A DNA stretch of 64,000 bases from Clavibacter michiganensis subsp. insidiosus (GTDB lineage: Bacteria; Actinomycetota; Actinomycetes; Actinomycetales; Microbacteriaceae): assembly GCF_002240565.1 (NCBI RefSeq), contig NZ_MZMO01000001.1, positions 1,922,001 to 1,986,000 on the forward strand, in the 5' to 3' direction. Under the pieces are notes generated by a model. The model did no database searches. It saw only the letters and a list, made by a program, of their open reading frames with translations, and was not told where the DNA came from. Positions within the stretch are counted from its first letter, which is position 1; every line of letters begins with the position of its first letter. Shown one piece after another: positions 1-64,000 of this stretch. The position numbers and the translations under genes are program-made.

Positions 1-718
1 GCACGAGCGCCTCGCCGCTGCGGCCGGCGATCGCCGCGTCCGCGACCGCGAAGGCGTTGATCTCGACCCGGCCGCCGTAGTACTGGTCGACCGTGACCTC
101 GGTGATCTCGTGGGCCGTGTCGGAGATGAGCTGCTGGCACGCCGACGCGAGCTCGCTCACGTCGTCCTGGAACGCCGCGACGAGCTGCCGCACGGCACCC
201 GGCGTGATGGAGCGCTTCGCTGCCCGGAACTCGGCGACGGCGAAGTCGTGCTTCTCGCTGTCCTTCTTGAGCTCCGCGCACACGATCTCGATGCCGCCGC
301 CGGTGCCCGCGCGCACGGCATCGAGGAGCTTCTTGCCGCGCACTCCCCCGGCGTGCCGGAGCACCACGTAGGTGTCGTCGGCCGGCGAGTCGAGGTAGGC
401 CACGGCGTCGAGCAGGAACTGGTCCGAGCACTTCTCCACGTTGACGACCCGGATGAGCCGCGGCTCGGCGAAGAGGGACGGGCTCGCCAGCGTGATGAGC
501 TCGCCCGGCGCGTACGAGTCGGCCTCGATGTCCGAGACCTCGATGCGGGGGTCCTCCGCCGTGAGGATGTCGCGGAGGCGTCGCATCGCCCGGTCGGCGA
601 GGAGGGCCTCGGTGCCGGACACGAGGACGATGGGCGCCGGCCGCACCGCGTCCCACGGGAGCTGCGGGATGGCCGCGGAGGGCTTCGCGGCCGTGCTGCG
701 GGACGTCCTGGTCGCCAT
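1..718 (-). CDS. holA: DNA polymerase III subunit delta, partial (3' end outside window)
   Basis: Clamp-loader delta subunit, which opens the beta sliding clamp in the replisome. The reading frame starts at ATG 718 and runs off the left edge, giving about 239 residues. Seen: an N-terminal stretch with PIVLVSGTEALLADRAM (nucleotide-binding-like fold start), DPRIEVSDIEADSY, SPSLFAEPRLIRVVNVEK and later VRQLVAAFQDDVSELASACQQL, the order typical of HolA. It lies 93 bases downstream of comEC on the same strand, the usual comEA-comEC-holA order of Gram-positive bacteria. The C-terminal collar domain is not in the window. Confidence 0.93.
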   Translation of the reverse strand, partial: MATRTSRSTAAKPSAAIPQLPWDAVRPAPIVLVSGTEALLADRAMRRLRDILTAEDPRIEVSDIEADSYAPGELITLASPSLFAEPRLIRVVNVEKCSDQFLLDAVAYLDSPADDTYVVLRHAGGVRGKKLLDAVRAGTGGGIEIVCAELKKDSEKHDFAVAEFRAAKRSITPGAVRQLVAAFQDDVSELASACQQLISDTAHEITEVTVDQYYGGRVEINAFAVADAAIAGRSGEALV

Positions 719-738
719 GCGGGTCCTTCCGGGAGCGT

Positions 739-756
739 GCGGGTGCGGGTGCGGGT
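739..756. repeat. GCGGGT hexamer tandem repeat, three copies
   Basis: Three perfect copies of GCGGGT followed by a partial fourth, in the 93-base gap between the comEC stop and the holA start. Nothing else recognisable is in that gap. Confidence 0.6.
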
Positions 757-811
757 GCGTCGACGTGCACCGGGTGGCCCGGCGGTGGGCGGGTGGTCGG
801 GCGGATCCAGG

Positions 812-2554
812 TTAGCCGCCGGGGGCGACGTCGCCCGGCCCCGCGACGGCGTCCGGAGGTCGTCGCGGCGCTGCGGGTCGACCGAGCGCGACCACCGCGA
901 CGACCAGGGCGATCGCGACCGCGAGGGCGATGACGCCGACGGGCCCGGCTGCCCAGGGCACGCGGCCCGCGGGGAGACGCGACGTGACGGACGCGACCGC
1001 GGCGATCCACGATGCGGGCAGCCACGCCAGCCGCAGCACGAGACCGCCCGCCGCCGGCCAGACGGGCAGGACGACGCAGGCGACGAGCCCGCCGATGGTG
1101 GCGGGGGCGGCGGCGGGCTCGGCGAGGACGTTGGCGAGCACGCCGTGCACGGGCAGGCCGGGTTGCAGCACGAGGAGCACCGGCTGGCACGCCACCTGCG
1201 CGGCGACCGGGATCGCGAGCGCCTCGGCCAAGCGGCGCGGCATGCGGCGCGACAGGCGGTCCGCGAGCGGCGGCGCGAGCACGAGGAGCCCGGCCGTCGC
1301 CAGCACGCTCAGGGCGAAGCCGAGGTCGCGGGCCAGCCAAGGATCACCCGTGAGCAGGGCGACCACGGCCGCGGAGAGGGCGGGCAGGCCGCGGGAGGGC
1401 CGGCCGGACGCGGTGGAGACGATGAGCACGGCGGCCATGACGGCGGCGCGCAGCACGCTGGGCTGCGGGGTCACCAGGATCACGAACGCGCCAAGGGCCG
1501 CCAGCGCCGCGACCGCTCGCGCCGGTCGCCGGAGCCCGACGGCGGCCGCCAGCGCGAGCACGAGCCCCACGATGACCGCGCAGTTCGCGCCGGAGACGGC
1601 CGTGAGGTGCGTGAGCGAGCTGTCCTTCATGGTCTGCGCGAGGGCGGGCGTCACCGCCGACACGTCGCCGATCGCGAGCCCGGGCAGCAGCTGCGCCCCC
1701 GGTCCGCCGAGGTCGGCGGCGGCGCCGGCGAGGCCGGAGCGGAGGCCGTCGGCGATCCCGAACGGGCCGACGGGATCGCCCACGGGCTCGGGTGCGCCGC
1801 GCGCGAGGAGGAGGTAGGCCGCGCGATCACCAGCATCCGCGGCCCGGACGGCGGCGGTCAGCCGCACGACGGCCCCCACGCCCAGTCGATCCCGCCCGGG
1901 ACCATCGCCGGGGTCGCCGGCAGCGGCGAAGACCACGACGGGCACCGGGGCCGGCAGCAGCAGCGTGTCGTCCACCGTCCGCCCGCCCGCCTCGCGGCCG
2001 ACGTGGACCGCGGTGAGGTGCGCGACGATCCGCACCCGGTCGACGCGGCCGGAGCCGCTCCCCGAGCGCGAGGCGACCGGGGCGGGAGGCTCATCGACGA
2101 CGGCGTCCGCGACCACCGTGCCGTCCGCGTGCGCGGCGGCGTCCAGGATCTCCGGGTGGCGCGACGGCTCCCGGGCGGCGGCGGCCCCGAGGAGCATGGC
2201 CGTCAACCCGGAGGCGACCGCCAGCACGGCCGCACGCCGGCGGAACCGGGCCGCCGACGCCTCCGCCCCAAGCGGTGACCGCCGACGGGGGACGCGCCGC
2301 TCGGCGTGCACGGGACCCGTCGCGGTGGATCGTGCCCGCGCGCGCACCGCCGACCGGACGGCGATCCCGGCGGACACCAGCGCCACCGACGCGGCGACGA
2401 CGGCCGACGGCGCGGACGCCCCGCGGACGCCGATCGCGAGCGCGGTGGCCGACCAGCCGACGGCTGCCGGGATCGCCAGTCGGAGGTCGACCGCACCCGA
2501 CCGCCATCGCCTGGGGCCGCCCGAGCCGCCGGAAGCCCCTGACCTCCGCGTCAC
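812..2554 (-). CDS. comEC: ComEC/Rec2-type DNA uptake channel, lacking the metallo-beta-lactamase domain
   Basis: Membrane channel that moves single-stranded transforming DNA across the cytoplasmic membrane. It has 580 residues: N-terminal membrane helices, a DUF4131-like soluble region, then the competence domain with LLPGLAIGDVSAVT, LTHLTAVSGANCAVI and DLGFALSVLATAGLLVLAPPL, and a final run of helices ending at about residue 560. Typical ComEC proteins of about 750-800 residues continue with a metallo-beta-lactamase domain; here the protein stops after the channel, and holA begins 93 bases later, so there is no room for it. The start overlaps the comEA stop by 4 bases (ATGA), indicating translational coupling. 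Confidence 0.9.
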   Translation of the reverse strand: MTRRSGASGGSGGPRRWRSGAVDLRLAIPAAVGWSATALAIGVRGASAPSAVVAASVALVSAGIAVRSAVRARARSTATGPVHAERRVPRRRSPLGAEASAARFRRRAAVLAVASGLTAMLLGAAAAREPSRHPEILDAAAHADGTVVADAVVDEPPAPVASRSGSGSGRVDRVRIVAHLTAVHVGREAGGRTVDDTLLLPAPVPVVVFAAAGDPGDGPGRDRLGVGAVVRLTAAVRAADAGDRAAYLLLARGAPEPVGDPVGPFGIADGLRSGLAGAAADLGGPGAQLLPGLAIGDVSAVTPALAQTMKDSSLTHLTAVSGANCAVIVGLVLALAAAVGLRRPARAVAALAALGAFVILVTPQPSVLRAAVMAAVLIVSTASGRPSRGLPALSAAVVALLTGDPWLARDLGFALSVLATAGLLVLAPPLADRLSRRMPRRLAEALAIPVAAQVACQPVLLVLQPGLPVHGVLANVLAEPAAAPATIGGLVACVVLPVWPAAGGLVLRLAWLPASWIAAVASVTSRLPAGRVPWAAGPVGVIALAVAIALVVAVVALGRPAAPRRPPDAVAGPGDVAPGG

Positions 2555-3495
2555 ACCCGCACCAGCGGGGTGAGCGACGCGAGCGTGCGGTCGCCGATGC
2601 CCGGGACCCGTCCCAGGTCGGCGACGCGCGCGAAGCGACCGTGCGCGGAGCGCCAGGCGATGATGCGCGCGGCGAGGGACGGGCCGACGCGCGGGAGCGT
2701 CTCCAGCTGCTCCGCCGTGGCGGTGTTGAGGTCGACCGGTGCGGACGGGCTCGCGCTCCCGGCGCCGCCGCCGGCCGCTCCTGCCGGGGCCGCCGTCGGC
2801 GTCTCCCCCTGGCGCGGGACGACGAGCTGCTCGCCGTCGGAGAGGACGCGCGCCAGGTTCACGCCCGCGGTGTCGGCGCCGTCGGCGAAGCCGTGCGCGG
2901 CGGCGAGGGCGTCGACGACGCGGCTGCCCGGAGCCAGCGGGAACAGCCCCGGGGAGACGACCGCGCCGACCACGTGCACGTAGATGGGCGTCCGCGCGCC
3001 GTCCGCGGATCCGCCTCCCCCGCCGTCCGCGTCGCCCGCGCCGGCTGTGCCCGCGTCCCCGGCGTCGCCGGCCGCATCAGCGTGCGCGGGACCGTCCGAT
3101 GGGTCGGAACCCGTGCTCGCGTGCGCCGCCGAGCTCGGACGCGCGGCGGCGGGCGCCGTCGGGGAGGCGTCGCCGGCCGACTGGACTGCGGTCACGAGGA
3201 TCGTCACCACGAGCGCGGCGCCGACCAGCACGGCCGCTGCCCCGACGCCGACGCGGAGCCGGACGCGCACCCGCTGACCGGGCAGCGGACGCGCGTCGGC
3301 GCGTGCGCGGGACGCGGGGACGTCGTCGATGAGCGGCTCCTCGTCGACCGGCTCCTCGTCGCGTGGCTCCACGTCGGATCGCTCACGCCACGGCCGCACG
3401 GCGTCCGAGGGCCAGGCGGAGTCGGTCACCGAGCCGTCGTCCGTCCATGCCGGCTGCTCGGTGGCTTCGGGTCCGGGACGGCGGAGGGGGCGCAT
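2551..3495 (-). CDS. comEA: ComEA-type DNA-binding competence protein (SLBB + helix-hairpin-helix)
   Basis: Membrane-anchored DNA receptor that hands DNA to ComEC. It has 314 residues. Seen: a long acidic/arginine-rich cytoplasmic N-terminus, one transmembrane helix at about residues 85-110 (VGVGAAAVLVGAALVVTILV), a low-complexity Ala/Gly/Asp linker, an SLBB domain (YVHVVGAVVSPGLFPL), and a C-terminal double helix-hairpin-helix (VDLNTATAEQLETLPRVGPS ... GRVPGIGDRTLASL). First gene of comEA-comEC-holA. The protein is longer than many ComEA because of the N-terminal tail and linker. Confidence 0.92.
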   Translation of the reverse strand: MRPLRRPGPEATEQPAWTDDGSVTDSAWPSDAVRPWRERSDVEPRDEEPVDEEPLIDDVPASRARADARPLPGQRVRVRLRVGVGAAAVLVGAALVVTILVTAVQSAGDASPTAPAAARPSSAAHASTGSDPSDGPAHADAAGDAGDAGTAGAGDADGGGGGSADGARTPIYVHVVGAVVSPGLFPLAPGSRVVDALAAAHGFADGADTAGVNLARVLSDGEQLVVPRQGETPTAAPAGAAGGGAGSASPSAPVDLNTATAEQLETLPRVGPSLAARIIAWRSAHGRFARVADLGRVPGIGDRTLASLTPLVRV

Positions 3496-3581
3496 GCGGG
3501 CACGGTAGGCGGTGCGCGGCGGCAGCCCGGCCGCACGGAACGGTCTGGGGATCGCCGACGCGGATCCGCCCTGGGATGGAG

Positions 3582-3610
3582 CGAGGGCGGCCGTCTCCGG
3601 GCCGCCCTCG
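3582..3610 (-). terminator. Intrinsic terminator behind leuS
   Basis: Perfect 11-bp inverted repeat CGAGGGCGGCC / GGCCGCCCTCG with a 7-base loop, 33 bases past the leuS stop and upstream of comEA. There is no clear T-tract, as is common in high-GC actinobacteria. Confidence 0.7.
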
Positions 3611-3642
3611 TCTCACCGCGGCGTCGTGTCGCCGGCCGCCCC

Positions 3643-6201
3643 TCAGCGCGCGGGCGTGGTGGTGATGCTCACGATCTTCGGCGCGCGCACGATGACCTTG
3701 TCGATCGTGCGTCCCGCGGTGGACCGCTTGACGCCCGCCGTCTCGCGCGCGAGCGCCTCGAGCTCGTCGGCGCCGATCTTCGCGTCGACCTCGAGCTTGT
3801 CGCGCACCTTGCCGTCGACCTGCACCACGGCCGTGACCGTGTTCACGACGAGCAGGTTGCGCTCCGCCTTGCGCCAGCCCGCGAACGCGACCGAGCCCTC
3901 GCGGCCGAGGCGCTTCCACATGTCCTCCGCCGTGTAGGGCGCGAACAGGCTCAGGGCGATGGCGACGACCTCGGTGGCCTCGCGCACCGCCGCGTCGCCG
4001 CCGCCCGGGCCCTGGTCGATGGTCTTGCGGATGGCGTTGACGAGCTCCATCGTGCGCGCGACGACGACGTTGAACTTGAACGCCTCGAGCATGCCGGGCG
4101 CCTCGGCGAGGAAGCGGTGGGTGACGCGGCGCAGCGCCTCGTCCCCCGTCTTCCACTCCACCTCGGGGGCGCTCGTGATGTCGCCCGTGAGCCGCCAGGC
4201 GCGCGCCAGGAACTTCGCGGATCCGGACGGGGAGACGTCCTCCCAGTCGATGTCGTCCTCCGGCGGGCCGGCGAACGCCATGGTCAGGCGGATGGCGTCG
4301 ACGCCGTGGCGGTCCATCTCGCTCCCGAGGTCGACCCCGCCCTTGCTCTTCGACATCTTGCTGCCGCCGGAGAGCACCATGCCCTGGTTGAGCAGCGCGC
4401 TGAACGGCTCGGTGAAGGTGACGTAGCCCAGGTCGAACAGGACCTTGGTGATGAAGCGCGCGTACAGCAGGTGCAGGATCGCGTGCTCCACGCCGCCCAC
4501 GTACTGGTCGATGGGCGCCCAGCGGTCGGCGTCGGCCGGGTCGAACGCCTTCGTGGCGTCGTTCGGCGACAGGAAGCGCAGCCAGTACCAGGAGCTGTCC
4601 ATGAACGTGTCCATGGTGTCGGGGTCGCGCGTGGCGGGGCTGCCGTCGACCGGGCTCGGCACGTTCGACCACTCCGTGGCGGCGGCGAGCGGCGACTTGC
4701 CCTTCGGCGTGAGGTCGAGGCCCTCGGTGCCCGGCAGGCGGACGGGCAGCTGGTCCTCCGGGACGCGGATCTCACGGCCCTCGGCGTCGTAGACGATGGG
4801 GATGGGCGTGCCCCAGAAGCGCTGGCGCGAGATGAGCCAGTCGCGCAGGCGGAAGCTCTTGGCGGCGCGGCCGCGGCCCTCCGCCTCCAGCTGCTCGATG
4901 ACGCGCTTGATGGCCGGCTGCTTGCTCAGGCCGTTCAGCGCGCCGGAGTTGATGAGGCGGCCCTCGCCGGGGAGCGCCACGCCCGTGCGCCCGGGCAGCA
5001 CCTCCTCGAGGTCGGGCAGCTCGCCGTCCTCGGGGATGATGCGGATCGCACCCGTGACGGGCTGCGTCGTGTCGACCACGACGCGCACCGGCAGGTCGAA
5101 GGCGCGCGCGAAGTCGAGGTCGCGCTGGTCGTGCGCGGGCACGGCCATGACCGCGCCCGTGCCGTAGTCGGCGAGCACGTAGTCGGCGGCCCAGACGGGG
5201 ATCCGCTCCCCGTTGACCGGGTTGATCGCCGTGCGCCCGAGCGGGATGCCGGTCTTGGGGCGGTCGGTCGTGGAGCGCTCGATCTCGTTGAGGCGCTGCG
5301 TGCGCTCGAGGTAGCCGCGGAAGTCCTCGCGGATCTCCTCGGACGCGCCCTCGACGAGCTCCGCGGCCAGGTCGCTGTCGGGCGCGACGACCATGAAGGT
5401 TGCGCCGTGCAGCGTGTCGGGACGCGTGGTGAAGACCGTGACGGGCTCGTCGCGGCCCTCGACGACGAAGTCGACCTCGGCGCCGATGGAGCGGCCGATC
5501 CAGTTGCGCTGCATGCTGATGACCTTGGCGGGCCAGGTGCCCTCGAGCTGGTTGAGGTCGTCGACGAGGCGGTCGGCGTAGTCGGTGATGCGCAGGTACC
5601 ACTGCGTGAGCTTCTTCTTGACGACGACGGCGCCCGAGCGGTCGGACGTGCCGTCGGGCAGCACCTGCTCGTTGGCGAGCACGGTCTGGTCCACCGGGTC
5701 CCAGTTGACCCAGCTGTCCTTCCGGTAGGCGAGGCCCTTCTCGTGCATCTTGAGGAACAGCCACTGGTTCCACTGGTAGTACTCGGGGTCGCTCGTGTGG
5801 AGCTCGCGCTCCCAGTCGAAGGAGAGGCCGTAGCGCTTCATCGACCGCTTCTGCTGGTCGATGTTGGCGTAGGTCCACTCGCGCGGGTCGACCCCGCGCT
5901 TGATGGCGGCGTTCTCGGCGGGCAGGCCGAACGAGTCCCAGCCGATGGGGTGGAGGACGTTGAAGCCCTGCTGGCGCCAGTAGCGCGCGACCGCGTCGCC
6001 GAGCGCGAACGCCTCGGCGTGGCCCATGTGCAGGTCGCCCGAGGGGTACGGGAACATGTCGAGGATGTACTTGCGCGGGCGGCTGTCGCTCGCGTCCGGC
6101 GTGCGGAACGGCTGCTCGCGCTCCCAGACCGCCGACCACTCGGCCTCGATGGCGCGGAAGTCGTAGGTGTCGCCGGGGGTGTCGGGTGTCTCGTGTGCCA
6201 A
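3643..6201 (-). CDS. leuS: Leucyl-tRNA synthetase
   Basis: Charges tRNA-Leu with leucine in the cytoplasm. It has 852 residues, a normal bacterial length. Class I signatures are present: the HIGH-type motif in [14 protein letters not shown] near residue 55 and the KMSKS loop in [16 protein letters not shown] near residue 620. Between them lies the CP1 editing domain ([18 protein letters not shown]). The start [15 protein letters not shown] at 6201 fits homologues. Monocistronic, with a strong terminator 33 bases behind it. I saw no T-box leader in the 51 bases upstream. Confidence 0.97.
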
Positions 6202-6252
6202 GGGCGCTCTCGATTCGATGCGGGGGTCGCGGCCGTGAAGGCCTCGACAAGA

Positions 6253-7773
6253 CTAGTGAACGCGCGGGCGCGGTCCCGAACCGGTGGGAGGGGCTGCCGG
6301 TCGGGCCGGATCGGGCGCGCTGGGGAGGGGCGGACGCGACGAGCGGGGCTCGCCGCGCGGCGGCTCCAGGCGGCCCGCCCGGACGGCGGCCAGGAGCGGC
6401 GCGGCCTTCACGCGCACCTCCTCGAGCTCCTCCTCGGGGACGGACAGCGCCGTGATCCCGCCGCCGGCGCCGACCGTCGCGCGGCCGTCCGTGACGACGA
6501 CCGAGCGGATCACCATGGCGAGGTCGACGCGGCCGTCGTCGCCGAACCAGCCGAACGCGCCCGCGTAGACGCCGCGCGGCCCGCCCTCGAGCGCGGCGAG
6601 GATGCCGACGGCCGCGGACTTCGGGGCACCCGTCATGGATCCCGCGGGGAACAGGGCGCGCACGGCGTCGACGGCCGAGACGCCCGGGGCCAGCTCCCCC
6701 TCGACGCGGCTCACGAGCTGGTGTACCTGCGCGTAGGCCTCGACGGCGAAGAGGCTCGTGACGCGCACGGATCCGAGCACGCACACGCGGCTGAGGTCGT
6801 TGCGCATGAGGTCGACGATCATGACGTTCTCGGCGCGCTCCTTCTCGCTGGCGAGGAGGTCGGCGCGCGCCCGCGCGTCGGCGGCGGGATCGGCATGGCG
6901 GGGTCGCGTGCCCTTGATGGGCAGGGTGCGGAGCGTGCCACCCGCGTCGACCTCCACGAACCGCTCGGGCGAGGCGCTGACGAGGGCCGTGCCGCCCACG
7001 CGGAGGAAGGCGCCGTGGTGGGTGGGGCTGAGGGCGCGGAGGGCGAGGTGCACGCGGACGGAGTCGACGGCTCCCGGGACCTCCGCGCTGTTCGTGAGGC
7101 AGAGCTGGTACGCGTCGCCACGGCGGATGGACTCCTGGCAGGAGCGGATGAGGTCGAGGTAGGCGTCGTCGTCGTGGCGCCAGACGGGGGTGGCGTCGAC
7201 GTCCTCGTCCGCGGTGCGCGGGACGGGAGGCGCGCCCGACGCGGCCGTGCGGGCGAGCTCCTCCTCGACGGCGTGCGGCCACGGATCCCCGGCGCGGGCG
7301 ACGGCCCAGACCTCCCCCGCCGCGTGGTCGAAGGCGAGGAGGCGGTCGACGCGGATGGCGGCGGCGGGCACCGGGGACGTTGCGTCGGCGGGCGCGCTCG
7401 GCGGGGCGTGGTGGAGCGGGACGGTCTCCGTCCAGGCGTCGTGCGGGATCCAGCCGACCACGCCCAGCCGGAAGGCGAGGCCGTCCGGGAGCGGGGCCTC
7501 GGCGGCGTGAGCGGGCGCGGGCGAGGAGCGCGGGCCCGGGGACGCGGGCAGCATCCCCGCCAGTCCCGCGAACACGCCCCGTGGCCACTCCGCGGTCGTG
7601 CCGGCGGACGCCGCGAGGTAGCTCCAGCCCTCCCCCGCCGAGTCGTCGAGCCAGGCGACGTCGCCGGCCCGCTCGTCCGCGAAGATCGCGAGGAACACCG
7701 CCTCCGGGTCGTGCCAGGCGTCCAGCCGTCGGCCGACGACCTGCCCCGCGGCGCGCGCGTCGGCCTCGTGCAT
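6253..7773 (-). CDS. pabB: Aminodeoxychorismate synthase component I / anthranilate synthase component I family
   Basis: Chorismate-using enzyme that makes 4-amino-4-deoxychorismate for folate, together with a glutamine amidotransferase subunit encoded elsewhere. It has 506 residues with a full chorismate-binding domain: LRTLPIKGTRPR (the Lys of PIKGT favours PabB over TrpE, which has PIAGT), ERAENVMIVDLMRNDLSRVC and GSMTGAPKSAAV. No amidotransferase domain is fused. It is divergent from the class IV aminotransferase (pabC-like) gene only 53 bases away, which supports a folate role. The basic, proline-rich C-terminus (last ~35 residues) is likely disordered. Confidence 0.85.
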   Translation of the reverse strand: MHEADARAAGQVVGRRLDAWHDPEAVFLAIFADERAGDVAWLDDSAGEGWSYLAASAGTTAEWPRGVFAGLAGMLPASPGPRSSPAPAHAAEAPLPDGLAFRLGVVGWIPHDAWTETVPLHHAPPSAPADATSPVPAAAIRVDRLLAFDHAAGEVWAVARAGDPWPHAVEEELARTAASGAPPVPRTADEDVDATPVWRHDDDAYLDLIRSCQESIRRGDAYQLCLTNSAEVPGAVDSVRVHLALRALSPTHHGAFLRVGGTALVSASPERFVEVDAGGTLRTLPIKGTRPRHADPAADARARADLLASEKERAENVMIVDLMRNDLSRVCVLGSVRVTSLFAVEAYAQVHQLVSRVEGELAPGVSAVDAVRALFPAGSMTGAPKSAAVGILAALEGGPRGVYAGAFGWFGDDGRVDLAMVIRSVVVTDGRATVGAGGGITALSVPEEELEEVRVKAAPLLAAVRAGRLEPPRGEPRSSRPPLPSAPDPARPAAPPTGSGPRPRVH

Positions 7774-7813
7774 GCTCGGCCTCCCGGTGTCGTGAGCGCA
7801 CCCGGTGGCCGCC

Positions 7814-7819
7814 TAGCCT
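7814..7819 (+). promoter_or_regulatory. -10 element for a leaderless pabC mRNA
   Basis: TAGCCT ends 7 bases before the ATG at 7827, so transcription would begin at or next to the start codon. There is no Shine-Dalgarno sequence. Leaderless messages with TANNNT boxes at this spacing are common in actinobacteria. Confidence 0.5.
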
Positions 7820-7826
7820 CAAGGGT

Positions 7827-8645
7827 ATGAGTTCCGAGACGATCCTCCGGTGGACCGCGGCGGGCTGGGCGGCGGAGCCCGCGGATCCCGCCGGTGGAGG
7901 GATCGAGGAGGCGCGACCCGCCGGGCACCGGGTGCTCGCGGCCGACTCGTTCCTCGTCGACGACGGCCGCGTCCTCGCGCTCGACGTGCACCGCCAGCGG
8001 TTCCTCGCGTCGCTGCGCCTGCAGGGCGCGGCCGTGCCGGATCCCGCCGCCTTCCTCGACGCCGCGGTCGCCGCGCTGCCCCGGGACGGCGCGTGGTTCC
8101 CGCGCGTCGAGGCGCTCCGCGGACCCGACGGCGACACCGCGCGGCTCCTCGTGCGGCCGGCGCCGGAGCGCACGGCGTCGGTGGTGCTCCGCGACCACGA
8201 CGGGCCGGATCCGCGCACGATGCCGCGCGTCAAGGGACCGGACCTGCACGCGCTGGGAGCCCTGCGCAGCCGCGCGTCCCGGTACGGCGCGGGCGAGGCG
8301 GTGATCCTCGCGGCCGACGGCACGATCGTGGAGGGCGCCTACAGCGCGATCCTGTGGTGGCACGGCGACGCCCTCGCGGTCGTCGAGGGCGACGTGCCGC
8401 GGATCCCGAGCGTCACCGAGCGCAGCATCGTCGCCCTGGCGACGGCCCTCGGCGTCGACGTGCTGCACGAGCGTCCGCGGCCGGCTGACCTCGACGGCCG
8501 CGAGGTGTGGGCGGTCAGCGCCCTGCACGGGATCCGGCTGGTGCGCGGCTGGATCGACGGCCCGGCCACCGCGGCCGAGCCCGGCCGGGCGCGCGCGTGG
8601 CGCACGCGGCTGGATGCGCTGCGGCGCGAGCTGCCCGCGGGCTGA
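7827..8645 (+). CDS. pabC: Class IV aminotransferase, probable aminodeoxychorismate lyase
   Basis: PLP enzyme expected to release 4-aminobenzoate and pyruvate from aminodeoxychorismate. It has 272 residues from ATG 7827, chosen because the frame upstream is shadow sequence and a TAGCCT box sits 7 bases before it. Seen: the class IV core with MPRVKGPDLHALGALRSRA (candidate PLP lysine), GAGEAVILAADGTIVEGAYSAILWW and IPSVTERSIVALATALGVDV. The same family includes branched-chain and D-amino-acid aminotransferases, so the assignment rests partly on the divergent pabB neighbour. Confidence 0.78.
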   Translation: MSSETILRWTAAGWAAEPADPAGGGIEEARPAGHRVLAADSFLVDDGRVLALDVHRQRFLASLRLQGAAVPDPAAFLDAAVAALPRDGAWFPRVEALRGPDGDTARLLVRPAPERTASVVLRDHDGPDPRTMPRVKGPDLHALGALRSRASRYGAGEAVILAADGTIVEGAYSAILWWHGDALAVVEGDVPRIPSVTERSIVALATALGVDVLHERPRPADLDGREVWAVSALHGIRLVRGWIDGPATAAEPGRARAWRTRLDALRRELPAG

Positions 8646-8663
8646 CGACGGCGCGTCAGCCCG
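8638..8663. terminator. Bidirectional hairpin carrying both convergent stop codons
   Basis: Perfect 10-bp inverted repeat CGGGCTGACG / CGTCAGCCCG around a 6-base loop. Each arm contains the TGA stop of one gene: pabC (8643-8645) on the plus strand and cydC (8658-8656) on the minus strand. It probably terminates both. Confidence 0.65.
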
Positions 8664-10344
8664 TCCGGACGCGGTCGCCGGCGACCCGCAGCTCGACCGT
8701 CCGGTCCACGAGGTCGCCCGGCACGTCCGTGTGCGTCAGCAGGAGCACCCCGCGGCCGCGGTCGCGCGCGGCCGTCAGCACGTCGCGCAGCACGGCGCGG
8801 GCGCGCTCGACGTCGACGTCCGCCGTCGGCTCGTCGAGGACGAGCACCGGGAAGTCGGCGAGCAGGGCCCGTGCCAGGGCGATCCGCTGCGCCTGCCCGC
8901 CGGAGACGAGGCCGCCGCGGTCGCCGACGCGCGCGTCGAGGCCGCCCCCCTCGGCCGTCCAGTCCGCGAGGCCCACGCGGGCGAGCACGGCGACGAGCTC
9001 GTCGTCCGTCGCGTCGTCGCGCGCGAAGAGCAGGTTCTGCCGGATGCTCGCGTCGAAGAGGTGCGGCGCCTGCTCGCAGAGGCCGACGATCCGCCGCACG
9101 GCCGACGTGGGCATCACGCGGGCGTCGCGGCCGTCCAGCTCGTAGTCGCCGCGCGACTCGAGGAAGCGGGCGAGGGCGGCCGCGAGCGACGACTTGCCGG
9201 ATCCGCTCGGGCCGCGCACGACGACCGTCTCCCCCGGCCGGACCACGAGCGAGACCGGTGCGAGGGCGTCCGCGTCGGCGCCCGGCCAGCGCGTGACCAG
9301 GTCCTGGACCTCCAGCGTCGTTCCCGCGGGCGAGGCGTCGGCGGTGACGGGCTCCGCGTCGGCGCCGTCCGGCTCCCGCGGGATCTCGTCGGGCACCGTC
9401 TCCGGGACGACCCCCGCCACGCGCTCCGCGCTCGTGCGCACGCGCCGCCAAGCCTGCACCGCGAGCGGGACGGCGGTCGCCTGCTCGACGAGCGCGAGCG
9501 GCACGAGCGCGGCCAGCGCGAGCCAGGCGGGATCGAGCGTCCCCGACGCGAGCCCCGGCACGGCCTGCAGGACGGTCCACCCGGCGACCGCGCCCGTGCC
9601 GGCGAGCACGACGCCCGTGGTGATGCCCGCGGCCGCGGCGCTGCGGAGCTCCGCGCGCCGGAGGTCGGCGGCAGCGCGGTCGATCGCGGCGAGGCGCGCG
9701 TCCACCGCCCCGAACGCGGTCAGCACGTCGAGCCCGCCGATGAGGTCGAGCACCAGATCCTGCAGGCGGGCGCGGAGCGGCGCGATCCGCGTCTCCGCGC
9801 GCCCCGCCAGAGCCGTGGTCGCGCCGATCCCGACGACGAGCGCGACCCCGAGCACGACGGCGAGGGCGATCCCCGCCGCCGGGAGCACCGCCCCCACGAC
9901 CGCGACGCTCGCCGCCTGCACCAGCACCGACACCGCGAGCGGCTGGACGACGCGCAGCGGGAGGTCCTGCAGTCGGTCGACGTCGCCGACGAGGCGGGCG
10001 AGGAGATCGCCGCGGCGCGTGTCGCGGAGGCCGGCGGGCGCGAACGGGAGGAGGCGCTCGAAGACGCCCACGCGGAGCGTCGCCAGCGCGCGGAAGGCCG
10101 CGTCGTGACTCGTGATGCGCTCGAGGTAGCGGAACGCGGCGCGCCCGAGCGCGAAGGCGCGGACCCCGACGATCGCCATGCCGAGGAACAGGATCGGCGG
10201 CTGCTCGGACGCGCGCGTGATGAGCCAGGCCGCGGTCGCGAGGAGCGCGACCGCGCCGACCGCGCTCGCGAGGCCCGCCAGCAGGCCGGGCAGGGCGCGG
10301 CGCGCGGGCGGCTGGGCGAGCCGGAGGACGTCGTCGCGGTTCAC
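8656..10344 (-). CDS. cydC: Thiol reductant ABC exporter subunit CydC
   Basis: Half of the CydDC heterodimeric exporter of cysteine/glutathione-type thiols, needed for cytochrome bd assembly. It has 562 residues. Membrane domain in the N-terminal ~310 residues with the CydC-typical ATAAWLITRASEQPPILFL and FRYLERITSHDAAFRAL; ATPase domain with Walker A GPSGSGKSSLAAAL, signature LVSGGQAQRIALARALL and Walker B PVLVLDEPTADVD. The start is GTG 10344, overlapping the cydD stop (GTGA). A much longer open frame continues upstream but is antisense to the logic of cydD and is not coding. Confidence 0.93.
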   Translation of the reverse strand: MNRDDVLRLAQPPARRALPGLLAGLASAVGAVALLATAAWLITRASEQPPILFLGMAIVGVRAFALGRAAFRYLERITSHDAAFRALATLRVGVFERLLPFAPAGLRDTRRGDLLARLVGDVDRLQDLPLRVVQPLAVSVLVQAASVAVVGAVLPAAGIALAVVLGVALVVGIGATTALAGRAETRIAPLRARLQDLVLDLIGGLDVLTAFGAVDARLAAIDRAAADLRRAELRSAAAAGITTGVVLAGTGAVAGWTVLQAVPGLASGTLDPAWLALAALVPLALVEQATAVPLAVQAWRRVRTSAERVAGVVPETVPDEIPREPDGADAEPVTADASPAGTTLEVQDLVTRWPGADADALAPVSLVVRPGETVVVRGPSGSGKSSLAAALARFLESRGDYELDGRDARVMPTSAVRRIVGLCEQAPHLFDASIRQNLLFARDDATDDELVAVLARVGLADWTAEGGGLDARVGDRGGLVSGGQAQRIALARALLADFPVLVLDEPTADVDVERARAVLRDVLTAARDRGRGVLLLTHTDVPGDLVDRTVELRVAGDRVRTG

Positions 10345-12092
10345 GGCGCCACCTGCGCGCGCCAGGCGGGCTCCGGCGCGATGCGGGCGGGAGCCACGCG
10401 GGCGGCGCCGACCGGTGATGCGACGGCAGCCGGTGCGTCGTCCTCGCCGGATGCCCCGCCCAGCCGCAGCTCGGCGTCCGCCGCCCGCACGAGCGCGCCG
10501 CGGTGCGTGACGACCACGACCGCGCGACCCTGGTCGGCGAGCGCGCGGATCCCCGCGGCGAGCCGCTCCTCGGACGCCGCGTCGAGCGCGGAGCTCGGCT
10601 CGTCGAGCAGGACGAGCGGGCAGTCGAGCGCGAGCGCGCGGTGCACGGCGCGCGCGACCGCGACCCGCTGGGCCTGACCGCCCGACAGGCCCTGCCCGCC
10701 GACGCCGAGGACGAGGTCGGGGTCGATGCCGTCGGCCGCCGCGAGCGCGAGCGCGCGCCGCACGAGCGCGTCGTCGGGATCCGCGACGCCCAGCGCCACG
10801 TTGTCGCGCACCGTCCCCGCGACGAGCCCCGGACGCTGTCCCGCCCAGGCGATCTCGGTCGGGACGGGCGGTCGCAGCCCGGCCGCGTCGGCCGCTCCGA
10901 TCCAGCCCACGGCTCCGCCCGCGGGCAGCTGGCCGAGGATCGCCCCGAGCAGCGAGGACTTGCCGACGCCGCTCGGCCCGGTCACGGCCGTGACGCGGCC
11001 CCGCGGGAATCGCGCGGAGACGCCGGAGAGCACGGCGCGGTCGTCGCGCGCGACGGCGAGGTCGCGGATCGCGAGCGCGTCGCCCGCGGGAGGCGTCGCG
11101 GTCGCGGGGCCCGGCACGGGACGCGTCGCGCGCGTCGCCCGCTCCTCCTCGAGGATCCCGAGCACGTCGTCGGCGGCCGCGACCCCCTCGGCGGCCGCGT
11201 GGAACTGCACGCCCACCTGCCGGATCGGCAGGAAGGCCTCGGGCGCGAGCAGCAGCACGAACAGGCCCACCTCGAGGTCCAGCTGCCCGCCGATGAGGCG
11301 CACGCCCACCGACACGGCCACGAGCGCGACCGACAGCGACGCCGCGAGCTCGAGCACGAAGCCGGAGAGGAACGAGATCCGCAGCACCCGCATGGTCTCG
11401 ACGCGGTACTCCTCCGTGACCCGGCGGATCCGCGCGGTCTGCCGCCGCGCGCGCCCGAAGACCAGGAGCGTCGACAGCCCGTCGACCACCTCGAGGAAAC
11501 CGGACGCGAGCTCGGTGAGGCGCGACCACTGCCTCCGCTGCACCTCCTGCGTCGCCCACCCGACGAGCACCATGAACACGGGGATCACGGGCAGCGTCAC
11601 GAGCACGGTCACGCCCGTCAGCGGGTCGGAGAGGAAGAGCACGGCCACGACGATCGGCGTCGCGAGCGCCGTGAGGATGAGCTGCGGCACGTAGCGCGCG
11701 AAGTACGGGTCGAGCGCGTCGAGCCCGGGGCCGACGATGGTCGCGAGGCGTCCGCGGCTGCGGCCGGCCGTCCACGCGGGCCCGAGGTCGGCGATCGCCC
11801 GGAGCGCGCGCCGGCGCAGCTCGGCCGTGACCCGGGCGGCGCCGCGCGCGCCGGTCACGTCGAGGAGCCAGGCCGCGGCGCCGCGCACGACGCCGGATCC
11901 GACCGCCAGCGCGAGCACGGGCGCGAGCGCGGACTGGTCCGCCCCGCCGATCGCCCGCACGACGAGCTGCGTGAGCGACCAGCAGAAGGCGACGAGCGCG
12001 GCCGTCTGCACCACGCCCACGACGGCGCCCACGGCGAGCATGGCGCGGGCCGACGCGGAGTGCCGCAGCAGCCGGGGATCCAGGGGCTTCAC
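10341..12092 (-). CDS. cydD: Thiol reductant ABC exporter subunit CydD
   Basis: Partner of CydC in the thiol exporter. It has 583 residues: membrane domain over the first ~310 residues (MLAVGAVVGVVQTAALVAF; GLFVLLLAPEAFLPIRQVG is the CydD signature stretch), then the ATPase domain with Walker A GPSGVGKSSLLGA, signature LSGGQAQRVAVARAV and Walker B LVLLDEPSSALD. It starts 8 bases after the cydB stop and overlaps cydC by 4 bases, so cydA-cydB-cydD-cydC form one operon. Confidence 0.93.
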   Translation of the reverse strand: MKPLDPRLLRHSASARAMLAVGAVVGVVQTAALVAFCWSLTQLVVRAIGGADQSALAPVLALAVGSGVVRGAAAWLLDVTGARGAARVTAELRRRALRAIADLGPAWTAGRSRGRLATIVGPGLDALDPYFARYVPQLILTALATPIVVAVLFLSDPLTGVTVLVTLPVIPVFMVLVGWATQEVQRRQWSRLTELASGFLEVVDGLSTLLVFGRARRQTARIRRVTEEYRVETMRVLRISFLSGFVLELAASLSVALVAVSVGVRLIGGQLDLEVGLFVLLLAPEAFLPIRQVGVQFHAAAEGVAAADDVLGILEEERATRATRPVPGPATATPPAGDALAIRDLAVARDDRAVLSGVSARFPRGRVTAVTGPSGVGKSSLLGAILGQLPAGGAVGWIGAADAAGLRPPVPTEIAWAGQRPGLVAGTVRDNVALGVADPDDALVRRALALAAADGIDPDLVLGVGGQGLSGGQAQRVAVARAVHRALALDCPLVLLDEPSSALDAASEERLAAGIRALADQGRAVVVVTHRGALVRAADAELRLGGASGEDDAPAAVASPVGAARVAPARIAPEPAWRAQVAP

Positions 12093-12099
12093 GGCGCCC

Positions 12100-13104
12100 C
12101 TAGTGCGCGGCCTGGGCGATCACGGCGCGCGTGATGCGCTTCCGGAACACCCAGTACGTCCACGCCTGGTACGCGAGGATCAGCGGCAGCGCGAAGCCCG
12201 CGGCCCACGTCATGATCGTGAGCGTGTACGGCGACGACGACGCGTTCTCGAGCGTGAGGCCGTACACCGGGTCGTTCGACGCGGGCATGACGTACGGGTG
12301 CAGCGCCGTGAAGAGGCTGGCGACCGCGAGCGCGATGGTGAGGGCGAGCAGCCCGAACGCCCAGCGCTCCCGACCCCGCACGTTGGCGAGGTACGAGCCG
12401 ACGAGCGCGACGGCCGCCAGCGCGGAGACGAGCCCCGACAGCGCCGACCCGTGCGCGAGCGTCGTCCAGACGAGGAAGGCCGCGGCGATCACGATGGTCA
12501 CGGCGCCGACGCGCATCGAGAGCAGGCGGGCGCGGGCGCGGATCGGCCCGTCCGTCTTGAGCGCCGCGAACTGCAGCCCGTTGACGAGGAACAGCGACAG
12601 CGTCGTGAGCCCGCCGAGGAGCGCGTACGGGTTCAGCAGGTCGAGCGTGGATCCCGTGTAGTCGTGGTTCGCGTCCATCGGCACCCCGCTCACCACGTTC
12701 GCGAACACGACGCCCCAGAGGAACGACGGCACGACGGAGCCCACGACGATCATCGCGTCGAACCATCCGCGCCACCGGTCCGACGCCCCCTGGTGCCGGA
12801 ACTCGAACGAGACCCCGCGGAGGATGAGCGTGATGAGGATCGCGACGAGCAGCAGGTAGAACCCGCTGAACATCGTCGCGTACCACTCGGGGAAGGCCGC
12901 GAAGAGCGCGGCGCCCGCGACGATGAGCCACGTCTCGTTGAGGTCCCAGACCGGTCCGATGGTGTTGATGAGCACGCGGCGGTCGGTGTCGTCCTTCGCG
13001 AGGAACGGCAGGCTCATGCCCACGCCGAAGTCGAAGCCGTCGAGCACGAAGTAGCCGACGAACAGGAAGGCGATGACGCCGAACCAGAGGGTGGTGAGCT
13101 CCAT
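12100..13104 (-). CDS. cydB: Cytochrome bd ubiquinol/menaquinol oxidase subunit II
   Basis: Membrane subunit of cytochrome bd, a high-oxygen-affinity terminal oxidase. It has 334 residues from ATG 13104. Seen: the N-terminal helix LWFGVIAFLFVGYFVLDGFDFGVGM, the conserved GPVWDLNETWLIVAGAALFAAFP, and further hydrophobic helices to the C-terminus (WAAGFALPLILAYQAWTYWVF). The ATG shares one base with the cydA stop (TGATG). The stop codon TAG lies in a CTAG tetranucleotide. Confidence 0.94.
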   Translation of the reverse strand: MELTTLWFGVIAFLFVGYFVLDGFDFGVGMSLPFLAKDDTDRRVLINTIGPVWDLNETWLIVAGAALFAAFPEWYATMFSGFYLLLVAILITLILRGVSFEFRHQGASDRWRGWFDAMIVVGSVVPSFLWGVVFANVVSGVPMDANHDYTGSTLDLLNPYALLGGLTTLSLFLVNGLQFAALKTDGPIRARARLLSMRVGAVTIVIAAAFLVWTTLAHGSALSGLVSALAAVALVGSYLANVRGRERWAFGLLALTIALAVASLFTALHPYVMPASNDPVYGLTLENASSSPYTLTIMTWAAGFALPLILAYQAWTYWVFRKRITRAVIAQAAH

Positions 13105-14516
13105 CAGTACACGCTCGCTTCCCGCGCGACCTCGCCCGTGACGGGATCCGGCTCGCGCTCCGGCTCCGGCCCCTTCTGGGCAGCCTTCAGGATGAGGCGG
13201 AACTCGACCACCGCGAGCGACCCGTAGACCACGGTGAACGCGACGAGCGAGAGCAGCACCTGGATCCCGGTGACGTTCGGCGAGACCGCGGACGACGTCT
13301 GCAGCAGGCTGAATACGATCCAGGGCTGGCGGCCCATCTCCGTGAAGATCCAGCCGACCGTCATCGCGAGCAGCGGCAGCGGGGCGGCCCAGATGGCGGC
13401 CTTCCACATCCAGGGCTTCGTGATCCGGCGGCCCCGGCGGGTGAACCAGAGGCCCGCGACCGCGACGCCGATGGCGGCCATGCCGAAGCCCATCATCCAG
13501 CGGAACGCCCAGTAGGTGACCCAGATGGTGGGCGTGTAGTCGCCGGGGCCGTAGCTGGCGACGTACTGCGCCTGCAGGTAGTTGATCCCCTGCACGGTGC
13601 CGTCGAGCGTGTGCGTGGAGAGGAACGACAGCAGGTACGGGATCCGGATGGAGAACAGCTCGCTCGACCCGTCCGGCGTGCCCCAGGTGAAGAGGGAGAA
13701 CGAGGCGGCGGCGCCGGACGAGGTGTCGTAGTGCGCCTCGGCGGCGGCCATCTTCATGGGCTGCGTCTGCACCATGGCGAGGCCGAGCTGGTCTCCCGAG
13801 AGGATGGTGAGCGCGCCCGAGACGACCATGAACCACATGCCGAACCTCATCGCCGGCATCATCGTCTCGAGGTGCTGGTCGCGCGACAGGTGCCAGGCGG
13901 CGACCGAGATGATCACGGCGGCCGCGCACATGAAGGCCGCGAAGATCGTGTGCGGGAACGCGGCGAGGGCGACCTTGTTGGTGAGGAGCGCCCCGATGTC
14001 GGTGAGCTCGGCACGTCCCCGGGCCTCGTCGATGCGGTAGCCCACCGGGTTCTGCATGAAGGCGTTGGCCGCGAGGATGAAGTAGGCCGACAGGATCGAC
14101 GCGACCGACACCACCCAGATGGACGCGAGGTGCAGCCTCTTCGGCAGCTTGTCCCAGCCGAAGATCCACACGCCGATGAACGAGGCCTCGAGGAAGAACG
14201 CGAGCAGGCCCTCGAGCGCGAGCGGGGCGCCGAACACGTCGCCGACGAAGCGGGAGTACTCCGACCAGTTCATGCCGAACTGGAACTCCTGCACGATGCC
14301 GGTGACGGTGCCCATCGCGAAGTTGATGAGGAAGATCCTCCCGAAGAACCGCGTGAGCCGCAGGTAGTGCTGCTTGCCGGTGCGGACCCAGGCCGTCTGG
14401 TACAGCGCGCAGACGAAGGCCATGCCGATCGTGAGCGGCACGAAGAGGAAGTGGTAGACGGTCGTGAGGCCGAACTGCCAGCGGGAGAGGACGAGCGGGT
14501 CGAGGAGCTCGTTCAC
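13104..14516 (-). CDS. cydA: Cytochrome bd ubiquinol/menaquinol oxidase subunit I
   Basis: Haem-carrying quinol oxidase subunit. It has 470 residues from GTG 14516 (VNELLDPLVLSRWQFG). Seen: TVYHFLFVPLTIGMAF with the haem-ligand His near residue 20, GTVTGIVQEFQFGMNWSEYSRFVGDVFGAPLA, and GWIFTEMGRQPWIVF in the C-terminal part. The length fits the short Q-loop class usual in Gram-positive bacteria. An in-frame ATG at 14666 would add an Arg/Pro-rich tail not seen in the family and was rejected. No convincing Shine-Dalgarno sequence precedes the GTG. Confidence 0.94.
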   Translation of the reverse strand: MNELLDPLVLSRWQFGLTTVYHFLFVPLTIGMAFVCALYQTAWVRTGKQHYLRLTRFFGRIFLINFAMGTVTGIVQEFQFGMNWSEYSRFVGDVFGAPLALEGLLAFFLEASFIGVWIFGWDKLPKRLHLASIWVVSVASILSAYFILAANAFMQNPVGYRIDEARGRAELTDIGALLTNKVALAAFPHTIFAAFMCAAAVIISVAAWHLSRDQHLETMMPAMRFGMWFMVVSGALTILSGDQLGLAMVQTQPMKMAAAEAHYDTSSGAAASFSLFTWGTPDGSSELFSIRIPYLLSFLSTHTLDGTVQGINYLQAQYVASYGPGDYTPTIWVTYWAFRWMMGFGMAAIGVAVAGLWFTRRGRRITKPWMWKAAIWAAPLPLLAMTVGWIFTEMGRQPWIVFSLLQTSSAVSPNVTGIQVLLSLVAFTVVYGSLAVVEFRLILKAAQKGPEPEREPDPVTGEVAREASVY

Positions 14517-14926
14517 TCGGGGCGACCGCTCGGGCGGCGGCCGGCCGCGTCGGGGGCTGCGGGGCGGGCGTCGGCGGGGTGGTGCTCTGCGGGAACGGGG
14601 TGCGGTGTCATGGCGACCGGATGCGCTTCCTGTGGAGGGCGGATCATGCGGGTGGTGAGGCTCCATCGCGACGCCCCGATTCTACGACTTGTAGACGCTC
14701 CGCGCGAGCCCGGTGCGCGTATCCGGCCGCGTCGCGTTGGCCGCCCGGCGGCGCGCGCGACACCGGCCGTTCACGCGGCCGGGCGAGGGTCGGATCACGC
14801 ATCCGGATCGGAGTCGACCCGGTGCGCCCACGCGCGGGGCCGGCACCGGCTCCGCACCCGCCGTCGGCCCTCGGATCCGGCACCGCACCCACCCGCACCG
14901 CGCACGTCGACCGAAGGGCCGCCGCC
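14517..14926. other. Divergent intergenic region between cydA and an unknown gene
   Basis: 410 bases without a convincing gene. It should carry the cydABDC promoter (minus) and that of the gene at 14927 (plus). The only clear structured element is the TCTAC-N5-GTAGA inverted repeat listed separately. I found no Rex-type TTGTGA-N6-TCACAA site. Confidence 0.5.
14681..14695. promoter_or_regulatory. Inverted repeat, candidate operator upstream of cydABDC
   Basis: TCTAC-gactt-GTAGA is a perfect 5-bp inverted repeat about 165 bases upstream of cydA. The ATAC/GTAG-type half sites recall BlaI/CopY-family operators, but the match is short and regulation is inferred only from position. Confidence 0.35.
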
Positions 14927-15379
14927 ATGACCTCCTCCGCTCCCGCCTCGCCGGCGTCCGACCGCGTCCTCGGATCCGCGACGACCACCGTCCCCTCCGC
15001 CGCGGGCGCCCCCGCATCCGCCTTCGTCGCCCTGCTGGTGGCCGACGGCGCGCACCTCACGGAGCGGGTCGCCGAGGCGGCCGACCGCCTCGAGGCCGGA
15101 GCGCCCGCGGAGCGCTACGACGCCCGCGCCGCGTCCGCGGAGGACGCGCTCGTCGTGGCCCTCGCGCTCGTGGCGGGCGGGCTCGACGTCCGCGATGCCG
15201 CCCAGCACGCCCTCGACGGGGATCCCGCGCCCGTCATCCAGGCGCTGCACTCGCTGGCCGGCCGCGGCGGCGTCGAGCCCTACCTCCTCCGCAACGGCCT
15301 GACGGTCGACCAGTTCCACGCGCTGCGCGACGCCGTCGTCGCGGGCGGCGGGCGCGAGCTCGACGAGTCCCAGGACTGA
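14927..15379 (+). CDS. Hypothetical protein, 150 aa
   Basis: Unrecognised. It has 150 residues from ATG 14927, soluble, with no signal peptide or membrane helix. The first ~35 residues are Ala/Ser/Pro-rich and probably disordered; residues 36-150 look helical and compact (AFVALLVADGAHLTERVAEAADRL ... ALHSLAGRGGVEPYLLRNGLTVDQFHALRDAVV). The start was placed at the first ATG after the GC-rich spacer because upstream frame content looks non-coding. It lies alone between the divergent cyd operon and the 6C RNA. Confidence 0.6.
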   Translation: MTSSAPASPASDRVLGSATTTVPSAAGAPASAFVALLVADGAHLTERVAEAADRLEAGAPAERYDARAASAEDALVVALALVAGGLDVRDAAQHALDGDPAPVIQALHSLAGRGGVEPYLLRNGLTVDQFHALRDAVVAGGGRELDESQD

Positions 15380-15440
15380 TCCGGCGGAGGCCACCGCCCC
15401 GATCCACGGGCGCGCCCCTCCTTCTGGGGCCACACCCGCG

Positions 15441-15470
15441 TGTCCGCATAAATGAGGACCCGGCTAGAGT
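15441..15470 (+). promoter_or_regulatory. Promoter of the 6C-like RNA
   Basis: A -10 element TAGAGT at 15465-15470 with a weak -35 candidate (TGTCCG, 15441-15446) 18 bases upstream. The predicted start is about 15476, two bases before the first hairpin of the RNA. Confidence 0.45.
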
Positions 15471-15475
15471 CGTCC

Positions 15476-15654
15476 ATGAGCGCACGGCCCTTACCCCCCC
15501 TGGACCATGCGCTCGCAACCCGACGAGCACGTCCGTCCACTCCCCCCGGATCGGACGGCTCCCGGACCACGGAGATCACCCGTCCCCCGAAGGACCGTGA
15601 TCCCCGGAGAGGCCCGGCACCCGTGGCGTTCCCGCGCCCCGTGCCGGGCCTCTC
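15476..15654 (+). ncRNA. 6C-family small RNA (actinobacterial), two C-rich hairpin loops
   Basis: Non-coding RNA candidate. Hairpin 1 (15478-15514): perfect arms GAGCGCA/TGCGCTC, an imperfect inner GG(c)CC/GG(a)CC stem and a loop with seven consecutive C. Hairpin 2 (15530-15557): arms CGTCCG/CGGACG, inner TCC/GGA, loop with six C. Two adjacent hairpins with runs of about six C in the loops define the 6C RNA family of actinobacteria (the mycobacterial B11 sRNA belongs to it, from memory). A third hairpin follows (15574-15602, GATCAC/GTGATC with inner GTCC/GGAC), then a terminator. A -10 box precedes it. The exact 3' end is uncertain: it may end at hairpin 3 or the terminator. Confidence 0.72.
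15607..15654. terminator. Terminator between 6C RNA and GNAT gene
   Basis: Perfect 14-bp inverted repeat GAGAGGCCCGGCAC / GTGCCGGGCCTCTC with a 20-base loop. Being symmetrical, it can end both the plus-strand RNA and the minus-strand acetyltransferase, whose stop is 43 bases away. Confidence 0.75.
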
Positions 15655-15696
15655 GATCGTCCGGCGTGCGATCGCCCGCGGGGACCGGCGCGCGGA

Positions 15697-16233
15697 TCAG
15701 CTGGCGGTGCGGCCGTCCGCGTCCTGCTGCGCCTCCGCGTCGTCGACCAGCGGCAGGTGCAGGATGGCGAGGTCGAGCGGGCGGCCGAACTTCCACCCGA
15801 TGCCGGGCAGCAGCCCCACCCGCCGGAAGCCGAGCCGCTCGTGCAGGCGGATCGATCCCGTGTTGCCGGCCTCGATGTCCGCGAACACGGCGCGCTTCCC
15901 TGCCGCCCGCGCGTGCTCGACGACCGCCTCGACGAGCGCGCGGCCGATCCCCTGACCCTGGAAGGCGTCGCGGACGTAGACCGAGTCCTCCACCGAGAAG
16001 CGGTAGCCGGACAGGCGGCGCCACGGCCCGTAGGTGCCGTAGCCCGCGAACGCGCCGTCGACCTCGGCGACGAGGATCGGGTCGCCCGCCTCCGTCGTCT
16101 CGCGGAACCACCGCTCGCGCTCGGCGCGGTCGACCGGCTCCTCCGTCCAGAGGGCGGTCCCGTGGAGGATCGCGTCGTTGCGGATCGCCAGCAGGTCGTC
16201 GACGTCACGGGGCTCGGCGGGGCGGATCCTCAT
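15697..16233 (-). CDS. GNAT acetyltransferase, phosphinothricin acetyltransferase-like
   Basis: Acetyl-CoA dependent N-acetyltransferase with 178 residues. Seen: the N-terminal IRPAEPRDVDDLLAIRNDAI, TALWTEEPVDRAERERWF (typical of the PAT subgroup), the acetyl-CoA-binding loop VRDAFQGQGIGRALVEAVVEHAR (Q/RxxGxG/A) and NTGSIRLHERLGFRRVGLLPGIGWKFGRPLDLAIL. The last segment matches phosphinothricin/methionine-sulfoximine acetyltransferases. The true substrate cannot be told; these enzymes often act on methionine derivatives. Divergent from the next acetyltransferase. Confidence 0.85.
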   Translation of the reverse strand: MRIRPAEPRDVDDLLAIRNDAILHGTALWTEEPVDRAERERWFRETTEAGDPILVAEVDGAFAGYGTYGPWRRLSGYRFSVEDSVYVRDAFQGQGIGRALVEAVVEHARAAGKRAVFADIEAGNTGSIRLHERLGFRRVGLLPGIGWKFGRPLDLAILHLPLVDDAEAQQDADGRTAS

Positions 16234-16284
16234 GCCAGCAGGGTAGTGGAGCCGTCGGCGGGCGCCGTGCGGCAGGATCGACGC

Positions 16285-16755
16285 ATGGACCTCACCATCT
16301 CGCGGGTCGCGTGGGACGACGACGCCGCGACCTCCCTCCGCGCCGCCCAGCGCGCCGAGCTCGACCTCCGCTACGGCGGCGACACGGAGCCCGGCACGAA
16401 GCCCACGGCGGCCGACATGGCCGCGTTCCTCGTGGCGCGCGACGCGGACGGGACGCCCGTCGGCTGCGGCGGGATCCGGCCGCTCGGCGACCGCGGCGAC
16501 GGGACGCCGTGGGCGGAGCTCAAGCGCATGTACGTGGTGCCCGCCGTGCGCGGCACGGGCGTCGCGACGGCCGTGCTCCGCGCCCTCGAGGACACGGCGC
16601 GGGAGCTCGGCGTGGTCGACCTGGTGCTCGAGACCGGCCCCGAGCAGCCCGACGCGATGCGGTTCTACGTGCGCGAGGGCTGGACGGAGATCCCGCGCTT
16701 CGGCGCCTACGCCGACTCCGAGGGCTCGCGCTGCTACGCGCTGACGCTCGCGTGA
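16285..16755 (+). CDS. GNAT family N-acetyltransferase
   Basis: Has 156 residues from ATG 16285. The GNAT core is clear: PVGCGGIRPLGD (beta 2-3), LKRMYVVPAVRGTGVATAVLRALEDTA (beta 4 and acetyl-CoA loop RGTGVA) and DLVLETGPEQPDAMRFYVREGWTEIP (beta 5 onward). Substrate unknown. A CAGGAT hexamer ends 6 bases before the ATG, so the message may be leaderless. The stop codon overlaps the GTG of the UbiA-family gene (GTGA), so the two are translationally coupled. Confidence 0.82.
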   Translation: MDLTISRVAWDDDAATSLRAAQRAELDLRYGGDTEPGTKPTAADMAAFLVARDADGTPVGCGGIRPLGDRGDGTPWAELKRMYVVPAVRGTGVATAVLRALEDTARELGVVDLVLETGPEQPDAMRFYVREGWTEIPRFGAYADSEGSRCYALTLA

Positions 16756-17597
16756 TCCGCCGGCTCCGGCTCCTCGCCCTGTCCTCGCACCCGGGGCCGA
16801 CGGCGACCGTCACGGTGCTCGCCGCGGTGCTCGCGGTCGCGCTCGGCTTCGGACCGGGGCGCGTGGCCGCGGTGGCGCTGGCCGTGGTCCTCGGGCAGCT
16901 GTCCATCGGCCTCTCCAACGACTGGATCGACGCCGAGCGCGACCGCAGCGTCGCCCGCGCCGACAAGCCGGTCGCCCGCGGCGAGGTCTCGGTCGGCCTG
17001 GTCCGGGCGGCCGCCCTCGTGACGGCGGCGGCGTGCGGCGTGGCGTCGGCCGCGCTCGGGCCCGCCTTCCTCCTCGCGCACGGCGTGCTGGTGGGCGCGG
17101 GCTGGGCCTACAACGCCGGGCTCAAGCGCACCGCCGCGAGCGTCGTGCCGTTCGTCGTGGCCTTCGGGATCCTGCCGACGGTGGTCGCCCTCGGCGCCGC
17201 GGATCCCGTGCCCGCGGCCGCGTGGGCCATGGCGACCGGCGCGGTGCTCGGCGTCTCCATCCACTTCACCAACGTCCTGCCCGACCTCGAGGACGACGCC
17301 CGCACGGGCGTGCGCGGCCTGCCGCACCGGCTCGGGCGCGTGCCGTCGGGCCTCGTCGCGTTCGGGGCGCTGGCGCTGGGGGCGGTCGTCGTCGCCGTCG
17401 GTCCCGTGCTGCCGGATCCCGCGCACGCGGTCACCCCGCTCGCGGTCGCCGGGCTCGTCCTGACCCTCGGCATCGCCGCGTGGGGCGCCGTGCGCGTCGT
17501 CACCCGGCAGCCCGGGCGCCTGCTGTTCCAGCTGATCATGGCGGCGTCCCTGCTGCTCGTCGCCCAGCTCGCGCTCAACGCGACGCGCCTCACCTGA
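16752..17597 (+). CDS. UbiA-family membrane prenyltransferase
   Basis: Intramembrane aromatic prenyltransferase, 281 residues, with about nine hydrophobic helices. Both Asp-rich motifs that hold the Mg-diphosphate are present: NDWIDAERDRSVARADKP near residue 56 and NVLPDLEDDARTGVRG near residue 175. The convergent neighbour set (type III PKS, methyltransferase, flavin monooxygenase) matches the composition of the agq locus of Actinoplanes missouriensis, which makes alkyl-O-dihydrogeranyl-methoxyhydroquinones; prenylation of the polyketide phenol is therefore the likely job. It overlaps the monooxygenase gene end by 8 bases, convergently. Confidence 0.85.
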   Translation: MIRRLRLLALSSHPGPTATVTVLAAVLAVALGFGPGRVAAVALAVVLGQLSIGLSNDWIDAERDRSVARADKPVARGEVSVGLVRAAALVTAAACGVASAALGPAFLLAHGVLVGAGWAYNAGLKRTAASVVPFVVAFGILPTVVALGAADPVPAAAWAMATGAVLGVSIHFTNVLPDLEDDARTGVRGLPHRLGRVPSGLVAFGALALGAVVVAVGPVLPDPAHAVTPLAVAGLVLTLGIAAWGAVRVVTRQPGRLLFQLIMAASLLLVAQLALNATRLT

Positions 17598-18780
17598 CGC
17601 GCGCGCCCGCGTCCCGGCCCATGGCGTAGACGGAGGCGAGCCCGGCCGCGGCGGGCGAGGTGAGCACGGCGCGCAGTCCCGCGTCGCGCACGAGGCGGGT
17701 GAGCCCCCGGACGGGACGCCCGAGAGCCGTGTTGACCTCCGACTGGACGGCCGCGCGGCGCGCGCTGGCGAGCCGGTCGCGCTCCCAGCGGGCGAGGCGC
17801 GCGGGATCGGGCACGCCGCGGCGCGCGCGGACGGCGTCGACGAGGATCGGCGCGAGGGCGTCCGCGTCGAGCCAGCCGAGGTTCATCCCCTGCCCGCCGA
17901 TGGAGCTGATCTCGTGGGCCGCGTCGCCGATGAGGAGGCCGCGTCCGGCGACCATGCGGCGGGCGAGGCGGCGGCGCACGCCGAAGCCGCTGACCGGATC
18001 CAGCTCCGCCGCCGATACGACGTGCCCGGTGCGCGCCGCCACCGCGCGGGCGATGAGGGCGGCCGGATCCCCGTCGCGCTCCCCCGCGCGGACGCCCACG
18101 ACGAACCGCCGCCGGCCGCCCGGAAGCGGGAAGGACTCGACCACGCCGTCCGGGTGCAGCGTGACGACGGCGTCGTCGCCGCCGCCGGTGCGGTCGGGCG
18201 CGTCGCCCATGAGGAAGCGGTCGGGCAGCGGGCGCTCGTCGACGGCGATCCCGAGGAACCCGCGGACGACGCCGCGCGTGCCGTCCGCCCCGATCACCAG
18301 GGGGGCGGTGACCTCCACGGCGGCGCCGTCGGCGTCCCGCCCGGTCGCGCGGACGACGCCGCCGGGCAGGTCGGCGGGATCCGCGTCGAGCCCGGTGAGC
18401 GTCACGCCGCGGGTGAGGGCCTCGGGCGCGAGGGCGGCCAGGCGCCTCGCGAGGATCGCCTCCGTGCGCCACTGCGGCAGCGCCGCGACGTAGGGGTGCG
18501 TGGTCGAGACCCCCGCGAACGAGACGCGACCGAGCTCCCCGCGCGGCCCCATCGCGATGCCCGTGCGGACCAGGATCGCCTCCGCGACCATCTCGCCCGC
18601 GACGCCGAGCCGGTCGAACGCGTCGAGCGAGGGCGCGTGGATCCCGATGGCGCGCGACAGCAGCGCGGGCGTCGTCCGTGCCTCCCACACGCGCACGTCG
18701 AGGCCGGCCTGCGCGAGGAGCGCGGCGAGGTGGATCCCCACGGGCCCGCCGCCCACGACGAGCGCGTCGACGCGGGTCAT
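17590..18780 (-). CDS. FAD-dependent monooxygenase (PHBH-like)
   Basis: Flavoprotein hydroxylase with 396 residues from ATG 18780. Seen: the Rossmann FAD motif VDALVVGGGPVGIHLAALLAQAG at the N-terminus, LVIGADGTRGVVRGFLG (DG motif) near residue 150, and RGLLIGDAAHEISSIGGQGMNLGWLDADAL (GD motif) near residue 275. Last gene of the minus-strand run PKS-methyltransferase-monooxygenase; its start overlaps the methyltransferase stop (ATGA). In the comparable agq pathway a flavoprotein hydroxylates the alkylresorcinol to a hydroquinone, and I infer the same role here. Confidence 0.85.
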   Translation of the reverse strand: MTRVDALVVGGGPVGIHLAALLAQAGLDVRVWEARTTPALLSRAIGIHAPSLDAFDRLGVAGEMVAEAILVRTGIAMGPRGELGRVSFAGVSTTHPYVAALPQWRTEAILARRLAALAPEALTRGVTLTGLDADPADLPGGVVRATGRDADGAAVEVTAPLVIGADGTRGVVRGFLGIAVDERPLPDRFLMGDAPDRTGGGDDAVVTLHPDGVVESFPLPGGRRRFVVGVRAGERDGDPAALIARAVAARTGHVVSAAELDPVSGFGVRRRLARRMVAGRGLLIGDAAHEISSIGGQGMNLGWLDADALAPILVDAVRARRGVPDPARLARWERDRLASARRAAVQSEVNTALGRPVRGLTRLVRDAGLRAVLTSPAAAGLASVYAMGRDAGARVR

Positions 18781-19499
18781 CGGCCCGTGCGGTCGGCGGG
18801 GCCGGCGCCGCCCGCGGCCGGGTCGCGCACGACGAGCACGCGGAACGGCACGGCGCCCTCGACGCGCCAGCCCGCCGGCACCCGGAGGGCGAGCTCCACG
18901 GGCGTCCAGCTGCGGCGGATCGACCGGAGCCCGTCGACGTGCACGAAGGATCCGCGCGCGACGAGCCGGGAGGCCGGGCCGTAGAGGGCGTAGGCGAGGC
19001 GGCCGCGCGCGATGTCGCTGTGGATGGCCCGCGGGGCGAGCGCGGCCGAGTCGGCGAGGAGGGCGTCGAAGGCGGCGGCGTCGAGGTGGTGCAGCACGTG
19101 GTTGCTCGTCACGAGGTCGAACCGGCGGCCATCGGCCGCGAGCTCGGCGCTCGACGCGGCGAGGAACTCGACGTCGGGGTCCCGCGGCCGGCCGCGCGCG
19201 AAGGCGGCGGCCCGCGGATCCGGGTCGATGCCGGTGACGCGCAGCCGCAGCCCGTCGCGGCGCGCCCACCGCGCGAGGGAGAGCGGCACGTCGCCGCCGC
19301 CCGAGCCGATGTCGAGGAGCGTCGTCTCCCGATCGGCGGACAGCAACGGGCGGATGCGGGACCGGAAGACCCCGCGCCAGCCGGCGACCGCCCGGTTGAC
19401 GATCCCGAACCGCGCGTAGGTGCGGTCGAGCGCCACGGGGTCGCAGTCCGGGTCGTCCATGAGCTCGGTGAGCTCCGTGTCGCGCCGGGACAGGTCCAT
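18777..19499 (-). CDS. SAM-dependent methyltransferase in type III PKS operon
   Basis: Class I methyltransferase with 240 residues from ATG 19499. Seen: the SAM-binding motif I TTLLDIGSGGGDVPLSLARWA, the acidic ribose-binding turn RVTGIDPDPRAAAFA and FDLVTSNHVLHHLDAAAFDALL (motif post II). The ATG shares a base with the PKS stop (TGATG) and its own stop overlaps the monooxygenase start, so this is one coupled operon. It likely O-methylates a phenolic product of the PKS. The ORF could be read 22 codons upstream, but that would overlap the PKS deeply and lacks family similarity. Confidence 0.83.
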   Translation of the reverse strand: MDLSRRDTELTELMDDPDCDPVALDRTYARFGIVNRAVAGWRGVFRSRIRPLLSADRETTLLDIGSGGGDVPLSLARWARRDGLRLRVTGIDPDPRAAAFARGRPRDPDVEFLAASSAELAADGRRFDLVTSNHVLHHLDAAAFDALLADSAALAPRAIHSDIARGRLAYALYGPASRLVARGSFVHVDGLRSIRRSWTPVELALRVPAGWRVEGAVPFRVLVVRDPAAGGAGPADRTGR

Positions 19500-20716
19500 C
19501 AGGTGGTCCGGCGGGTCATGAGCGCCGTCTCCACCGTGAGGCCGGGACCGAACGCCATGGCGCACACGCGTCCCGCTCCGGGCCCGGACGCCGGGATCGG
19601 CGCGGGCTCCGCGACGTCGGGGCGGCCGGGCACGTCAGCCCGCGGCGTCCCGTGCAGGATCCGCCGGAGCACGAACAGCACCGTCGCGCTCGACATGTTG
19701 CCCACCTCCGCGAGCGTCGACCGCGAGGCCTCCAGCTGCGCGGGCGCGAGCGCCAGCCGGTCCTCGACCCGGTCGAGGATGCTGCGTCCGCCGGGGTGGA
19801 TCGCCCAGCCCGCGATCTCCGCCGGCGCGACGCCCTGGAGCGCGGGCACCTGCGCCCAGAGCGGTGCCAGCGCGCCCGTGATGTGCTCGTCGATGATCTT
19901 CGGCACGTAGCTCGACAGGATCATGTCGAAGCCCTGGTCCCCGATGGTCCACGCCATGTCGTCCTCGCCCACGGGAGTGAGCACGGTCTCGAACGCCTCG
20001 AGGTCGAGCACGGTGGATCCGGCGGGCGCGGGCCGCGCGGTGACGACGGCGGCCGCCGCCCCGTCGCCGAAGACCGACGAGGCGACGATCGTGTCCGCGT
20101 CGTTCGACGAGTGCAGGTGCAGCGAGCAGAGCTCCACGCACACGACGAGGACGACGGCGTCGGGGTCGGCGGCGCAGAACTGCGCGGCCATGCGGAGCGC
20201 CGGGAAGGCGCCGTAGCAGCCCATGAAGCCGAGGTGGAAGCGCTGGGTGGAGGCGCTGAGGCCGAGGCCGCGGACGACCTGGTAGTCGGGGCCGGGCGCG
20301 TAGAAGCCCGTGCAGGAGACCGTGACGACGTGCGTGACGTCGGCCGCCTCGATCCCGGCTGCCTCGTCGACCGCCTGGCGCGCCGCCCCGAGCAGCAGGG
20401 CGGGGGCCTCGCGGATGTACGTGTCGTTGCGCGCGCCGGTGCCGGGGGTGAGGATCCGCCCGCTGGCCCGGTCGTAGAAGACGGGCTCGCCGTCGACCTC
20501 GGCGGGTGCGTCGGCTCCCGCCATGCCCGGCGCGGTGCCGAGCTCGCCGATCACCGTGTGGCGCGTGCGGATCCCCGACGCGTTGAAGGCCGCCGACACG
20601 AGCCGGGTGCCGAGCCGCCCGAGCTCGGGCTGGCTGCCGAAGAGGTCGCGCACGCCGTCCTGCGCGAGGACCGTCGGCGGCAGGGCCGTGGCGATCGACC
20701 GGATGGAGGCGATCAG
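19499..20716 (-). CDS. Type III polyketide synthase, apparent CTG start
   Basis: Chalcone/stilbene-synthase-like homodimeric ketosynthase that extends an acyl-CoA with malonyl-CoA. It has 405 residues if translation starts at CTG 20716. The catalytic triad is intact: Cys135 (VTVSCTGFYAPGPDY), His307 (GWAIHPGG) and Asn340 (EVGNMSSATVLF). The first ATG/GTG/TTG in frame is GTG 20653, but the 21 codons before it encode LIASIRSIATALPPTVLAQDG, the conserved N-terminal strand of the family, so translation must begin earlier. CTG 20716 overlaps the upstream stop as CTGA, mirroring the ATGA/GTGA couplings elsewhere in the window. Confidence 0.88.
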   Translation of the reverse strand: MIASIRSIATALPPTVLAQDGVRDLFGSQPELGRLGTRLVSAAFNASGIRTRHTVIGELGTAPGMAGADAPAEVDGEPVFYDRASGRILTPGTGARNDTYIREAPALLLGAARQAVDEAAGIEAADVTHVVTVSCTGFYAPGPDYQVVRGLGLSASTQRFHLGFMGCYGAFPALRMAAQFCAADPDAVVLVVCVELCSLHLHSSNDADTIVASSVFGDGAAAAVVTARPAPAGSTVLDLEAFETVLTPVGEDDMAWTIGDQGFDMILSSYVPKIIDEHITGALAPLWAQVPALQGVAPAEIAGWAIHPGGRSILDRVEDRLALAPAQLEASRSTLAEVGNMSSATVLFVLRRILHGTPRADVPGRPDVAEPAPIPASGPGAGRVCAMAFGPGLTVETALMTRRTT

Positions 20717-21183
20717 CGTCGGCCGCCGGAGACGACGGCGGCGCCGACCGCGAGCACGACGGCGACGGCACCCGCGCCGATCGACGCGGCGACGGCCGGG
20801 TCCTTCTTCGTGAACGCACGCGTGCGGCGCGCGACGTCCCGGCCGGTCGTGCGGACGCGGGAGGTGACGTCGTCGCGGATGGCGCGGGCGTCGGCCTTCA
20901 GCTCGGAGGCCCGGGCGCGGGCGTCGGCCTTCAGCTCGGAGGCGCGGGCCGGCACGTCGAGCGCCGTCTCGAGATCCCGGACGGTGCGCGCGAGCTCGTC
21001 ACGGCCGGCCTGGATGTCGCGCTTCAGCTCCTCGGGGCTGCGCTTGGGGGCGGGCGGGATGTTCGCGCCCTCGCCGTGCGGCGCCGACTCGGCGACCGCC
21101 TTGTGCTTGCGGACCTCGCGGGCGACCGTGGTCACGGCGCCGATGACGCTCACCTCGCCGGTCGGGGACTTCTTCTTGGCCAT
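20713..21183 (-). CDS. DUF3618-type membrane protein with internal 11-residue repeat
   Basis: Has 156 residues from ATG 21183. Seen: a Lys-rich N-terminus (MAKKKSPTGE), the DUF3618-like stretch RSPEELKRDIQAGRDELARTVRDLETALDVP, two copies of an 11-residue ASELKADARAR unit, a basic region, and one C-terminal membrane helix (VAASIGAGAVAVVLAVGAAVV). The family is of unknown function; the helix and amphipathic repeats suggest a membrane-bound, perhaps apolipoprotein-like, structure. First gene of the minus-strand PKS operon: its stop overlaps the PKS start, so a link to handling or localising the lipid product is possible but not shown. Confidence 0.75.
   Translation of the reverse strand: MAKKKSPTGEVSVIGAVTTVAREVRKHKAVAESAPHGEGANIPPAPKRSPEELKRDIQAGRDELARTVRDLETALDVPARASELKADARARASELKADARAIRDDVTSRVRTTGRDVARRTRAFTKKDPAVAASIGAGAVAVVLAVGAAVVSGGRR
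20882..20947. repeat. 33-bp direct repeat, two tandem copies
   Basis: Copies at 20882-20914 and 20915-20947 differ at one base. Each is 11 codons and gives the repeated ASELKADARAR unit of the DUF3618 protein. Copy number could vary between strains by slippage. Confidence 0.8.
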
Positions 21184-21249
21184 GCGCGGGCTCCTGCCAT
21201 CGGGGACGTACATTCGGTGGATCCATCATGCTCCGTCGTACCCGGGCCG

Positions 21250-21306
21250 GGCACCGACGGACGACGCGAGGGGCCGGCGCTGATGCGTCGCCCCCTCGCG
21301 GGTGCC
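21250..21306 (-). terminator. Terminator behind the opuC operon
   Basis: Nested inverted repeats: outer GGCACC/GGTGCC and inner CGCGAGGGG/CCCCTCGCG, 27 bases past the stop of the substrate-binding protein gene. Confidence 0.6.
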
Positions 21307-21332
21307 GGGCGTCGCCGCCCTGCCGGCGCCTC

Positions 21333-22259
21333 CTAGAAGAGGGCCTTCTCCTTCAGCCAGTCGGCGGCGATCGCCTTCGGCTCGGCCTTCTCGTCGCCCT
21401 GGTTGCGGCGGTTCATCTCGGTGAGGTCCTCGGTGGTGATCGCGGCGGACACCTTGTCGAGGATCGCCGTGACGTCGGGGTTCATCTTCGCGGTGTTCAC
21501 GAGCGGCACGACGTTCTGGGCCTTGATGAGGTTCTCCGGGTCCTCGAGCGTGACGAAGTCGTTGTCGAGGATCGACGGCGTGGTCGTGTAGATGTTCGCC
21601 ATGTCGACCTGGCCGTCGAGGAGGGCCTTGACGGTGTTGGGGCCGCCCTGGTCCTCGATGTTCACGAGGCTCGCATCGATGCCGTAGACGTCGGTGAGAC
21701 CGGGGATCCCGTACGGACGCTCACCCAGGACCGCGCCGCCGCCGACGCGGACGGTCTTGCCCCGGAGGTCGGAGAGGGTCGTGACGCCGTTCGCCTCCGA
21801 GTACTCCTTCGTGACGTTGTAGGAGTCCTTGTCCTCGGCCGGCGACTGGTCGAGCACCTCGAAGCCGTCCGGCAGCGCTCCGGGGAGGGCGGTGTAGACG
21901 TCGTCGCTCGACGTCTCCGTGGAGTCGGGCTCGTAGGCGGAGAGCAGGTTGCCCGTGTACTCGGGGATGAGGTCGACGGACCCCTCCTTGAGGGCCTTGA
22001 GGTAGACCTCGCGCTCACCGATCTGCAGGTTGCGCGTGACCTTCACGTCGTTGGCCTCGAGGGCCTGCGCGTAGACCTCGGCGAGGATGACGTTCTCGCC
22101 GAAGGCGGCCGAGCCGACGGAGATGGTGTCGGTGGGCGCCGCGGAGGCGGATCCGCCGGAGGTGTCGAGGGGATCGCCGGAGGCGCAGCCGGCGAGGGCC
22201 ATCGCGGTGCCCAGGGCGACGGTGCTGACGAGGAGCCGGCGGGTGATGCTGTGGGTCAT
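21333..22259 (-). CDS. opuCC: OpuCC/ProX-type glycine betaine/choline-binding lipoprotein
   Basis: Extracytoplasmic substrate-binding protein of an osmoprotectant ABC importer, 308 residues. Seen: a lipoprotein signal with lipobox LAGC (Cys near residue 25), then the OpuAC-type fold with ISVGSAAFGENVILAEVYAQALEANDVKV, VDLIPEYTGNLLSAY and LTDVYGIDASLVNIEDQGGPNTVKALLDGQVDMANIYTTTPSI. Last gene of the importer operon, 14 bases after the permease. The stop TAG lies in a CTAG. Osmoprotectant type (betaine, choline, carnitine) cannot be told from sequence by eye. Confidence 0.9.
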   Translation of the reverse strand: MTHSITRRLLVSTVALGTAMALAGCASGDPLDTSGGSASAAPTDTISVGSAAFGENVILAEVYAQALEANDVKVTRNLQIGEREVYLKALKEGSVDLIPEYTGNLLSAYEPDSTETSSDDVYTALPGALPDGFEVLDQSPAEDKDSYNVTKEYSEANGVTTLSDLRGKTVRVGGGAVLGERPYGIPGLTDVYGIDASLVNIEDQGGPNTVKALLDGQVDMANIYTTTPSILDNDFVTLEDPENLIKAQNVVPLVNTAKMNPDVTAILDKVSAAITTEDLTEMNRRNQGDEKAEPKAIAADWLKEKALF

Positions 22260-22273
22260 GTGCTGTGTTCCTT

Positions 22274-22999
22274 TCAGGGAGTGGTGCTGACCGCGGACCT
22301 CGACGAGGTGCGCGGTGAGTCGGGGGTGTGTCCGGAGGCGGCGACGACGCCGCGGGGGACGACGGCGCGCTGGACGATCGCGAAGAACGCGTCGACGACC
22401 AGGGCGAGGGCGGTGACGAGCAAGGCGGAGGCGAGCAGCAGCGGGTAGTTGCTCGTCGTGAGCCCGGTGAAGATGTCACGGCCGAGGCCGCCGAGCCCGA
22501 GGTACGCGCCGAGGGTCACCGTGCTGATGACCTGGAGGATCGCGGCCCGGAAGCCGCTGATCATGAGCGGCAGGGCCAGCGGGATCTCCACGCGGCCGAG
22601 GATCTGCCACTCGGTCATGCCCACCGCGCGCGCCGCGTCGATCGCGGCGCGGTCCACGGCCTGCACGCCGGAGTAGACCCCGGCCAGCAGCGGGGGGATG
22701 CCGAGCAGCGAGAAGGTGAGGATCGGCCCGGTCAGCCCGATGCCGAAGAGGAGGCCGAGCAGGACCAGGACGCCGAGCGTCGGCAGCGCGCGGAGCCCAC
22801 CGGAGAAGGCGACGGCGACGGTGCGCCCGCGCCCCGTGTGACCGATGTACAGGCCTGCGGGGATCGCGATCAGCGCGGCGACGCCCATCGCGAGGGCGGT
22901 GTAGCCCAGGTGCTCGACGAGCCTGGTGCCATAGCCCGTGGCACCGCCCCATCGGGAGCCGTCGAGGAGGAGACCGAAGGCCTCGGCGAAGAGGTTCAC
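22274..22999 (-). CDS. opuCD: Osmoprotectant ABC transporter permease
   Basis: Membrane permease with 241 residues from GTG 22999 and about six helices. The BPD_transp_1 coupling segment is present: DAARAVGMTEWQILGRVEIPLALPLMISGFRAAI (EAA loop). It follows the first permease with a GTGA overlap. The long open frame upstream is another frame of that permease gene. The assignment of CB versus CD is by order only. Confidence 0.9.
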   Translation of the reverse strand: MNLFAEAFGLLLDGSRWGGATGYGTRLVEHLGYTALAMGVAALIAIPAGLYIGHTGRGRTVAVAFSGGLRALPTLGVLVLLGLLFGIGLTGPILTFSLLGIPPLLAGVYSGVQAVDRAAIDAARAVGMTEWQILGRVEIPLALPLMISGFRAAILQVISTVTLGAYLGLGGLGRDIFTGLTTSNYPLLLASALLVTALALVVDAFFAIVQRAVVPRGVVAASGHTPDSPRTSSRSAVSTTP

Positions 23000-23694
23000 G
23001 AGGCGCTCGCATCCGTGACGAGGGAGGCGCGGCGGGCCGCGCGGGTGCGGGCGCGGAGCGACGGCTGGGCGGACCAGGGCATGAGCAGCCTGCCGGCGAC
23101 CAGGAGGATGAGGTCGAACACCAGGGCGATCACGACGATGCCGACGATGCCCGTGATGATCTCGGTGTAGAACTGGCGTCGGTAGCCGGTGAGGATCATG
23201 GTCCCCAGGCTCTGGATCCCGGACAGCGACCCGACGGTGACCATGCTGACCGTGCTGACGGAGACCACGCGGAGCCCGGCGAGCAGCACGGGTCCGGCCA
23301 GCGGCAGCTCGACCCGCCAGAATCGGGCCCACCCCGCGTAGCCCATCGCCGTGGCGGACTGCTTCACGTCCTGCGACACCGAGGCCAGCGCGTCCGACGT
23401 GATCCGGATCATGAGCGCGACCGCGTAGACGGTCAGTGCGACGACGATGTTCAACGGGTCGAGGATGTTCGTGCCGAGGATGGCCGGCATCGCCAGCAGG
23501 AGCGCGATCGAGGGGATCGTGTAGAGCGCGCCGCCGAGGGTGAGCAGGGCGCCGCGCGAACGCCGGTACCGGTTGGCGAGCCAGCCGAGCGGCAGCGAGA
23601 TGACGAGGCCCAGGAGCACGGGCACGACGGAGAGCGTCACATGCGCGACCGTCAGGTCGAGCACCGTCTGGATGTTGGCGATGACCCAGTTCAC
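22996..23694 (-). CDS. opuCB: Osmoprotectant ABC transporter permease
   Basis: Permease with 232 residues. Seen: membrane helices throughout and the EAA loop VKQSATAMGYAGWARFWRVELPLAGPVLLAGLRVV near residues 115-150. It starts at ATG 23694, overlapping the stop of the ATPase gene (ATGA), and overlaps the second permease by 4 bases. With that protein it forms the heterodimeric channel. Confidence 0.9.
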   Translation of the reverse strand: MNWVIANIQTVLDLTVAHVTLSVVPVLLGLVISLPLGWLANRYRRSRGALLTLGGALYTIPSIALLLAMPAILGTNILDPLNIVVALTVYAVALMIRITSDALASVSQDVKQSATAMGYAGWARFWRVELPLAGPVLLAGLRVVSVSTVSMVTVGSLSGIQSLGTMILTGYRRQFYTEIITGIVGIVVIALVFDLILLVAGRLLMPWSAQPSLRARTRAARRASLVTDASAS

Positions 23695-24596
23695 GCGGGT
23701 CCCGCACCCTGCGCCGGGGCACCGGGGGCGTGCGCGCCCCCCGCCTCGGTCGGTGCGGATGCGGATGGGGCGGCGGCGCGGCCCTCGTCGTCGAGCACGC
23801 CCACCAGCCGGCCGTCGCGGTCGACGAGCACCTGGCCCGTGCCGGTGTCCTCGACGTGCAGCGCGCGCTTGCCCTTGTCAGCGCCCACGAAGTCGCGGAC
23901 GAAGTCGTTCGCCGGGTTCGAGAGGATCTCCTGCGGCGTGCCCTGCTGGGCGATGCGGCCGCCCTTCTCGAGGATCACGACCTGGTCACCGAGCAGGAAC
24001 GCCTCGTCGATGTCGTGCGTCACGAAGACGACGGTCTTGTCGAGCTCGGTCCGCAGGCGGATGAGCTCCTGCTGGAGGTCGTCGCGCACGAGCGGGTCGA
24101 CGGCGCCGAACGGCTCGTCCATGAGCAGGATGTTCGGGTCCACCGCCAAGCCGCGGGCCACGCCGACGCGCTGCTGCTGGCCGCCGGAGAGCTGCGACGG
24201 GTAGCGGTCGGCCATCGAGCGGTCGAGGCCCACGGTGTCCATGAGCTTCAGGGCGCCCTCGCGCGCCGTGCGCTTGTCGACGCCAGTGAGGCGTGGCACG
24301 GTCGCGATGTTGTCGACGACCTTGCGGTGCGGGAGGAGGCCGGAGTTCTGCATCACGTAGCCGATGCTGCGGCGGAGCTTCACGGCGTCCTCGGTGGCGA
24401 TGTCGGTGCCGTCGATCTCGATGCGGCCCGACGTGGGCTCGACCATCCGGTTGACCATGCGCATGAGGGTCGTCTTGCCGCAGCCCGAGGACCCGACGAG
24501 GACCGTCGTGGTCTGCGAGGGGACGACGAGGCTGAAGTCCTCGATCGCGAGCGTGCCGTCCGGGTACTGCTTGCGGACGTGGTGGAACTCGATCAT
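23691..24596 (-). CDS. opuCA: Osmoprotectant ABC transporter ATP-binding protein
   Basis: ATPase of the importer, 301 residues from ATG 24596. Seen: Walker A VGSSGCGKTTLMRMVNRM, Q-loop YVMQNSGLLPHRKVVDNIA, signature LSGGQQQRVGVARGLA, Walker B ILLMDEPFGAVDPLVR and H-loop VFVTHDIDEAF. After residue 230 comes a short CBS-like remnant (GTGQVLVDRDGRLVGVLDDEG) and an Ala/Pro-rich tail; OpuCA/OpuAA proteins usually carry CBS domains that sense ionic strength, so this one has a reduced sensor. First gene of opuCA-CB-CD-CC. Confidence 0.92.
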   Translation of the reverse strand: MIEFHHVRKQYPDGTLAIEDFSLVVPSQTTTVLVGSSGCGKTTLMRMVNRMVEPTSGRIEIDGTDIATEDAVKLRRSIGYVMQNSGLLPHRKVVDNIATVPRLTGVDKRTAREGALKLMDTVGLDRSMADRYPSQLSGGQQQRVGVARGLAVDPNILLMDEPFGAVDPLVRDDLQQELIRLRTELDKTVVFVTHDIDEAFLLGDQVVILEKGGRIAQQGTPQEILSNPANDFVRDFVGADKGKRALHVEDTGTGQVLVDRDGRLVGVLDDEGRAAAPSASAPTEAGGAHAPGAPAQGAGPA

Positions 24597-24611
24597 GGGT
24601 GGCTCATTCCT

Positions 24612-24624
24612 CGTAGGCACTACG
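24612..24624. promoter_or_regulatory. Short palindrome in the opuC leader
   Basis: CGTAG-gca-CTACG, 15 bases upstream of the opuCA start, overlapping the probable ribosome-binding region. It could be an operator or a small hairpin; no regulator is encoded next to it. Confidence 0.3.
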
Positions 24625-24787
24625 AATCGACACTTGCCAGGCACACCAGCGAACCACGGTCGCGGCGGAACGGCCGCACCGGGTCGTCCCCTGTCGCCAC
24701 TTCGTAACAAATGGGGCTCCAGCGGACAGTCCCCGGAAGCCGCGCGCACGTCGGTCGGCGTCGGACGCGTCCGCCAGGATGGAGGGC

Positions 24788-25519
24788 ATGACACGCATCC
24801 TCGCCCGGGCCACGACCGCCGACGACCTGGTCGGGCTGCTCGACGTCGATCACGCGGGCGACGCCGTGCCCGCGCCCTCCTGGCGCATCGAGCCCGGCCA
24901 GCGCGTGGCGGTCCTGGTCGACACGCTGCCCCGCCGGGCGGAGGGCGACACGGAGGACCAGGTCCCCGTCCGGCGCCTCGAGGCCGCGCGCTGGGGCCTC
25001 GTCCCCGCGGGAGCGCCCGGCCCGGACCAGGGCCCGCCGCTCGCGGAGGTCCCCGCCGAGCAGCTCGCCTCCCGGCCGGAGCTCCTGCAGGCGCTCGTGT
25101 CGCGCCGCGCGGCCGTCCCGGTGTCCGGCTACTACGAGCACCACGAGACCGACGACGGCCTGCGCACCCCCTACCTCGTCGGCGCGGGCGAGGGCACGGT
25201 CCTGCTCGCGGCGCTGTACGAGTGGTGGCGGGATCCGTCGCGCGCCGCCGACGACCCGGCCCGCTGGGTGCTGAGCTGCGCGGTGCTCACCCGGCCGTCG
25301 GCCGGCACGGTGGAGGCGCTCGCGGAGCGGATGCCCGTCGTGCTCTCCCCCGACGTCGTCGAGGAGTGGCTCGACCCCACCGCCGAGGGCTCCCCTGACC
25401 TCCTGCGCGCCGTCGCCGCGCAGGCCGAGGACGTGGTCGAGGAGCTCGCGATGGACGAGGTCGGCCCCGGCATCGACCAGGACGCGCCGGACACGGCGGA
25501 GCTCGCCCGGCCCGTGTGA
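24788..25519 (+). CDS. SRAP/HMCES-fold protein lacking the catalytic cysteine
   Basis: Has 243 residues from ATG 24788. The SRAP order is visible: SWRIEPGQRVAVLVD, LEAARWGLVPAGA, AVPVSGYYEHHE (family GFYEW), LLAALYEWWRDP, WVLSCAVLTRPSAGTVEALAERMPVVLSPDVVEEWLDP (family HDRMPVIL). Active SRAP proteins begin MCGR, with Cys2 forming the abasic-site crosslink; this one begins MTRIL. The Asn of the NARAET segment (here EVPAEQ) and the His before RMP (here AE) are also gone, while the Glu of GFYE remains. It is probably a non-crosslinking paralogue. CAGGAT ends 7 bases before the ATG, suggesting a leaderless message. Confidence 0.72.
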   Translation: MTRILARATTADDLVGLLDVDHAGDAVPAPSWRIEPGQRVAVLVDTLPRRAEGDTEDQVPVRRLEAARWGLVPAGAPGPDQGPPLAEVPAEQLASRPELLQALVSRRAAVPVSGYYEHHETDDGLRTPYLVGAGEGTVLLAALYEWWRDPSRAADDPARWVLSCAVLTRPSAGTVEALAERMPVVLSPDVVEEWLDPTAEGSPDLLRAVAAQAEDVVEELAMDEVGPGIDQDAPDTAELARPV

Positions 25520-25556
25520 CGACGGGCCCGCTCCCCGCGTCTGGTTGACTGAGCCC

Positions 25557-26657
25557 GTGGCCCCCTCCTCGAAGAAGAAGAAGAAGCACGCGACCCGCAC
25601 GCTCCTCGAGTCCCCCGCCGCCGCACCCGTGCTGCACCGGGCGGCGCGCATCGAGGACCGCATCCACGAGATCCGCGAGGGCCGCGCCCGGAAGCGGGGG
25701 CTGAAGCCCACCGTCATCCCCTACGCCGGCTACGGATCCGTCCGCTGGGTCCGCGTCCTCTGCCGCGTCCTCCTCACCGACCCGAAGAGCAAGCGCGCGC
25801 TGGCCGGCGACAAGGTCGTCCGCGGCTGGCGGAGCTTCACGAGCGTGCCGCTCACCGACGTCGACGTCGTCGTCGAGATCGACGGCACCGAGCACCACGT
25901 GCGGGCCGACCGCGGCGGCGTCGTCGACCAGGTCGTCGAGGCGAGCCTGTCGAGCGGCTGGCACACGATCCGCATCCGGTCCGAGGGGTCGGAGACCGTC
26001 GAGGCGCCCGTCTTCATCGTGGGCGACGACGTGCGCACCGGGATCCTCAGCGACATCGACGACACCGTTATGGTCACCGCGCTGCCCCGGCCGTTCCTCG
26101 CCGCCTGGAACACCTTCGTGCTCGACGAGCACGCGCGGACGCCCACCCCCGGCATGGCCGTGCTCTACGAGCGCCTACGCCTGCAGCACGAGGGCGCGCC
26201 CGTCCTCTACCTCTCCACGGGAGCGTGGAACGTCGCGCCGACGCTCACGCGGTTCCTGTCGCGCAACCTGTACCCGCCGGGTCCGATCCTCCTCACCGAC
26301 TGGGGCCCCACCGTCGACCGGTGGTTCCGCAGCGGCATGGAGCACAAGCGCAACAACCTGCGGCGCCTCGTGGAGGAGTTCCCGCACGTGAAGTGGATCC
26401 TCGCGGGCGACGACGGCCAGCACGACGAGCTGCTCTACGGCGAGTTCGCCGTGCAGCACCCCGACAACGTGCAGGTCGTCCTCATCCGGCAGCTCTCGGC
26501 CGGCGAGGCCGTGCTCGCGGGCGGACGGGCGAAGGCGGAGAAGCGCGCCCTCGACAGCCCGATCCCGTGGGTCTACGCCCCGGACGGCGCGAGCCTGCTC
26601 GCCCAGCTCGACGACCTCGGGCTGGCCGACGACTCGGGCACGCGGATCGGCACCTAG
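25557..26657 (+). CDS. App1-family (DUF2183) phosphatase-like protein
   Basis: Has 366 residues from GTG 25557 (VAPSSKKKKKH). The C-terminal half is the App1 domain: the HAD-like DxDxT motif RTGILSDIDDTVMVTALP near residue 165, PVLYLSTGAWNVAPTLTRFL, GMEHKRNNLRRLVEEFPHVKWILAGDDGQHDELLY. Yeast App1 is a phosphatidate phosphatase; bacterial substrates are not settled. The five-Lys N-terminus may favour membrane or nucleic-acid contact. Its stop codon TAG lies in the CTAG duplicated by the IS insertion that begins at the next base, so the protein is intact but its 3' flank is IS sequence. An in-frame TTG at 25545 is a less likely start. Confidence 0.85.
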   Translation: MAPSSKKKKKHATRTLLESPAAAPVLHRAARIEDRIHEIREGRARKRGLKPTVIPYAGYGSVRWVRVLCRVLLTDPKSKRALAGDKVVRGWRSFTSVPLTDVDVVVEIDGTEHHVRADRGGVVDQVVEASLSSGWHTIRIRSEGSETVEAPVFIVGDDVRTGILSDIDDTVMVTALPRPFLAAWNTFVLDEHARTPTPGMAVLYERLRLQHEGAPVLYLSTGAWNVAPTLTRFLSRNLYPPGPILLTDWGPTVDRWFRSGMEHKRNNLRRLVEEFPHVKWILAGDDGQHDELLYGEFAVQHPDNVQVVLIRQLSAGEAVLAGGRAKAEKRALDSPIPWVYAPDGASLLAQLDDLGLADDSGTRIGT

Positions 26658-26667
26658 CTGTACTGAG

Positions 26668-27630
26668 TCATGACGTTGGTGACACTCGGGCCGCGGGCGT
26701 CAGCCCGTGGCTCGAGTGGATTCGTTCAGTGTTGTAGTGCTGGATCCACGGATCAAGGGCGTCGGTTCTGGCTTGGTTGCTGGTGAAGGGTTGCCGGTAG
26801 GCCCACTCGGTCGCGAGGGTGCGGTTGAAGCGTTCGACCTTGCCGTTCTGCCAGGGGCAGTGCGGGCGGATGAACTTCTGCCTCGCACCGAGCTGCGTGA
26901 CCGCGTTCTGGAACGCGGCCGAGTGCCGGTAGGCGAACGCGTGGTCCGTCAGGACCCGTTCGATGCGGGTGATGCCGTGCTCGGCGAAGTACGCCGCGGC
27001 CCGGGTCAGGAACCCTGCCGCGGTCACGCCCTTCTCGTCCGGGTGGATCTCCGCGTAGGCGAGGCGGGTGTGGTCATCGACCACGGCGTGGACGTAATCG
27101 AACCCGATCCCACGACCACGAACCTGTTCGCTGCGGCCATGCGCCCGCCAGCCGCCGCCGTCCGGGATCCGGCCGAGCTTCTTCACGTCGACGTGGATCA
27201 GGTCACCGGGATGCTCATGCTCGTACCGGTTTGCCGTCGACCGGGATGCCCGGATCACGGCCCCGGTGACGGGGTCCAACCATGCCAACGGCGGTGCCCC
27301 GTGCCGCCGCAGGATGCGGGAGATCGTGCGGGCTGGAACACCGGTCACCGGCGCCAACCGGGCAGGACCTGATCGCAATCGGGTCCTCGCTTCCACGACG
27401 GCTCGTTCTCGTTCCGGGCTCGTCCTCGTCGGCACCCGTCTCGGCCTCGAGGACCGGTCCGACAAGCCTTCGAAGCCCTCGGACCGGAACCGATTCACCC
27501 ACCGATGCGCGCACTGACGCGACACACCGAGTTCGCGCGCGACATGCGAGACCGGCCGACGATCCTCGACCACCCGCCGCACGAGGAGAACCCTCCCGTG
27601 AACCGTCAGACGAGCATTAGCGTGGGACAT
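26668..27630 (-). CDS. IS481-family DDE transposase, copy 1
   Basis: Has 320 residues. Seen: an N-terminal helix-turn-helix (VEDRRPVSHVARELGVSRQCAHRWVNRFR), a linker with a second HTH, then the rve integrase core with the DDE triad Asp148 (LIHVDVKKLG), Asp229 (RVLTDHAFAY) and Glu266 (NGKVERFNRTL). It differs from copy 2 at residue 26 (Pro instead of Arg) and residue 230 (His instead of Asn, next to the catalytic Asp229, where IS481 relatives usually have Asn), and by one extra C-terminal Ser from a terminal-repeat base change. The start codon lies just after a hairpin that covers its Shine-Dalgarno. Confidence 0.95.
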   Translation of the reverse strand: MSHANARLTVHGRVLLVRRVVEDRRPVSHVARELGVSRQCAHRWVNRFRSEGFEGLSDRSSRPRRVPTRTSPERERAVVEARTRLRSGPARLAPVTGVPARTISRILRRHGAPPLAWLDPVTGAVIRASRSTANRYEHEHPGDLIHVDVKKLGRIPDGGGWRAHGRSEQVRGRGIGFDYVHAVVDDHTRLAYAEIHPDEKGVTAAGFLTRAAAYFAEHGITRIERVLTDHAFAYRHSAAFQNAVTQLGARQKFIRPHCPWQNGKVERFNRTLATEWAYRQPFTSNQARTDALDPWIQHYNTERIHSSHGLTPAARVSPTS

Positions 27631-27631
27631 C

Positions 27632-27684
27632 GAGGCCTCCTGGCAGTGGCAGAACTAGACAGCTCCATCAAGCCAGGAGGCCTC
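27632..27684 (-). promoter_or_regulatory. Hairpin sequestering the transposase ribosome-binding site, copy 1
   Basis: Inverted repeat with perfect 13-bp arms GAGGCCTCCTGGC / GCCAGGAGGCCTC and a 27-base loop. Read on the minus strand, the arm next to the ATG contains AGGAGG. Same structure as in copy 2. Confidence 0.75.
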
Positions 27685-27754
27685 CTCACACGCCCCGAAG
27701 TGTCACCAACGTCATGGCCGGGTACACCTAGCGCGGTCGCCGCCGGGAACGGCG

Positions 27755-27788
27755 GAGGGCCCCGCAGGATCGCTCCTGCGGGGCCCTC
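27755..27788 (-). terminator. Terminator behind the aldo/keto reductase gene
   Basis: Perfect 14-bp inverted repeat GAGGGCCCCGCAGG / CCTGCGGGGCCCTC with a 6-base loop, 15 bases past the gene's stop. It separates the gene from the IS. Confidence 0.82.
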
Positions 27789-27803
27789 GTGCGTGCGGGT
27801 GGA

Positions 27804-28673
27804 TCAGACGGCGTCGGTGAGCGCCTGGAACTCGTCGTCGGTGAGCTCGATGCCCGCCGCGGCGATGTTGTCCTCCACGTGCCCGACCGACTTGGTGCCG
27901 GGGATCGGCAGCATGACGGGCGAGCGGCGCAGGAGCCACGCGAGCGCGAGCTGCGAGGCGCGCGCGTCGTGCTGCGTCGCGAGGGCGTCGAGCGGGCCGC
28001 CGTCCTTCGCGAGCTCGCCGGTCGCGAGCGGGAACCACGGGATGAACGCGAGGCCCTCGGCCTCGGCGTAGTCGAGCAGCGGCTCGGCGTCGCGCTTGGC
28101 GAGGTTGAACAGGTTCTGCACGGAGACGATGTCGGCGATCTCGCGGGCGGCCTTCACGTCGTCGACCTGCACCTCGGAGAGCCCGATGTGGCGGATCTTG
28201 CCCTCGGACTGCAGGTCCTTGAGCACGCCGATCTGGTCCTCCAGCGGCACGGCCGGGTCGATGCGGTGCAGCTGGTAGAGGTCGATGCGCTCGAGGCCGA
28301 GGTGGCGCAGGCTCAGCTCGGCCTGCTGGCGCAGGTACTCGGGGCGGCCGACGGGCTGCCAGTCGCCGGGGCCGGGGCGCGTGAGCCCGCCCTTGGTCGC
28401 GATGACGACGTCGTCGGCGTAGGGGTGGAGCGCCTCCTTGAGGAGCTCCTCGGCCACGAACGGGCCGTAGGAGTCGGCGGTGTCGAAGAACGTGACGCCG
28501 AGCTCGGCGGCGCGGCGGATGACGCGGACGGCCTCGGCGGGATCCTCGGGGGCGCCCCAGACGCCCTCGCCGGTCAGCTGCATGGTGCCGTAGCCGAGCC
28601 GGACGACGGGCAGGTCGCCGCCGATGGTGAACGTGCCGGATGCCTCGGCAGGACGGGTGGTGGTGTCGGTCAT
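27804..28673 (-). CDS. Aldo/keto reductase
   Basis: NAD(P)H-dependent carbonyl reductase with a TIM-barrel fold, 289 residues from ATG 28673. Catalytic features: [21 protein letters not shown] (Asp and Tyr), VVIATKGGL (Lys) and [22 protein letters not shown] (His region). The C-terminal cofactor loop is [28 protein letters not shown]. Closest to the YajO/PdxI-like or Tas-like oxidoreductases; substrate unknown. Alone in its transcription unit. Confidence 0.88.
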
Positions 28674-28850
28674 GTGGACCCTCCTCGGGTGTCGATGACG
28701 AGGGGGCGTCTGCCGCCCTCGGGACCCTGGTGCCAACGCGCCGACCCGCCGATCCATGCCCGATGCGCGCGACGAGGACGAGACCCTCAGGCTCCGGTCG
28801 AGGGTGAGGCGGATCCGCCCGCTCCCCTCGTGGATGTCGGCGCCCGTTCC

Positions 28851-28884
28851 TACACTCGGATCAGATGTTCGAACATCCGTTCGA
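28851..28884 (+). promoter_or_regulatory. Promoter with LexA SOS box upstream of the DUF6504 gene
   Basis: -10 element TACACT at 28851-28856, followed at 28869-28884 by TCGAAC-atcc-GTTCGA, a perfect match to the actinobacterial LexA consensus TCGAAC-N4-GTTCGA. Bound LexA would cover the start region of the transcript. The same 16-mer sits in front of dnaE2. Confidence 0.88.
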
Positions 28885-28928
28885 ACGCGGGGAGCGCGGC
28901 CGGCGCGACGGGCGAGAGGAGCGGCACC

Positions 28929-29252
28929 ATGCGGATCGACGAGGACGTGGAGGTCGAGCTCTCGGGAGACGGCTCGCCGCTGCGGTTCACCTGGCGGGGC
29001 GTGGTCTACGGGGTGGTGAGCTCGCCCGAGCGGTGGATCGCGCGGGTCGACTGGTGGCAGCGCACGGGCCGCGCGCCCCGCGGCGCGAGCGCCCACCTGC
29101 TGGAGCTGCGGATGTGGCGCGTCGAGGCCGTGCCGCTCACCACGGGCGCGCGCCGGGTCGACGGCTCGTTCGACCTGAGCGTCGACGCGCGCGGCCGCTG
29201 GTCGCTCGTCACCGCGTCGGACGAGGAGCTCGACGTGCGCCTGTTCGCGTGA
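28929..29252 (+). CDS. DUF6504-family small protein, SOS-controlled
   Basis: Has 107 residues from ATG 28929, with GAGGAG 8 bases upstream. It looks like a small beta-rich fold: [54 protein letters not shown] and [32 protein letters not shown]. From memory, members of this family lie beside imuB and dnaE2 in actinobacteria, fitting the perfect SOS box here. No imuA or imuB lies in this window; dnaE2 is 4.6 kb downstream, also SOS-controlled. Function is unknown; a role in the mutasome is inferred. Confidence 0.75.
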
Positions 29253-29367
29253 GGTCGGGCGGCCAGCCGGGGAATAGCCGGGGTCGCCCGCGCCTTCACC
29301 CCATCGGCGCCGCGCACGGCGTCCCGCACGCAGGTCACCCGGGCCGCGGCGCACGGAGGGATCCCGC

Positions 29368-30066
29368 ATGGCGGCACTCGAGTGGCTGTTCGACGCGCAG
29401 CTCCGGATCGGCGACCAGACCATCCTCTGGCGCGAGATCGTCGGCAACCTCTTCGGCCTCGCCAGCGCGCTCGGCGGCATGCGCCGGAAGGTCTGGGCGT
29501 GGCCCGTCGGCATCGTCGGCAACGTGCTCCTCTTCACCGTCTTCCTCGGCGCCGTCTTCGGCACGCCGAACCCCGTGAACCTCCTCGGCCAGGCCGGCCG
29601 CCAGGTCATGTTCATCGCCGTCTCGGTCTACGGCTGGTACCGCTGGCAGCAGGCGCGGCACGGCGGCGCGCCCGTCGTCCCGCAGTGGGCGTCGGGCCGC
29701 GAGCGGATCCTGCTCGTGGTCGCGCTCGTCGGCGGCACCGCGATCCTCACGCCCGTCTTCCGCGCGCTCGGCTCCTACGAGCCCGTGTGGGCCGACGCCT
29801 GGATCTTCGTCGGCTCGCTCCTCGCCACCTACGGCATGGCCAAGGGCTGGGTCGAGTTCTGGCTGATCTGGGTGGCCGTCGACCTCGTCGGCGTGCCGCT
29901 GCTCGTGAGCGCCGGCTACTACGCCTCCGCGTTCATGTACGTCTTCTACGGCGCATTCACGCTCACGGGCTTCTTCGTCTGGATGCGCGCCCGCGGCACC
30001 GGCGCGCCCGCGGTCGAGACGGCCTTCCCGGATCCGCGCGTCGTCGAGGCGCCCGCCGACCGCTGA
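29368..30066 (+). CDS. pnuC: PnuC-family nicotinamide riboside/NMN transporter
   Basis: Inner-membrane carrier for an NAD precursor, 232 residues with seven to eight hydrophobic helices. PnuC landmarks are present: [63 protein letters not shown] and [29 protein letters not shown] is placed 6 bases before the ATG. The 115 bases upstream show no riboswitch that I recognise. It ends 33 bases before the end of the convergent LCP gene. Confidence 0.92.
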
Positions 30067-30099
30067 CCGGACGCCGGACGGGCCCGCCGCGGCGCCAGG

Positions 30100-31257
30100 T
30101 CAGCCCCGGCCGTTGGAGCAGGTGCTCTGCGCCGCCGTCTGCCCGGTGATGCTCTCGTCGAGCACCTCCGACGTGGGGGCCGGCGCGGGCGCGGAGCCGT
30201 CCGTCGGCGGCTCGGTGGTGGCCGGCGGGGTCGTCGTGCCGTCGGCCGGCACGCTGCCCGACTCGTCGGTCTGGCCGGTCTGGCCGAGCGAGAAGTCCGC
30301 GTCGGACGCCAGCAGCCCCACCAGCTGCGCCGCCGCGTCCGTGTCGGGCTGCACGCGCCCGTTGGCGAGCACCGTGCCCGGATACTGCACGAACACCACG
30401 TCGTCGAGCGGGATGTCCTTGAAGGTCAGCGCGACCGACACGAGCGTGTCGAGGTTGGCGAGCGAGGTCGACAGTTGCATGTTGTCGACGACCGCGCGCG
30501 CGATCCCGTAGAGCTTCGCGGGGTTGGTGAGCGTGTCGGTGCTCTTGATCGTGCGCACGAGCGCGCTCAGGAACACCTGCTGGTTGCCGATGCGCGAGAT
30601 GTCGCTGCCGTCGCCCACGCCGGCGCGGGTGCGGAGGAACTGCACGGCGTCCTTGCCCTGGAGCGGGTGGATGCCGGGATCCAGCGACAGGTCGGTCTTC
30701 TTGTCGTAGATGCCGTTGGCCACGCAGACCTCGACGCCGCCGACCGCGTTCGACATCTCCACCACGCCGTTGAACTGCACGACGCCGCCGTACGGGATGT
30801 CGAGCCCGGTGAGGCCCTCGACCATGCGGACGGTGCACTCGAACCCGCCGCGCGACAGCGACTCGTTGAGCTGGGCGCGGGAGCTGGCGGCGTACTTCGT
30901 GCCGTCGGGGCCCTCGCACTCCGGGATCGGCACGAGCATGTCGCGCGGGAAGGAGATGACCGTGGCGCGGCTGCTGTCCTCGCTGATGTGGAGCAGCATC
31001 GTCACGTCGTTGAGGGTGGCCGTGCCCACGTCCTTCGCGGCGCCGTAGCCGTCGCCCTGGCCGGCGCGGCTGTCGCTGCCGACGATGAGGATGTTGGCGC
31101 CGCCGTCGATGCCGCCGAGCGAGGGCGGCATCGTCTGGCCGTCCGAGATGTCGACCGTATTGTCGGCGACGGTGCGGGAGAGGTCCGCGAAGACGATGGT
31201 CAGCAGCGATGCGGCGGCCGCGAACGCGACCGCGGCGACCATGCCGATGCCCTTCAT
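30100..31257 (-). CDS. LytR-CpsA-Psr (LCP) family protein, 5' end possibly frameshifted
   Basis: Membrane-anchored ligase of the LCP family, which attaches wall polymers (teichoic acid or arabinogalactan-like) to peptidoglycan outside the membrane. It has 385 residues from ATG 31257. Seen: the anchor helix GMVAAVAFAAAASLLTIVFADL, then the LCP domain with NILIVGSDSRAGQGDGYG, ATLNDVTMLLHISEDSSRATVISFPRDMLVPIP and DAVQFLRTRAGVGDGSDISRIGNQQVFLSALV; the tail is Thr/Pro-rich. This start lies at the helix itself with no Shine-Dalgarno. Upstream, the frame still encodes an LCP-like basic tail (RGIARHGRLRTPSAGRAV), reachable from ATG 31357 only if the G7 run at 31341-31347 is one base shorter. Confidence 0.85.
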   Translation of the reverse strand: MKGIGMVAAVAFAAAASLLTIVFADLSRTVADNTVDISDGQTMPPSLGGIDGGANILIVGSDSRAGQGDGYGAAKDVGTATLNDVTMLLHISEDSSRATVISFPRDMLVPIPECEGPDGTKYAASSRAQLNESLSRGGFECTVRMVEGLTGLDIPYGGVVQFNGVVEMSNAVGGVEVCVANGIYDKKTDLSLDPGIHPLQGKDAVQFLRTRAGVGDGSDISRIGNQQVFLSALVRTIKSTDTLTNPAKLYGIARAVVDNMQLSTSLANLDTLVSVALTFKDIPLDDVVFVQYPGTVLANGRVQPDTDAAAQLVGLLASDADFSLGQTGQTDESGSVPADGTTTPPATTEPPTDGSAPAPAPTSEVLDESITGQTAAQSTCSNGRG

Positions 31258-31340
31258 GACGGCGCGTCCGGCGCTCGGGGTGCGGAGACGCCCGTGCCGG
31301 GCGATGCCGCGGACGCGGGCCCGGTCGGTGCGGGTCCGCT

Positions 31341-31347
31341 GGGGGGG
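31341..31347. repeat. G7 homopolymer at the 5' end of the LCP gene
   Basis: Seven consecutive G (C7 in the gene's sense) between a candidate start ATG (31357) and the conserved coding frame of the LCP gene. With six bases the two join in frame as MQHAPPQRTRTDRARVRGIA. Confidence 0.7.
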
Positions 31348-31465
31348 CGTGCTGCATGGGTGGGTCTCTCGTCGCCGGGCGGGGAGTGCCGGGCGCGGGC
31401 ACCCGGATCCTCCACAGGCTAGCCGAGGCCCGTGGAGAGTCCGCTCGGCGCGCAGGGCCGATGCG

Positions 31466-32215
31466 CTATGCGCCCGTGCTCTCCTCGTCGCGCAGGTGGG
31501 CGTCGAGGAACGCGTCGATCCGGTGCCACGCGTCCGCCGCCGACGCGGGCTCCGGGCCCATGCCCACCGCGCGCAGCACCGGGCGCAGCGGCCGGGGACC
31601 CATCTCGGCGTCGTTGAGGAAGGAGTGCCCGGCGGCCGGGTACTCGCGCACGTCGTGCGCGATGCCGTGCGCCGACAGCGCGGCCTCGAGCCGGTCGGCG
31701 GATCCCGCGAGCTGCCGGTCGCGTCCGCCGTAGCTCGCGACGATGGGGCACGCGCCCTCGAGCACGCCGTCGAGGTCCTCGGGGAGCATGCCGTAGTTGA
31801 CGCTCGACGCGTCGAAGCCGCGGGAGGCCGCCGCGAGGGCGAACCCGCCGCCCATGCAGAAGCCGATGACGCCCACGCGGCCCGTGCAGTCGGCCCGGGC
31901 GAGGAGCGCGCGGCGGGCCGACTCGACGTCGACGAACGCGCGGCCCTCCCCCGCCGCCAGCGTGCGGAAGGTCGCGACCAGGCAGCGGCGCGCGCCGCCC
32001 GCGGAGAAGAGGTCGGGCATCAGCGCGAGGAAGCCGGCCTCGGCGAGGCGCTCGGCCTGGCGGCGCATCACGTCGGTGACGCCGAAGGCCTCGTGCACCA
32101 CCACGACCGCGGGCCACGGCCCCTCGCCCGCCGGCACCGCCAGCACGCCGTGCAGCCCGGGCGACGCCTCGGGCGCGGCCGCGGGCAGGGGGATCTCGCT
32201 GAGGATCACGGGCAT
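31466..32215 (-). CDS. Dienelactone hydrolase family protein
   Basis: Cys-type alpha/beta hydrolase with 249 residues. The triad is visible: nucleophile Cys in VGVIGFCMGGGFALA near residue 118, Asp in IVASYGGRDRQLAG and His in YPAAGHSFLNDAE. The opening WPAVVVVHEAFGVTDVMRRQAERLAEAGFLALMPDLF is typical of the family. Substrate unknown; distant from aromatic degradation genes, so a detoxifying esterase role is as likely as dienelactone hydrolysis. It starts 9 bases after the zwf-like gene, same strand, so probably co-transcribed. Confidence 0.9.
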   Translation of the reverse strand: MPVILSEIPLPAAAPEASPGLHGVLAVPAGEGPWPAVVVVHEAFGVTDVMRRQAERLAEAGFLALMPDLFSAGGARRCLVATFRTLAAGEGRAFVDVESARRALLARADCTGRVGVIGFCMGGGFALAAASRGFDASSVNYGMLPEDLDGVLEGACPIVASYGGRDRQLAGSADRLEAALSAHGIAHDVREYPAAGHSFLNDAEMGPRPLRPVLRAVGMGPEPASAADAWHRIDAFLDAHLRDEESTGA

Positions 32216-32224
32216 GCCCTCACG

Positions 32225-33688
32225 CTAGGACGCGACGAGGGCGCCGCCGCCGGGAGGCGACGACGCCCAGGGATCCGTCATGCGGGAGGCCGGCGCGGCC
32301 GGCGCGGCCGGCGCGGGCGGACAGCGCCAGGCGGTCGGCCCCGCGGTTCCGGCGCGGTACTCGGCCATGGGCACGCGGTCGCCCTTCCAAGCGCGCATGA
32401 CGGGCGCGACGATGCGCCAGCAGCGCTCGGCCACGTCGCCGCGGACGGAAAGACGGGGATCGCCCGCGAGGATGCCGTCGAGGACCTCGCCGTACGGGGT
32501 GAGCTCGGGCTCGGCGAACTCCGCGCGGAACGTGGACTGCGTGAGCGTGAAGGGCTCGCCCGTGCCGTCCATCGTGACCTCGAGCGAGATGCCGTCGGGC
32601 TTGAGGTCGATGATGAGGCGGTCCGGCCGGGCGGAGCCGTGGAGGCCCCGCGGCAGGTGCGCCACGGGCTTGAAGGTGACGATGATGCGCTTCGACGCCT
32701 CCTTGAGGGCCTTGCCCGAGCGGAGGCGGAACGGCACGCCCGCCCACCGCGCGTTGGCGACGCCGAACGTGACCTCGGCGAGCGTCTCCGTCTCGTTGGC
32801 CGGATCCACCCCGTCCTCCTTGGCGTACGCGGGGATGCGGGTGCCGTCGACCGTGGCGCCCGTGTAGCGGGCCCGGCGGCTGTGGGCGATGGGGTCGTTG
32901 TCCCAGACCTCCGTGGCGCGGAGGACCGAGGCGATGTTCGAGCGCAGGTCGTCCGGGTCGATGCTCGCGGGCGGCTCCATCGCGAAGACCGCGAGGACCT
33001 GCAGCAGGTGGCTCTGGATCATGTCGACGAGCGCGCCCGACTTGTCGTAGTAGGCGGCGCGGCCCTCGAGCGCGAGCGTCTCGTCGTAGAGGATCTCGAC
33101 CTGCTCGATGTCCTTCGCGCTCCACACCGACTCGAAGAAGCGGTTCGCGAAGCGCAGCGACACGAGGTTGAGCACCGTGGAGAGGCCGAGGAAGTGGTCG
33201 GTGCGGTGGATGCGGTCCTCCGGCACGAGCTTCAGCAGCTGGCGGTTGAGCTGCGCGGCGCTGCGGCTGTTCGAGCCGAACGGCTTCTCGAGCGCCAGCG
33301 TGGTGCCCTCCGGCAGGTCGAGCTTCGCCAGCTGCTCGCAGACCGCGATGGAGATGGCCGGCGGGAGCGCGAAGTAGAGGGCCGGCGCGCCCTCGCACGC
33401 GTCGAGGACGCGCTTCAGGTCGTCGAGGTCGGTGGGGTCGGCCTGGATGTACTTCGTGGACGAGACGATGCCCGCCGCCCGGCGTCCCGTGGCGTCCACC
33501 GAGTCGAACGCGGTGCGGACCGTCTTCGTCCACTCCTGGGCGCTGCGCTCGCTCCGGCCGGTGCCGATGAGCTGGATCCGCCGCCCCCGATCGCTCGCCA
33601 CGAGGCTGCCGAGACCCGGCAGGAGGAGGCGTTCCGTGAGGTCGCCGCTGGCGCCGAGGATGACGAGGGTGGAGGGTTCGCTGGTCAT
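32225..33688 (-). CDS. zwf: Glucose-6-phosphate dehydrogenase family protein with altered signature
   Basis: Oxidises glucose 6-phosphate to 6-phosphogluconolactone with NADP in the pentose phosphate pathway, if active. It has 487 residues. The N-terminal Rossmann motif is intact (VILGASGDLTERLLLPGL), and the C-terminal domain (YGEVLDGILAGDPRLSVRGDVAERCWRIVAPVM) is typical. The substrate signature, normally DHYLGK-E/Q, reads DHFLGLS here, so the substrate-binding Lys of the signature is missing. No opcA or transaldolase neighbours, unlike the main actinobacterial zwf locus, so it may be a second, divergent paralogue. The C-terminus ends in an Ala/Pro tail; the stop TAG lies in a CTAG. Confidence 0.82.
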   Translation of the reverse strand: MTSEPSTLVILGASGDLTERLLLPGLGSLVASDRGRRIQLIGTGRSERSAQEWTKTVRTAFDSVDATGRRAAGIVSSTKYIQADPTDLDDLKRVLDACEGAPALYFALPPAISIAVCEQLAKLDLPEGTTLALEKPFGSNSRSAAQLNRQLLKLVPEDRIHRTDHFLGLSTVLNLVSLRFANRFFESVWSAKDIEQVEILYDETLALEGRAAYYDKSGALVDMIQSHLLQVLAVFAMEPPASIDPDDLRSNIASVLRATEVWDNDPIAHSRRARYTGATVDGTRIPAYAKEDGVDPANETETLAEVTFGVANARWAGVPFRLRSGKALKEASKRIIVTFKPVAHLPRGLHGSARPDRLIIDLKPDGISLEVTMDGTGEPFTLTQSTFRAEFAEPELTPYGEVLDGILAGDPRLSVRGDVAERCWRIVAPVMRAWKGDRVPMAEYRAGTAGPTAWRCPPAPAAPAAPASRMTDPWASSPPGGGALVAS

Positions 33689-33727
33689 CCTCCGAGACTA
33701 CGGGTCGCGGCTGCCGGGCAGCCGACC

Positions 33728-33756
33728 TACACTGGGCGAGTCGAACATCCGTTCGA
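33728..33756 (+). promoter_or_regulatory. Promoter with LexA SOS box upstream of dnaE2
   Basis: -10 element TACACT at 33728-33733, then TCGAAC-atcc-GTTCGA at 33741-33756, a perfect SOS box identical to that before the DUF6504 gene. It lies 47 bases before the dnaE2 start. Confidence 0.9.
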
Positions 33757-33802
33757 ACATCGCGTCCGGGGAGGACGCGGGCGGACATCGAGGGAGGCGC
33801 GC

Positions 33803-36800
33803 GTGAGCTTCACCCACCTGCATGTCGCGTCCGCCTTCTCCGCCCACTTCGGCACCACCGCGCCCGAGACGCTGGTCGACGAGGTCGCGTCCCGCGGTGC
33901 GTCGGCGGCGGCCATCACCGACCGCGACGGGCTGTACGGCGCGGTCCGCCACATCCGCCGTTGCATCGCCGCCGGGGTCTCCCCCGTGGTCGGCGCGGAG
34001 CTCGGGCTCACGGGCGAGCACCCGGGCCGGATCACGGTGCTCGCGCACGGCGGCACGCGCGGCCAGGGCTGGGCGGCGCTCAGCCGGCTCATCAGCGCGA
34101 GCCACGGGCGCGGCACGGCGAGGAGCACCGCCCGGAGCGCCCAGGCCGGCATCGCGCGCACGCGGCCGCCCGCGTTCCTGCTCGGCGAGGAGGGGCCCGT
34201 CGGCACCGTCATGCTCGGGCCCGACTCGGACGTCGGCCGCGCCGTCGCGGCGGGCGACCACGCGCTCGCGTCCCGCCACCTGGCCGAGTGGGCCCGGCTC
34301 CTGCCCGGCGCGGTCGTCGTCGAGGTGGTCTGCCACTTCACCGAGCCCGGCGAGTCCGGGAGCCTCCGCCACGCCGCCCGCATGCTCGAGCTCGCCGAGG
34401 CCCACCGCATACCCGCGGTGCTCACCAACGCCGTGCGCTACCTCGAGCCCGACGACGCGCTCACGGGCGACGTGCTCGACTCCGCGGGCACGCTCCGGCC
34501 GCTCGGGTCGTTCCGCCCGCAGCCCAACGGCCAGGCGTGGCTCAAGACCCCGGCCGAGATGCAGGGGATCGCGCGGGAGGTCGCGGGCGCGTCGTCCCTC
34601 GACCGCCGGGCGGGCGAGGCGCTGCTGCGCGCCACGGAGGAGCTCGCCGACCGCTGCCACCTGGATCCCGACGCCGACCTCGCCTGGCGGAAGCCGAAGC
34701 TGCCGGAGAAGTCCGTCATCGGCGTCACGGGCGACCCGGACGAGGCGCTCTGGCGGAAGGCCGAGGCCGGCGTCACCGAGCGCTTCGGGCACGTCGACGA
34801 GGCCATGCGGCAGCGCGTGCTCGCCCGGATGCGCACCGAGCTCACGACCATCACGGGCTTCGGCTTCGCCACCTACTTCCTCACCGTGGCCGACGTGTGC
34901 GCGCTCATGCGCGACATGGGCGTGCGCAACCAGGCGCGGGGATCCGGCGCGGGCAGCCTCGTCAACTACCTGCTGCGCATCTCCAACGTCGACCCGCTCG
35001 AGCACGACCTGCTGTTCGAGCGCTTCCTCGGCAAGGTGCGCTCGACGCTGCCCGACATCGACATCGACGTGGAGTCCGCGCGCCGGCACGAGGTGTACCA
35101 CCGCGTGTTCGAGAAGTACGGCAGCAACCGGGTCACCCTGCTGTCGATGCAGAACACCTACCGGGCCCGCGGCGCCGCGCGCGACGCGGGGCTCGCGCTC
35201 GACCTCGACGAGCAGCAGATCGACTTCATCGCCAAGAACATCTGGCGCTTCAACGCGCGCGAGTTCCGGGCGGTGCTCGAGACGAAGCCCGAGCTCAAGC
35301 CCATCGCCGACCTCGTGCGCGACGACCCGAGCATCGACCTGCTGGTCGACCTCACGGAGCGGCTCGACCGGCTCCCCCGGCACATCTCCATGCACCCGTG
35401 CGGCGTGATCCTCGGCGACTCCGACCTGCTCAGCACGAGCCCCGTGCAGCCGAGCGGCATGGGCCTGCCCATGAGCCAGTTCGACAAGGACGACATCGAC
35501 GACATGGGGCTCCTGAAGCTCGACATCCTCGGGGTGCGGATGCAGAGCACGATGGCGTACGCGCTGGACGAGATCCACCGCATCCACGGCACGCGCTCGG
35601 CGGTCGCGGGCGGCGTGCCGGTCGACGCGCGCTACGTGCACCGCGACGGGCGCATCGAGCTCGACGAGATCCCGCACGACGACGAGGAGACGTTCCAGGC
35701 CATCCGCACCACGCACACGCTCGGCATGTTCCAGATCGAGTCGCCCGGGCAGCGTGAGCTCATCGGCAAGATGCAGCCGGACGTCTACGAGGACCTCATC
35801 GCCGACATCTCGCTGTTCCGGCCGGGGCCCATGAAGGGCAACATGGTCGCGCCGTTCCTCGACACGAAGCACGGCATCACCCGGCCCGACTACCTGCACC
35901 CCCGGTTCGCGCCGTTCCTCGCGTCCACGTTCGGCGTCGTCATCTACCACGAGCAGGTCATCCGGATCTTCGCCGACTGCATGCAGGTCTCCCTCGCGGA
36001 GGCCGACGAGCTGCGCCGCAACATGGAGCGGATGGACACGGTGGTCGAGCAGGCGTTCCGGGAGCGCACGACCGCGCACGTCGACGGGCGCACGGGCCGG
36101 CGCCCCTTCTCGGACGCCGACGTCGAGCGCATCTGGAAGGCGCTGAAGGGCTTCGGCTCGTTCGGGTTCTGCAAGGCGCACGGCGCCGCGTTCGCGCTGC
36201 CCACCTGGCAGAGCGCGTGGCTGAAGACGCACTACCCGGCGGAGTTCCTCGCGGGGCTCCTCACGCACGACCCCGGCATGTACCCCAAGCGCCTGCTCCT
36301 CACGGAGGCCCGGCGCATGGGGGTGCCCGTGCTGCCGCTCGACGTGAACCGGTCGACCGGCGTCTACCGGGTCGAGCGCGTCGCGGGCGAGGGGACGTCG
36401 GGGCGCACCCGCATCGGCGAGCTGGGGATCCGGCTGTCGCTGCAGGACGTGCACGGCATGAGCCAGGCGGAGCTGGAGCGCATCGAGCGGGGCCAGCCCT
36501 ACGACTCCATCAGCGACTTCTACGCGAAGGCGCAGCCGTCGCGCGCGCTGCTCGAGCGGCTGGCCGCGGTGGGCGCGCTCGACTCGCTCGCGACGTCCGC
36601 GGATGACGCCGAAGCCGCCGCCCGCGGGGCCGCGTCGCGCGGCGACGTGATGGCGTTCGCCCGGCGGCTGACGGCGCGCGCGGCCCGGCCCGCGGATCCG
36701 GCCGGCCAGCTGCCGCTGTTCGTCGACGACCGCGACCTCATCCCGCGCGGCTCGCCCGACCCCGACGGCCGAGCGCGCGTCGCCGCCGAGCTCGACATCC

Positions 36801-37240
36801 TGCAGATGGAGGTCACCGAGCACGTCCTGGAGAGCTACCGGCCCATGCTCGACGAGCTCGGGGTCATCCCGGCGAGCCAGCTGCTCGAGGTGCGCAGCGG
36901 ATCCGAGGTGGTGGTCGCGGGCATCCGCATCGCCACGCAGACGCCGCCCATGCGCAGCGGCAAGCGCGTCGTCTTCATCAGCCTCGACGACGGCTCGGGC
37001 TGCTCCGACTCCACCTTCTTCGACGAGGCGCAGCAGAAGGCCGGGCCCATGCTCTTCGGCACGCGGCTGCTCGTGATCCGCGGGCGCACCCGGCGCACGG
37101 GCGAGCGGGGCGTCTCCATCCAGGCGGAGGACGCGTGGGACCTCAAGGAGATGTGGGCGCGCTGGCAGGACGCGAGGCGGCAGGGCGGCGGGGGCGACGG
37201 CGGGGCCGACGGGGTGGACGACGCGGCCCAGGTGGCCTGA
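33803..37240 (+). CDS. dnaE2: Error-prone DNA polymerase III alpha subunit DnaE2
   Basis: Damage-induced translesion C-family polymerase, 1145 residues from GTG 33803; GGGAGG lies 7 bases upstream. Domains in order: PHP (FTHLHVASAFSAHFGTTAPETL), palm/fingers with the catalytic PDIDIDVE segment near residue 415 and GSFGFCKAHGAAFALPTWQSAWLKTHYPAEFLAGLL, helix-hairpin-helix (ERLAAVGALDSL) and a C-terminal OB fold (VVVAGIRIATQTPPMRSGKRVVFISLDDGSG). The QMQ-type and length features fit DnaE2 rather than DnaE1. It usually works with ImuA'/ImuB, which are not in this window. Controlled by a perfect LexA box. Confidence 0.95.
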   Translation: MSFTHLHVASAFSAHFGTTAPETLVDEVASRGASAAAITDRDGLYGAVRHIRRCIAAGVSPVVGAELGLTGEHPGRITVLAHGGTRGQGWAALSRLISASHGRGTARSTARSAQAGIARTRPPAFLLGEEGPVGTVMLGPDSDVGRAVAAGDHALASRHLAEWARLLPGAVVVEVVCHFTEPGESGSLRHAARMLELAEAHRIPAVLTNAVRYLEPDDALTGDVLDSAGTLRPLGSFRPQPNGQAWLKTPAEMQGIAREVAGASSLDRRAGEALLRATEELADRCHLDPDADLAWRKPKLPEKSVIGVTGDPDEALWRKAEAGVTERFGHVDEAMRQRVLARMRTELTTITGFGFATYFLTVADVCALMRDMGVRNQARGSGAGSLVNYLLRISNVDPLEHDLLFERFLGKVRSTLPDIDIDVESARRHEVYHRVFEKYGSNRVTLLSMQNTYRARGAARDAGLALDLDEQQIDFIAKNIWRFNAREFRAVLETKPELKPIADLVRDDPSIDLLVDLTERLDRLPRHISMHPCGVILGDSDLLSTSPVQPSGMGLPMSQFDKDDIDDMGLLKLDILGVRMQSTMAYALDEIHRIHGTRSAVAGGVPVDARYVHRDGRIELDEIPHDDEETFQAIRTTHTLGMFQIESPGQRELIGKMQPDVYEDLIADISLFRPGPMKGNMVAPFLDTKHGITRPDYLHPRFAPFLASTFGVVIYHEQVIRIFADCMQVSLAEADELRRNMERMDTVVEQAFRERTTAHVDGRTGRRPFSDADVERIWKALKGFGSFGFCKAHGAAFALPTWQSAWLKTHYPAEFLAGLLTHDPGMYPKRLLLTEARRMGVPVLPLDVNRSTGVYRVERVAGEGTSGRTRIGELGIRLSLQDVHGMSQAELERIERGQPYDSISDFYAKAQPSRALLERLAAVGALDSLATSADDAEAAARGAASRGDVMAFARRLTARAARPADPAGQLPLFVDDRDLIPRGSPDPDGRARVAAELDILQMEVTEHVLESYRPMLDELGVIPASQLLEVRSGSEVVVAGIRIATQTPPMRSGKRVVFISLDDGSGCSDSTFFDEAQQKAGPMLFGTRLLVIRGRTRRTGERGVSIQAEDAWDLKEMWARWQDARRQGGGGDGGADGVDDAAQVA

Positions 37241-37295
37241 ACCCGCCAGCCCGCGGGATGATGGGGGCACCCGAGACCGAAGCCCGAGGCCGCAC

Positions 37296-38342
37296 GTGCG
37301 CATCACCACGACCGTCCGCACCACCACGCGGATCCCGTTCGTCCAGGTGGTCAAGACCTCCGTCGCCGCGATCATCGCCTGGTTCGTGTGCATCGCCCTG
37401 CTGCCCGCGCAGCTGCCCATCTTCGCGACCATTGCGGCGCTGCTCGTGGTGCAGCCGAGCATCAACCAGACATTCGGAAAGGCGGTCGAGCGCAGCCTCG
37501 GCGTGATCACGGGCGTGCTGCTGGCGCTCGTCCTCGGCCTCGCGCTCGGCACGTCGAGCGGGGTGGTGCTCCTCGCGGTCGTCGTCGCCGTGCTGGTGGG
37601 CTGGGTGTTCCGGCTGACGCCCGGGTCGAGCACGCAGATCCCCATCAGCGCGATGCTCGTGCTCGCCATCGGCCAGCTCTCGCCCGTGTACGCGGTCGAC
37701 CGCATCGTGGAGACGATCCTCGGCGCGGCCATCGGCGTGGTGGTCAACATCGTGATCGCGCCGCCCGTGCTGCACGAGGCGAGCCGGCGCGCGGTGGTCG
37801 GCCTCGCGGGCGACTGCGCCGCCGCCCTCGACCGGCTGGCGGGTGCGCTGTGCGAGCCCGTTGACCGCGAGGAGCTCGACCGCATGCTCGCCCGCGCCCG
37901 CGAGCTCCGGCCGCGGCACACGAAGGCCGTCGCCGAGGTCGACAAGGGCCTCGAGAGCCTCACCCTCAACCCGCTCCGGCGGCGGCACCGCGCGCTGCTC
38001 GAGGCCGACCGGGAGCTGCTCGCGACGCTCACGGTGCTCGTCAACCGCGTGGTCGGCATGACGCGCGCCGTGCACGACCGCTACGACCCGTCGCTCGCCG
38101 AGGAGCCCGTGGTGCGCGGGATCGCGACCGAGCTGACGCGCGCCGCCCACGACGTGCGGCTCCTGGCCGAGCACGCGCTGCCGGGCGACGGCCGCGCGGA
38201 CGGCTCCGATCCGCGGGAGGAGCCCGCGCTCACGGCGCCGCTCGTGGTGCTGCAGCCGAGCGAGGAGCACTGGATCCTCATCGGCTCGCTGCTCGAGGAC
38301 ATCCGCCGCATCCGCTCGGAGATCATCGGCGGCGCCGAGTGA
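37296..38342 (+). CDS. FUSC-family membrane protein (aromatic acid exporter-like)
   Basis: Has 348 residues. The first ~160 residues hold about five to six hydrophobic helices (VVKTSVAAIIAWFVCIALL, IPISAMLVLAIGQLSPVYAVDRIVETILGAAIGVVVNIVIAPPV), with the FUSC hallmark PIFATIAALLVVQPSINQTFGKAVERSLGVITGVLLA. The rest is a soluble, helical, charged domain. Related to fusaric-acid and p-hydroxybenzoate exporters, but the transported compound is unknown. Start by position: ATG 37296 follows dnaE2 by 55 bases. Its stop overlaps the start of the next gene (GTGA). Confidence 0.85.
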   Translation: MRITTTVRTTTRIPFVQVVKTSVAAIIAWFVCIALLPAQLPIFATIAALLVVQPSINQTFGKAVERSLGVITGVLLALVLGLALGTSSGVVLLAVVVAVLVGWVFRLTPGSSTQIPISAMLVLAIGQLSPVYAVDRIVETILGAAIGVVVNIVIAPPVLHEASRRAVVGLAGDCAAALDRLAGALCEPVDREELDRMLARARELRPRHTKAVAEVDKGLESLTLNPLRRRHRALLEADRELLATLTVLVNRVVGMTRAVHDRYDPSLAEEPVVRGIATELTRAAHDVRLLAEHALPGDGRADGSDPREEPALTAPLVVLQPSEEHWILIGSLLEDIRRIRSEIIGGAE

Positions 38343-39271
38343 CCCGGCCCTTGCCCGGCTACAGCCCGCTCGAGCTCGACCCGGATCCGGCCGCCTCCGG
38401 CCTCGTGTCGGGCAGCACCCCCACCGCCCTCGGCGTCGTCCGGCACCGCCACGTCGAGGTGCGCGGCTCGGACACCGCGACGGTGCTGCTGCACGGCGCC
38501 GCCGGATCCTGGACCACCTGGACGCCGCTGATCCGCACCGCGCGCGACGCCGGCGTCCCGTTCGCGGACGTGGTCGCGATCGACCTGCCCGGCTGGGGCG
38601 GCTCGGAGCTCGACGCGACCGACGACGAGGCGACGGTCGACGCCATCGCCGACGCCGTCCGCGCCGTGGTCGACGGCCTCGGCTACGCGCGCTTCCGGCT
38701 CGTCGGCCACTCGATGGGCGGCTTCATCGCCCTGCACCTGGCCGCGCGCGACCCCGACCGCGCCGTCTCCGTGGAGCTCGTCTCGCCCACCACGTACTCG
38801 GTCATCGCGAGCGTCGCGCATCCCGTGCGGGAGTTCCGGCTCATCCCGGGCTTCACGATGATGCTCGGCGTGATGCGCACGATGCGCCGGCTCGGCCGCC
38901 CGGGCACCGCGCTCATCCGCGGCGTCGGCCGCATCCGCCTCATGCGGCCGGTCGCGCTGCCGCTGTTCGCCCACGGCTGGCACGTGCGCCGCTCGATCGT
39001 CGACGCGATCGCGACCGAGGCACGCCCGCGCGCGTTCTCGCTGGCCGCGGAGGTGACGCGCGGCTACGACGCCGACGGCCTCTGGTCGCGCATCGCGTGC
39101 CCGGTGGTCGCGGTGCGCGGCGACGACGACGTGTTCGTCTCCCCGGACGACCTCGACCTGCTGGTGCGCGCGGTACCGTCGCTGCGGTCGGCGGTGATCC
39201 GCGACGCCGGACACTTCGCGCACGTCGAGCGCCCGGTCGAGACGCTCCGCGCGCTCGGCCTCGTCCGCTGA
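38339..39271 (+). CDS. Alpha/beta hydrolase
   Basis: Has 310 residues from GTG 38339. Seen: the oxyanion-hole region VLLHGAAGSWTTWTPLI, the nucleophile elbow FRLVGHSMGGFIALHLAARDP near residue 122, VVAVRGDDDVFVSPDDLDLLVRAVP with the acid, and the His in IRDAGHFAHVERP. The cap region between residues 150 and 230 is basic and hydrophobic. Substrate unknown. Coupled to the FUSC gene by a 4-base overlap, and followed by a terminator. Confidence 0.88.
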   Translation: MTRPLPGYSPLELDPDPAASGLVSGSTPTALGVVRHRHVEVRGSDTATVLLHGAAGSWTTWTPLIRTARDAGVPFADVVAIDLPGWGGSELDATDDEATVDAIADAVRAVVDGLGYARFRLVGHSMGGFIALHLAARDPDRAVSVELVSPTTYSVIASVAHPVREFRLIPGFTMMLGVMRTMRRLGRPGTALIRGVGRIRLMRPVALPLFAHGWHVRRSIVDAIATEARPRAFSLAAEVTRGYDADGLWSRIACPVVAVRGDDDVFVSPDDLDLLVRAVPSLRSAVIRDAGHFAHVERPVETLRALGLVR

Positions 39272-39290
39272 GGGACGCCGCCGGGCACGA

Positions 39291-39328
39291 CGACGCCCCC
39301 GCTCCCTCTGAGGGGAACGGGGGCGTCG
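39291..39328 (+). terminator. Terminator behind FUSC-hydrolase unit
   Basis: Perfect 11-bp inverted repeat CGACGCCCCCG / CGGGGGCGTCG with a 16-base loop, 20 bases after the hydrolase stop and before the IS. Confidence 0.75.
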
Positions 39329-39423
39329 GATCCGCGTGACGCGGAGGCGGCCGGACGGATGCCCGGCCGGTGCGCGCTAGGTGTACCCGGCCATGACGTT
39401 GGTGACACTTCGGGGCGTGTGAG

Positions 39424-39476
39424 GAGGCCTCCTGGCTTGATGGAGCTGTCTAGTTCTGCCACTGCCAGGAGGCCTC
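39424..39476 (+). promoter_or_regulatory. Hairpin sequestering the transposase ribosome-binding site, copy 2
   Basis: Perfect 13-bp arms at 39424-39436 and 39464-39476, loop of 27 bases. The 3' arm includes the Shine-Dalgarno AGGAGG (39467-39472) just before ATG 39478. A transcript entering from outside would fold and hide the site; one starting in the loop would not. Confidence 0.75.
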
Positions 39477-39477
39477 G

Positions 39478-40437
39478 ATGTCCCACGCTAATGCTCGTCT
39501 GACGGTTCACGGGAGGGTTCTCCTCGTGCGGCGGGTGGTCGAGGATCGTCGGCGGGTCTCGCATGTCGCGCGCGAACTCGGTGTGTCGCGTCAGTGCGCG
39601 CATCGGTGGGTGAATCGGTTCCGGTCCGAGGGTTTCGAAGGCTTGTCGGACCGGTCCTCGAGGCCGAGACGGGTGCCGACGAGGACGAGCCCGGAACGAG
39701 AACGAGCCGTCGTGGAAGCGAGGACCCGATTGCGATCAGGTCCTGCCCGGTTGGCGCCGGTGACCGGTGTTCCAGCCCGCACGATCTCCCGCATCCTGCG
39801 GCGGCACGGGGCACCGCCGTTGGCATGGTTGGACCCCGTCACCGGGGCCGTGATCCGGGCATCCCGGTCGACGGCAAACCGGTACGAGCATGAGCATCCC
39901 GGCGACCTGATCCACGTCGACGTGAAGAAGCTCGGCCGGATCCCGGACGGCGGCGGCTGGCGGGCGCATGGCCGCAGCGAACAGGTTCGTGGTCGTGGGA
40001 TCGGGTTCGATTACGTCCACGCCGTGGTCGATGACCACACCCGCCTCGCCTACGCGGAGATCCACCCGGACGAGAAGGGCGTGACCGCGGCAGGGTTCCT
40101 GACCCGGGCCGCGGCGTACTTCGCCGAGCACGGCATCACCCGCATCGAACGGGTCCTGACGGACAACGCGTTCGCCTACCGGCACTCGGCCGCGTTCCAG
40201 AACGCGGTCACGCAGCTCGGTGCGAGGCAGAAGTTCATCCGCCCGCACTGCCCCTGGCAGAACGGCAAGGTCGAACGCTTCAACCGCACCCTCGCGACCG
40301 AGTGGGCCTACCGGCAACCCTTCACCAGCAACCAAGCCAGAACCGACGCCCTTGATCCGTGGATCCAGCACTACAACACTGAACGAATCCACTCGAGCCA
40401 CGGGCTGACGCCCGCGGCCCGAGTGTCACCAACGTGA
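39478..40437 (+). CDS. IS481-family DDE transposase, copy 2
   Basis: Has 319 residues. Same domains as copy 1: N-terminal HTH, rve core with Asp148, Asp229 and Glu266. Residue 26 is Arg and residue 230 is Asn (RVLTDNAFAY), the usual residue beside the second catalytic Asp, so this copy looks like the better-preserved version. It ends one codon earlier than copy 1. Confidence 0.95.
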   Translation: MSHANARLTVHGRVLLVRRVVEDRRRVSHVARELGVSRQCAHRWVNRFRSEGFEGLSDRSSRPRRVPTRTSPERERAVVEARTRLRSGPARLAPVTGVPARTISRILRRHGAPPLAWLDPVTGAVIRASRSTANRYEHEHPGDLIHVDVKKLGRIPDGGGWRAHGRSEQVRGRGIGFDYVHAVVDDHTRLAYAEIHPDEKGVTAAGFLTRAAAYFAEHGITRIERVLTDNAFAYRHSAAFQNAVTQLGARQKFIRPHCPWQNGKVERFNRTLATEWAYRQPFTSNQARTDALDPWIQHYNTERIHSSHGLTPAARVSPT

Positions 40438-40450
40438 TGACTCAGTACAG

Positions 40451-41017
40451 CTAGGCCGCGGGGGTCGCGAGGACCGCCTGGATGTCGAGCGTGATGGTGA
40501 CCTTGTCGCCGAGCAGCACGCCGCCGGTCTCGAGGGCCGCGTTGTAGGTGAGGCCGAAGTCCTCGCGGTTGATGACCGTGGTGGCCGTCGCGCCGAACTT
40601 GGTCTGGCCGTAGGGGTCGCCGCCGAAGCCGCCGAACTCGACGTCGAACGTGACGGGCTTGGTGACGCCGCGGACGGTGAGCTCGCCGTCGACCTTCGCG
40701 TCGCCGTCCTTCTCGACGCGCACGGCGGTCGAGACGAAGTCGATGGTGGGGTTGTTCTCGGCGTCGAAGAAGTCGTTCGTGCGGAGGTGCTGGTCGCGGT
40801 TCGGCTCGTTGGTGTCGATCGAGGCGATGGTCGCGTGGGCCTTCACGGTGCTCTGCTCGGGGGTGGCGCCCGTGACGATCTCGGCGTCGAAGTCCTTGAA
40901 CGTGCCCTTGACCTTGCTGATCATGATGTGGCGGATGCTGAAGCCGACCGAGCTGTGCGTCTTGTCGATGGTCCAGGTGCCGGCGATGTATCCGGGGACG
41001 GTGCTGGTGTCGCTCAT
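40451..41017 (-). CDS. YceI-family lipocalin-like protein
   Basis: Has 188 residues from ATG 41017, with GAAAGG upstream. It is a YceI beta-barrel that binds polyprenyl-type lipids in characterised members: AGTWTIDKTHSSVGFSIRHIMISKVKGTFKDFDAEIV, TNEPNRDQHLRTNDFFDAENNPTIDF, ELTVRGVTKPVTFDVEFGG, INREDFGLTYNAALETGGVLLGDKVTITLDIQAV. There is no signal peptide, so cytoplasmic as in many actinobacteria. The stop TAG is part of the CTAG at the right border of IS copy 2; the reading frame is complete, but its 3' flank and any terminator have been displaced. Confidence 0.92.
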   Translation of the reverse strand: MSDTSTVPGYIAGTWTIDKTHSSVGFSIRHIMISKVKGTFKDFDAEIVTGATPEQSTVKAHATIASIDTNEPNRDQHLRTNDFFDAENNPTIDFVSTAVRVEKDGDAKVDGELTVRGVTKPVTFDVEFGGFGGDPYGQTKFGATATTVINREDFGLTYNAALETGGVLLGDKVTITLDIQAVLATPAA

Positions 41018-41171
41018 GTGCGTGCCTTTCGTACAGGGGTCATGGGTGCGGGCCGACGGCCTCGAAGATATGCAAGCGCATGGATCCGGCATCCATTCCC
41101 GTTTTTCGTTGCGAGTTCATGTACTCCTCGTGGCGGTCGTCCGTCGCCGGGCTCGGGCGTACCGTGGCGGG

Positions 41172-42149
41172 ATGCGCGCCATCACCTTCCCCTCCCCCGG
41201 CTCCCCCGACGTCCTCTCCCTCACCGACCTGCCGGATCCGGTCGCGGGCCCCGGCGAGGTGCTGATCCGCGTGACCGCCGCCGGCGTCAACCGCGCCGAC
41301 CTCAGCCAGCGCGAGGGCGCGTACCCGCCGCCCGCGGGAGCGCCGACGCACCTCGGGCTCGAGGTGTCGGGCACGGTCGAGGCGGTCGGCGTGGGCGCGA
41401 CGCGCTGGAGCGTCGGCGACCGCGTGTGCGCCCTGCTCGCCGGCGGCGGCTACGCGGAGCTCGTCGCGGTCGACGAGCGGCACGTCCTGCCGGTGCCCGA
41501 GGGGCTCGACCTCGTCGAGGCGGCGGGGCTGCCCGAGGTGGTGGCGACCGTGTGGTCGAACGTCGTGCTCGACGCGGGACTCGCGCCGGGCGAGACGCTG
41601 CTCGTGCACGGCGGGTCGAGCGGCATCGGCACCATGGCGATCCAGCTGGCCGCGCGGCTCGGCGCGCGCGTGGCCGTCACCGCCGGCAGCCCCGCGAAGC
41701 TCGAGGCGTGCCGGGCGCTCGGCGCGGACGTCCTCATCGACTACCGGGAGCAGGACTTCGTGGAGGCGCTCCTCGCGGCGACCGACGGCCGCGGAGCCGA
41801 TGTGATCCTCGACGCGATCGGCGGCGACTACATCGACCGCGACATCCGCGCCCTCGCCCGCGACGGCCGGATCATGGTCATCGGCGCCCAGAGCGGCGCG
41901 CCCACGAGCATCGCGCTCGGCCAGCTGATGGCTCGGCGAGGGCGGATCTGGGGCACGACGCTCCGCGCCCGGGACGCCGACGACAAGGCGCGCATCGTCG
42001 CCGCGATCCGGGCCGACGTGTGGCCGGCCGTGGCCGACGGATCCGTGCGCCCGGTCGTCGACCGCGTCTTCCCGCTCGCCGAGGCGGCCGCCGCGCACGC
42101 GCACGTGGCGTCGTCGCAGCACGTGGGCAAGGTGCTGCTGGCCGTCTAG
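41172..42149 (+). CDS. Zinc-less quinone oxidoreductase (PIG3/Qor, MDR superfamily)
   Basis: NADPH-dependent reductase with 325 residues from ATG 41172. Seen: MRAITFPSPGSPDVLSLTDLPDP, GVNRADLSQREGAYPPPAGAPTHLGLEVSGTV (PIG3 hallmark), LAGGGYAELVAVDERHVLPVP, the nucleotide-binding motif LLVHGGSSGIGTMAIQLAARLGARV and DVILDAIGGDYIDRDIRALA. Zinc ligands of alcohol dehydrogenases are absent. TACCGT lies 6 bases before the ATG, suggesting a leaderless message. Its TAG stop shares a CTAG with the stop of the convergent MFS gene. Confidence 0.9.
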   Translation: MRAITFPSPGSPDVLSLTDLPDPVAGPGEVLIRVTAAGVNRADLSQREGAYPPPAGAPTHLGLEVSGTVEAVGVGATRWSVGDRVCALLAGGGYAELVAVDERHVLPVPEGLDLVEAAGLPEVVATVWSNVVLDAGLAPGETLLVHGGSSGIGTMAIQLAARLGARVAVTAGSPAKLEACRALGADVLIDYREQDFVEALLAATDGRGADVILDAIGGDYIDRDIRALARDGRIMVIGAQSGAPTSIALGQLMARRGRIWGTTLRARDADDKARIVAAIRADVWPAVADGSVRPVVDRVFPLAEAAAAHAHVASSQHVGKVLLAV

Positions 42150-43567
42150 CCCGCCGCGTCGTCCGCGGCGACGGCGTGACGCGCGCGGATCCCGACGAGG
42201 GACACCAGCCCGCCCGCCACGAGCAGCGCGGCCGTCACGAGCACCACGCGGTGGAACGCGGCGACGTCGAGCTCGGGCCCGGCGACCAGCCCGATCGCGG
42301 CGATCGCCACCAGCCCGGCCACGCGCGACACGGCGTTGTTCACGGCCGACGCGATGCCCGCCTGCGCGGACGGCACGGCCTCGAGGATCGTCGCGGTCAG
42401 CGGCGCCACCGTCATCGACAGGCCCAGGCCGAACACGAGGATCCCGGGGAGCAGCTGCCCCCGGTAGTCGACGGGCTCCGCGACGCGCAGCATCAGCAGG
42501 TAGCCGCCGCCCGCGACGATCGGCCCCGCGCCCATCAGGAGCCGCGGCCCGATGCGCCCCGCCAGCGCGCCGAACCGCGTCGACAGCACCAGCATGATCA
42601 CGGTGGTCGGCACGAGCGCGAAGCCCGCGGCCGTCGCCGACAGCCCGCCCGTCTGCTGCAGGAAGACCGCGATCACGAAGCCGCCGAGCGAGAGCGCGCC
42701 GTAGATGCCGACGGTCGCGATGTTGCCGACGAGGAAGTCCCGTTCGCGGAAGAGCCCGAGCGGCAGCATCGGATGCGGGGTGCGCCGCTCGCGCACCACG
42801 AAGAGCACGAGGCACGCGACGCCGACGACGAGGCTGCCGACCACGAGCGGGTGGCCGATGCCGAGCCGCGACTGCTCGATGAGCGCGAAGACGGGGCCGC
42901 CGATCCCGATGGCCCCGAGCACCGCGCCCGGCACGTCCACGCGCGTGCCGTCGGCGACGGGCGCGTCGTGCGGTAGACGGGCGAGCAGCACGAGGGTCAC
43001 GGCGATGGGCAGCACGTTGATCCCGAACACGAGCCGCCAGTCGAGGGCGTCCACCAGCACGCCGCCGAGGACGGGGCCCGCGAGCATGGCGGTGCCGGTC
43101 CACGCCGTCCACGAGCCGATGGCCTTCGCCTGCGCGGGGCCGCGGAAGGCCTGCGCGAGGAGCGCCAGCGAGCTCGGCACGAGCAGCGCACCGGCGGCGC
43201 CCTGGGCGGCGCGCGCGGCGATGAGGATCCCGGCGGTCGGCGCGATCGCGCACACGAGCGACGTGACCCCGAAGCCGACGAGTCCCCAGCGGAGCACCCG
43301 CACGCGGCCGAAGGCGTCGGAGAGGGAGCCGGCCAGGAGGATCAGCGCGCCGAGGGTGATGAGGTACGCGTCCACGACCCACTGCTGCACGACGAGCCCG
43401 CCGCCGAGGTCCTCCCCGATCGCGGGCAGCGCGACGTTGACGACCGTGCCGTCGAGGAACGCGACGAAGGAGGCGAGGATCGCGACGACGAGCACCGTGC
43501 GGCCGCGGCCGTCGGCGGTGCCGTCCGGGTGGCCGCCCGCGCGTGCGGGGGCGGCGGAGTCGGGCAT
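42146..43567 (-). CDS. MFS drug exporter, DHA2 (EmrB/QacA) type
   Basis: Proton-coupled exporter with 473 residues from ATG 43567 and about 14 hydrophobic helices. Seen: the family C/B motifs DGTVVNVALPAIGEDLG near residue 40, QWVVDAYLITLGALILLAGSLSDAFGRVRVLRWGLVGFG (motif A) and SWTAWTGTAMLAGPVLGGVLVDALDWRLVFGINVLP (motif C, GPxLGG). Substrate unknown; related to multidrug and antiseptic efflux pumps. No regulator gene adjoins it. It shares its stop tetranucleotide with the convergent quinone oxidoreductase gene. Confidence 0.9.
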   Translation of the reverse strand: MPDSAAPARAGGHPDGTADGRGRTVLVVAILASFVAFLDGTVVNVALPAIGEDLGGGLVVQQWVVDAYLITLGALILLAGSLSDAFGRVRVLRWGLVGFGVTSLVCAIAPTAGILIAARAAQGAAGALLVPSSLALLAQAFRGPAQAKAIGSWTAWTGTAMLAGPVLGGVLVDALDWRLVFGINVLPIAVTLVLLARLPHDAPVADGTRVDVPGAVLGAIGIGGPVFALIEQSRLGIGHPLVVGSLVVGVACLVLFVVRERRTPHPMLPLGLFRERDFLVGNIATVGIYGALSLGGFVIAVFLQQTGGLSATAAGFALVPTTVIMLVLSTRFGALAGRIGPRLLMGAGPIVAGGGYLLMLRVAEPVDYRGQLLPGILVFGLGLSMTVAPLTATILEAVPSAQAGIASAVNNAVSRVAGLVAIAAIGLVAGPELDVAAFHRVVLVTAALLVAGGLVSLVGIRARHAVAADDAAG

Positions 43568-43598
43568 GTGCCCAGTATGCGCCGCGCTCGGAGGCGGA

Positions 43599-44333
43599 TC
43601 AGGCGGGCGGCGCCGCCGGCATCCCGGCCCGGTCGATCGCGGCCTCCACCCGGCGGAGCACGTCCTCGTCGCCCATGATCCGGAAGTGGCCCGACGCGGC
43701 GACGCGCTCGTCCGTCGCGCCGTCGAGCGAGCTGCCGCCCGGGATGTGCGGGTCGAAGCGCGCGAAGACGCTCGTGATCCGCGCGTTGACCTCCCGTGAC
43801 CGGCCGAGCTCCACGAGCGCGGCATTCCGCGGCGAGAAGTCGCGGATGCTGCGGACGGGGATGAGGCGCGCGTACGAGGAGCCGCCGAAGGGCGCGTTGA
43901 TCGCGACCATGGCGCGGATCCGACGGTCCGGGTCGCCGAACGCCATGAGGTGCTTGCCGATGAGGCCGCCCTTGCTGTGCGCGACGATGACGACGTCGCG
44001 CAGGTCCTCGGCCTCGAGGTACCCGCGGGCCCGGCGCGACATCTCGGCGACGCGGCCCACGTTCGCGCCGAGCGCGCCGACCACGTGCACGCCGTGGCCG
44101 CGCGCGTGCAGGCGCCGGATGATCGGCAGCATGAACTGCCAGCGCTCGTAGACGCCCGGCAGCACGAGGATCGTCGGCCGGTCGTCGCGGCCGTCCTCGA
44201 AGGAGCGGGCGTCGTCGCGGGAGAGCGTGGCGGCCGCCTGCCAGCGGAGGACGTAGGCGTAGTCGAGGGCCCAGTCGAGCGCCTTCCGCAGGGCCGACAG
44301 CGGCGGGAGCGGGTCGGGTCCGGCGGCGGTCAC
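43599..44333 (-). CDS. Lipase/esterase-like alpha/beta hydrolase
   Basis: Has 244 residues. Seen: ILVLPGVYERWQFMLPIIRRLHARGHGVHVV (strand and oxyanion region), nucleophile elbow VVIVAHSKGGLIGKHLMAFG near residue 118 (GHSxG variant AHSKG, as in PGAP1/LipA-like lipases), INAPFGGSSYARLIP, and a possible His in ERVAASGHFRIMGDEDV near the C-terminus. No signal peptide. Substrate unknown. It precedes the MFS exporter by 31 bases on the same strand and could be co-transcribed with it. Confidence 0.8.
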   Translation of the reverse strand: MTAAGPDPLPPLSALRKALDWALDYAYVLRWQAAATLSRDDARSFEDGRDDRPTILVLPGVYERWQFMLPIIRRLHARGHGVHVVGALGANVGRVAEMSRRARGYLEAEDLRDVVIVAHSKGGLIGKHLMAFGDPDRRIRAMVAINAPFGGSSYARLIPVRSIRDFSPRNAALVELGRSREVNARITSVFARFDPHIPGGSSLDGATDERVAASGHFRIMGDEDVLRRVEAAIDRAGMPAAPPA

Positions 44334-44400
44334 CCGTCCATCCTGCCCGGGCGCGGAGCACGCGTCGGCCGGAGCGTCCGACGACGGCCCGCGTCGGACG

Positions 44401-45306
44401 TCATCGGGCCCGGACGTGCTCCAGGATGGCGCGCGCGACGCCGAGCGGATCCGTGTACATCACGACGTGCGGGCCGCGGGCCACCCGGTGCTCGCCGCGC
44501 GGGATCCGGGCGGCGAGGTCGCGCGCGAACGGGCGGTCGACCACGGCGTCCCGGTCGCCCACAATGACGAGCGTCCGCGCGCGGATGCGCGGCGCCCGTT
44601 CCTCGATCGCGTCGTCGATGAGGTGCGGCAGCTGGCGGAGGTAGTACGGGATCCCGCAGCGGAGGAAGTAGTCGCCCAGCACCACGGCGTTCGCGAGCAG
44701 CGGCTCGCGGAGGGTGTCGACCGCGAGCGCGACGGCCGCGCGCACGAGGCCGCGCGTCCGCGGCGGGAGCGTGGGCGCGATGAGAACGATGCGGTCGGTG
44801 ACCTCGGGCCGGTCGACGGCGAGCCGCGTCACGATCTGGGTCCCCATGGAGTGGCCGACGACGACGGGGTCGACAAGCCCGTGCATCCGGATCACCTCGG
44901 CCACGACCGCCGCGTGGTCGTCGAGCGTCACGTCCCGGCGCACCCGCGGCGACTCGCCGTAGCCCGGCAGGTCGATCGCGTAGACGGCGCCGTGCTCGGC
45001 CAGGAACGCGGCGACGGGGTGGAAGTAGCGCGAGGAGACGCCGATCCCGTGCACGAGGACGAAGGACGGCCGCGCGGTCGCCGGAACGGCCGAGGGCGTC
45101 CGGCCCGCGTTGCCGCCCGGCGACCGGAACACCTTGATCGCGATCCGGAAGCCGAGCACGGTGCGGCGCTCCAGGTCGTGGTCGACCGGGATCGCGCGCG
45201 AACCATAGCGGCGGGAGAGCAGGAGCCAGCGCGGCGGCGAGGACTCCGTGCGGTGCACGTCCCCGGGCCGCCGCACGCGGGTGAGGCGGGCGAGGGGGGA
45301 GCGCAT
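44401..45306 (-). CDS. Alpha/beta hydrolase
   Basis: Has 301 residues. Seen: FVLVHGIGVSSRYFHPVAAFLAEHGAVYAIDLPGYGES, nucleophile elbow PVVVGHSMGTQIVTRLAVDRP near residue 150, acid region LVIVGDRDAVVDRPFARDLAARIP, and a His in VARGPHVVMYTDP. The N-terminal ~70 residues are basic and carry no recognisable domain; the true start may lie further in. It is divergent from the HisC-type gene. Substrate unknown. Confidence 0.82.
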   Translation of the reverse strand: MRSPLARLTRVRRPGDVHRTESSPPRWLLLSRRYGSRAIPVDHDLERRTVLGFRIAIKVFRSPGGNAGRTPSAVPATARPSFVLVHGIGVSSRYFHPVAAFLAEHGAVYAIDLPGYGESPRVRRDVTLDDHAAVVAEVIRMHGLVDPVVVGHSMGTQIVTRLAVDRPEVTDRIVLIAPTLPPRTRGLVRAAVALAVDTLREPLLANAVVLGDYFLRCGIPYYLRQLPHLIDDAIEERAPRIRARTLVIVGDRDAVVDRPFARDLAARIPRGEHRVARGPHVVMYTDPLGVARAILEHVRAR

Positions 45307-45390
45307 CCGTCGACCCTAGCCGTCCGGCGTCGGGCGACCGCCGTCCCGGTCGATGGGAGGATGGACGCCCGACGAATCCCGAGGAGACCC

Positions 45391-46509
45391 ATGAGCCCCG
45401 ACTGGTCCGAGACCACGCTCGCCGACCTGCCCCTCCGCGACGGGATCCGCGGCGAGGAGCCCTACGGCGCCCCGCAGCTCGACGTGCCCGTGCTCCTCAA
45501 CGTGAACGAGAACCCGTACCCGCTGCCCGAGGAGGTCGCGGTCGCGGTGAGCGAGGCCGTGCTCGAGGCCGCGCGCGGGCTGAACCGCTACCCGGACCGC
45601 GAGTTCCTCGAGCTCCGCACCGAGCTCGCCGACTACCTCACGGCCGACAGCGGGCTGGAGCTCGGCCCCGAGAACGTCTGGGCGGCGAACGGATCCAACG
45701 AGGTGCTGCAGCAGGTGCTGCAGGCCTTCGGCGGCACCGACCGCGTGGCGCTCTCCTTCGCCCCGCACTACGCGATGTACCCGGAGTACGCGCGCAACAC
45801 GCTCACGCGCTGGGTCTCCGGCCGCCGCCAGGAGGACTTCACGCTCGACCTCGCGAACGTCACGGCGCTCGTCGAGCAGCACCACCCGAGCGTCGTGTTC
45901 CTCACCTCGCCGAACAACCCGACCGGCACCGCGCTCACGACCCGCGAGATCGAGCACGTGCTCTCCGTCGCGCCGGGCGTCGTGGTGATCGACGAGGCGT
46001 ACGCCGAGTTCCGCCGCGAGGGCGTGCCGACGGCGATCTCGCTGCTGCCCGACCACCCGCGCCTGATCGTCTCGCGCACCATGAGCAAGGCGTTCGCGTT
46101 CGCGGGCGGCCGGCTCGGCTACCTCGCGGCCTCCCCTGCCGTGGTCGACGCGCTCCGCATCGTGCGCCTGCCGTACCACCTGTCGCGCATCACCCAGGTG
46201 AGCGCGACCGCCGCCCTCCGGCACAGCGGCGTGCTGCTCGCGCAGGTCGCGTCGCTCCGCGAGGAGCGGGACGGGCTCGTCGAGTGGCTCCGCGGCCGCG
46301 GCTTCGAGGTGGCGCCGTCGGACGCCAACTTCGTCCTCTTCGGCCGGTTCCCCGACCGGCACGCGGTGTGGCAGGGGCTGCTCGACCGCGGCGTCCTGAT
46401 CCGCGAGACCGGACCCGAGGGCTGGCTCCGCGTCTCCGTCGGCACGCCCGAGGAGACGGCCGCGTTCCGCGACGCGCTCGACGACGTGCTCGGGACGCCG
46501 CGGGGCTGA
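45391..46509 (+). CDS. hisC: Histidinol-phosphate aminotransferase family protein
   Basis: Class I/II PLP aminotransferase with 372 residues from ATG 45391; GAGGAG lies 5 bases upstream. Seen: LNVNENPYPLPEEV and GLNRYPDREFLELRTELADYL (HisC N-terminal motif), FLTSPNNPTGTALT, VVIDEAYAEF, the PLP lysine in VSRTMSKAFAFAGGRLGYLAAS near residue 237 and EGWLRVSVGTPEETAAF. It transaminates imidazole-acetol phosphate in histidine synthesis; some actinobacterial homologues act on aromatic amino acids. It is not in a his operon here, so the precise substrate is open. Confidence 0.87.
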   Translation: MSPDWSETTLADLPLRDGIRGEEPYGAPQLDVPVLLNVNENPYPLPEEVAVAVSEAVLEAARGLNRYPDREFLELRTELADYLTADSGLELGPENVWAANGSNEVLQQVLQAFGGTDRVALSFAPHYAMYPEYARNTLTRWVSGRRQEDFTLDLANVTALVEQHHPSVVFLTSPNNPTGTALTTREIEHVLSVAPGVVVIDEAYAEFRREGVPTAISLLPDHPRLIVSRTMSKAFAFAGGRLGYLAASPAVVDALRIVRLPYHLSRITQVSATAALRHSGVLLAQVASLREERDGLVEWLRGRGFEVAPSDANFVLFGRFPDRHAVWQGLLDRGVLIRETGPEGWLRVSVGTPEETAAFRDALDDVLGTPRG

Positions 46510-46528
46510 TCCCGGGATCCGGCGCCGT

Positions 46529-46558
46529 CAGCGTCGGCAGCGTCGGCAGCGTCGGCAG
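46529..46558. repeat. CAGCGTCGG tandem 9-mer, three copies plus partial
   Basis: Three consecutive copies of CAGCGTCGG ending with CAG, in the 60-base gap between convergent hisC and the SDR gene. Candidate variable-number repeat. Confidence 0.7.
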
Positions 46559-46569
46559 GGCGGCGTCCG

Positions 46570-47499
46570 TCAGGGCCGGAAGCGGATCCCCGCCGCGTCC
46601 TCGGCGGCCGCCCACAGCTGCTCGGCGACGGCGCGCGACCGCGCGTGCCCGGCGACGAAGGCGGGATCCGGCGCGCCCTTCAGCTCGAGCGGCCCGCCGG
46701 GTCCCCAGAAGTCGCCGCCCGTGACGCCGTCCGCCGCGGCCGCGTGCACGATCGGCCACGCTCCGGCGTCCTTGCCCTGCACGAGGACGCGACCCGCGCC
46801 GGCCGCCCGTCGGCGCGCGTCGGCCACCCCGCGCGGTCGATCGGCCGGATCCTGCGGCGGCGTCAGCGCGTCGACCGCGTAGCCGGGGTGCGCGGAGAGC
46901 GCGACGCGGTCGGATCCCGCGGCCCGCCACCGCCGGTCGAGCTCGCCCGCGATCATCATGCACGCCGTCTTCGACCGGCCGTACCGCACGAGCGCGGGCA
47001 TGGGCCGCTCCCCCGCGAGGTCGCCGAGGTCGAGCGGAGAGAAGCGGTGGGCGAGGGATCCGAGCATCACGACGCGGCCTCCGGCACGCAGCCGCGGCGC
47101 GAGCCCCGCCACGAGCGCGAAGTGCCCGAGGGCGTTGGTGCCCATCATCTCCTCGAACCCGTCCACGGTCGTCCTGCGGTGACGCGCACGGCCGCCGGCG
47201 GGGGGCACTCCCGCGTTCGCGACGATGGCGTCGAGGTCCTCGTGCACCGCCGCGACGCACGCGTCCACGCTCGCGAGGCTCGCCAGGTCGAGGGGCACGA
47301 CGTCGACGTCGGCTCCCGGCACGCGCACCTCGATCACCCGGGCAGCCGCGTCCCCGCGCTCCGCGGAACGGCAGGCCAGCAGCACCCGCGCGCCCGCGGC
47401 GGCGAGCTGCGCCGAGGTCCAGAAGCCGATCCCGCCGTTCGCGCCCGTGACGAGGACCGTCCGCCCGGCGAGGTCCGGCAGGCGCGGCGCGTCGCTCAC
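46570..47499 (-). CDS. Short-chain dehydrogenase/reductase, retinol dehydrogenase-like
   Basis: NAD(P)-dependent oxidoreductase with 309 residues from GTG 47499. Seen: cofactor motif TVLVTGANGGIGFWTSAQLAAAGARVLLACRS, LDAIVANAGVPP (NAG motif), GRVVMLGSLAHRF with the catalytic Ser, and LVRYGRSKTACMMIAGEL with the YxxxK pair. The gene follows the helicase gene with a GTGA overlap, so it is translationally coupled to it, an odd pairing with no functional explanation. Substrate unknown. Confidence 0.87.
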   Translation of the reverse strand: MSDAPRLPDLAGRTVLVTGANGGIGFWTSAQLAAAGARVLLACRSAERGDAAARVIEVRVPGADVDVVPLDLASLASVDACVAAVHEDLDAIVANAGVPPAGGRARHRRTTVDGFEEMMGTNALGHFALVAGLAPRLRAGGRVVMLGSLAHRFSPLDLGDLAGERPMPALVRYGRSKTACMMIAGELDRRWRAAGSDRVALSAHPGYAVDALTPPQDPADRPRGVADARRRAAGAGRVLVQGKDAGAWPIVHAAAADGVTGGDFWGPGGPLELKGAPDPAFVAGHARSRAVAEQLWAAAEDAAGIRFRP

Positions 47500-50036
47500 G
47501 AGAGGGTGCCCACGCGGGTCACCCGCACGACGGCCTCGCCGGCCTCGTTCGACGCGTCGAGGTCGACGGTCGCCTCGATGCCCCAGTCGTGGTCGCCCTC
47601 GGGGTCGTGCAGCGCCTGCCGGACGGTCCACGCGGTCGCGCCCTCGTCGATCGTCACGAGCGCCTGGCTGCGGGCGTCGCCGTCGGTGAGGATGCGGTCG
47701 TACTCGCCGAAGTAGCCGTCGAGCGCGTCGCCCCACGCGTCCGCGTCGAAGCCCGCCGCCTGATCCAGCTCGCCGAGCGCCTGCAGGTCCTCGCGGGCCG
47801 CGAGCTGCACGCGGCGGAACAGCTCGTTGCGCACGAGGATCCGGAACGCGCGCGTGTTCGACGTGAGCAGCTTCGGCGCGGGCGGCAGCACGGGCGCGTC
47901 GCCGGGCGCCGCGGTCGGGTGCGACAGCTCCTCCCACTCGTCGAGGAGGCTCGAGTCGACCTGCCGCACGAGCTCGCCGAGCCACTCGATCACGTCGAGC
48001 AGCTCCTCGGTCTTCGCCTCGTCCGGGATGGTCTGCCGCAGCGCCCGGAACGCGTCGGAGAGGTAGCGGAGCACGAGGCCCTCGGAGCGCATGAGGCCGT
48101 AGAAGGAGATCAGCTCGCTGAAGCTCATCGCCCGCTCGTACATGTCGCGGACGACCGACTTCGGGCTGAGCGCGAAGTCGCCGATCCACGGCTGGCTCGC
48201 GCTGTAGGTCGCGAACGACTGGTCGAGCAGCTCCTCGAGCGGCTTCGGGTGGGTGATCTCCTCGAGCAGCACCATGCGCTGGTCGTACTCGATGCCCTCG
48301 GCCTTCATCGCCTGCACGGCCTCGCCGCGGGCCTTGAACTGCTGCTGGGAGAGGATCGGCCGCGGGTCGTCGAGCGTCGCCTCGACCACGCTCACCATGT
48401 CGAGCGCGTAGGTCGGGGACTCGCGGTCGAGGATCTCGAAGACGGCGACGGCGAACGGCGACAGCGGCTGGTTGAGCGCGAAGTCGGCCTGCAGGTCGAC
48501 CGTCAACGTGATCCGCGTGGGCCCGCCGTCCGGGTCCTCCACCTGCTCGACGATGCCGGCCGTGCGCAGCGTGCGGTAGATGGCGAGGGCGCGGCGGGCG
48601 AGCGCGAGCTGGCGGGCGCGCGGCTCGTGGTTGTCCTCGACGAGCGCGCGCATGTTCCGGAACACGTCGCCGCCGCGCGCGATGACGTTGAGCATCATCG
48701 CGTGGCTCACCTGCATGCTCGAGGTCAGCCGCTCCGGCTCCGCGTCGATGAGCTTGCGGAAGCTCGGCTCGCCCCACGAGACGAAGCCCTCGGGCGCCTT
48801 CTTGCGCACGAGCTTGCGCCGCTTCTTCACGTCGTCGCCCGCGCGCTCGAGCATCTTGATGTTCTCGGTCTCGTGCTCGGGCGCCTGCGCGACCACGGTG
48901 CCCGCGGTGTCGTACCCGGCGCGGCCCGCGCGCCCCGCGATCTGGTGGAACTCGCGCGCGTTGAGCTGCCGCATCCGGGTGCCGTCGTACTTGGTGAGGC
49001 CCGTGAAGAGCACCGTGCGGATGGGGACGTTGATGCCGACGCCGAGCGTGTCGGTGCCGCAGATCACCCGGAGCAGGCCCTGCTGGGCGAGCTGCTCGAC
49101 GAGCCGCCGGTACTTCGGCAGCATGCCCGCGTGGTGCACGCCGATCCCCGCGCGCACGAGCCGCGACAGGGTCTTCCCGAACGCGGTGCTGAACCGGAAG
49201 CCGCCGATGATGTCCGCGATCTTGTCCCGCTGCTCGCGGGTGACGATCTTGATGCTCGAGAGGGCCTGCGCCCGCTCGAGGGCCGCGGCCTGCGCGAAGT
49301 GCACGATGTAGACGGGTGCCTGCTTCGTGTCGAGCAGCTCCTCGACCGTCTCCTGCACGGGCGTGACGGCGTAGTGGAAGAAGAGCGGCACCGGGCGCTC
49401 GATGCCCGTGATGCGCGCCGTCGGCCGACCGGTGCGGCGCGTGAGGTCGTCCGCGAGGTCGGTCACGTCGCCGAGCGTCGCCGACATCAGCACGAACTGC
49501 GCGTGCGGCAGGAGCAGGAGCGGCACCTGCCAGGCCCAGCCGCGCTGCGGATCCGCGTAGAAGTGGAACTCGTCCATCACCACCTGGTCGACGGGCGTGT
49601 CCGCGCCGCCGCGGAGCGACCGGTTGGCGAGGATCTCGGCGGTGCAGCAGATGATCGGCGCGTCCGGGTTCACGGAGGAGTCGCCCGTGACCATGCCCAC
49701 CTGGGCCGCGCCGAACAGCTCCACGAGCGCGAAGAACTTCTCGGAGACGAGCGCCTTGATCGGGGCCGTGTAGTACGAGCGGCGTCCGCGGGCGAGCGCC
49801 GCGAAGTGCGCGGCGACCGCGACGAGCGACTTCCCCGTGCCGGTCGGCGTCGAGAGGATGAGGTGCGCGCCCGACGCGATCTCCAGCGCCGCCTCGTCCT
49901 GCGCCGGGTAGAGCTCGATCCCCTGCGCCAGCGCCCACTCGGCGAACGCGTCATAGATCGCGTCGTCGCTCGCCCCGTCCACGGCCAGCCGGGCCGCCTC
50001 CTCGGTGAGCGTGGGGGCGAGGGCGGTGTCGGACAT
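47496..50036 (-). CDS. Ski2-like DEAD/DEAH-box RNA helicase with DUF3516
   Basis: Superfamily 2 helicase with 846 residues from ATG 50036. Motifs: Walker A ILSTPTGTGKSLVAVAAHF near residue 63, DExH box VDQVVMDEFHFYADPQRGW, motif III FVLMSATLGD, motif V ICGTDTLGVGINVPIRTVLF and motif VI FHQIAGRAGRAGYDTAG. The C-terminal ~450 residues are the DUF3516 region found with this actinobacterial helicase group (FVSWGEPSFRKLIDAEPERLTSSMQVSHAMMLNVIARG ... RVTRVGTLS). Probably acts in RNA turnover or ribosome-linked processes; the substrate is not known. Confidence 0.92.
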   Translation of the reverse strand: MSDTALAPTLTEEAARLAVDGASDDAIYDAFAEWALAQGIELYPAQDEAALEIASGAHLILSTPTGTGKSLVAVAAHFAALARGRRSYYTAPIKALVSEKFFALVELFGAAQVGMVTGDSSVNPDAPIICCTAEILANRSLRGGADTPVDQVVMDEFHFYADPQRGWAWQVPLLLLPHAQFVLMSATLGDVTDLADDLTRRTGRPTARITGIERPVPLFFHYAVTPVQETVEELLDTKQAPVYIVHFAQAAALERAQALSSIKIVTREQRDKIADIIGGFRFSTAFGKTLSRLVRAGIGVHHAGMLPKYRRLVEQLAQQGLLRVICGTDTLGVGINVPIRTVLFTGLTKYDGTRMRQLNAREFHQIAGRAGRAGYDTAGTVVAQAPEHETENIKMLERAGDDVKKRRKLVRKKAPEGFVSWGEPSFRKLIDAEPERLTSSMQVSHAMMLNVIARGGDVFRNMRALVEDNHEPRARQLALARRALAIYRTLRTAGIVEQVEDPDGGPTRITLTVDLQADFALNQPLSPFAVAVFEILDRESPTYALDMVSVVEATLDDPRPILSQQQFKARGEAVQAMKAEGIEYDQRMVLLEEITHPKPLEELLDQSFATYSASQPWIGDFALSPKSVVRDMYERAMSFSELISFYGLMRSEGLVLRYLSDAFRALRQTIPDEAKTEELLDVIEWLGELVRQVDSSLLDEWEELSHPTAAPGDAPVLPPAPKLLTSNTRAFRILVRNELFRRVQLAAREDLQALGELDQAAGFDADAWGDALDGYFGEYDRILTDGDARSQALVTIDEGATAWTVRQALHDPEGDHDWGIEATVDLDASNEAGEAVVRVTRVGTLS

Positions 50037-50123
50037 GATGCGTCCATCCTCCCCCACGCGTCCCGTCACGGAGTTCTCCACAGGCGGCAGGATCCTCGGG
50101 GCGCCAGCGCGTACGGTCGCCGG

Positions 50124-50387
50124 ATGCCGTCCCTCCCGCTCGACCCTCGACCCGACCGCGCCCCGCACGACCCCAGCCCCACGCCCCCCACCGCGGGGCA
50201 GCCGACCACCGTGGATGCGGACACCGCATCCGTCGGGGCCCGTGCTCCCGAGTCCGTCCCCGTCGACCCCGAGGCCGAGCGGGCGCGCTGGCGCGATCGC
50301 CGCACGGGGGTCATCGCCCTCGTCGTCGTCACGATCGCGCTCTGGGCCGTCATCGCCGCCGCGGTCGGCTTCGCGACCACGATGTAG
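50124..50387 (+). CDS. Small single-pass membrane protein
   Basis: Has 87 residues from ATG 50124. The first ~60 residues are Pro/Thr/Asp-rich and likely disordered in the cytoplasm; residues 62-84 form one helix (TGVIALVVVTIALWAVIAAAVGF), giving a tail-anchored layout. TACGGT lies 7 bases before the ATG, so it may be leaderless. Function unknown. Divergent from the helicase. Confidence 0.65.
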   Translation: MPSLPLDPRPDRAPHDPSPTPPTAGQPTTVDADTASVGARAPESVPVDPEAERARWRDRRTGVIALVVVTIALWAVIAAAVGFATTM

Positions 50388-50433
50388 CGCCCGGCCATCG
50401 AGCCCGCCGCGGGGTGCGGCCGACGGCGGCGGG

Positions 50434-50439
50434 TATCAT
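50434..50439 (+). promoter_or_regulatory. -10 element for a leaderless SDR mRNA
   Basis: TATCAT ends 5 bases before the GTG at 50445. No Shine-Dalgarno is present in the gap, so transcription probably begins at the start codon. Confidence 0.5.
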
Positions 50440-50444
50440 CTCCT

Positions 50445-51998
50445 GTGCCCTCCGACGCCCTGCCCGACGACCCCGCCCGCCCCGCGGATCCCGTCACCTC
50501 CACGTCCAACGCCGCCTCCTCGCCCGAGCCGGTGTCCGCCGCCTTCCCCGGATCGGCCATCGACCCGGCCGACCTCGCTACCGCGCTCCGCGTCCTCGGC
50601 TCGCTCGCCGACATCGACGAGGAGCACCCCGACTTCGTCGCCGTCCGCCGCGCCACCGCCTCCATGTTCAAGGAGGTCAAGAAGGCCCGCCGGCTCGAGA
50701 AGCGCGAGGCCGTCGCCAGCGCCGACCGCGCCGTCGTCGCGGCGACCGCCACGGGCGCGCCCGACCGCATCGACGACGAGACCCGCGGGATCCCACTCGC
50801 CATCACGACCGCGAAGCCCACCGCCGGCACGCTCCTGCGCTCGCGCCCCTGCTACATCTGCAAGCAGCACTACACGCAGGTCGACGCGTTCTACCACCAG
50901 CTCTGCCCCGACTGCGCGCTCCTCAACCACGCGAAGCGCGAGGCCCGCACCGACCTCACGGGCATGCGGGCGCTCCTCACGGGCGGGCGCGCCAAGATCG
51001 GCATGCACATCGCGCTGCGACTGCTCCGTGACGGCGCGCACACCACCATCACCACGCGCTTCCCGCGCGACGCGGTGCGCCGCTTCGCGGGCCTGCCGGA
51101 CGCCCACGAGTGGGTGCACCACCTGCGCATCGTGGGCCTCGACCTCCGCGACCCGGCGCAGGTCATCGGCCTCACGGACGCGGTGGCCGCCGCGGGTCCG
51201 CTCGACATCCTCATCAACAACGCCGCGCAGACCGTGCGCCGGTCCCCCGGCTCCTACGCGCCGCTGTCCGAGGCCGAGGCGGCGCCGCTCCCCGACGGCG
51301 ACCTGCCCGAGCTCCTCACCTTCGGGCACACGGCCGACGCGCACCCGGCGGCCCTCGCCGCCTCCGTCGCGGCGCACCCGATCCTCTCGACGGCGACCGG
51401 GATCACGGCCGCCGAGGTCACCGAGCTCGCCATGACCGCCGGCTCCTCCTCGCTCGCGCGCCTCGCCGCCGGCACCGCCATCGACGCGGGTGGCCTCGTG
51501 CCCGACCTGCACGACGCGAACAGCTGGACCCAGGTCGTGCACGAGGTGGATCCGCTGGAGATGCTCGAGGTCCAGCTCGCCAACGTCACGGCGCCGTTCC
51601 TCCTCGTCAGCCGGCTGCGCCCCGCGATGGCCGCCTCGGAGTCGCGCCGCAAGTACGTCGTGAACGTCAGTGCCATGGAGGGCCAGTTCGCCCGCGCCTA
51701 CAAGGGCCCCGGCCACCCGCACACGAACATGGCGAAGGCCGCGCTCAACATGATGACCCGCACCTCGGCGCGCGAGATGCGCGAGACCGACGGCATCCTC
51801 ATGACGAGCGTCGACACCGGCTGGATCACCGACGAGCGCCCGCACCCCACGAAGGTGCGGCTCGCCGAGGAGGGCTTCCACGCCCCGCTCGACCTCGTCG
51901 ACGGCGCCGCCCGGGTCTACGACCCCATCGTCATGGGCCAGGCCGGCGAGGACATCTCGGGCGTCTTCCTCAAGGACTACCGCGTCGCCGAGTGGTGA
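50445..51998 (+). CDS. SDR-fold protein with N-terminal extension and CxxC-CxxC cluster, no catalytic Tyr
   Basis: Has 517 residues from GTG 50445. An Ala/Pro-rich start and helical segment (residues 40-90) are followed at about residues 135-160 by CYIC ... CPDC, a zinc-ribbon-like pair. Then comes an SDR core: MRALLTGGRAKIGMHIALRLL (cofactor loop), ILINNAAQTVRR, KYVVNVSAMEGQF with Ser, and PHTNMAKAALNMMTRT, where the usual Tyr of YxxxK is Thr. An insertion of about 90 residues (residues 270-360) interrupts the fold. The fold and cofactor loop suggest NAD(P) binding; catalysis in the standard way is doubtful. Function unknown. Confidence 0.8.
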   Translation: MPSDALPDDPARPADPVTSTSNAASSPEPVSAAFPGSAIDPADLATALRVLGSLADIDEEHPDFVAVRRATASMFKEVKKARRLEKREAVASADRAVVAATATGAPDRIDDETRGIPLAITTAKPTAGTLLRSRPCYICKQHYTQVDAFYHQLCPDCALLNHAKREARTDLTGMRALLTGGRAKIGMHIALRLLRDGAHTTITTRFPRDAVRRFAGLPDAHEWVHHLRIVGLDLRDPAQVIGLTDAVAAAGPLDILINNAAQTVRRSPGSYAPLSEAEAAPLPDGDLPELLTFGHTADAHPAALAASVAAHPILSTATGITAAEVTELAMTAGSSSLARLAAGTAIDAGGLVPDLHDANSWTQVVHEVDPLEMLEVQLANVTAPFLLVSRLRPAMAASESRRKYVVNVSAMEGQFARAYKGPGHPHTNMAKAALNMMTRTSAREMRETDGILMTSVDTGWITDERPHPTKVRLAEEGFHAPLDLVDGAARVYDPIVMGQAGEDISGVFLKDYRVAEW

Positions 51999-52015
51999 CG
52001 CCGCACGCCGCCTGA

Positions 52016-52065
52016 CACGACGAGAGGCCCGGACCCGCATCGCGGTGTCCGGGCCTCTCGTCGTG
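52016..52065. terminator. Strong bidirectional terminator between SDR gene and ptsH
   Basis: Perfect 19-bp inverted repeat CACGACGAGAGGCCCGGAC / GTCCGGGCCTCTCGTCGTG with a 12-base loop, 17 bases after the SDR stop and 7 bases from the ptsH stop. It ends both converging units. Confidence 0.85.
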
Positions 52066-52072
52066 CGGGCGG

Positions 52073-52345
52073 CTACTCGACGGCGTCCAGGTCGCTCTCG
52101 AGCAGCGCCGCCAGCTCGTCGAGGGCGGCGTCCGCGCGGTCGCCCTCGGCCGTGAGCACGACCTGGTCGCCGTTGGCGGCGCCCAGGCTCATGAGCGACA
52201 GGATGCTCGTCGCGTCGAGCGGCGTGCCGCCCGGCTTGCTGATCTTCACCGGCACGCCCGTGCGGCGCACGGCCTCGATGAAGAGGGATGCGGGACGGGC
52301 GTGCAGGCCCACGCGGCTGCCGACGGTGGCGGTGCGCTCGGTCAT
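52073..52345 (-). CDS. ptsH: Phosphocarrier protein HPr
   Basis: Small PTS phosphocarrier with 90 residues that passes phosphate from enzyme I to the sugar-specific EIIA. Active-site His15 in SRVGLHARPASLF; the region equivalent to the regulatory Ser46 reads LDATSILSLMSLG. A good ribosome site (AAGGAGAA) lies 6 bases upstream. It follows fruA by 57 bases and is the last gene of fruR-fruK-fruA-ptsH, so HPr production rises with fructose use. Enzyme I is not in the window. Confidence 0.95.
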   Translation of the reverse strand: MTERTATVGSRVGLHARPASLFIEAVRRTGVPVKISKPGGTPLDATSILSLMSLGAANGDQVVLTAEGDRADAALDELAALLESDLDAVE

Positions 52346-52402
52346 GGACGTTCTCCTTCTGGTGGTGCGGACGGGGTGGGGATGCGCGGGGGCCGCGACG
52401 GA

Positions 52403-54451
52403 TCAGGCCGCGACGGGGACGCCCTGGTCGACGGGCGCCGCGGCGGCGGCCTCCGGGCGCTTCGTCGTGAAGCGCTTGAGGAGCACGACGAGGAACGCGG
52501 AGATCACCGCGCCGACCGCGACGGAGGCGAGGAAGCCGAGGAACGTGCCGTTCATCGCGAAGAGCACGAACACGCCGCCGTGCGGGGCCTGCGACACGAC
52601 GCCGAGCCCCATCACCATGGCGCCCGTGACGGCCCCGCCGACGATGCTGGCGGGGATGACGCGCAGCGGGTCGACCGCGGCGAACGGGATGGCGCCCTCG
52701 GAGATGAACGCGGCGCCGAGGAGCCACGCGGCCTTGCCGTTCTCGCGCTCCGCCGGGCTGAACAGGCGGCGGTCGATCACGGTGGAGGCGAGCGCGAGGG
52801 CGAGCGGCGGGACCATGCCGGCGGCCATGACCGCGGCCATGATCTCCCACGGGGTCTGGTCGGTGATGGATCCGGCGCCGAGGCCGGCGACCGCGAACGA
52901 GTAGGCGACCTTGTTGATGGGCCCGCCGAGGTCGATGCACATCATGGCGCCGAGGATGATGCCGAGGACGATGGCCGACGTGCCGGTGAGGCCGGAGAGG
53001 AAGCCGTTGAGGCCGCGCGTGAGCGCCGCGATGGGGCCGCCGAGCACCATGACCATCAGGCCGGAGGCGACGATCGAGGCGAGCAGCGGGATGATCACGA
53101 CGGGCATGAGGCCCCGCAGCCAGCGCGGCACGTCGATGCGGCCGATCGCGTAGGCGATGCCACCCGCGAGGAGGCCGCCCACCAGGCCGCCGAGGAAGCC
53201 GGCGCCCATGATGACGGAGATGGATCCCGCGACGAAGCCGGGCGCGATGCCCGGCCGGTCGGCGATGGCGTAGGCGATGTAGCCGGCCAGCGCGGGGACG
53301 AGGAAGGCCATCGACGCGTTGCCGATGACGAACGCGACGGCGCCGAGGTACTGGCCGAGGCCGCCCGCGGGCAGGTTCGCCAGCGAGTTCTGCAGCACCA
53401 CGTCCGAGGCCGTCTCGGTGATCCGGTACCCGCCGAGCAGGAAGCCGAGCGCGATGAGGAGACCGCCGCCCGCGACGAACGGGATCATGTAGCTGACGCC
53501 CGTGAGCAACCAGCGCTTGAGGCGGGCGCCCACCGACTGCGAGGCCTGCGGGGAGGCCTGCTCGGATCCGGCCGACGACGACGCGCCGCCCGGCACCCGC
53601 GGGGCGGCCGGGTCCTTCGCGGCCGCGACGGCCTCGGCGACCATCTGGTCGGGCTGGTCGATGCCGCGCTTGACGGGCGACTGGATGACGGGCTTGCCGG
53701 CGAAGCGCGCGCGGTCGCGCACGTCCACGTCGACGGCGAAGATCACGGCCGTGGCCCGCGCGATGATCGCGGGGTCGACGGGCGTGACCGAGGAGGATCC
53801 CTGGGTCTCGACGTGCAGCTCGACGCCCGCGCGCTTCGCCGCGGCGACGAGCGAGTCGGCCGCCATGTAGGTGTGCGCGATGCCGGTGGGGCACGCGGTG
53901 ACGGCGATGAGCACGGGCGCGTCCGCGGGGGCGGCGGCCGGAGCCGATGCCGACGCCGCGGGAGCCGCGGCGGCCGGGGCCCCGGTCGAGGAGGCGGGCT
54001 CGTCCACGAGCGCGCCCTCCACCAGCGAGACGACCTGGTCCTCGTCGGTGGCCGTGCGCAGCGCCTCGACGAACTCCGGCTTGATGAGCGACCGGGCGAG
54101 GCGCGACAGCAGCACGAGGTGCTCCTGGTCGGCGCCGTCGGGCGCGGCGATGAAGAACACGAGGTCGGCGGGGCCGTCGGGGGCGCCGAAGTCGACGGCG
54201 GGCTCAGGCCGCGCCATGACGAGCGTGGCCTCCGTCACCGCGGCGGAGCGGCAGTGCGGGATGGCGAGGCCGCCGCCCATGCCGGTGTCGGTCTTCGACT
54301 CGCGCTCCCACGCGTCGGCGAAGAGGGCGTCGGCGTCGGTCGCGCGGCCCTCGGCGACGACGCGCTCGGCCAGCGTGCGGACGGCGTGCTCGCGGTCGGC
54401 GCCGAGGTCGGCGTCGAGGAGCACGAGGCGGTTCGTGATGAGCGATGGCAT
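52403..54451 (-). CDS. fruA: Fructose-specific PTS enzyme IIABC
   Basis: Membrane permease that phosphorylates fructose to fructose 1-phosphate during uptake. It has 682 residues in the order EIIA (His66 in GGGLAIPHCRSAAV), Ala/Pro linker (about 152-178), EIIB (Cys187 in IAVTACPTGIAHTYMAADSL) and EIIC with about nine helices from residue 290 (MIPFVAGGGLLIALGFLLGGY ... AAFISEGAIPFAAVDPLRVIPAS). The Ala-rich linker between EIIA and EIIB is typical of actinobacteria. It starts 22 bases after fruK. Confidence 0.95.
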   Translation of the reverse strand: MPSLITNRLVLLDADLGADREHAVRTLAERVVAEGRATDADALFADAWERESKTDTGMGGGLAIPHCRSAAVTEATLVMARPEPAVDFGAPDGPADLVFFIAAPDGADQEHLVLLSRLARSLIKPEFVEALRTATDEDQVVSLVEGALVDEPASSTGAPAAAAPAASASAPAAAPADAPVLIAVTACPTGIAHTYMAADSLVAAAKRAGVELHVETQGSSSVTPVDPAIIARATAVIFAVDVDVRDRARFAGKPVIQSPVKRGIDQPDQMVAEAVAAAKDPAAPRVPGGASSSAGSEQASPQASQSVGARLKRWLLTGVSYMIPFVAGGGLLIALGFLLGGYRITETASDVVLQNSLANLPAGGLGQYLGAVAFVIGNASMAFLVPALAGYIAYAIADRPGIAPGFVAGSISVIMGAGFLGGLVGGLLAGGIAYAIGRIDVPRWLRGLMPVVIIPLLASIVASGLMVMVLGGPIAALTRGLNGFLSGLTGTSAIVLGIILGAMMCIDLGGPINKVAYSFAVAGLGAGSITDQTPWEIMAAVMAAGMVPPLALALASTVIDRRLFSPAERENGKAAWLLGAAFISEGAIPFAAVDPLRVIPASIVGGAVTGAMVMGLGVVSQAPHGGVFVLFAMNGTFLGFLASVAVGAVISAFLVVLLKRFTTKRPEAAAAAPVDQGVPVAA

Positions 54452-54473
54452 GTTCTTCTCCAGGTGGGGCGGG

Positions 54474-55445
54474 TCAGCGATCGGCGGCGATCGGGAGGAG
54501 CGGCTGGACGGTGACGCTGTCCGATCGGGTCTGCTCGGGGGACGGCATGGTGCTGCCGGGCAGGGACGCGGCGGCGGATCCGTGGGCGACGGCCTGCGCC
54601 AGCCGCCCCTCGGGTCCGGCCCCGCGATGGTCGGCGAGCAGGTAGCCCGCGAGCGACGAGTCGCCCGCGCCCACGGTGCTCACCGGCACGATCGGGGGCA
54701 TGGTGGCGAGCCACCCGCCCTCCGCCGTGGTGAGGACGGCCCCCTGTGCGCCGAGGGTCGCGAGGACCGCCCGGCAGCCGCGGGAGACGAGGGAGCGGGA
54801 TGCGTCGTGGGCCAGCCGGGGGTCGGCCTCGAGCGCATCCGGGTCGGGGAGGCCGACGAGCTCCGCGAGCTCCTCGGCGTTGGGCTTGATCAGGTCCACG
54901 ACCGCGTCGGACGCGACGAGCGCGGCCATCGGCGCGCCGGACGAGTCGACGGCGATCCGCGGCGCCGCGTCGCCGAGCTCGGCGCGGACGGCGCGCACCA
55001 CGCGCGCGGCGAAGTCGTCGTCGAGGCCGGGCGGCAGGGAGCCCGCGAGCACGAGCCAGCTGGCGCGGCGCGCGTGCCGGATGACGAGGGCCACCAGCGC
55101 CTCCGCCTCGGCGGCGGACAGGACCGGGCCCGGCTCGTTGACCTTGGTCGTCGTCCCGTCGGGCTCGGTGAGCGTGACGTTCTGGCGCACGCGGCCCCCG
55201 ATGTCGAGGTGGTCCAGCGGGATCCGCTCGGCGGCCAGCGCCACGAGCATCGGGTCGTCGAGGCGCCCGGGCAGCAGCGCGACGGTGTCGAGGCCGGAGG
55301 CGATGAGCGCGCGCGAGACGTTGACGCCCTTGCCGCCGGGCTGCTCGGCGACGCCGCGGGCCCGCTGGACCGCGCCGCGCGCGAGGGCGCCGGCGAGGTC
55401 GATGGTGCGGTCGAGGCTCGGGTTGGCGGTGAGGGTGAGGATCAC
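54474..55445 (-). CDS. fruK: 1-phosphofructokinase
   Basis: PfkB-family kinase that converts fructose 1-phosphate to fructose 1,6-bisphosphate, feeding glycolysis. It has 323 residues. Seen: LTLTANPSLDRTIDLAG at the start, PGGKGVNVSRALIASGLDTVALLPG (PfkB signature 1), and VSTVGAGDSSLAGYLLADHRGAG (signature 2 with catalytic Asp of GAGDS) near residue 245. The start overlaps the fruR stop by 4 bases (ATGA). Confidence 0.94.
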   Translation of the reverse strand: MILTLTANPSLDRTIDLAGALARGAVQRARGVAEQPGGKGVNVSRALIASGLDTVALLPGRLDDPMLVALAAERIPLDHLDIGGRVRQNVTLTEPDGTTTKVNEPGPVLSAAEAEALVALVIRHARRASWLVLAGSLPPGLDDDFAARVVRAVRAELGDAAPRIAVDSSGAPMAALVASDAVVDLIKPNAEELAELVGLPDPDALEADPRLAHDASRSLVSRGCRAVLATLGAQGAVLTTAEGGWLATMPPIVPVSTVGAGDSSLAGYLLADHRGAGPEGRLAQAVAHGSAAASLPGSTMPSPEQTRSDSVTVQPLLPIAADR

Positions 55446-56230
55446 GCGACCATCACCTCCACCTCGGCGGCGGCCAGCGCCGCGGCGAGCGGGCCGACGG
55501 GCGCGGCGTCGGTCACGAGCGCGTCGAGGTCGTCGAGGGCCGCGAAGCCGACGAGCGCCTCCTCCCCCGCCTTCGACGCGTCGACGAGCGCGACGGCGCG
55601 TCGGGATCCTCGGGTCAACGCGGTCTTCACGGCCGCCTCCTCTTCGTCGGGGGTGCTGAGGCCGAACTCCGCGTGGATCCCGTTCGCGCCGATGAAGGCG
55701 ATGTCGGGTCGCAGCCGCGCGAGCTGGCCGAGGGTGGCGGGGCCGACGGCCGCGCTCGTGATGCCGCGGACGCGTCCGCCGAGCAGCTGCACCTCGACCG
55801 CGGGGTTGCGGGTGACGGTCTGCGCGATGGACATGGAGTGCGTGACCACGACGAGCGTGCGGCCGGGCACGTCGGGCCGCCAGGCGGCGACGCGCTCCGC
55901 GACCAGCCCCGTGGTGGTGCCGGCGTCGAGCGCGATGGATCCCGCGAAGCTCGCGGGCAGGAACCCCATCGCCGCGTCGGCGATGCGCGCCTTGGCGTCG
56001 GTGTTGCGGGAACCCCGGGTGTCGAGGCTCTCCTCGGCGCGGGTGGACCGATCGGCGCGGACGGCGCCGCCGTGCACCCGGCGGAGGACGCCGCGGCTCT
56101 CGAGCTGGGCGAGGTCGCGTCGGACCGTCTCCGTCGTCACGTCGAAGTCGCGCGCCAGGCTGAGGACCGCCACGCGGCCGGTGCGCTCGAGGAGGGCGAC
56201 CACCCTGTCCTGGCGCTCTTCGGCGTACAT
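55442..56230 (-). CDS. fruR: DeoR-family fructose operon repressor
   Basis: Transcription regulator with 262 residues from ATG 56230. Seen: the N-terminal DeoR HTH (MYAEERQDRVVALLERTGRVAVLSLARDFDVTTETVRRDLAQLESRGVLRRVHGGAV) and the C-terminal sugar-phosphate sensor (FAGSIALDAGTTTGLVAERVAAW ... PDIAFIGANGIHAEFGLSTPDEEEAAVKTALTR ... VDASKAGEEALVGFAALDDLDALVTD). First gene of the operon, so it likely represses its own promoter and is released by fructose 1-phosphate, as in related systems. Confidence 0.92.
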   Translation of the reverse strand: MYAEERQDRVVALLERTGRVAVLSLARDFDVTTETVRRDLAQLESRGVLRRVHGGAVRADRSTRAEESLDTRGSRNTDAKARIADAAMGFLPASFAGSIALDAGTTTGLVAERVAAWRPDVPGRTLVVVTHSMSIAQTVTRNPAVEVQLLGGRVRGITSAAVGPATLGQLARLRPDIAFIGANGIHAEFGLSTPDEEEAAVKTALTRGSRRAVALVDASKAGEEALVGFAALDDLDALVTDAAPVGPLAAALAAAEVEVMVA

Positions 56231-56278
56231 GGGCGGTCTCCTTCGACTCCGTGGGGCACTGGCGCCTCGCGTCCTCGC

Positions 56279-56307
56279 ACTGTAGCCCTCATCCGCAAGA
56301 GAAGCAA
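56279..56307 (-). promoter_or_regulatory. fru operon promoter
   Basis: On the minus strand: -35 TTGCTT (56307-56302), 17-base spacer, -10 TACAGT (56284-56279). This is the clearest sigma-70-type promoter in the window. The predicted start is near 56272, leaving a leader of about 40 bases before fruR. Confidence 0.75.
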
Positions 56308-56310
56308 CAA

Positions 56311-56329
56311 GAACCCACACGTTCCCACA
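56311..56329 (-). promoter_or_regulatory. Direct repeat upstream of the fru promoter
   Basis: On the minus strand GTGGGAACGTGTGGGTTC holds two GTGGG-A/T-TC-like units 9 to 10 bases apart, immediately upstream of the -35 box. A likely binding site for FruR or a catabolite regulator; which one cannot be told. Confidence 0.4.
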
Positions 56330-56363
56330 TGCGTCGAGATGACCGCCCACGCAGCAGCGGGGA

Positions 56364-57383
56364 TCAGCGGCCGAGCGCCGCCTGTTCCTCCCGCAGCACG
56401 CCCGCCAGGGCACCGGACTCCCACGCCAGTCCGGCCGCGTTCGGGTGGACGGGCACGTCCCCCGCGCTGCCGCCGAGCCCCGCCACGTACGCATCGCCGG
56501 CATCCCCCGCGCACGCGCCGTGCTCGGCGGTCGGCGTCTCCTGATCGACGAACCGGGCACCCGCGTCGGCCGCCGTCCGGGCGATCGCGCCGTCGAGCTC
56601 GCGCTGGATCCCCGCCAGCCACGCCGCGTCCCGGTCGGCGAGGAGCACCTGCCCGTTCACCGTCGACGTGGCCGTGGCGCGCAGGCAGCCCTCCGCGGGG
56701 AGCGCATCCGGGTCGCCGAGCACGGTGAGGTAGCCGAGCGCGACGATGCGGGCGTCGGGCGCCGCCGCCCGGATCCGCGCGAACGCCTCGCCGAGACGCG
56801 TCGCGACTTCCCCGTTGATGCGGGCGCGGACGGCGTCGGTGCCTCCCGAAGGGGCGAGCGCGTCCACGCACGTCGTCGGCCCGGCCGCGACGGGTCCCGC
56901 GGGATCCCGCGCCAGGCACCCGCCGACGAGCGCCGGGAAGCCGAGGTCGTTGCCCCCGAGGCGCACGAGGACGACGTCGGCGCCGTCGGCCAGCGAGTCG
57001 AGCTGCGCGGGCACGCTCTGCCCGCCGCGCTCCCGCGGGGCCGTGAGGTCCGCCGTGCTGGCGCCGTCGCAGGCCGCGTCGACGAGCTCGGCGCCGACCT
57101 CGGCCGCGGCGACCCGCACGGAGGAGGCGACGGTGCGCCCGCACACCCCGGGGTCCCCGGGCAGCGGCTCGGCGGGTCCCGTCCCCGTGGAGTAGGAGTC
57201 CCCGAGGGAGACCACCCGGAGCGGTTCAGCGGGAGCGGTCGGCAGGACGACATCCGGTGCGGTGCAGCCGGTCGCGATCAGGAGCAGGGCCGTCACCGAG
57301 CTGGCGAGAGCTGCTCCACGGGGACGGGAGCGAGAGCCCGACGCGTGGCGCCGACTCGAGCGGGAGGCGGTGTGGCGAGGCAT
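56364..57383 (-). CDS. Secreted SGNH/GDSL-family esterase, predicted lipoprotein
   Basis: Has 339 residues from ATG 57383. N-terminus: basic stretch, hydrophobic helix and lipobox LIATGC (Cys near residue 40). SGNH blocks: I, VVSLGDSYSTGTGPAEP with the nucleophile Ser; III, VLVRLGGNDLGFPALVGG with Asn; V, GDVPVHPNAAGLAW with the Asp-x-x-His pair. Three or four further Cys (PGVCGRTV, AACDGAS, GGCLARD, PTTCVD, EGCLRAT) may form disulfides as in Streptomyces SEST-like esterases. Likely an extracellular lipase/esterase; substrate unknown. Confidence 0.87.
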   Translation of the reverse strand: MPRHTASRSSRRHASGSRSRPRGAALASSVTALLLIATGCTAPDVVLPTAPAEPLRVVSLGDSYSTGTGPAEPLPGDPGVCGRTVASSVRVAAAEVGAELVDAACDGASTADLTAPRERGGQSVPAQLDSLADGADVVLVRLGGNDLGFPALVGGCLARDPAGPVAAGPTTCVDALAPSGGTDAVRARINGEVATRLGEAFARIRAAAPDARIVALGYLTVLGDPDALPAEGCLRATATSTVNGQVLLADRDAAWLAGIQRELDGAIARTAADAGARFVDQETPTAEHGACAGDAGDAYVAGLGGSAGDVPVHPNAAGLAWESGALAGVLREEQAALGR

Positions 57384-57424
57384 CCCCTCGACCCTACGCG
57401 CGCGCGGATCCGGGTCGGTCGGGC

Positions 57425-57748
57425 TCAGTCCTCGACGTGGCGCTGGCGCGCGTAGACGACCACGGCGACGATCAGGCCGACGAGGAGGCCGGCGGCCAGC
57501 GGGAAGAGGAAGCCGCCCGGGCCGATCTGCGTCACGACGCTGCCGTGGTCGATGCGGGTGTCGACCACGCCCGGCACGTCGAGGCCGGGGTAGCCCTCGG
57601 TCCCCTGCGCGAAGGAGGTGATGAGGAGCGTGACGATCACGGCCGCGCCCACCACGAACGCGGACAGGAAGCCCAGCACCGCGGAACCGACCACCGACGT
57701 GCGGTGCGGGTCGGTGGTGTGCGTCCGGTGCAGGGTGGCGTGCGACAT
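57425..57748 (-). CDS. Small two-helix membrane protein
   Basis: Has 107 residues from ATG 57748, with GGAG 7 bases upstream. Two membrane helices (VVGSAVLGFLSAFVVGAAVIVTLLI and FLFPLAAGLLVGLIVAVVVYA) flank an extracytoplasmic loop of about 40 residues with PGLDVPGVVDTRIDHGSVVTQIGPGG. Short His-rich N-terminus (MSHATLHRTHTTDPHR). No family recognised. Confidence 0.65.
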   Translation of the reverse strand: MSHATLHRTHTTDPHRTSVVGSAVLGFLSAFVVGAAVIVTLLITSFAQGTEGYPGLDVPGVVDTRIDHGSVVTQIGPGGFLFPLAAGLLVGLIVAVVVYARQRHVED

Positions 57749-57867
57749 TGTGGAGCTCCAGGGGTCGATGACCTGATCCACGGTACCCGGGTCCTCCAAG
57801 TGGAGGACAGCCCCCCGATCGGGGAGCGGATCCCGCGCGCGATCCGTGGCGCGTGCTTCCCTGGGCC

Positions 57868-58848
57868 ATGCAGAACGCGCTCCCGTGGGTCCTGGTCGCC
57901 CTCCTCGTCCTCGTCCTGGCCCTGCTCCTCCGCGAACGGCGTCGGCGGGCGGCATCCGCCCGGGATGCGCTCGACGCGGCCGCAGCCGATGCGGAGAGGC
58001 AGAGCATCCTCGACGCGACGGAGCGGACGCGGTCGCTCTCCGTCGCCGAGGAGCACCGCGTGAGGACGGTCGCGGAACTGACGGCGGTCCACGCCGCCGA
58101 GCTGGCCGAGGCGGAGGTACGGACGCGCATCGCTCGCGAGGACGAGCGGGCGGCCCGTGAGCTCCTGTCGGCCACCTGGGGCCACGAAGCCTCCTCCCAC
58201 GCGCACATCGTGGCGGCGTTCGCCTCCGCGCGGCTCCCGGGGATCCTGGCGACGAACGTCGTCTTCTCGCGGACGGGCGACGACGGCGCCCGCTTCGTGC
58301 AGCAGATCGATCATGTGGTGGTGACGTCCCGCACGGTGCTGATCATCGAGAACAAGCGGTGGCGTGGCATCGTCTTCGACGGCGTCGTCCCCAGCTCCGA
58401 GCATGCGGCGTTCGCGCAGCTCGTGGATGAGTCCTCGTTAGGACGGACCTTCGCCGTGCAGATCGCACGTGTGTCGGGTAGGGCGTCATCGGAGGAGAGG
58501 ATCGTCCGCTCCTACATCGGCCGGGAGTCGCCGGCCACCCAGGTCCGCGGGCAGGCTGTCGGCCTGCGCGAGCTGCTCGAGGAGCGGCTGGGTCTCCGCG
58601 TGTGGTGCGAGACGGCTGTCCTCTACTCGCACGATGGCGCCACGCTCGTCGTGCGCGCCGAGGACAGGACCGAGGGCGGCGCTGTGACGCGGATCCTCGC
58701 GGGTCGCGCGGCCTTGACGGCGTACGTGCGGGAGATGGCCCTCTCCGCCGGCACGGGAGCCGAGCGGGATCTCGTCGAGCCGCTGGCGGCGCTGTTCCGG
58801 GCCGGCGGCGCGCACGTCGAGCCCCTCGGACCCGACGGACGGATCTGA
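57868..58848 (+). CDS. NERD (nuclease-related domain) membrane-anchored protein
   Basis: Has 326 residues from ATG 57868. Seen: one N-terminal helix (VLVALLVLVLALLL), a long charged coiled-coil region (residues 30-105), then a NERD core: TNVVFSRTGDDGARFVQQIDHVVVTSRTVLIIENKRWRGIVF, where the D...E-x-K arrangement fits a PD-(D/E)xK nuclease fold. The gene uses a TTA Leu codon at 58438-58440, rare at this GC level. An in-frame GTG at 57853 is an alternative start. Next to the 3' end of a tRNA gene, so possible horizontal origin. Role unknown; NERD proteins are suspected in DNA processing. Confidence 0.75.
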   Translation: MQNALPWVLVALLVLVLALLLRERRRRAASARDALDAAAADAERQSILDATERTRSLSVAEEHRVRTVAELTAVHAAELAEAEVRTRIAREDERAARELLSATWGHEASSHAHIVAAFASARLPGILATNVVFSRTGDDGARFVQQIDHVVVTSRTVLIIENKRWRGIVFDGVVPSSEHAAFAQLVDESSLGRTFAVQIARVSGRASSEERIVRSYIGRESPATQVRGQAVGLRELLEERLGLRVWCETAVLYSHDGATLVVRAEDRTEGGAVTRILAGRAALTAYVREMALSAGTGAERDLVEPLAALFRAGGAHVEPLGPDGRI

Positions 58849-58868
58849 GGGGGTCCCGGAATGCAGAA

Positions 58869-58902
58869 GAGCCCCGCCCCTCCGTGAGGAGGAGCGGGGC
58901 TC
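58869..58902. terminator. Terminator between NERD gene and tRNA-Ala
   Basis: Hairpin GAGCCCCGC-c-CCTCC / GGAGG-a-GCGGGGCTC with a 4-base loop, 20 bases after the NERD stop and 6 bases past the tRNA 3' end. It can serve both strands. Confidence 0.8.
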
Positions 58903-58907
58903 GAGGG

Positions 58908-58980
58908 TGGATCTGAGGGGATTCGAACCCCTGACCCCCTGCATGCCATGCAGGTGCGCTACCAACTGCGCCACAGACCC
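58908..58980 (-). tRNA. tRNA-Ala (anticodon GGC)
   Basis: 73 nt on the minus strand. Acceptor stem GGGTCTG/CAGATCC (one G-T pair) with discriminator A; D arm GCGC-AGTTGGTA-GCGC; anticodon stem CCTGC/GCAGG with loop ATGGCAT, giving GGC; T arm with GGTTCGAATCC. CCA is not encoded. Confidence 0.96.
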
Positions 58981-59081
58981 GTGATCCGCTTCCCTGCGGA
59001 AGCGACTCGTCTACATTACTACACATTCCGACCGCCCCATGACCAGGGCATCCTCGTCGGCGGCGGACCCGCGAGCGTCGC

Positions 59082-59498
59082 TCAGTCGAACAGCTCGCTG
59101 AGCCAGCTCTCCTTCTTGCGGCGCTTCCCGCCGTACCCGTCGCCGCTCCCGTATCCGCCCGTGCTGGAGTAGCCCTGCCCGCTGCGGTCGCCATAGCCGT
59201 CCGCGGGGATGCCGTAGCCACGATCGCGGTCGTCGTCGCGGCGGCGCTCGCTCCCGCGGCGGTCGTCGTCGCGGCGGCGGTCGTCGCGACGCGGGTCCGG
59301 GTACCCGCCGAGCGGCGCCGCGGGGGGAACGGGCGACGCGGCCGCCGGGGCGGAGCGCATCTCCTGTTCCGCGCGATCGAGGATCTTGTCGAGCTCGCCG
59401 CGGTCGAGCCACACGCCGCGGCAGTCCGGGCAGTAGTCGATCTCCACCCCGGCGCGCTCGCTCATCACGAGGGTGGCGGAGTCGTTGGGGCACTTCAC
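59082..59498 (-). CDS. Zinc-ribbon (TFIIB-like) protein with charged tail
   Basis: Has 138 residues from GTG 59498; GAGGAG lies 7 bases upstream. The first ~50 residues are a zf-TFIIB domain (VKCPND ... IDYCPDCRGVWLDRGELDKILDRAEQEM) with CxxC-type pairs. The remainder is low complexity: alternating Arg/Asp (RRDDRRRDDDRRGSERRRDDDRDRG), then Gly/Tyr/Ser-rich repeats and a basic-acidic end (KRRKKESWLSELFD). Function unknown; such proteins are widespread in actinobacteria. Confidence 0.8.
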   Translation of the reverse strand: MKCPNDSATLVMSERAGVEIDYCPDCRGVWLDRGELDKILDRAEQEMRSAPAAASPVPPAAPLGGYPDPRRDDRRRDDDRRGSERRRDDDRDRGYGIPADGYGDRSGQGYSSTGGYGSGDGYGGKRRKKESWLSELFD

Positions 59499-59547
59499 GA
59501 GCGGATCTCCTCGCGGATGCCGGGCGTCGTCGCCCGGACGGGACGGA

Positions 59548-59925
59548 TCAGGATGCGGAGGCCGTCGGCTCGATCTCGAGGGCGACGACGGGGCAGTCCT
59601 TCCAGAGGCGCTCCAGCGAGTAGTACATGCGGTCCTCCTCGGTGAAGACGTGGGCGACGACGTCACCGAAGTCGAGGAGGATCCAGCGACCCTCGCTCTT
59701 CCCCTCGCGGCGGAGCGGCTTGGCGCCCGCCTCGATCATCTTGTCCTCGATCTCGTCGGCCACCGCCTGCGCGTTCCGCTCGTTGCGAGCCGAGGCGATG
59801 AGGAAGACGTCGGTGAGGGGCAGGGGCCCGGAGACGTCGAGCGCGACCAGGTCGATGGCCTGCTTGGAGTCGGCAGCGGATGCGGCGACCTTGAGCAGGT
59901 CGAGGGCGCGGGGAGAAGCGGTCAC
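59548..59925 (-). CDS. rsfS: Ribosomal silencing factor RsfS
   Basis: Binds ribosomal protein L14 and blocks subunit joining under starvation. It has 125 residues, normal for the family. Seen: ALDLLKVAASAADSKQAIDLVALDVSGPLPLTDVFLIASARNERNAQAVADEIEDKM and GRWILLDFGDVVAHVFTEEDRMYYSLERLWKDCP, the latter being the RsfS signature. Part of the nadD-(unknown)-rsfS cluster common to actinobacteria. Confidence 0.95.
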   Translation of the reverse strand: MTASPRALDLLKVAASAADSKQAIDLVALDVSGPLPLTDVFLIASARNERNAQAVADEIEDKMIEAGAKPLRREGKSEGRWILLDFGDVVAHVFTEEDRMYYSLERLWKDCPVVALEIEPTASAS

Positions 59926-59964
59926 AGAGTCCTTCCGGGACGGGTGGGATGGTGCATCAGACGA

Positions 59965-61449
59965 TCAGAATACATTCGTCATGAACGCGACGATGACGAG
60001 GCCCGCGCCGATGACGGCGACTCCCCCGGCCGCGACGGCCGCGACGACGGGCGCGGTGAAGCGCTTGCGGGGCGGCGGCTGCACGACGGCGCGCGTCGAG
60101 GTGTGGGTGCTGACCGCGCGGCTGGCGCGCACGGGCTCCGAGTCGGTGCCGCCCGGCGCGTGGTCGTGGTCGTCGCCCTGCTCGAGGATGCGGTCCATGT
60201 CGGCCGTGTCGAAGCGGTCCGGGTGCGTGCCCATCGAGCCGAGGCTGCGGGGCAGGTCGATCGAGCCGGTGATGATGATCTCGCCCGTGCTGTCCAACGC
60301 CTGCTGCATGTCGTTGGCGTGCGGCACGGTCGGGAGGATGAAGTGGTTGCCGGTGTGGGGCTGCTCCTCGTCGACCTGGTCCTGCACCGACCAGTGCCCC
60401 GCGGGCGGGGTGAAGGGCGCGCGGGCGTCGGGCGCCTCGGCGTCCGACGCGGCCGGCGTCCCGGTCCGACCGGCCGGGAGGTCATCGGAGGCGGAAGACG
60501 CGCGCGTGCCGAACGCCGGCTCGAGCGACGGTTCGGCGGAGGGGGTGATCCACGGGGTGGGCTCGAGGGAGGGCGCGGGACGCGGATCCTCGTCGCGGCT
60601 GGGCGCATGGGTCGCGAGCGGCGGGACGGTCGGCTGCTCGCCCGAGGCGTCCACGTCGTGACCCGCGGCGTCGCCCGAGGGGACGATCGGCGCGAAAGGC
60701 CACGCCGACGGCGTCTCGGCGGGGGTCGCCCGGTCCTCGTCCGCGCCGGACGCCTCGTCGCGCGTCACCACCTGCGCGTCGTCCTCTGCCGCGCGCGCGG
60801 GGGCGTCCGTCGCATCCGCGACGGCGGAGCGGCGGTAGGCGCTCCCGTACGGCGCACGCGGTCGCGGCGTGGCACGGGACCCGCGCCCGTAGCGCGCGTA
60901 CGGCGGGACGGAGGCGTCCGAGGACGTCGGGGGCGCGTCGTCGACCGCCGCGCTCGTGTGCTCGCCGGTGCTCGGAGCAGACCCCGTGTCGGCGTCGGAC
61001 GGCGCGGGCTCGGCATCCCCGTGCTCCGATCCGCGCTGCTGGCGCGCCGCCTCCTCGGCCTCGCGGATGGCGCGCAGCTGGCGACGCGTGAGCACGCCGC
61101 CGGACAGCAGGATGGCCGAGGTGTCGGGACCCACGACGGCAGCGGAGGGAGACGTGGGCTGCGGTGCCGTCGACTCGTCGGGCCGGGCATCGGATCCGTC
61201 GACGCCGGTCGGGCTGGCGGCCTCGGGCTCGCCGTCGGAGGGGGCAGCGGGAGCGGACGTCGCGGACGGCTCCTCGACGGGCGCCGCGTCGTCGACCGGG
61301 GCGTCGTCCGCCTCGTCGATGCCGAGCGCCAGGGCGCGGGCGCGCTCCGCGGCGCGCATCTCGCGGCGGCTCAGCCCGAGGGTCGCGGGAGCGGGACCGT
61401 CGTCGAACGAGGTGGGCCCGGTGTCGGGCGCGTCGTGGGAGGGGGTCAT
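59965..61449 (-). CDS. Unknown tail-anchored protein between nadD and rsfS
   Basis: Has 494 residues from ATG 61449, overlapping the nadD stop (ATGA). Mostly disordered Ala/Pro/Asp/Ser-rich sequence. Two related basic-amphipathic segments stand out: [18 protein letters not shown] (about residue 26) and [19 protein letters not shown] (about residue 119). Conserved-looking patches lie near [37 protein letters not shown] (about residue 380), and one membrane helix ends the protein ([25 protein letters not shown]). In many actinobacteria this position holds an LCP-family gene; this is not one. Function unknown. Confidence 0.7.
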
Positions 61450-62048
61450 TGCGGGCTCCGATACAGGTGGTGCTTGGAGATGTACTGGACGACTCCGTCG
61501 GGGACGAGGTACCACACGGGGAAACCGCGTCCGACTCGGATCCGGCAGTCGGTCGAGGAGATCGCCAGCGCCGGGACCTCCAGCAATCTTACGTCGGCGT
61601 GCGGGAGGCCGCTCTCGGTGAGGTCGTGCCCGGGGCGGGTGACGGCGACGAAGTGCGCCAGGTCCCACAGCTCGGCGACGTCCTTCCAGCCCAGGATCTG
61701 CTGGATCGCGTCCGCGCCGGTGATGAAGAACAGCTCCGCGTCCGGGTGCGTGCGCCGGATGTCGCGGAGCGTGTCGATCGTGTACGTGGTGCCCGCGCGG
61801 TCGATGTCGACGCGGCTGACGGTGAAGCGCGGGTTGGCCGCCGTGGCGATCACGGTCATCAGGTAGCGGTGCTCGCCGTCCGTGACGGTCTGCTTCTGCC
61901 ACGGCTGCCCGGTGGGGACGAAGATCACCTCGTCGAGCTGGAGGTGCTGCTGCACCTCGCTCGCGGCGACGAGGTGGCCGTTGTGGATGGGGTCGAACGT
62001 GCCGCCCATGACCCCGATGCGGAGGCGCGGGGTCGCGGGTGTCGTCAT
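61446..62048 (-). CDS. nadD: Nicotinate-nucleotide adenylyltransferase
   Basis: Makes nicotinic acid adenine dinucleotide in NAD synthesis. It has 200 residues from ATG 62048. Seen: the HxGH-type motif [23 protein letters not shown] near the start, [30 protein letters not shown] and the C-terminal [34 protein letters not shown]. Translationally coupled to the next gene. Confidence 0.95.
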
Positions 62049-62065
62049 GTGGTGGGCGCTCGCGC

Positions 62066-62281
62066 TCAGTGGGTGGAGTCGGCGGTGCCGTGGCCCTGCT
62101 CGGCGACGGGCGGCTTGCCCCACTTCTCCGAGTGGCGGTTGCTCACGTCGCGGAAGCTGAACATGACCACCCCGAGCGCGAGGAACACGACCGCCGCGAC
62201 GGCCGGGAACACCCAGAGCGGAGCGGCGAGCTCCATGGCGTGCTCGGTCTCGGCGAGGATGGTGGTGGTCAGCGCGTGCAT
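62066..62281 (-). CDS. Small membrane protein, 71 aa
   Basis: Has 71 residues from ATG 62281, with GGAGAT 3 bases upstream supporting this start over an internal ATG at 62236. One membrane helix ([23 protein letters not shown]), then a short charged cytoplasmic tail with His residues ([21 protein letters not shown]). It lies between proA and nadD, as do similar small ORFs in related actinobacteria. Function unknown. Confidence 0.7.
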
Positions 62282-62378
62282 GGGATCTCCGTTCGTGGCA
62301 CGCCCCGTCGAGCGGAGGCGGCGCCTGCCATCCTACCGGCGGGCCCCCGCGCGGGGCGCACGCCGGCCGGGCGTGCCG

Positions 62379-63695
62379 TCAGCCGCGGATCTGGCCGCTC
62401 CCCCGCACGATCCACTTGGTGCTGGTGAGCTCCTCGAGGCCCATCGGACCGCGCGCGTGGAGCTTCTGCGTGGAGATGCCGACCTCGGCGCCGAACCCGA
62501 ACTCGGATCCGTCGGTGAAGCGCGTGGACGCGTTGACCATGACGACGGCCGAGTCCACGGCGGCGAGGAAGCGCTCGGCGACCGCGAGGTCGAACGTGAC
62601 GATGGACTCGGTGTGGTGCGTCGACCACCGGGCGATGTGGGCGACCGCGTCCTCCACGGAGTCGACGACGCGCACCGCCACGTCGAGGGACAGGTACTCG
62701 GCCGCCCAGTCCTCGTCGGTGGCGGGGGCGGCGTCGGGCCAGAGGTCGCGGACCGCGGAGTCGCCGTGCACGGTCACGCCGCGGTCGCGGAGAGCGTCGA
62801 GCACGGAGGGGAGGATCCGCGGCGCGGCGTCGCGATGGACCAGCAGCGTCTCCATGGCGTTGCACACGCTCGGGCGGCTCACCTTGGCGTCGACCGCGAT
62901 GTCGACGGCCATGCGCGCGTCGGCCGACGCGTCGAGGTAGACGTGGACGACGCCGGCGCCCGTCTCGATCACGGGCACGGTCGACTCCTCGACGACGGTG
63001 CGGATGAGCTCGGCGGATCCCCGCGGCACGAGCACGTCGACGAGGCCGCGCGCCCGCATGAGCCGGGCTGCCCCCGCGCGGCCGTGCGCGTCGACCGTCT
63101 GCACGGCATCCGCGGGGAGGCCCGCGCGCTCGAGGGCGCCGCGCATCAGGTCGACGAGGACGGCGTTGGTGCGCAGCGCCGCGGATCCGCCGCGCAGCAC
63201 GACGGCGTTGCCGCTCTTCAGGGCGAGGGCCGCGATGTCGACCGTGACGTTGGGGCGGGCCTCGTAGATGGCGCCGACGACGCCGAAGGGCACGCGCACC
63301 TGCGAGAGCAGCAGGCCGTTCGGGAGCGTCCGGCCGCGGACGACGTGGCCGAGCGGATCGTCGAGGCCCCGGATCCCGCTGACGGCGTCGGCCAGGGACG
63401 CCACGCGGCGGGCGTCGAGCGTCAACCGGTCGAGGAGGCCGGCCGCGAGTCCGGACGACCGGCCCGCCCCCAGATCCTCGGCGTTGGCCGCGATGATGCG
63501 ATCGGCGCCGGCCACGAGGGCCGTCGCGATGGCGTCGAGCGCGGCGTCACGGCGGCCGGAGGTGGTGGCGGCGAGGTCCGTGGACGCGGCCCGGGCCGCC
63601 TCGAGGATCCGCTCGAGCGCGTCGGCCGGGCTGGTCGTCGGGTCGGCGGGCACGGTGTCGGGGGCACCGGAGGCGTTCGAGGGCATGCACGGCAT
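62379..63695 (-). CDS. proA: Gamma-glutamyl phosphate reductase
   Basis: Second step of proline synthesis, NADPH reduction of gamma-glutamyl phosphate. It has 438 residues from ATG 63695, or 435 from ATG 63686, which may be the real start. Seen: [39 protein letters not shown], catalytic Cys in [20 protein letters not shown] near residue 285, and SRFTDG-like [40 protein letters not shown] at the end. It lies 42 bases after proB. Confidence 0.95.
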
Positions 63696-63737
63696 GCCTA
63701 GCCAGGCGACGCATGCCCCCGAGAGGCGGCGCGACGT

Positions 63738-64000
63738 TCAGCCGCGGGGCGCGAACCAGGTGCCGACGTGCGCGCCGGCGAGGGCCTCCGCGACCTGCGC
63801 GGTCGACGTGAGGAGGACCCCGGTGCCCGCCTCGGCGGCCAGGCGCGCGGCGGCGACCTTGGTGACGGCTCCCCCGGTGCCGACGCCCGTCCCGGTGCTG
63901 CCGACCTCGACGCCCTCGAGCTCGTCGCCGAACGGCACGTGCTGGATGCGCCGGGCTCCGGGCTCCTCCGGCGGCCGCGTGTAGAGCGCGTCCACGTCCG
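63738..64000 (-). CDS. proB: Glutamate 5-kinase, partial (5' end outside window)
   Basis: First step of proline synthesis, ATP-dependent phosphorylation of glutamate. The last 87 residues are seen: DVDALYTRPPEEPGARRIQHVPF, then GTGGAVTKVAAARLAAEAGTGVLLTSTAQVAEAL and the terminal HVGTWFAPRG. The protein ends right after the kinase domain, so there is no C-terminal PUA domain such as E. coli ProB has. Upstream of proA on the same strand, as expected. Confidence 0.92.
   Translation of the reverse strand, partial: DVDALYTRPPEEPGARRIQHVPFGDELEGVEVGSTGTGVGTGGAVTKVAAARLAAEAGTGVLLTSTAQVAEALAGAHVGTWFAPRG

What the first reader, a model, noticed from the sequence alone, without database searches (positions are those of the whole stretch)
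16752..21183. Type III PKS / methyltransferase / flavin monooxygenase / UbiA locus for a prenylated phenolic lipid
A tightly coupled minus-strand operon (DUF3618 protein, type III PKS with intact Cys-His-Asn triad, SAM methyltransferase, FAD monooxygenase) faces a UbiA prenyltransferase with both Asp motifs. This is the enzyme set of the Actinoplanes agq locus for alkyl-O-dihydrogeranyl-methoxyhydroquinones. The product here could be a membrane phenolic or hydroquinone. The DUF3618 gene as operon leader is unusual and may be a lipid-handling partner.
Basis: partly seen in the sequence, partly recalled or inferred. Interest (0 to 1): 0.75.

Follow-up and report, generated by a model that had tools for sequence, protein, structure and literature searches.

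The report
Hybrid cluster for prenylated phenolic lipid

Summary
The genes are as described: UbiA(+) faces a minus-strand chain DUF3618–type III PKS–methyltransferase–FAD monooxygenase, with catalytic residues intact. The PKS is in 18 of 18 genomes of the genus (Clavibacter), the whole block in 10 of 10 fetched with flanks. It is not an agq locus. Against the agq-type locus of the genome whose length equals that of Actinoplanes missouriensis, the PKS is 34% identical and UbiA 51% over 175 aa, but the methyltransferase gives no blast hit and the flavoenzyme belongs to another family (acyl-CoA dehydrogenase). The PKS–MT–FAD trio instead matches other Microbacteriaceae and Deinococcus megaplasmid operons (43–56%). 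So the locus is a hybrid of that trio and an AgqD-like UbiA. UbiA linkage: 24 of 32 Microbacteriaceae genomes with both genes have them within 6 kb; 60 of 79 checkable Actinomycetes genomes have this UbiA within 6 kb of some type III PKS (of 17 such loci read, 12 srs-type, 5 agq-type). DUF3618 precedes the PKS in 18 of 18 genus genomes and in 0 of 30 other genera by tblastn; the PKS start overlaps its stop at a non-standard codon. Most likely product: a prenylated methoxy-alkyl-hydroquinone/quinone lipid. Chemistry is inferred, not shown.

The parts
16752..17597 (+). UbiA-family membrane prenyltransferase, AgqD-like subfamily
   Evidence: PF01040 5e-26; motifs NDWIDAERD and DLEDD; 51% over 175 aa to the UbiA of the agq-type locus; within 6 kb of a type III PKS in 60 of 79 Actinomycetes genomes that could be checked
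17590..18780 (-). FAD-dependent aromatic monooxygenase (hydroxylase), p-hydroxybenzoate-hydroxylase type
   Evidence: PF01494 7e-44; nearest solved structures by sequence are oxygenases, rifampin monooxygenase and UbiH-like hydroxylases; 43-47% to the FAD gene of two Deinococcus operons
18777..19499 (-). class I SAM methyltransferase, NCBIfam NF004851 (PRK06202)
   Evidence: NF004851 335 bits, cut-off 243; follows the PKS in 30 of 30 other genera
19499..20716 (-). type III polyketide synthase, probable alkylresorcinol synthase; start codon probably CTG
   Evidence: PF00195/PF02797; Cys136-His308-Asn341 counted from 20719; in 18 of 18 genus genomes
20713..20719 (-). overlap of DUF3618 stop (TGA) with ACG-CTG at the PKS start, invariant in the genus
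   Evidence: 18 of 18 genomes: ACG CTG invariant, no conserved ATG/GTG/TTG near it
20713..21183 (-). DUF3618 small protein with one C-terminal hydrophobic segment; genus-level operon leader, probably translational coupling rather than a pathway enzyme
   Evidence: PF12277 2e-10; 18 of 18 genus genomes, 0 of 30 other genera by tblastn; one hydrophobic segment
16285..16755 (+). GNAT acetyltransferase overlapping the UbiA start; upstream neighbour in most of the genus, not judged part of the pathway
   Evidence: PF00583 1e-15; beside UbiA in 9 of 10 fetched genus loci

Best explanation
The four enzymes form one pathway for a membrane phenolic lipid. Inferred order: (1) the type III PKS extends a long fatty acyl starter with malonyl-CoA and closes it to an alkylresorcinol; (2) the class I methyltransferase methylates the ring or a ring hydroxyl; (3) the FAD monooxygenase hydroxylates the ring to a methoxy-hydroquinone, which can oxidise to the quinone; (4) UbiA, in the membrane, adds an isoprenyl group. 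Shown here: gene families, intact catalytic residues, conserved linkage of PKS with MT, of FAD with UbiA, and of this UbiA subfamily with type III PKS genes across Actinomycetes. Inferred: starter length, resorcinol rather than pyrone, position of methyl, hydroxyl and prenyl groups, and biological role. The locus is a hybrid: the PKS-MT-FAD trio is of the type found in other Microbacteriaceae and Deinococcus, while UbiA is shared with agq-type and srs-type loci. DUF3618 is a genus-level leader whose stop codon overlaps the PKS start and probably drives its translation.
For: PKS-MT adjacency in 30 of 30 other genera, FAD next in 23 of 30, UbiA beside them in 9 of 30. 24 of 32 Microbacteriaceae genomes holding both this PKS type and UbiA have them within 6 kb. 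Of the 8 where they are apart, 5 were fetched; in 4 UbiA is convergent with a 43-53% identical relative of the FAD gene (L129, L130, L131, L138; not L128), a split locus that ties FAD and UbiA together. UbiA is in 68 of 72 genomes with only the other (srs-type) PKS against 6 of 56 with neither; one genome per genus 34 of 34 against 2 of 22. In three genomes UbiA follows directly in a PKS-ICMT-FAD-UbiA run. Class-wide: 60 of 79 genomes with both places listed have UbiA within 6 kb of a type III PKS, in 17 family codes; presence association odds ratio 10. The FAD enzyme resembles aromatic hydroxylases. Planctomycete PKSs of a like operon made alkylresorcinols in C. glutamicum, and an MT-FAD pair added one methyl group (PMC10896814, passages). 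Four srs-type loci with UbiA carry a gene of one family near it, whose L231 member is an isopentenyl-diphosphate isomerase.
Against: No product has been seen. Within the window's PKS type, UbiA presence is not associated with the PKS: 32 of 71 genomes with it against 74 of 128 without (odds ratio 0.6, p 0.10), so prenylation is at most optional for this PKS type. UbiA here is on the opposite strand, so co-regulation is not shown; the simple scan found no promoter and one terminator-like site against 0.6 expected from shuffles. In the class sample 19 of 116 UbiA genomes (E 1e-33) or 47 of 152 (E 1e-20) have no Pfam-detected type III PKS. In planctomycetes the methyl group was judged to sit on carbon, and the role of the FAD enzyme stayed unclear (PMC10896814). 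Counts are not corrected for phylogeny beyond one genome per genus, and one search scored at most 9 candidates a genome.
Confidence: 0.7

Rival explanations
1. The locus is a true agq orthologue and makes alkyl-O-dihydrogeranyl-methoxyhydroquinones.
For: Same four roles in one place; UbiA 51% identical over 175 aa and PKS 34%.
Against: Methyltransferase has no blast similarity to the agq one; agq flavoenzyme is of the acyl-CoA dehydrogenase family. The AgqA-like PKSs are a separate clade with 100/100 support.
Confidence: 0.05
2. PKS, MT and FAD make an unprenylated methoxy-alkylquinone, and UbiA is a neighbour that serves another pathway.
For: 39 of 71 genomes with this PKS type have no UbiA orthologue at E 1e-12; UbiA is on the opposite strand and overlaps an acetyltransferase gene; three Deinococcus loci have the trio without UbiA, and a plasmid search with UbiA found no Deinococcus record.
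Against: 24 of 32 linkage in the family, FAD-UbiA pairing kept in 4 of 5 fetched split loci, and 60 of 79 linkage of the UbiA subfamily with type III PKS across the class.
Confidence: 0.17
3. The PKS makes an alkylpyrone or other non-resorcinol product, so that the later enzymes act on a different ring.
For: Type III PKSs change ring closure easily (general knowledge); no row known to me as characterised lies inside the window's PKS clade.
Against: A flavin hydroxylase of the aromatic type and a UbiA prenyltransferase fit a phenol better; related operon PKSs made alkylresorcinols (PMC10896814).
Confidence: 0.15
4. DUF3618 is a functional partner, for example a membrane anchor for the PKS, or is fused to it by frameshifting.
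For: 18 of 18 conservation beside the PKS, one C-terminal hydrophobic segment, and no standard PKS start codon; one other genus has a Pfam-level match 1.7 kb upstream of its PKS.
Against: Not found by tblastn in the PKS loci of 30 of 30 other genera; PF12277 is found in 166 of 199 Microbacteriaceae genomes. No slippery sequence was evident by eye.
Confidence: 0.15

Closest known systems
PKS-MT-FAD operons of other Microbacteriaceae and of Deinococcus megaplasmids (no characterisation seen in the 15 of 118 titles listed)
   Same: Gene order and overlap; PKS 54-56%, MT 49-53%, FAD 43-47% to two Deinococcus operons; one clade for the PKS (100/98).
   Different: The three Deinococcus loci viewed have no UbiA and no DUF3618 annotated nearby.
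agq cluster of Actinoplanes missouriensis and the related los cluster
   Same: Same four roles; UbiA of one subfamily (51% over 175 aa).
   Different: Other MT family and a flavoenzyme of another family; PKS in another clade.
srs / pkq operons (Streptomyces, Mycobacterium, Microbacteriaceae)
   Same: PKS plus methyltransferase plus flavoenzyme; UbiA of the same subfamily often next door.
   Different: Methyltransferase is the membrane ICMT type; the flavoenzyme's best NCBIfam hit is the geranylgeranyl reductase family, below its cut-off; PKS 31%. No S. griseus or Mycobacterium sequence was compared directly; the srs label rests on PMC6669644 (passages).
hierridin (hidABC) and planctomycete MT-FAD-PKS operons
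   Same: PKS, class I MT and FAD oxidoreductase; the order PKS-MT-FAD also occurs in cyanobacteria (PMC8086630, passages). Paludisphaera PKS 39%, MT 32% (E 1e-13).
   Different: FAD match weak (E 0.002); a prenyltransferase was reported in one cyanobacterial cluster only (PMC8086630). No cyanobacterial sequence was compared.

Membership tests
agq cluster (alkyl-O-dihydrogeranyl-methoxyhydroquinone) | PKS orthologous to AgqA | tested here: not met
   34% identity; AgqA-like PKSs form their own clade 100/100
agq cluster (alkyl-O-dihydrogeranyl-methoxyhydroquinone) | methyltransferase homologous to the agq one | tested here: not met
   no blastp hit up to E 10; both are class I, so a distant relation is not excluded
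agq cluster (alkyl-O-dihydrogeranyl-methoxyhydroquinone) | flavoenzyme homologous to the agq one | tested here: not met
   agq-type protein is acyl-CoA dehydrogenase family (Pfam on a Frankia relative; best match of the agq protein in that family 61%), window protein PF01494
agq cluster (alkyl-O-dihydrogeranyl-methoxyhydroquinone) | UbiA prenyltransferase of the AgqD subfamily | tested here: met
   51% over 175 aa, E 1e-35
agq cluster (alkyl-O-dihydrogeranyl-methoxyhydroquinone) | dihydrogeranyl-methoxyhydroquinone product | not testable with these tools
   needs lipid analysis
srs / pkq operon | ICMT-type methyltransferase beside the PKS | tested here: not met
   window MT is PF13649/NF004851; srsB described as ICMT in PMC6669644
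hierridin-like / planctomycete operon | type III PKS, class I MT and FAD oxidoreductase in one operon | tested here: met
   (planctomycete locus used as the stand-in)
hierridin-like / planctomycete operon | PKS inside the hid/planctomycete clade | tested here: inconclusive
   one planctomycete row only, 39% identity, separate long branch; no cyanobacterial row was in the tree
type III PKS | Cys-His-Asn triad and chalcone-synthase-type domains | tested here: met
UbiA prenyltransferase superfamily | membrane protein with two Asp-rich motifs | tested here: met
aromatic flavin monooxygenase (PHBH type) | GxGxxG, DG and GD motifs | tested here: met

The most novel reading that the evidence does not exclude
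One UbiA subfamily (to which AgqD belongs) is a general, swappable fourth component of actinobacterial type III PKS lipid-quinone pathways. It is attached to at least three tailoring sets with different methyltransferase and flavoenzyme families (srs-type, agq-type, and the window's type). If so, the polyketide quinones of srs/pkq operons, described as products of three genes, are often prenylated meroterpenoid lipids in their native hosts.
Probability: 0.5. Interest if true: 0.72.

Novelty: new variant of a known kind. Interest (0 to 1): 0.5.

Why it matters
It corrects the label 'agq' for this locus: two of four enzymes come from other families. It also names a likely missing partner. The UbiA linkage found here predicts a prenylation step in many srs/pkq-type pathways, which the polyketide-quinone paper whose passages I read describes as a three-gene machinery (PMC9927152; 0 words beginning with 'UbiA' or 'prenyl'). 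Whether such respiratory or envelope quinones are prenylated becomes directly testable by deleting one adjacent gene. For Clavibacter, a PKS locus present in 18 of 18 genomes, for which the listings showed me no reported product, is a candidate source of an envelope lipid.

Tried and rejected
agq orthology: rejected on MT and flavoenzyme. DUF3618 as co-occurring partner: not supported outside the genus, with one Pfam-level match 1.7 kb upstream of the PKS in G108 not followed. Treating the 145 of 199 family hits as one PKS type: rejected, since 71 are relatives at 51-100% and 73 are a second PKS type at 30-38%, one genome having both by the listed matches; weak hits (G003, G146) were left out of both classes. 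Assuming that f25/g159 genomes were Actinoplanes: wrong, they were Frankia; Actinoplanes was then reached through the Micromonosporaceae group. UbiA-PKS presence association within the window's PKS type: tested, absent. Promoter/terminator scan: nothing useful. Solved-structure search by sequence for UbiA and MT: no hit. I folded no protein and did not use the large protein database. The residue reported to mark resorcinol synthases (Trp281, PMC9927152) was not tested, for lack of a named reference sequence. L239 gave no UbiA open frame and was dropped from that count; L064 and L121-L123 gave no gene calls and were read by tblastn. Gene calls come from my own codon-based caller, not from an annotation. 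The nesting of Deinococcus inside the Microbacteriaceae PKS group rests on branches that are not starred (86/94 and 80/71).
Full report
What is there. The window lies in a genome of the genus Clavibacter (20 kb of its second contig match 55 plasmid records, 47 of them Clavibacter). In the interval between a glycine-betaine-type ABC transporter and cydAB lies UbiA (16752-17597, +) facing a minus-strand chain DUF3618 (21183-20713), type III PKS (20716-19499), methyltransferase (19499-18777) and FAD monooxygenase (18780-17590). The genus holds the PKS in 18 of 18 genomes. The block, with the same outer flanks, was seen in 10 of 10 genus loci fetched with flanks.

The PKS start. In all 18 genus genomes the codons ACG CTG are invariant at the point where my gene caller starts a relative (L050), and CTG overlaps the DUF3618 stop as CTGA. 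No ATG, GTG or TTG is conserved nearby: GTG at codon 23 is in 13 of 18 and GTG at codon 13 in 9 of 18. Codons 6-11 encode the same residues in 18 of 18, with synonymous differences at all six, so the region is very likely translated. A CTG start coupled to DUF3618 termination is the simplest reading; ACG is possible too. This would give DUF3618 a plain reason to lead the operon. It does not look like a conserved pathway partner: the window's DUF3618 is found by tblastn in 0 of 30 PKS loci of other genera, while PF12277 occurs in 166 of 199 family genomes. One of the 30 (G108, L054) has a PF12277 match about 1.7 kb upstream of its PKS on the same strand; the list was cut, so others may be missed.

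Relatives of the trio. In the 30 other genera with this PKS type, one locus each, the MT follows the PKS in 30, the FAD gene follows in 23, and UbiA is within reach in 9, convergent in 8 and divergent upstream in 1. In three loci without the FAD gene (L067, L074, L078) a small protein and a nitroreductase-family protein take its place. Outside the phylum, three Deinococcus megaplasmids carry PKS-MT-FAD in the same order, with PKS 54-56%, MT 49-53% and FAD 43-47% identity for the two compared. In the tree of 33 PKS rows, the Microbacteriaceae rows plus Deinococcus form one group with 100/98 support; Deinococcus falls inside it, but on branches that are not starred.

Comparison with agq. A. missouriensis is held unnamed; I identified genome G739 by its single contig of 8,773,466 bp, the published size. 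Its locus (L221) reads UbiA(-), methyltransferase, acyl-CoA-dehydrogenase-like protein, PKS, the same set as the published los table (UbiA, methyltransferase, acyl-CoA dehydrogenase, PKS; PMC7587189, passages). I take this as agq; the original agq paper was not available to me, so gene letters are recalled. Against it, window PKS is 34%, UbiA 51% over 175 aa, MT and FAD without blast similarity. The claim of a shared enzyme set is therefore right in roles, wrong in families for two of four.

Does UbiA belong? Of 199 Microbacteriaceae genomes, 71 have the window's PKS type, 73 have a second type III PKS (call it B), and one has both by the listed matches (at most 9 candidates a genome were scored). 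UbiA orthologues (E 1e-12) are in 106. Within the window's type UbiA is not enriched (32 of 71 against 74 of 128, p 0.10), which speaks against an obligate link; but where both occur, 24 of 32 are within 6 kb. Of the eight others, five were fetched: in four UbiA is convergent with a 43-53% identical FAD relative away from the PKS, in one it is not. UbiA tracks type B closely: 68 of 72 B-only genomes against 6 of 56 with neither PKS; one genome per genus (84 of 85 genera) 34 of 34 against 2 of 22, and 33 of 33 against 1 of 10 when genomes under 2 Mb are left out, sizes taken by hand. In G030, G095 and G104, UbiA follows directly in a PKS-ICMT-FAD-UbiA run.

Class-wide. In 282 Actinomycetes genomes, 153 have a Pfam type III PKS and 116 have this UbiA at E 1e-33 or better; 97 have both, 19 UbiA only, 56 PKS only, 110 neither (odds ratio 10; at E 1e-20, 105, 47, 48 and 82, odds ratio 3.8). 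Match lists were cut, so only 79 genomes had both places listed; in 60 of them UbiA is within 6 kb of a type III PKS, in 17 family codes. I fetched 18 of these 60; of 17 that could be read, 12 have PKS-ICMT-FAD and 5 an agq-type PKS. Type B corresponds to the srs operon by gene content: in Marisediminicola, also Microbacteriaceae, PKS, ICMT and monooxygenase were called srsA-C at 51-63% identity to S. griseus (PMC6669644, passages). Four of the 12 carry a gene of one family nearby (L231, L235, L237, L244), whose L231 member passes NCBIfam's isopentenyl-diphosphate isomerase cut-off. L230, L231, L235, L244 and L245 carry a further protein of the FAD family near UbiA or the PKS. So the UbiA subfamily appears to be a swappable partner of several type III PKS pathways.

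Mechanism. The order PKS, methylation, ring hydroxylation, prenylation is inferred from families and from related systems: planctomycete PKSs of a like operon produced alkylresorcinols in C. glutamicum, with one methyl, judged to be on carbon, added when the MT-FAD pair was present, and the FAD role left open (PMC10896814, passages). The FAD enzyme's nearest solved relatives by sequence are mostly oxygenases and hydroxylases. The biological role is open; electron carrier and antibiotic-tolerance lipid are reported for relatives (PMC9927152 and PMC10896814, passages).

Novelty. T3PKS genes in Clavibacter and relatives have been counted by genome papers (PMC5217419, passages, lists one T3pks for C. 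michiganensis NCPPB 382). I saw no characterised product for Clavibacter in the listings (14 of 14 papers; 15 of 15; 15 of 380), which cover open-licence papers only. A prenyltransferase in a hierridin-type cluster was noted once in cyanobacteria (PMC8086630, passages). I rate the locus a new variant of a known kind: a known set of roles assembled from differently derived parts.

Noticed in passing
window 20713-20719 and 18 Clavibacter loci (L006-L009, L036-L049): The PKS has no standard start codon conserved in 18 genus genomes; ACG CTG is invariant and CTG overlaps the DUF3618 stop.
   Followed up: partly
199 Microbacteriaceae genomes: Two type III PKS types nearly exclude each other: 71 and 73 genomes, 1 with both by the listed matches, as if one pathway replaces the other.
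   Followed up: partly
L113, L114, L116: Deinococcus megaplasmid PKS-MT-FAD operons; their PKSs group with the Microbacteriaceae type (100/98) and may nest inside it, suggesting transfer between phyla.
   Followed up: partly
L229-L238, L244, L245: srs-type operons across Actinomycetes have this UbiA next door, some with a gene of the isopentenyl-diphosphate isomerase family and a second gene of the FAD family.
   Followed up: partly
L067, L074, L078: The FAD monooxygenase gene is replaced by a small protein and a nitroreductase-family protein.
   Followed up: no
L129, L130, L131, L138: Split loci: UbiA convergent with a relative of the FAD gene away from the PKS-MT pair.
   Followed up: yes
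L054 (G108), about 1.7 kb upstream of the PKS: A Pfam-level DUF3618 match lies on the PKS strand in another genus, not found by tblastn with the window's protein.
   Followed up: no
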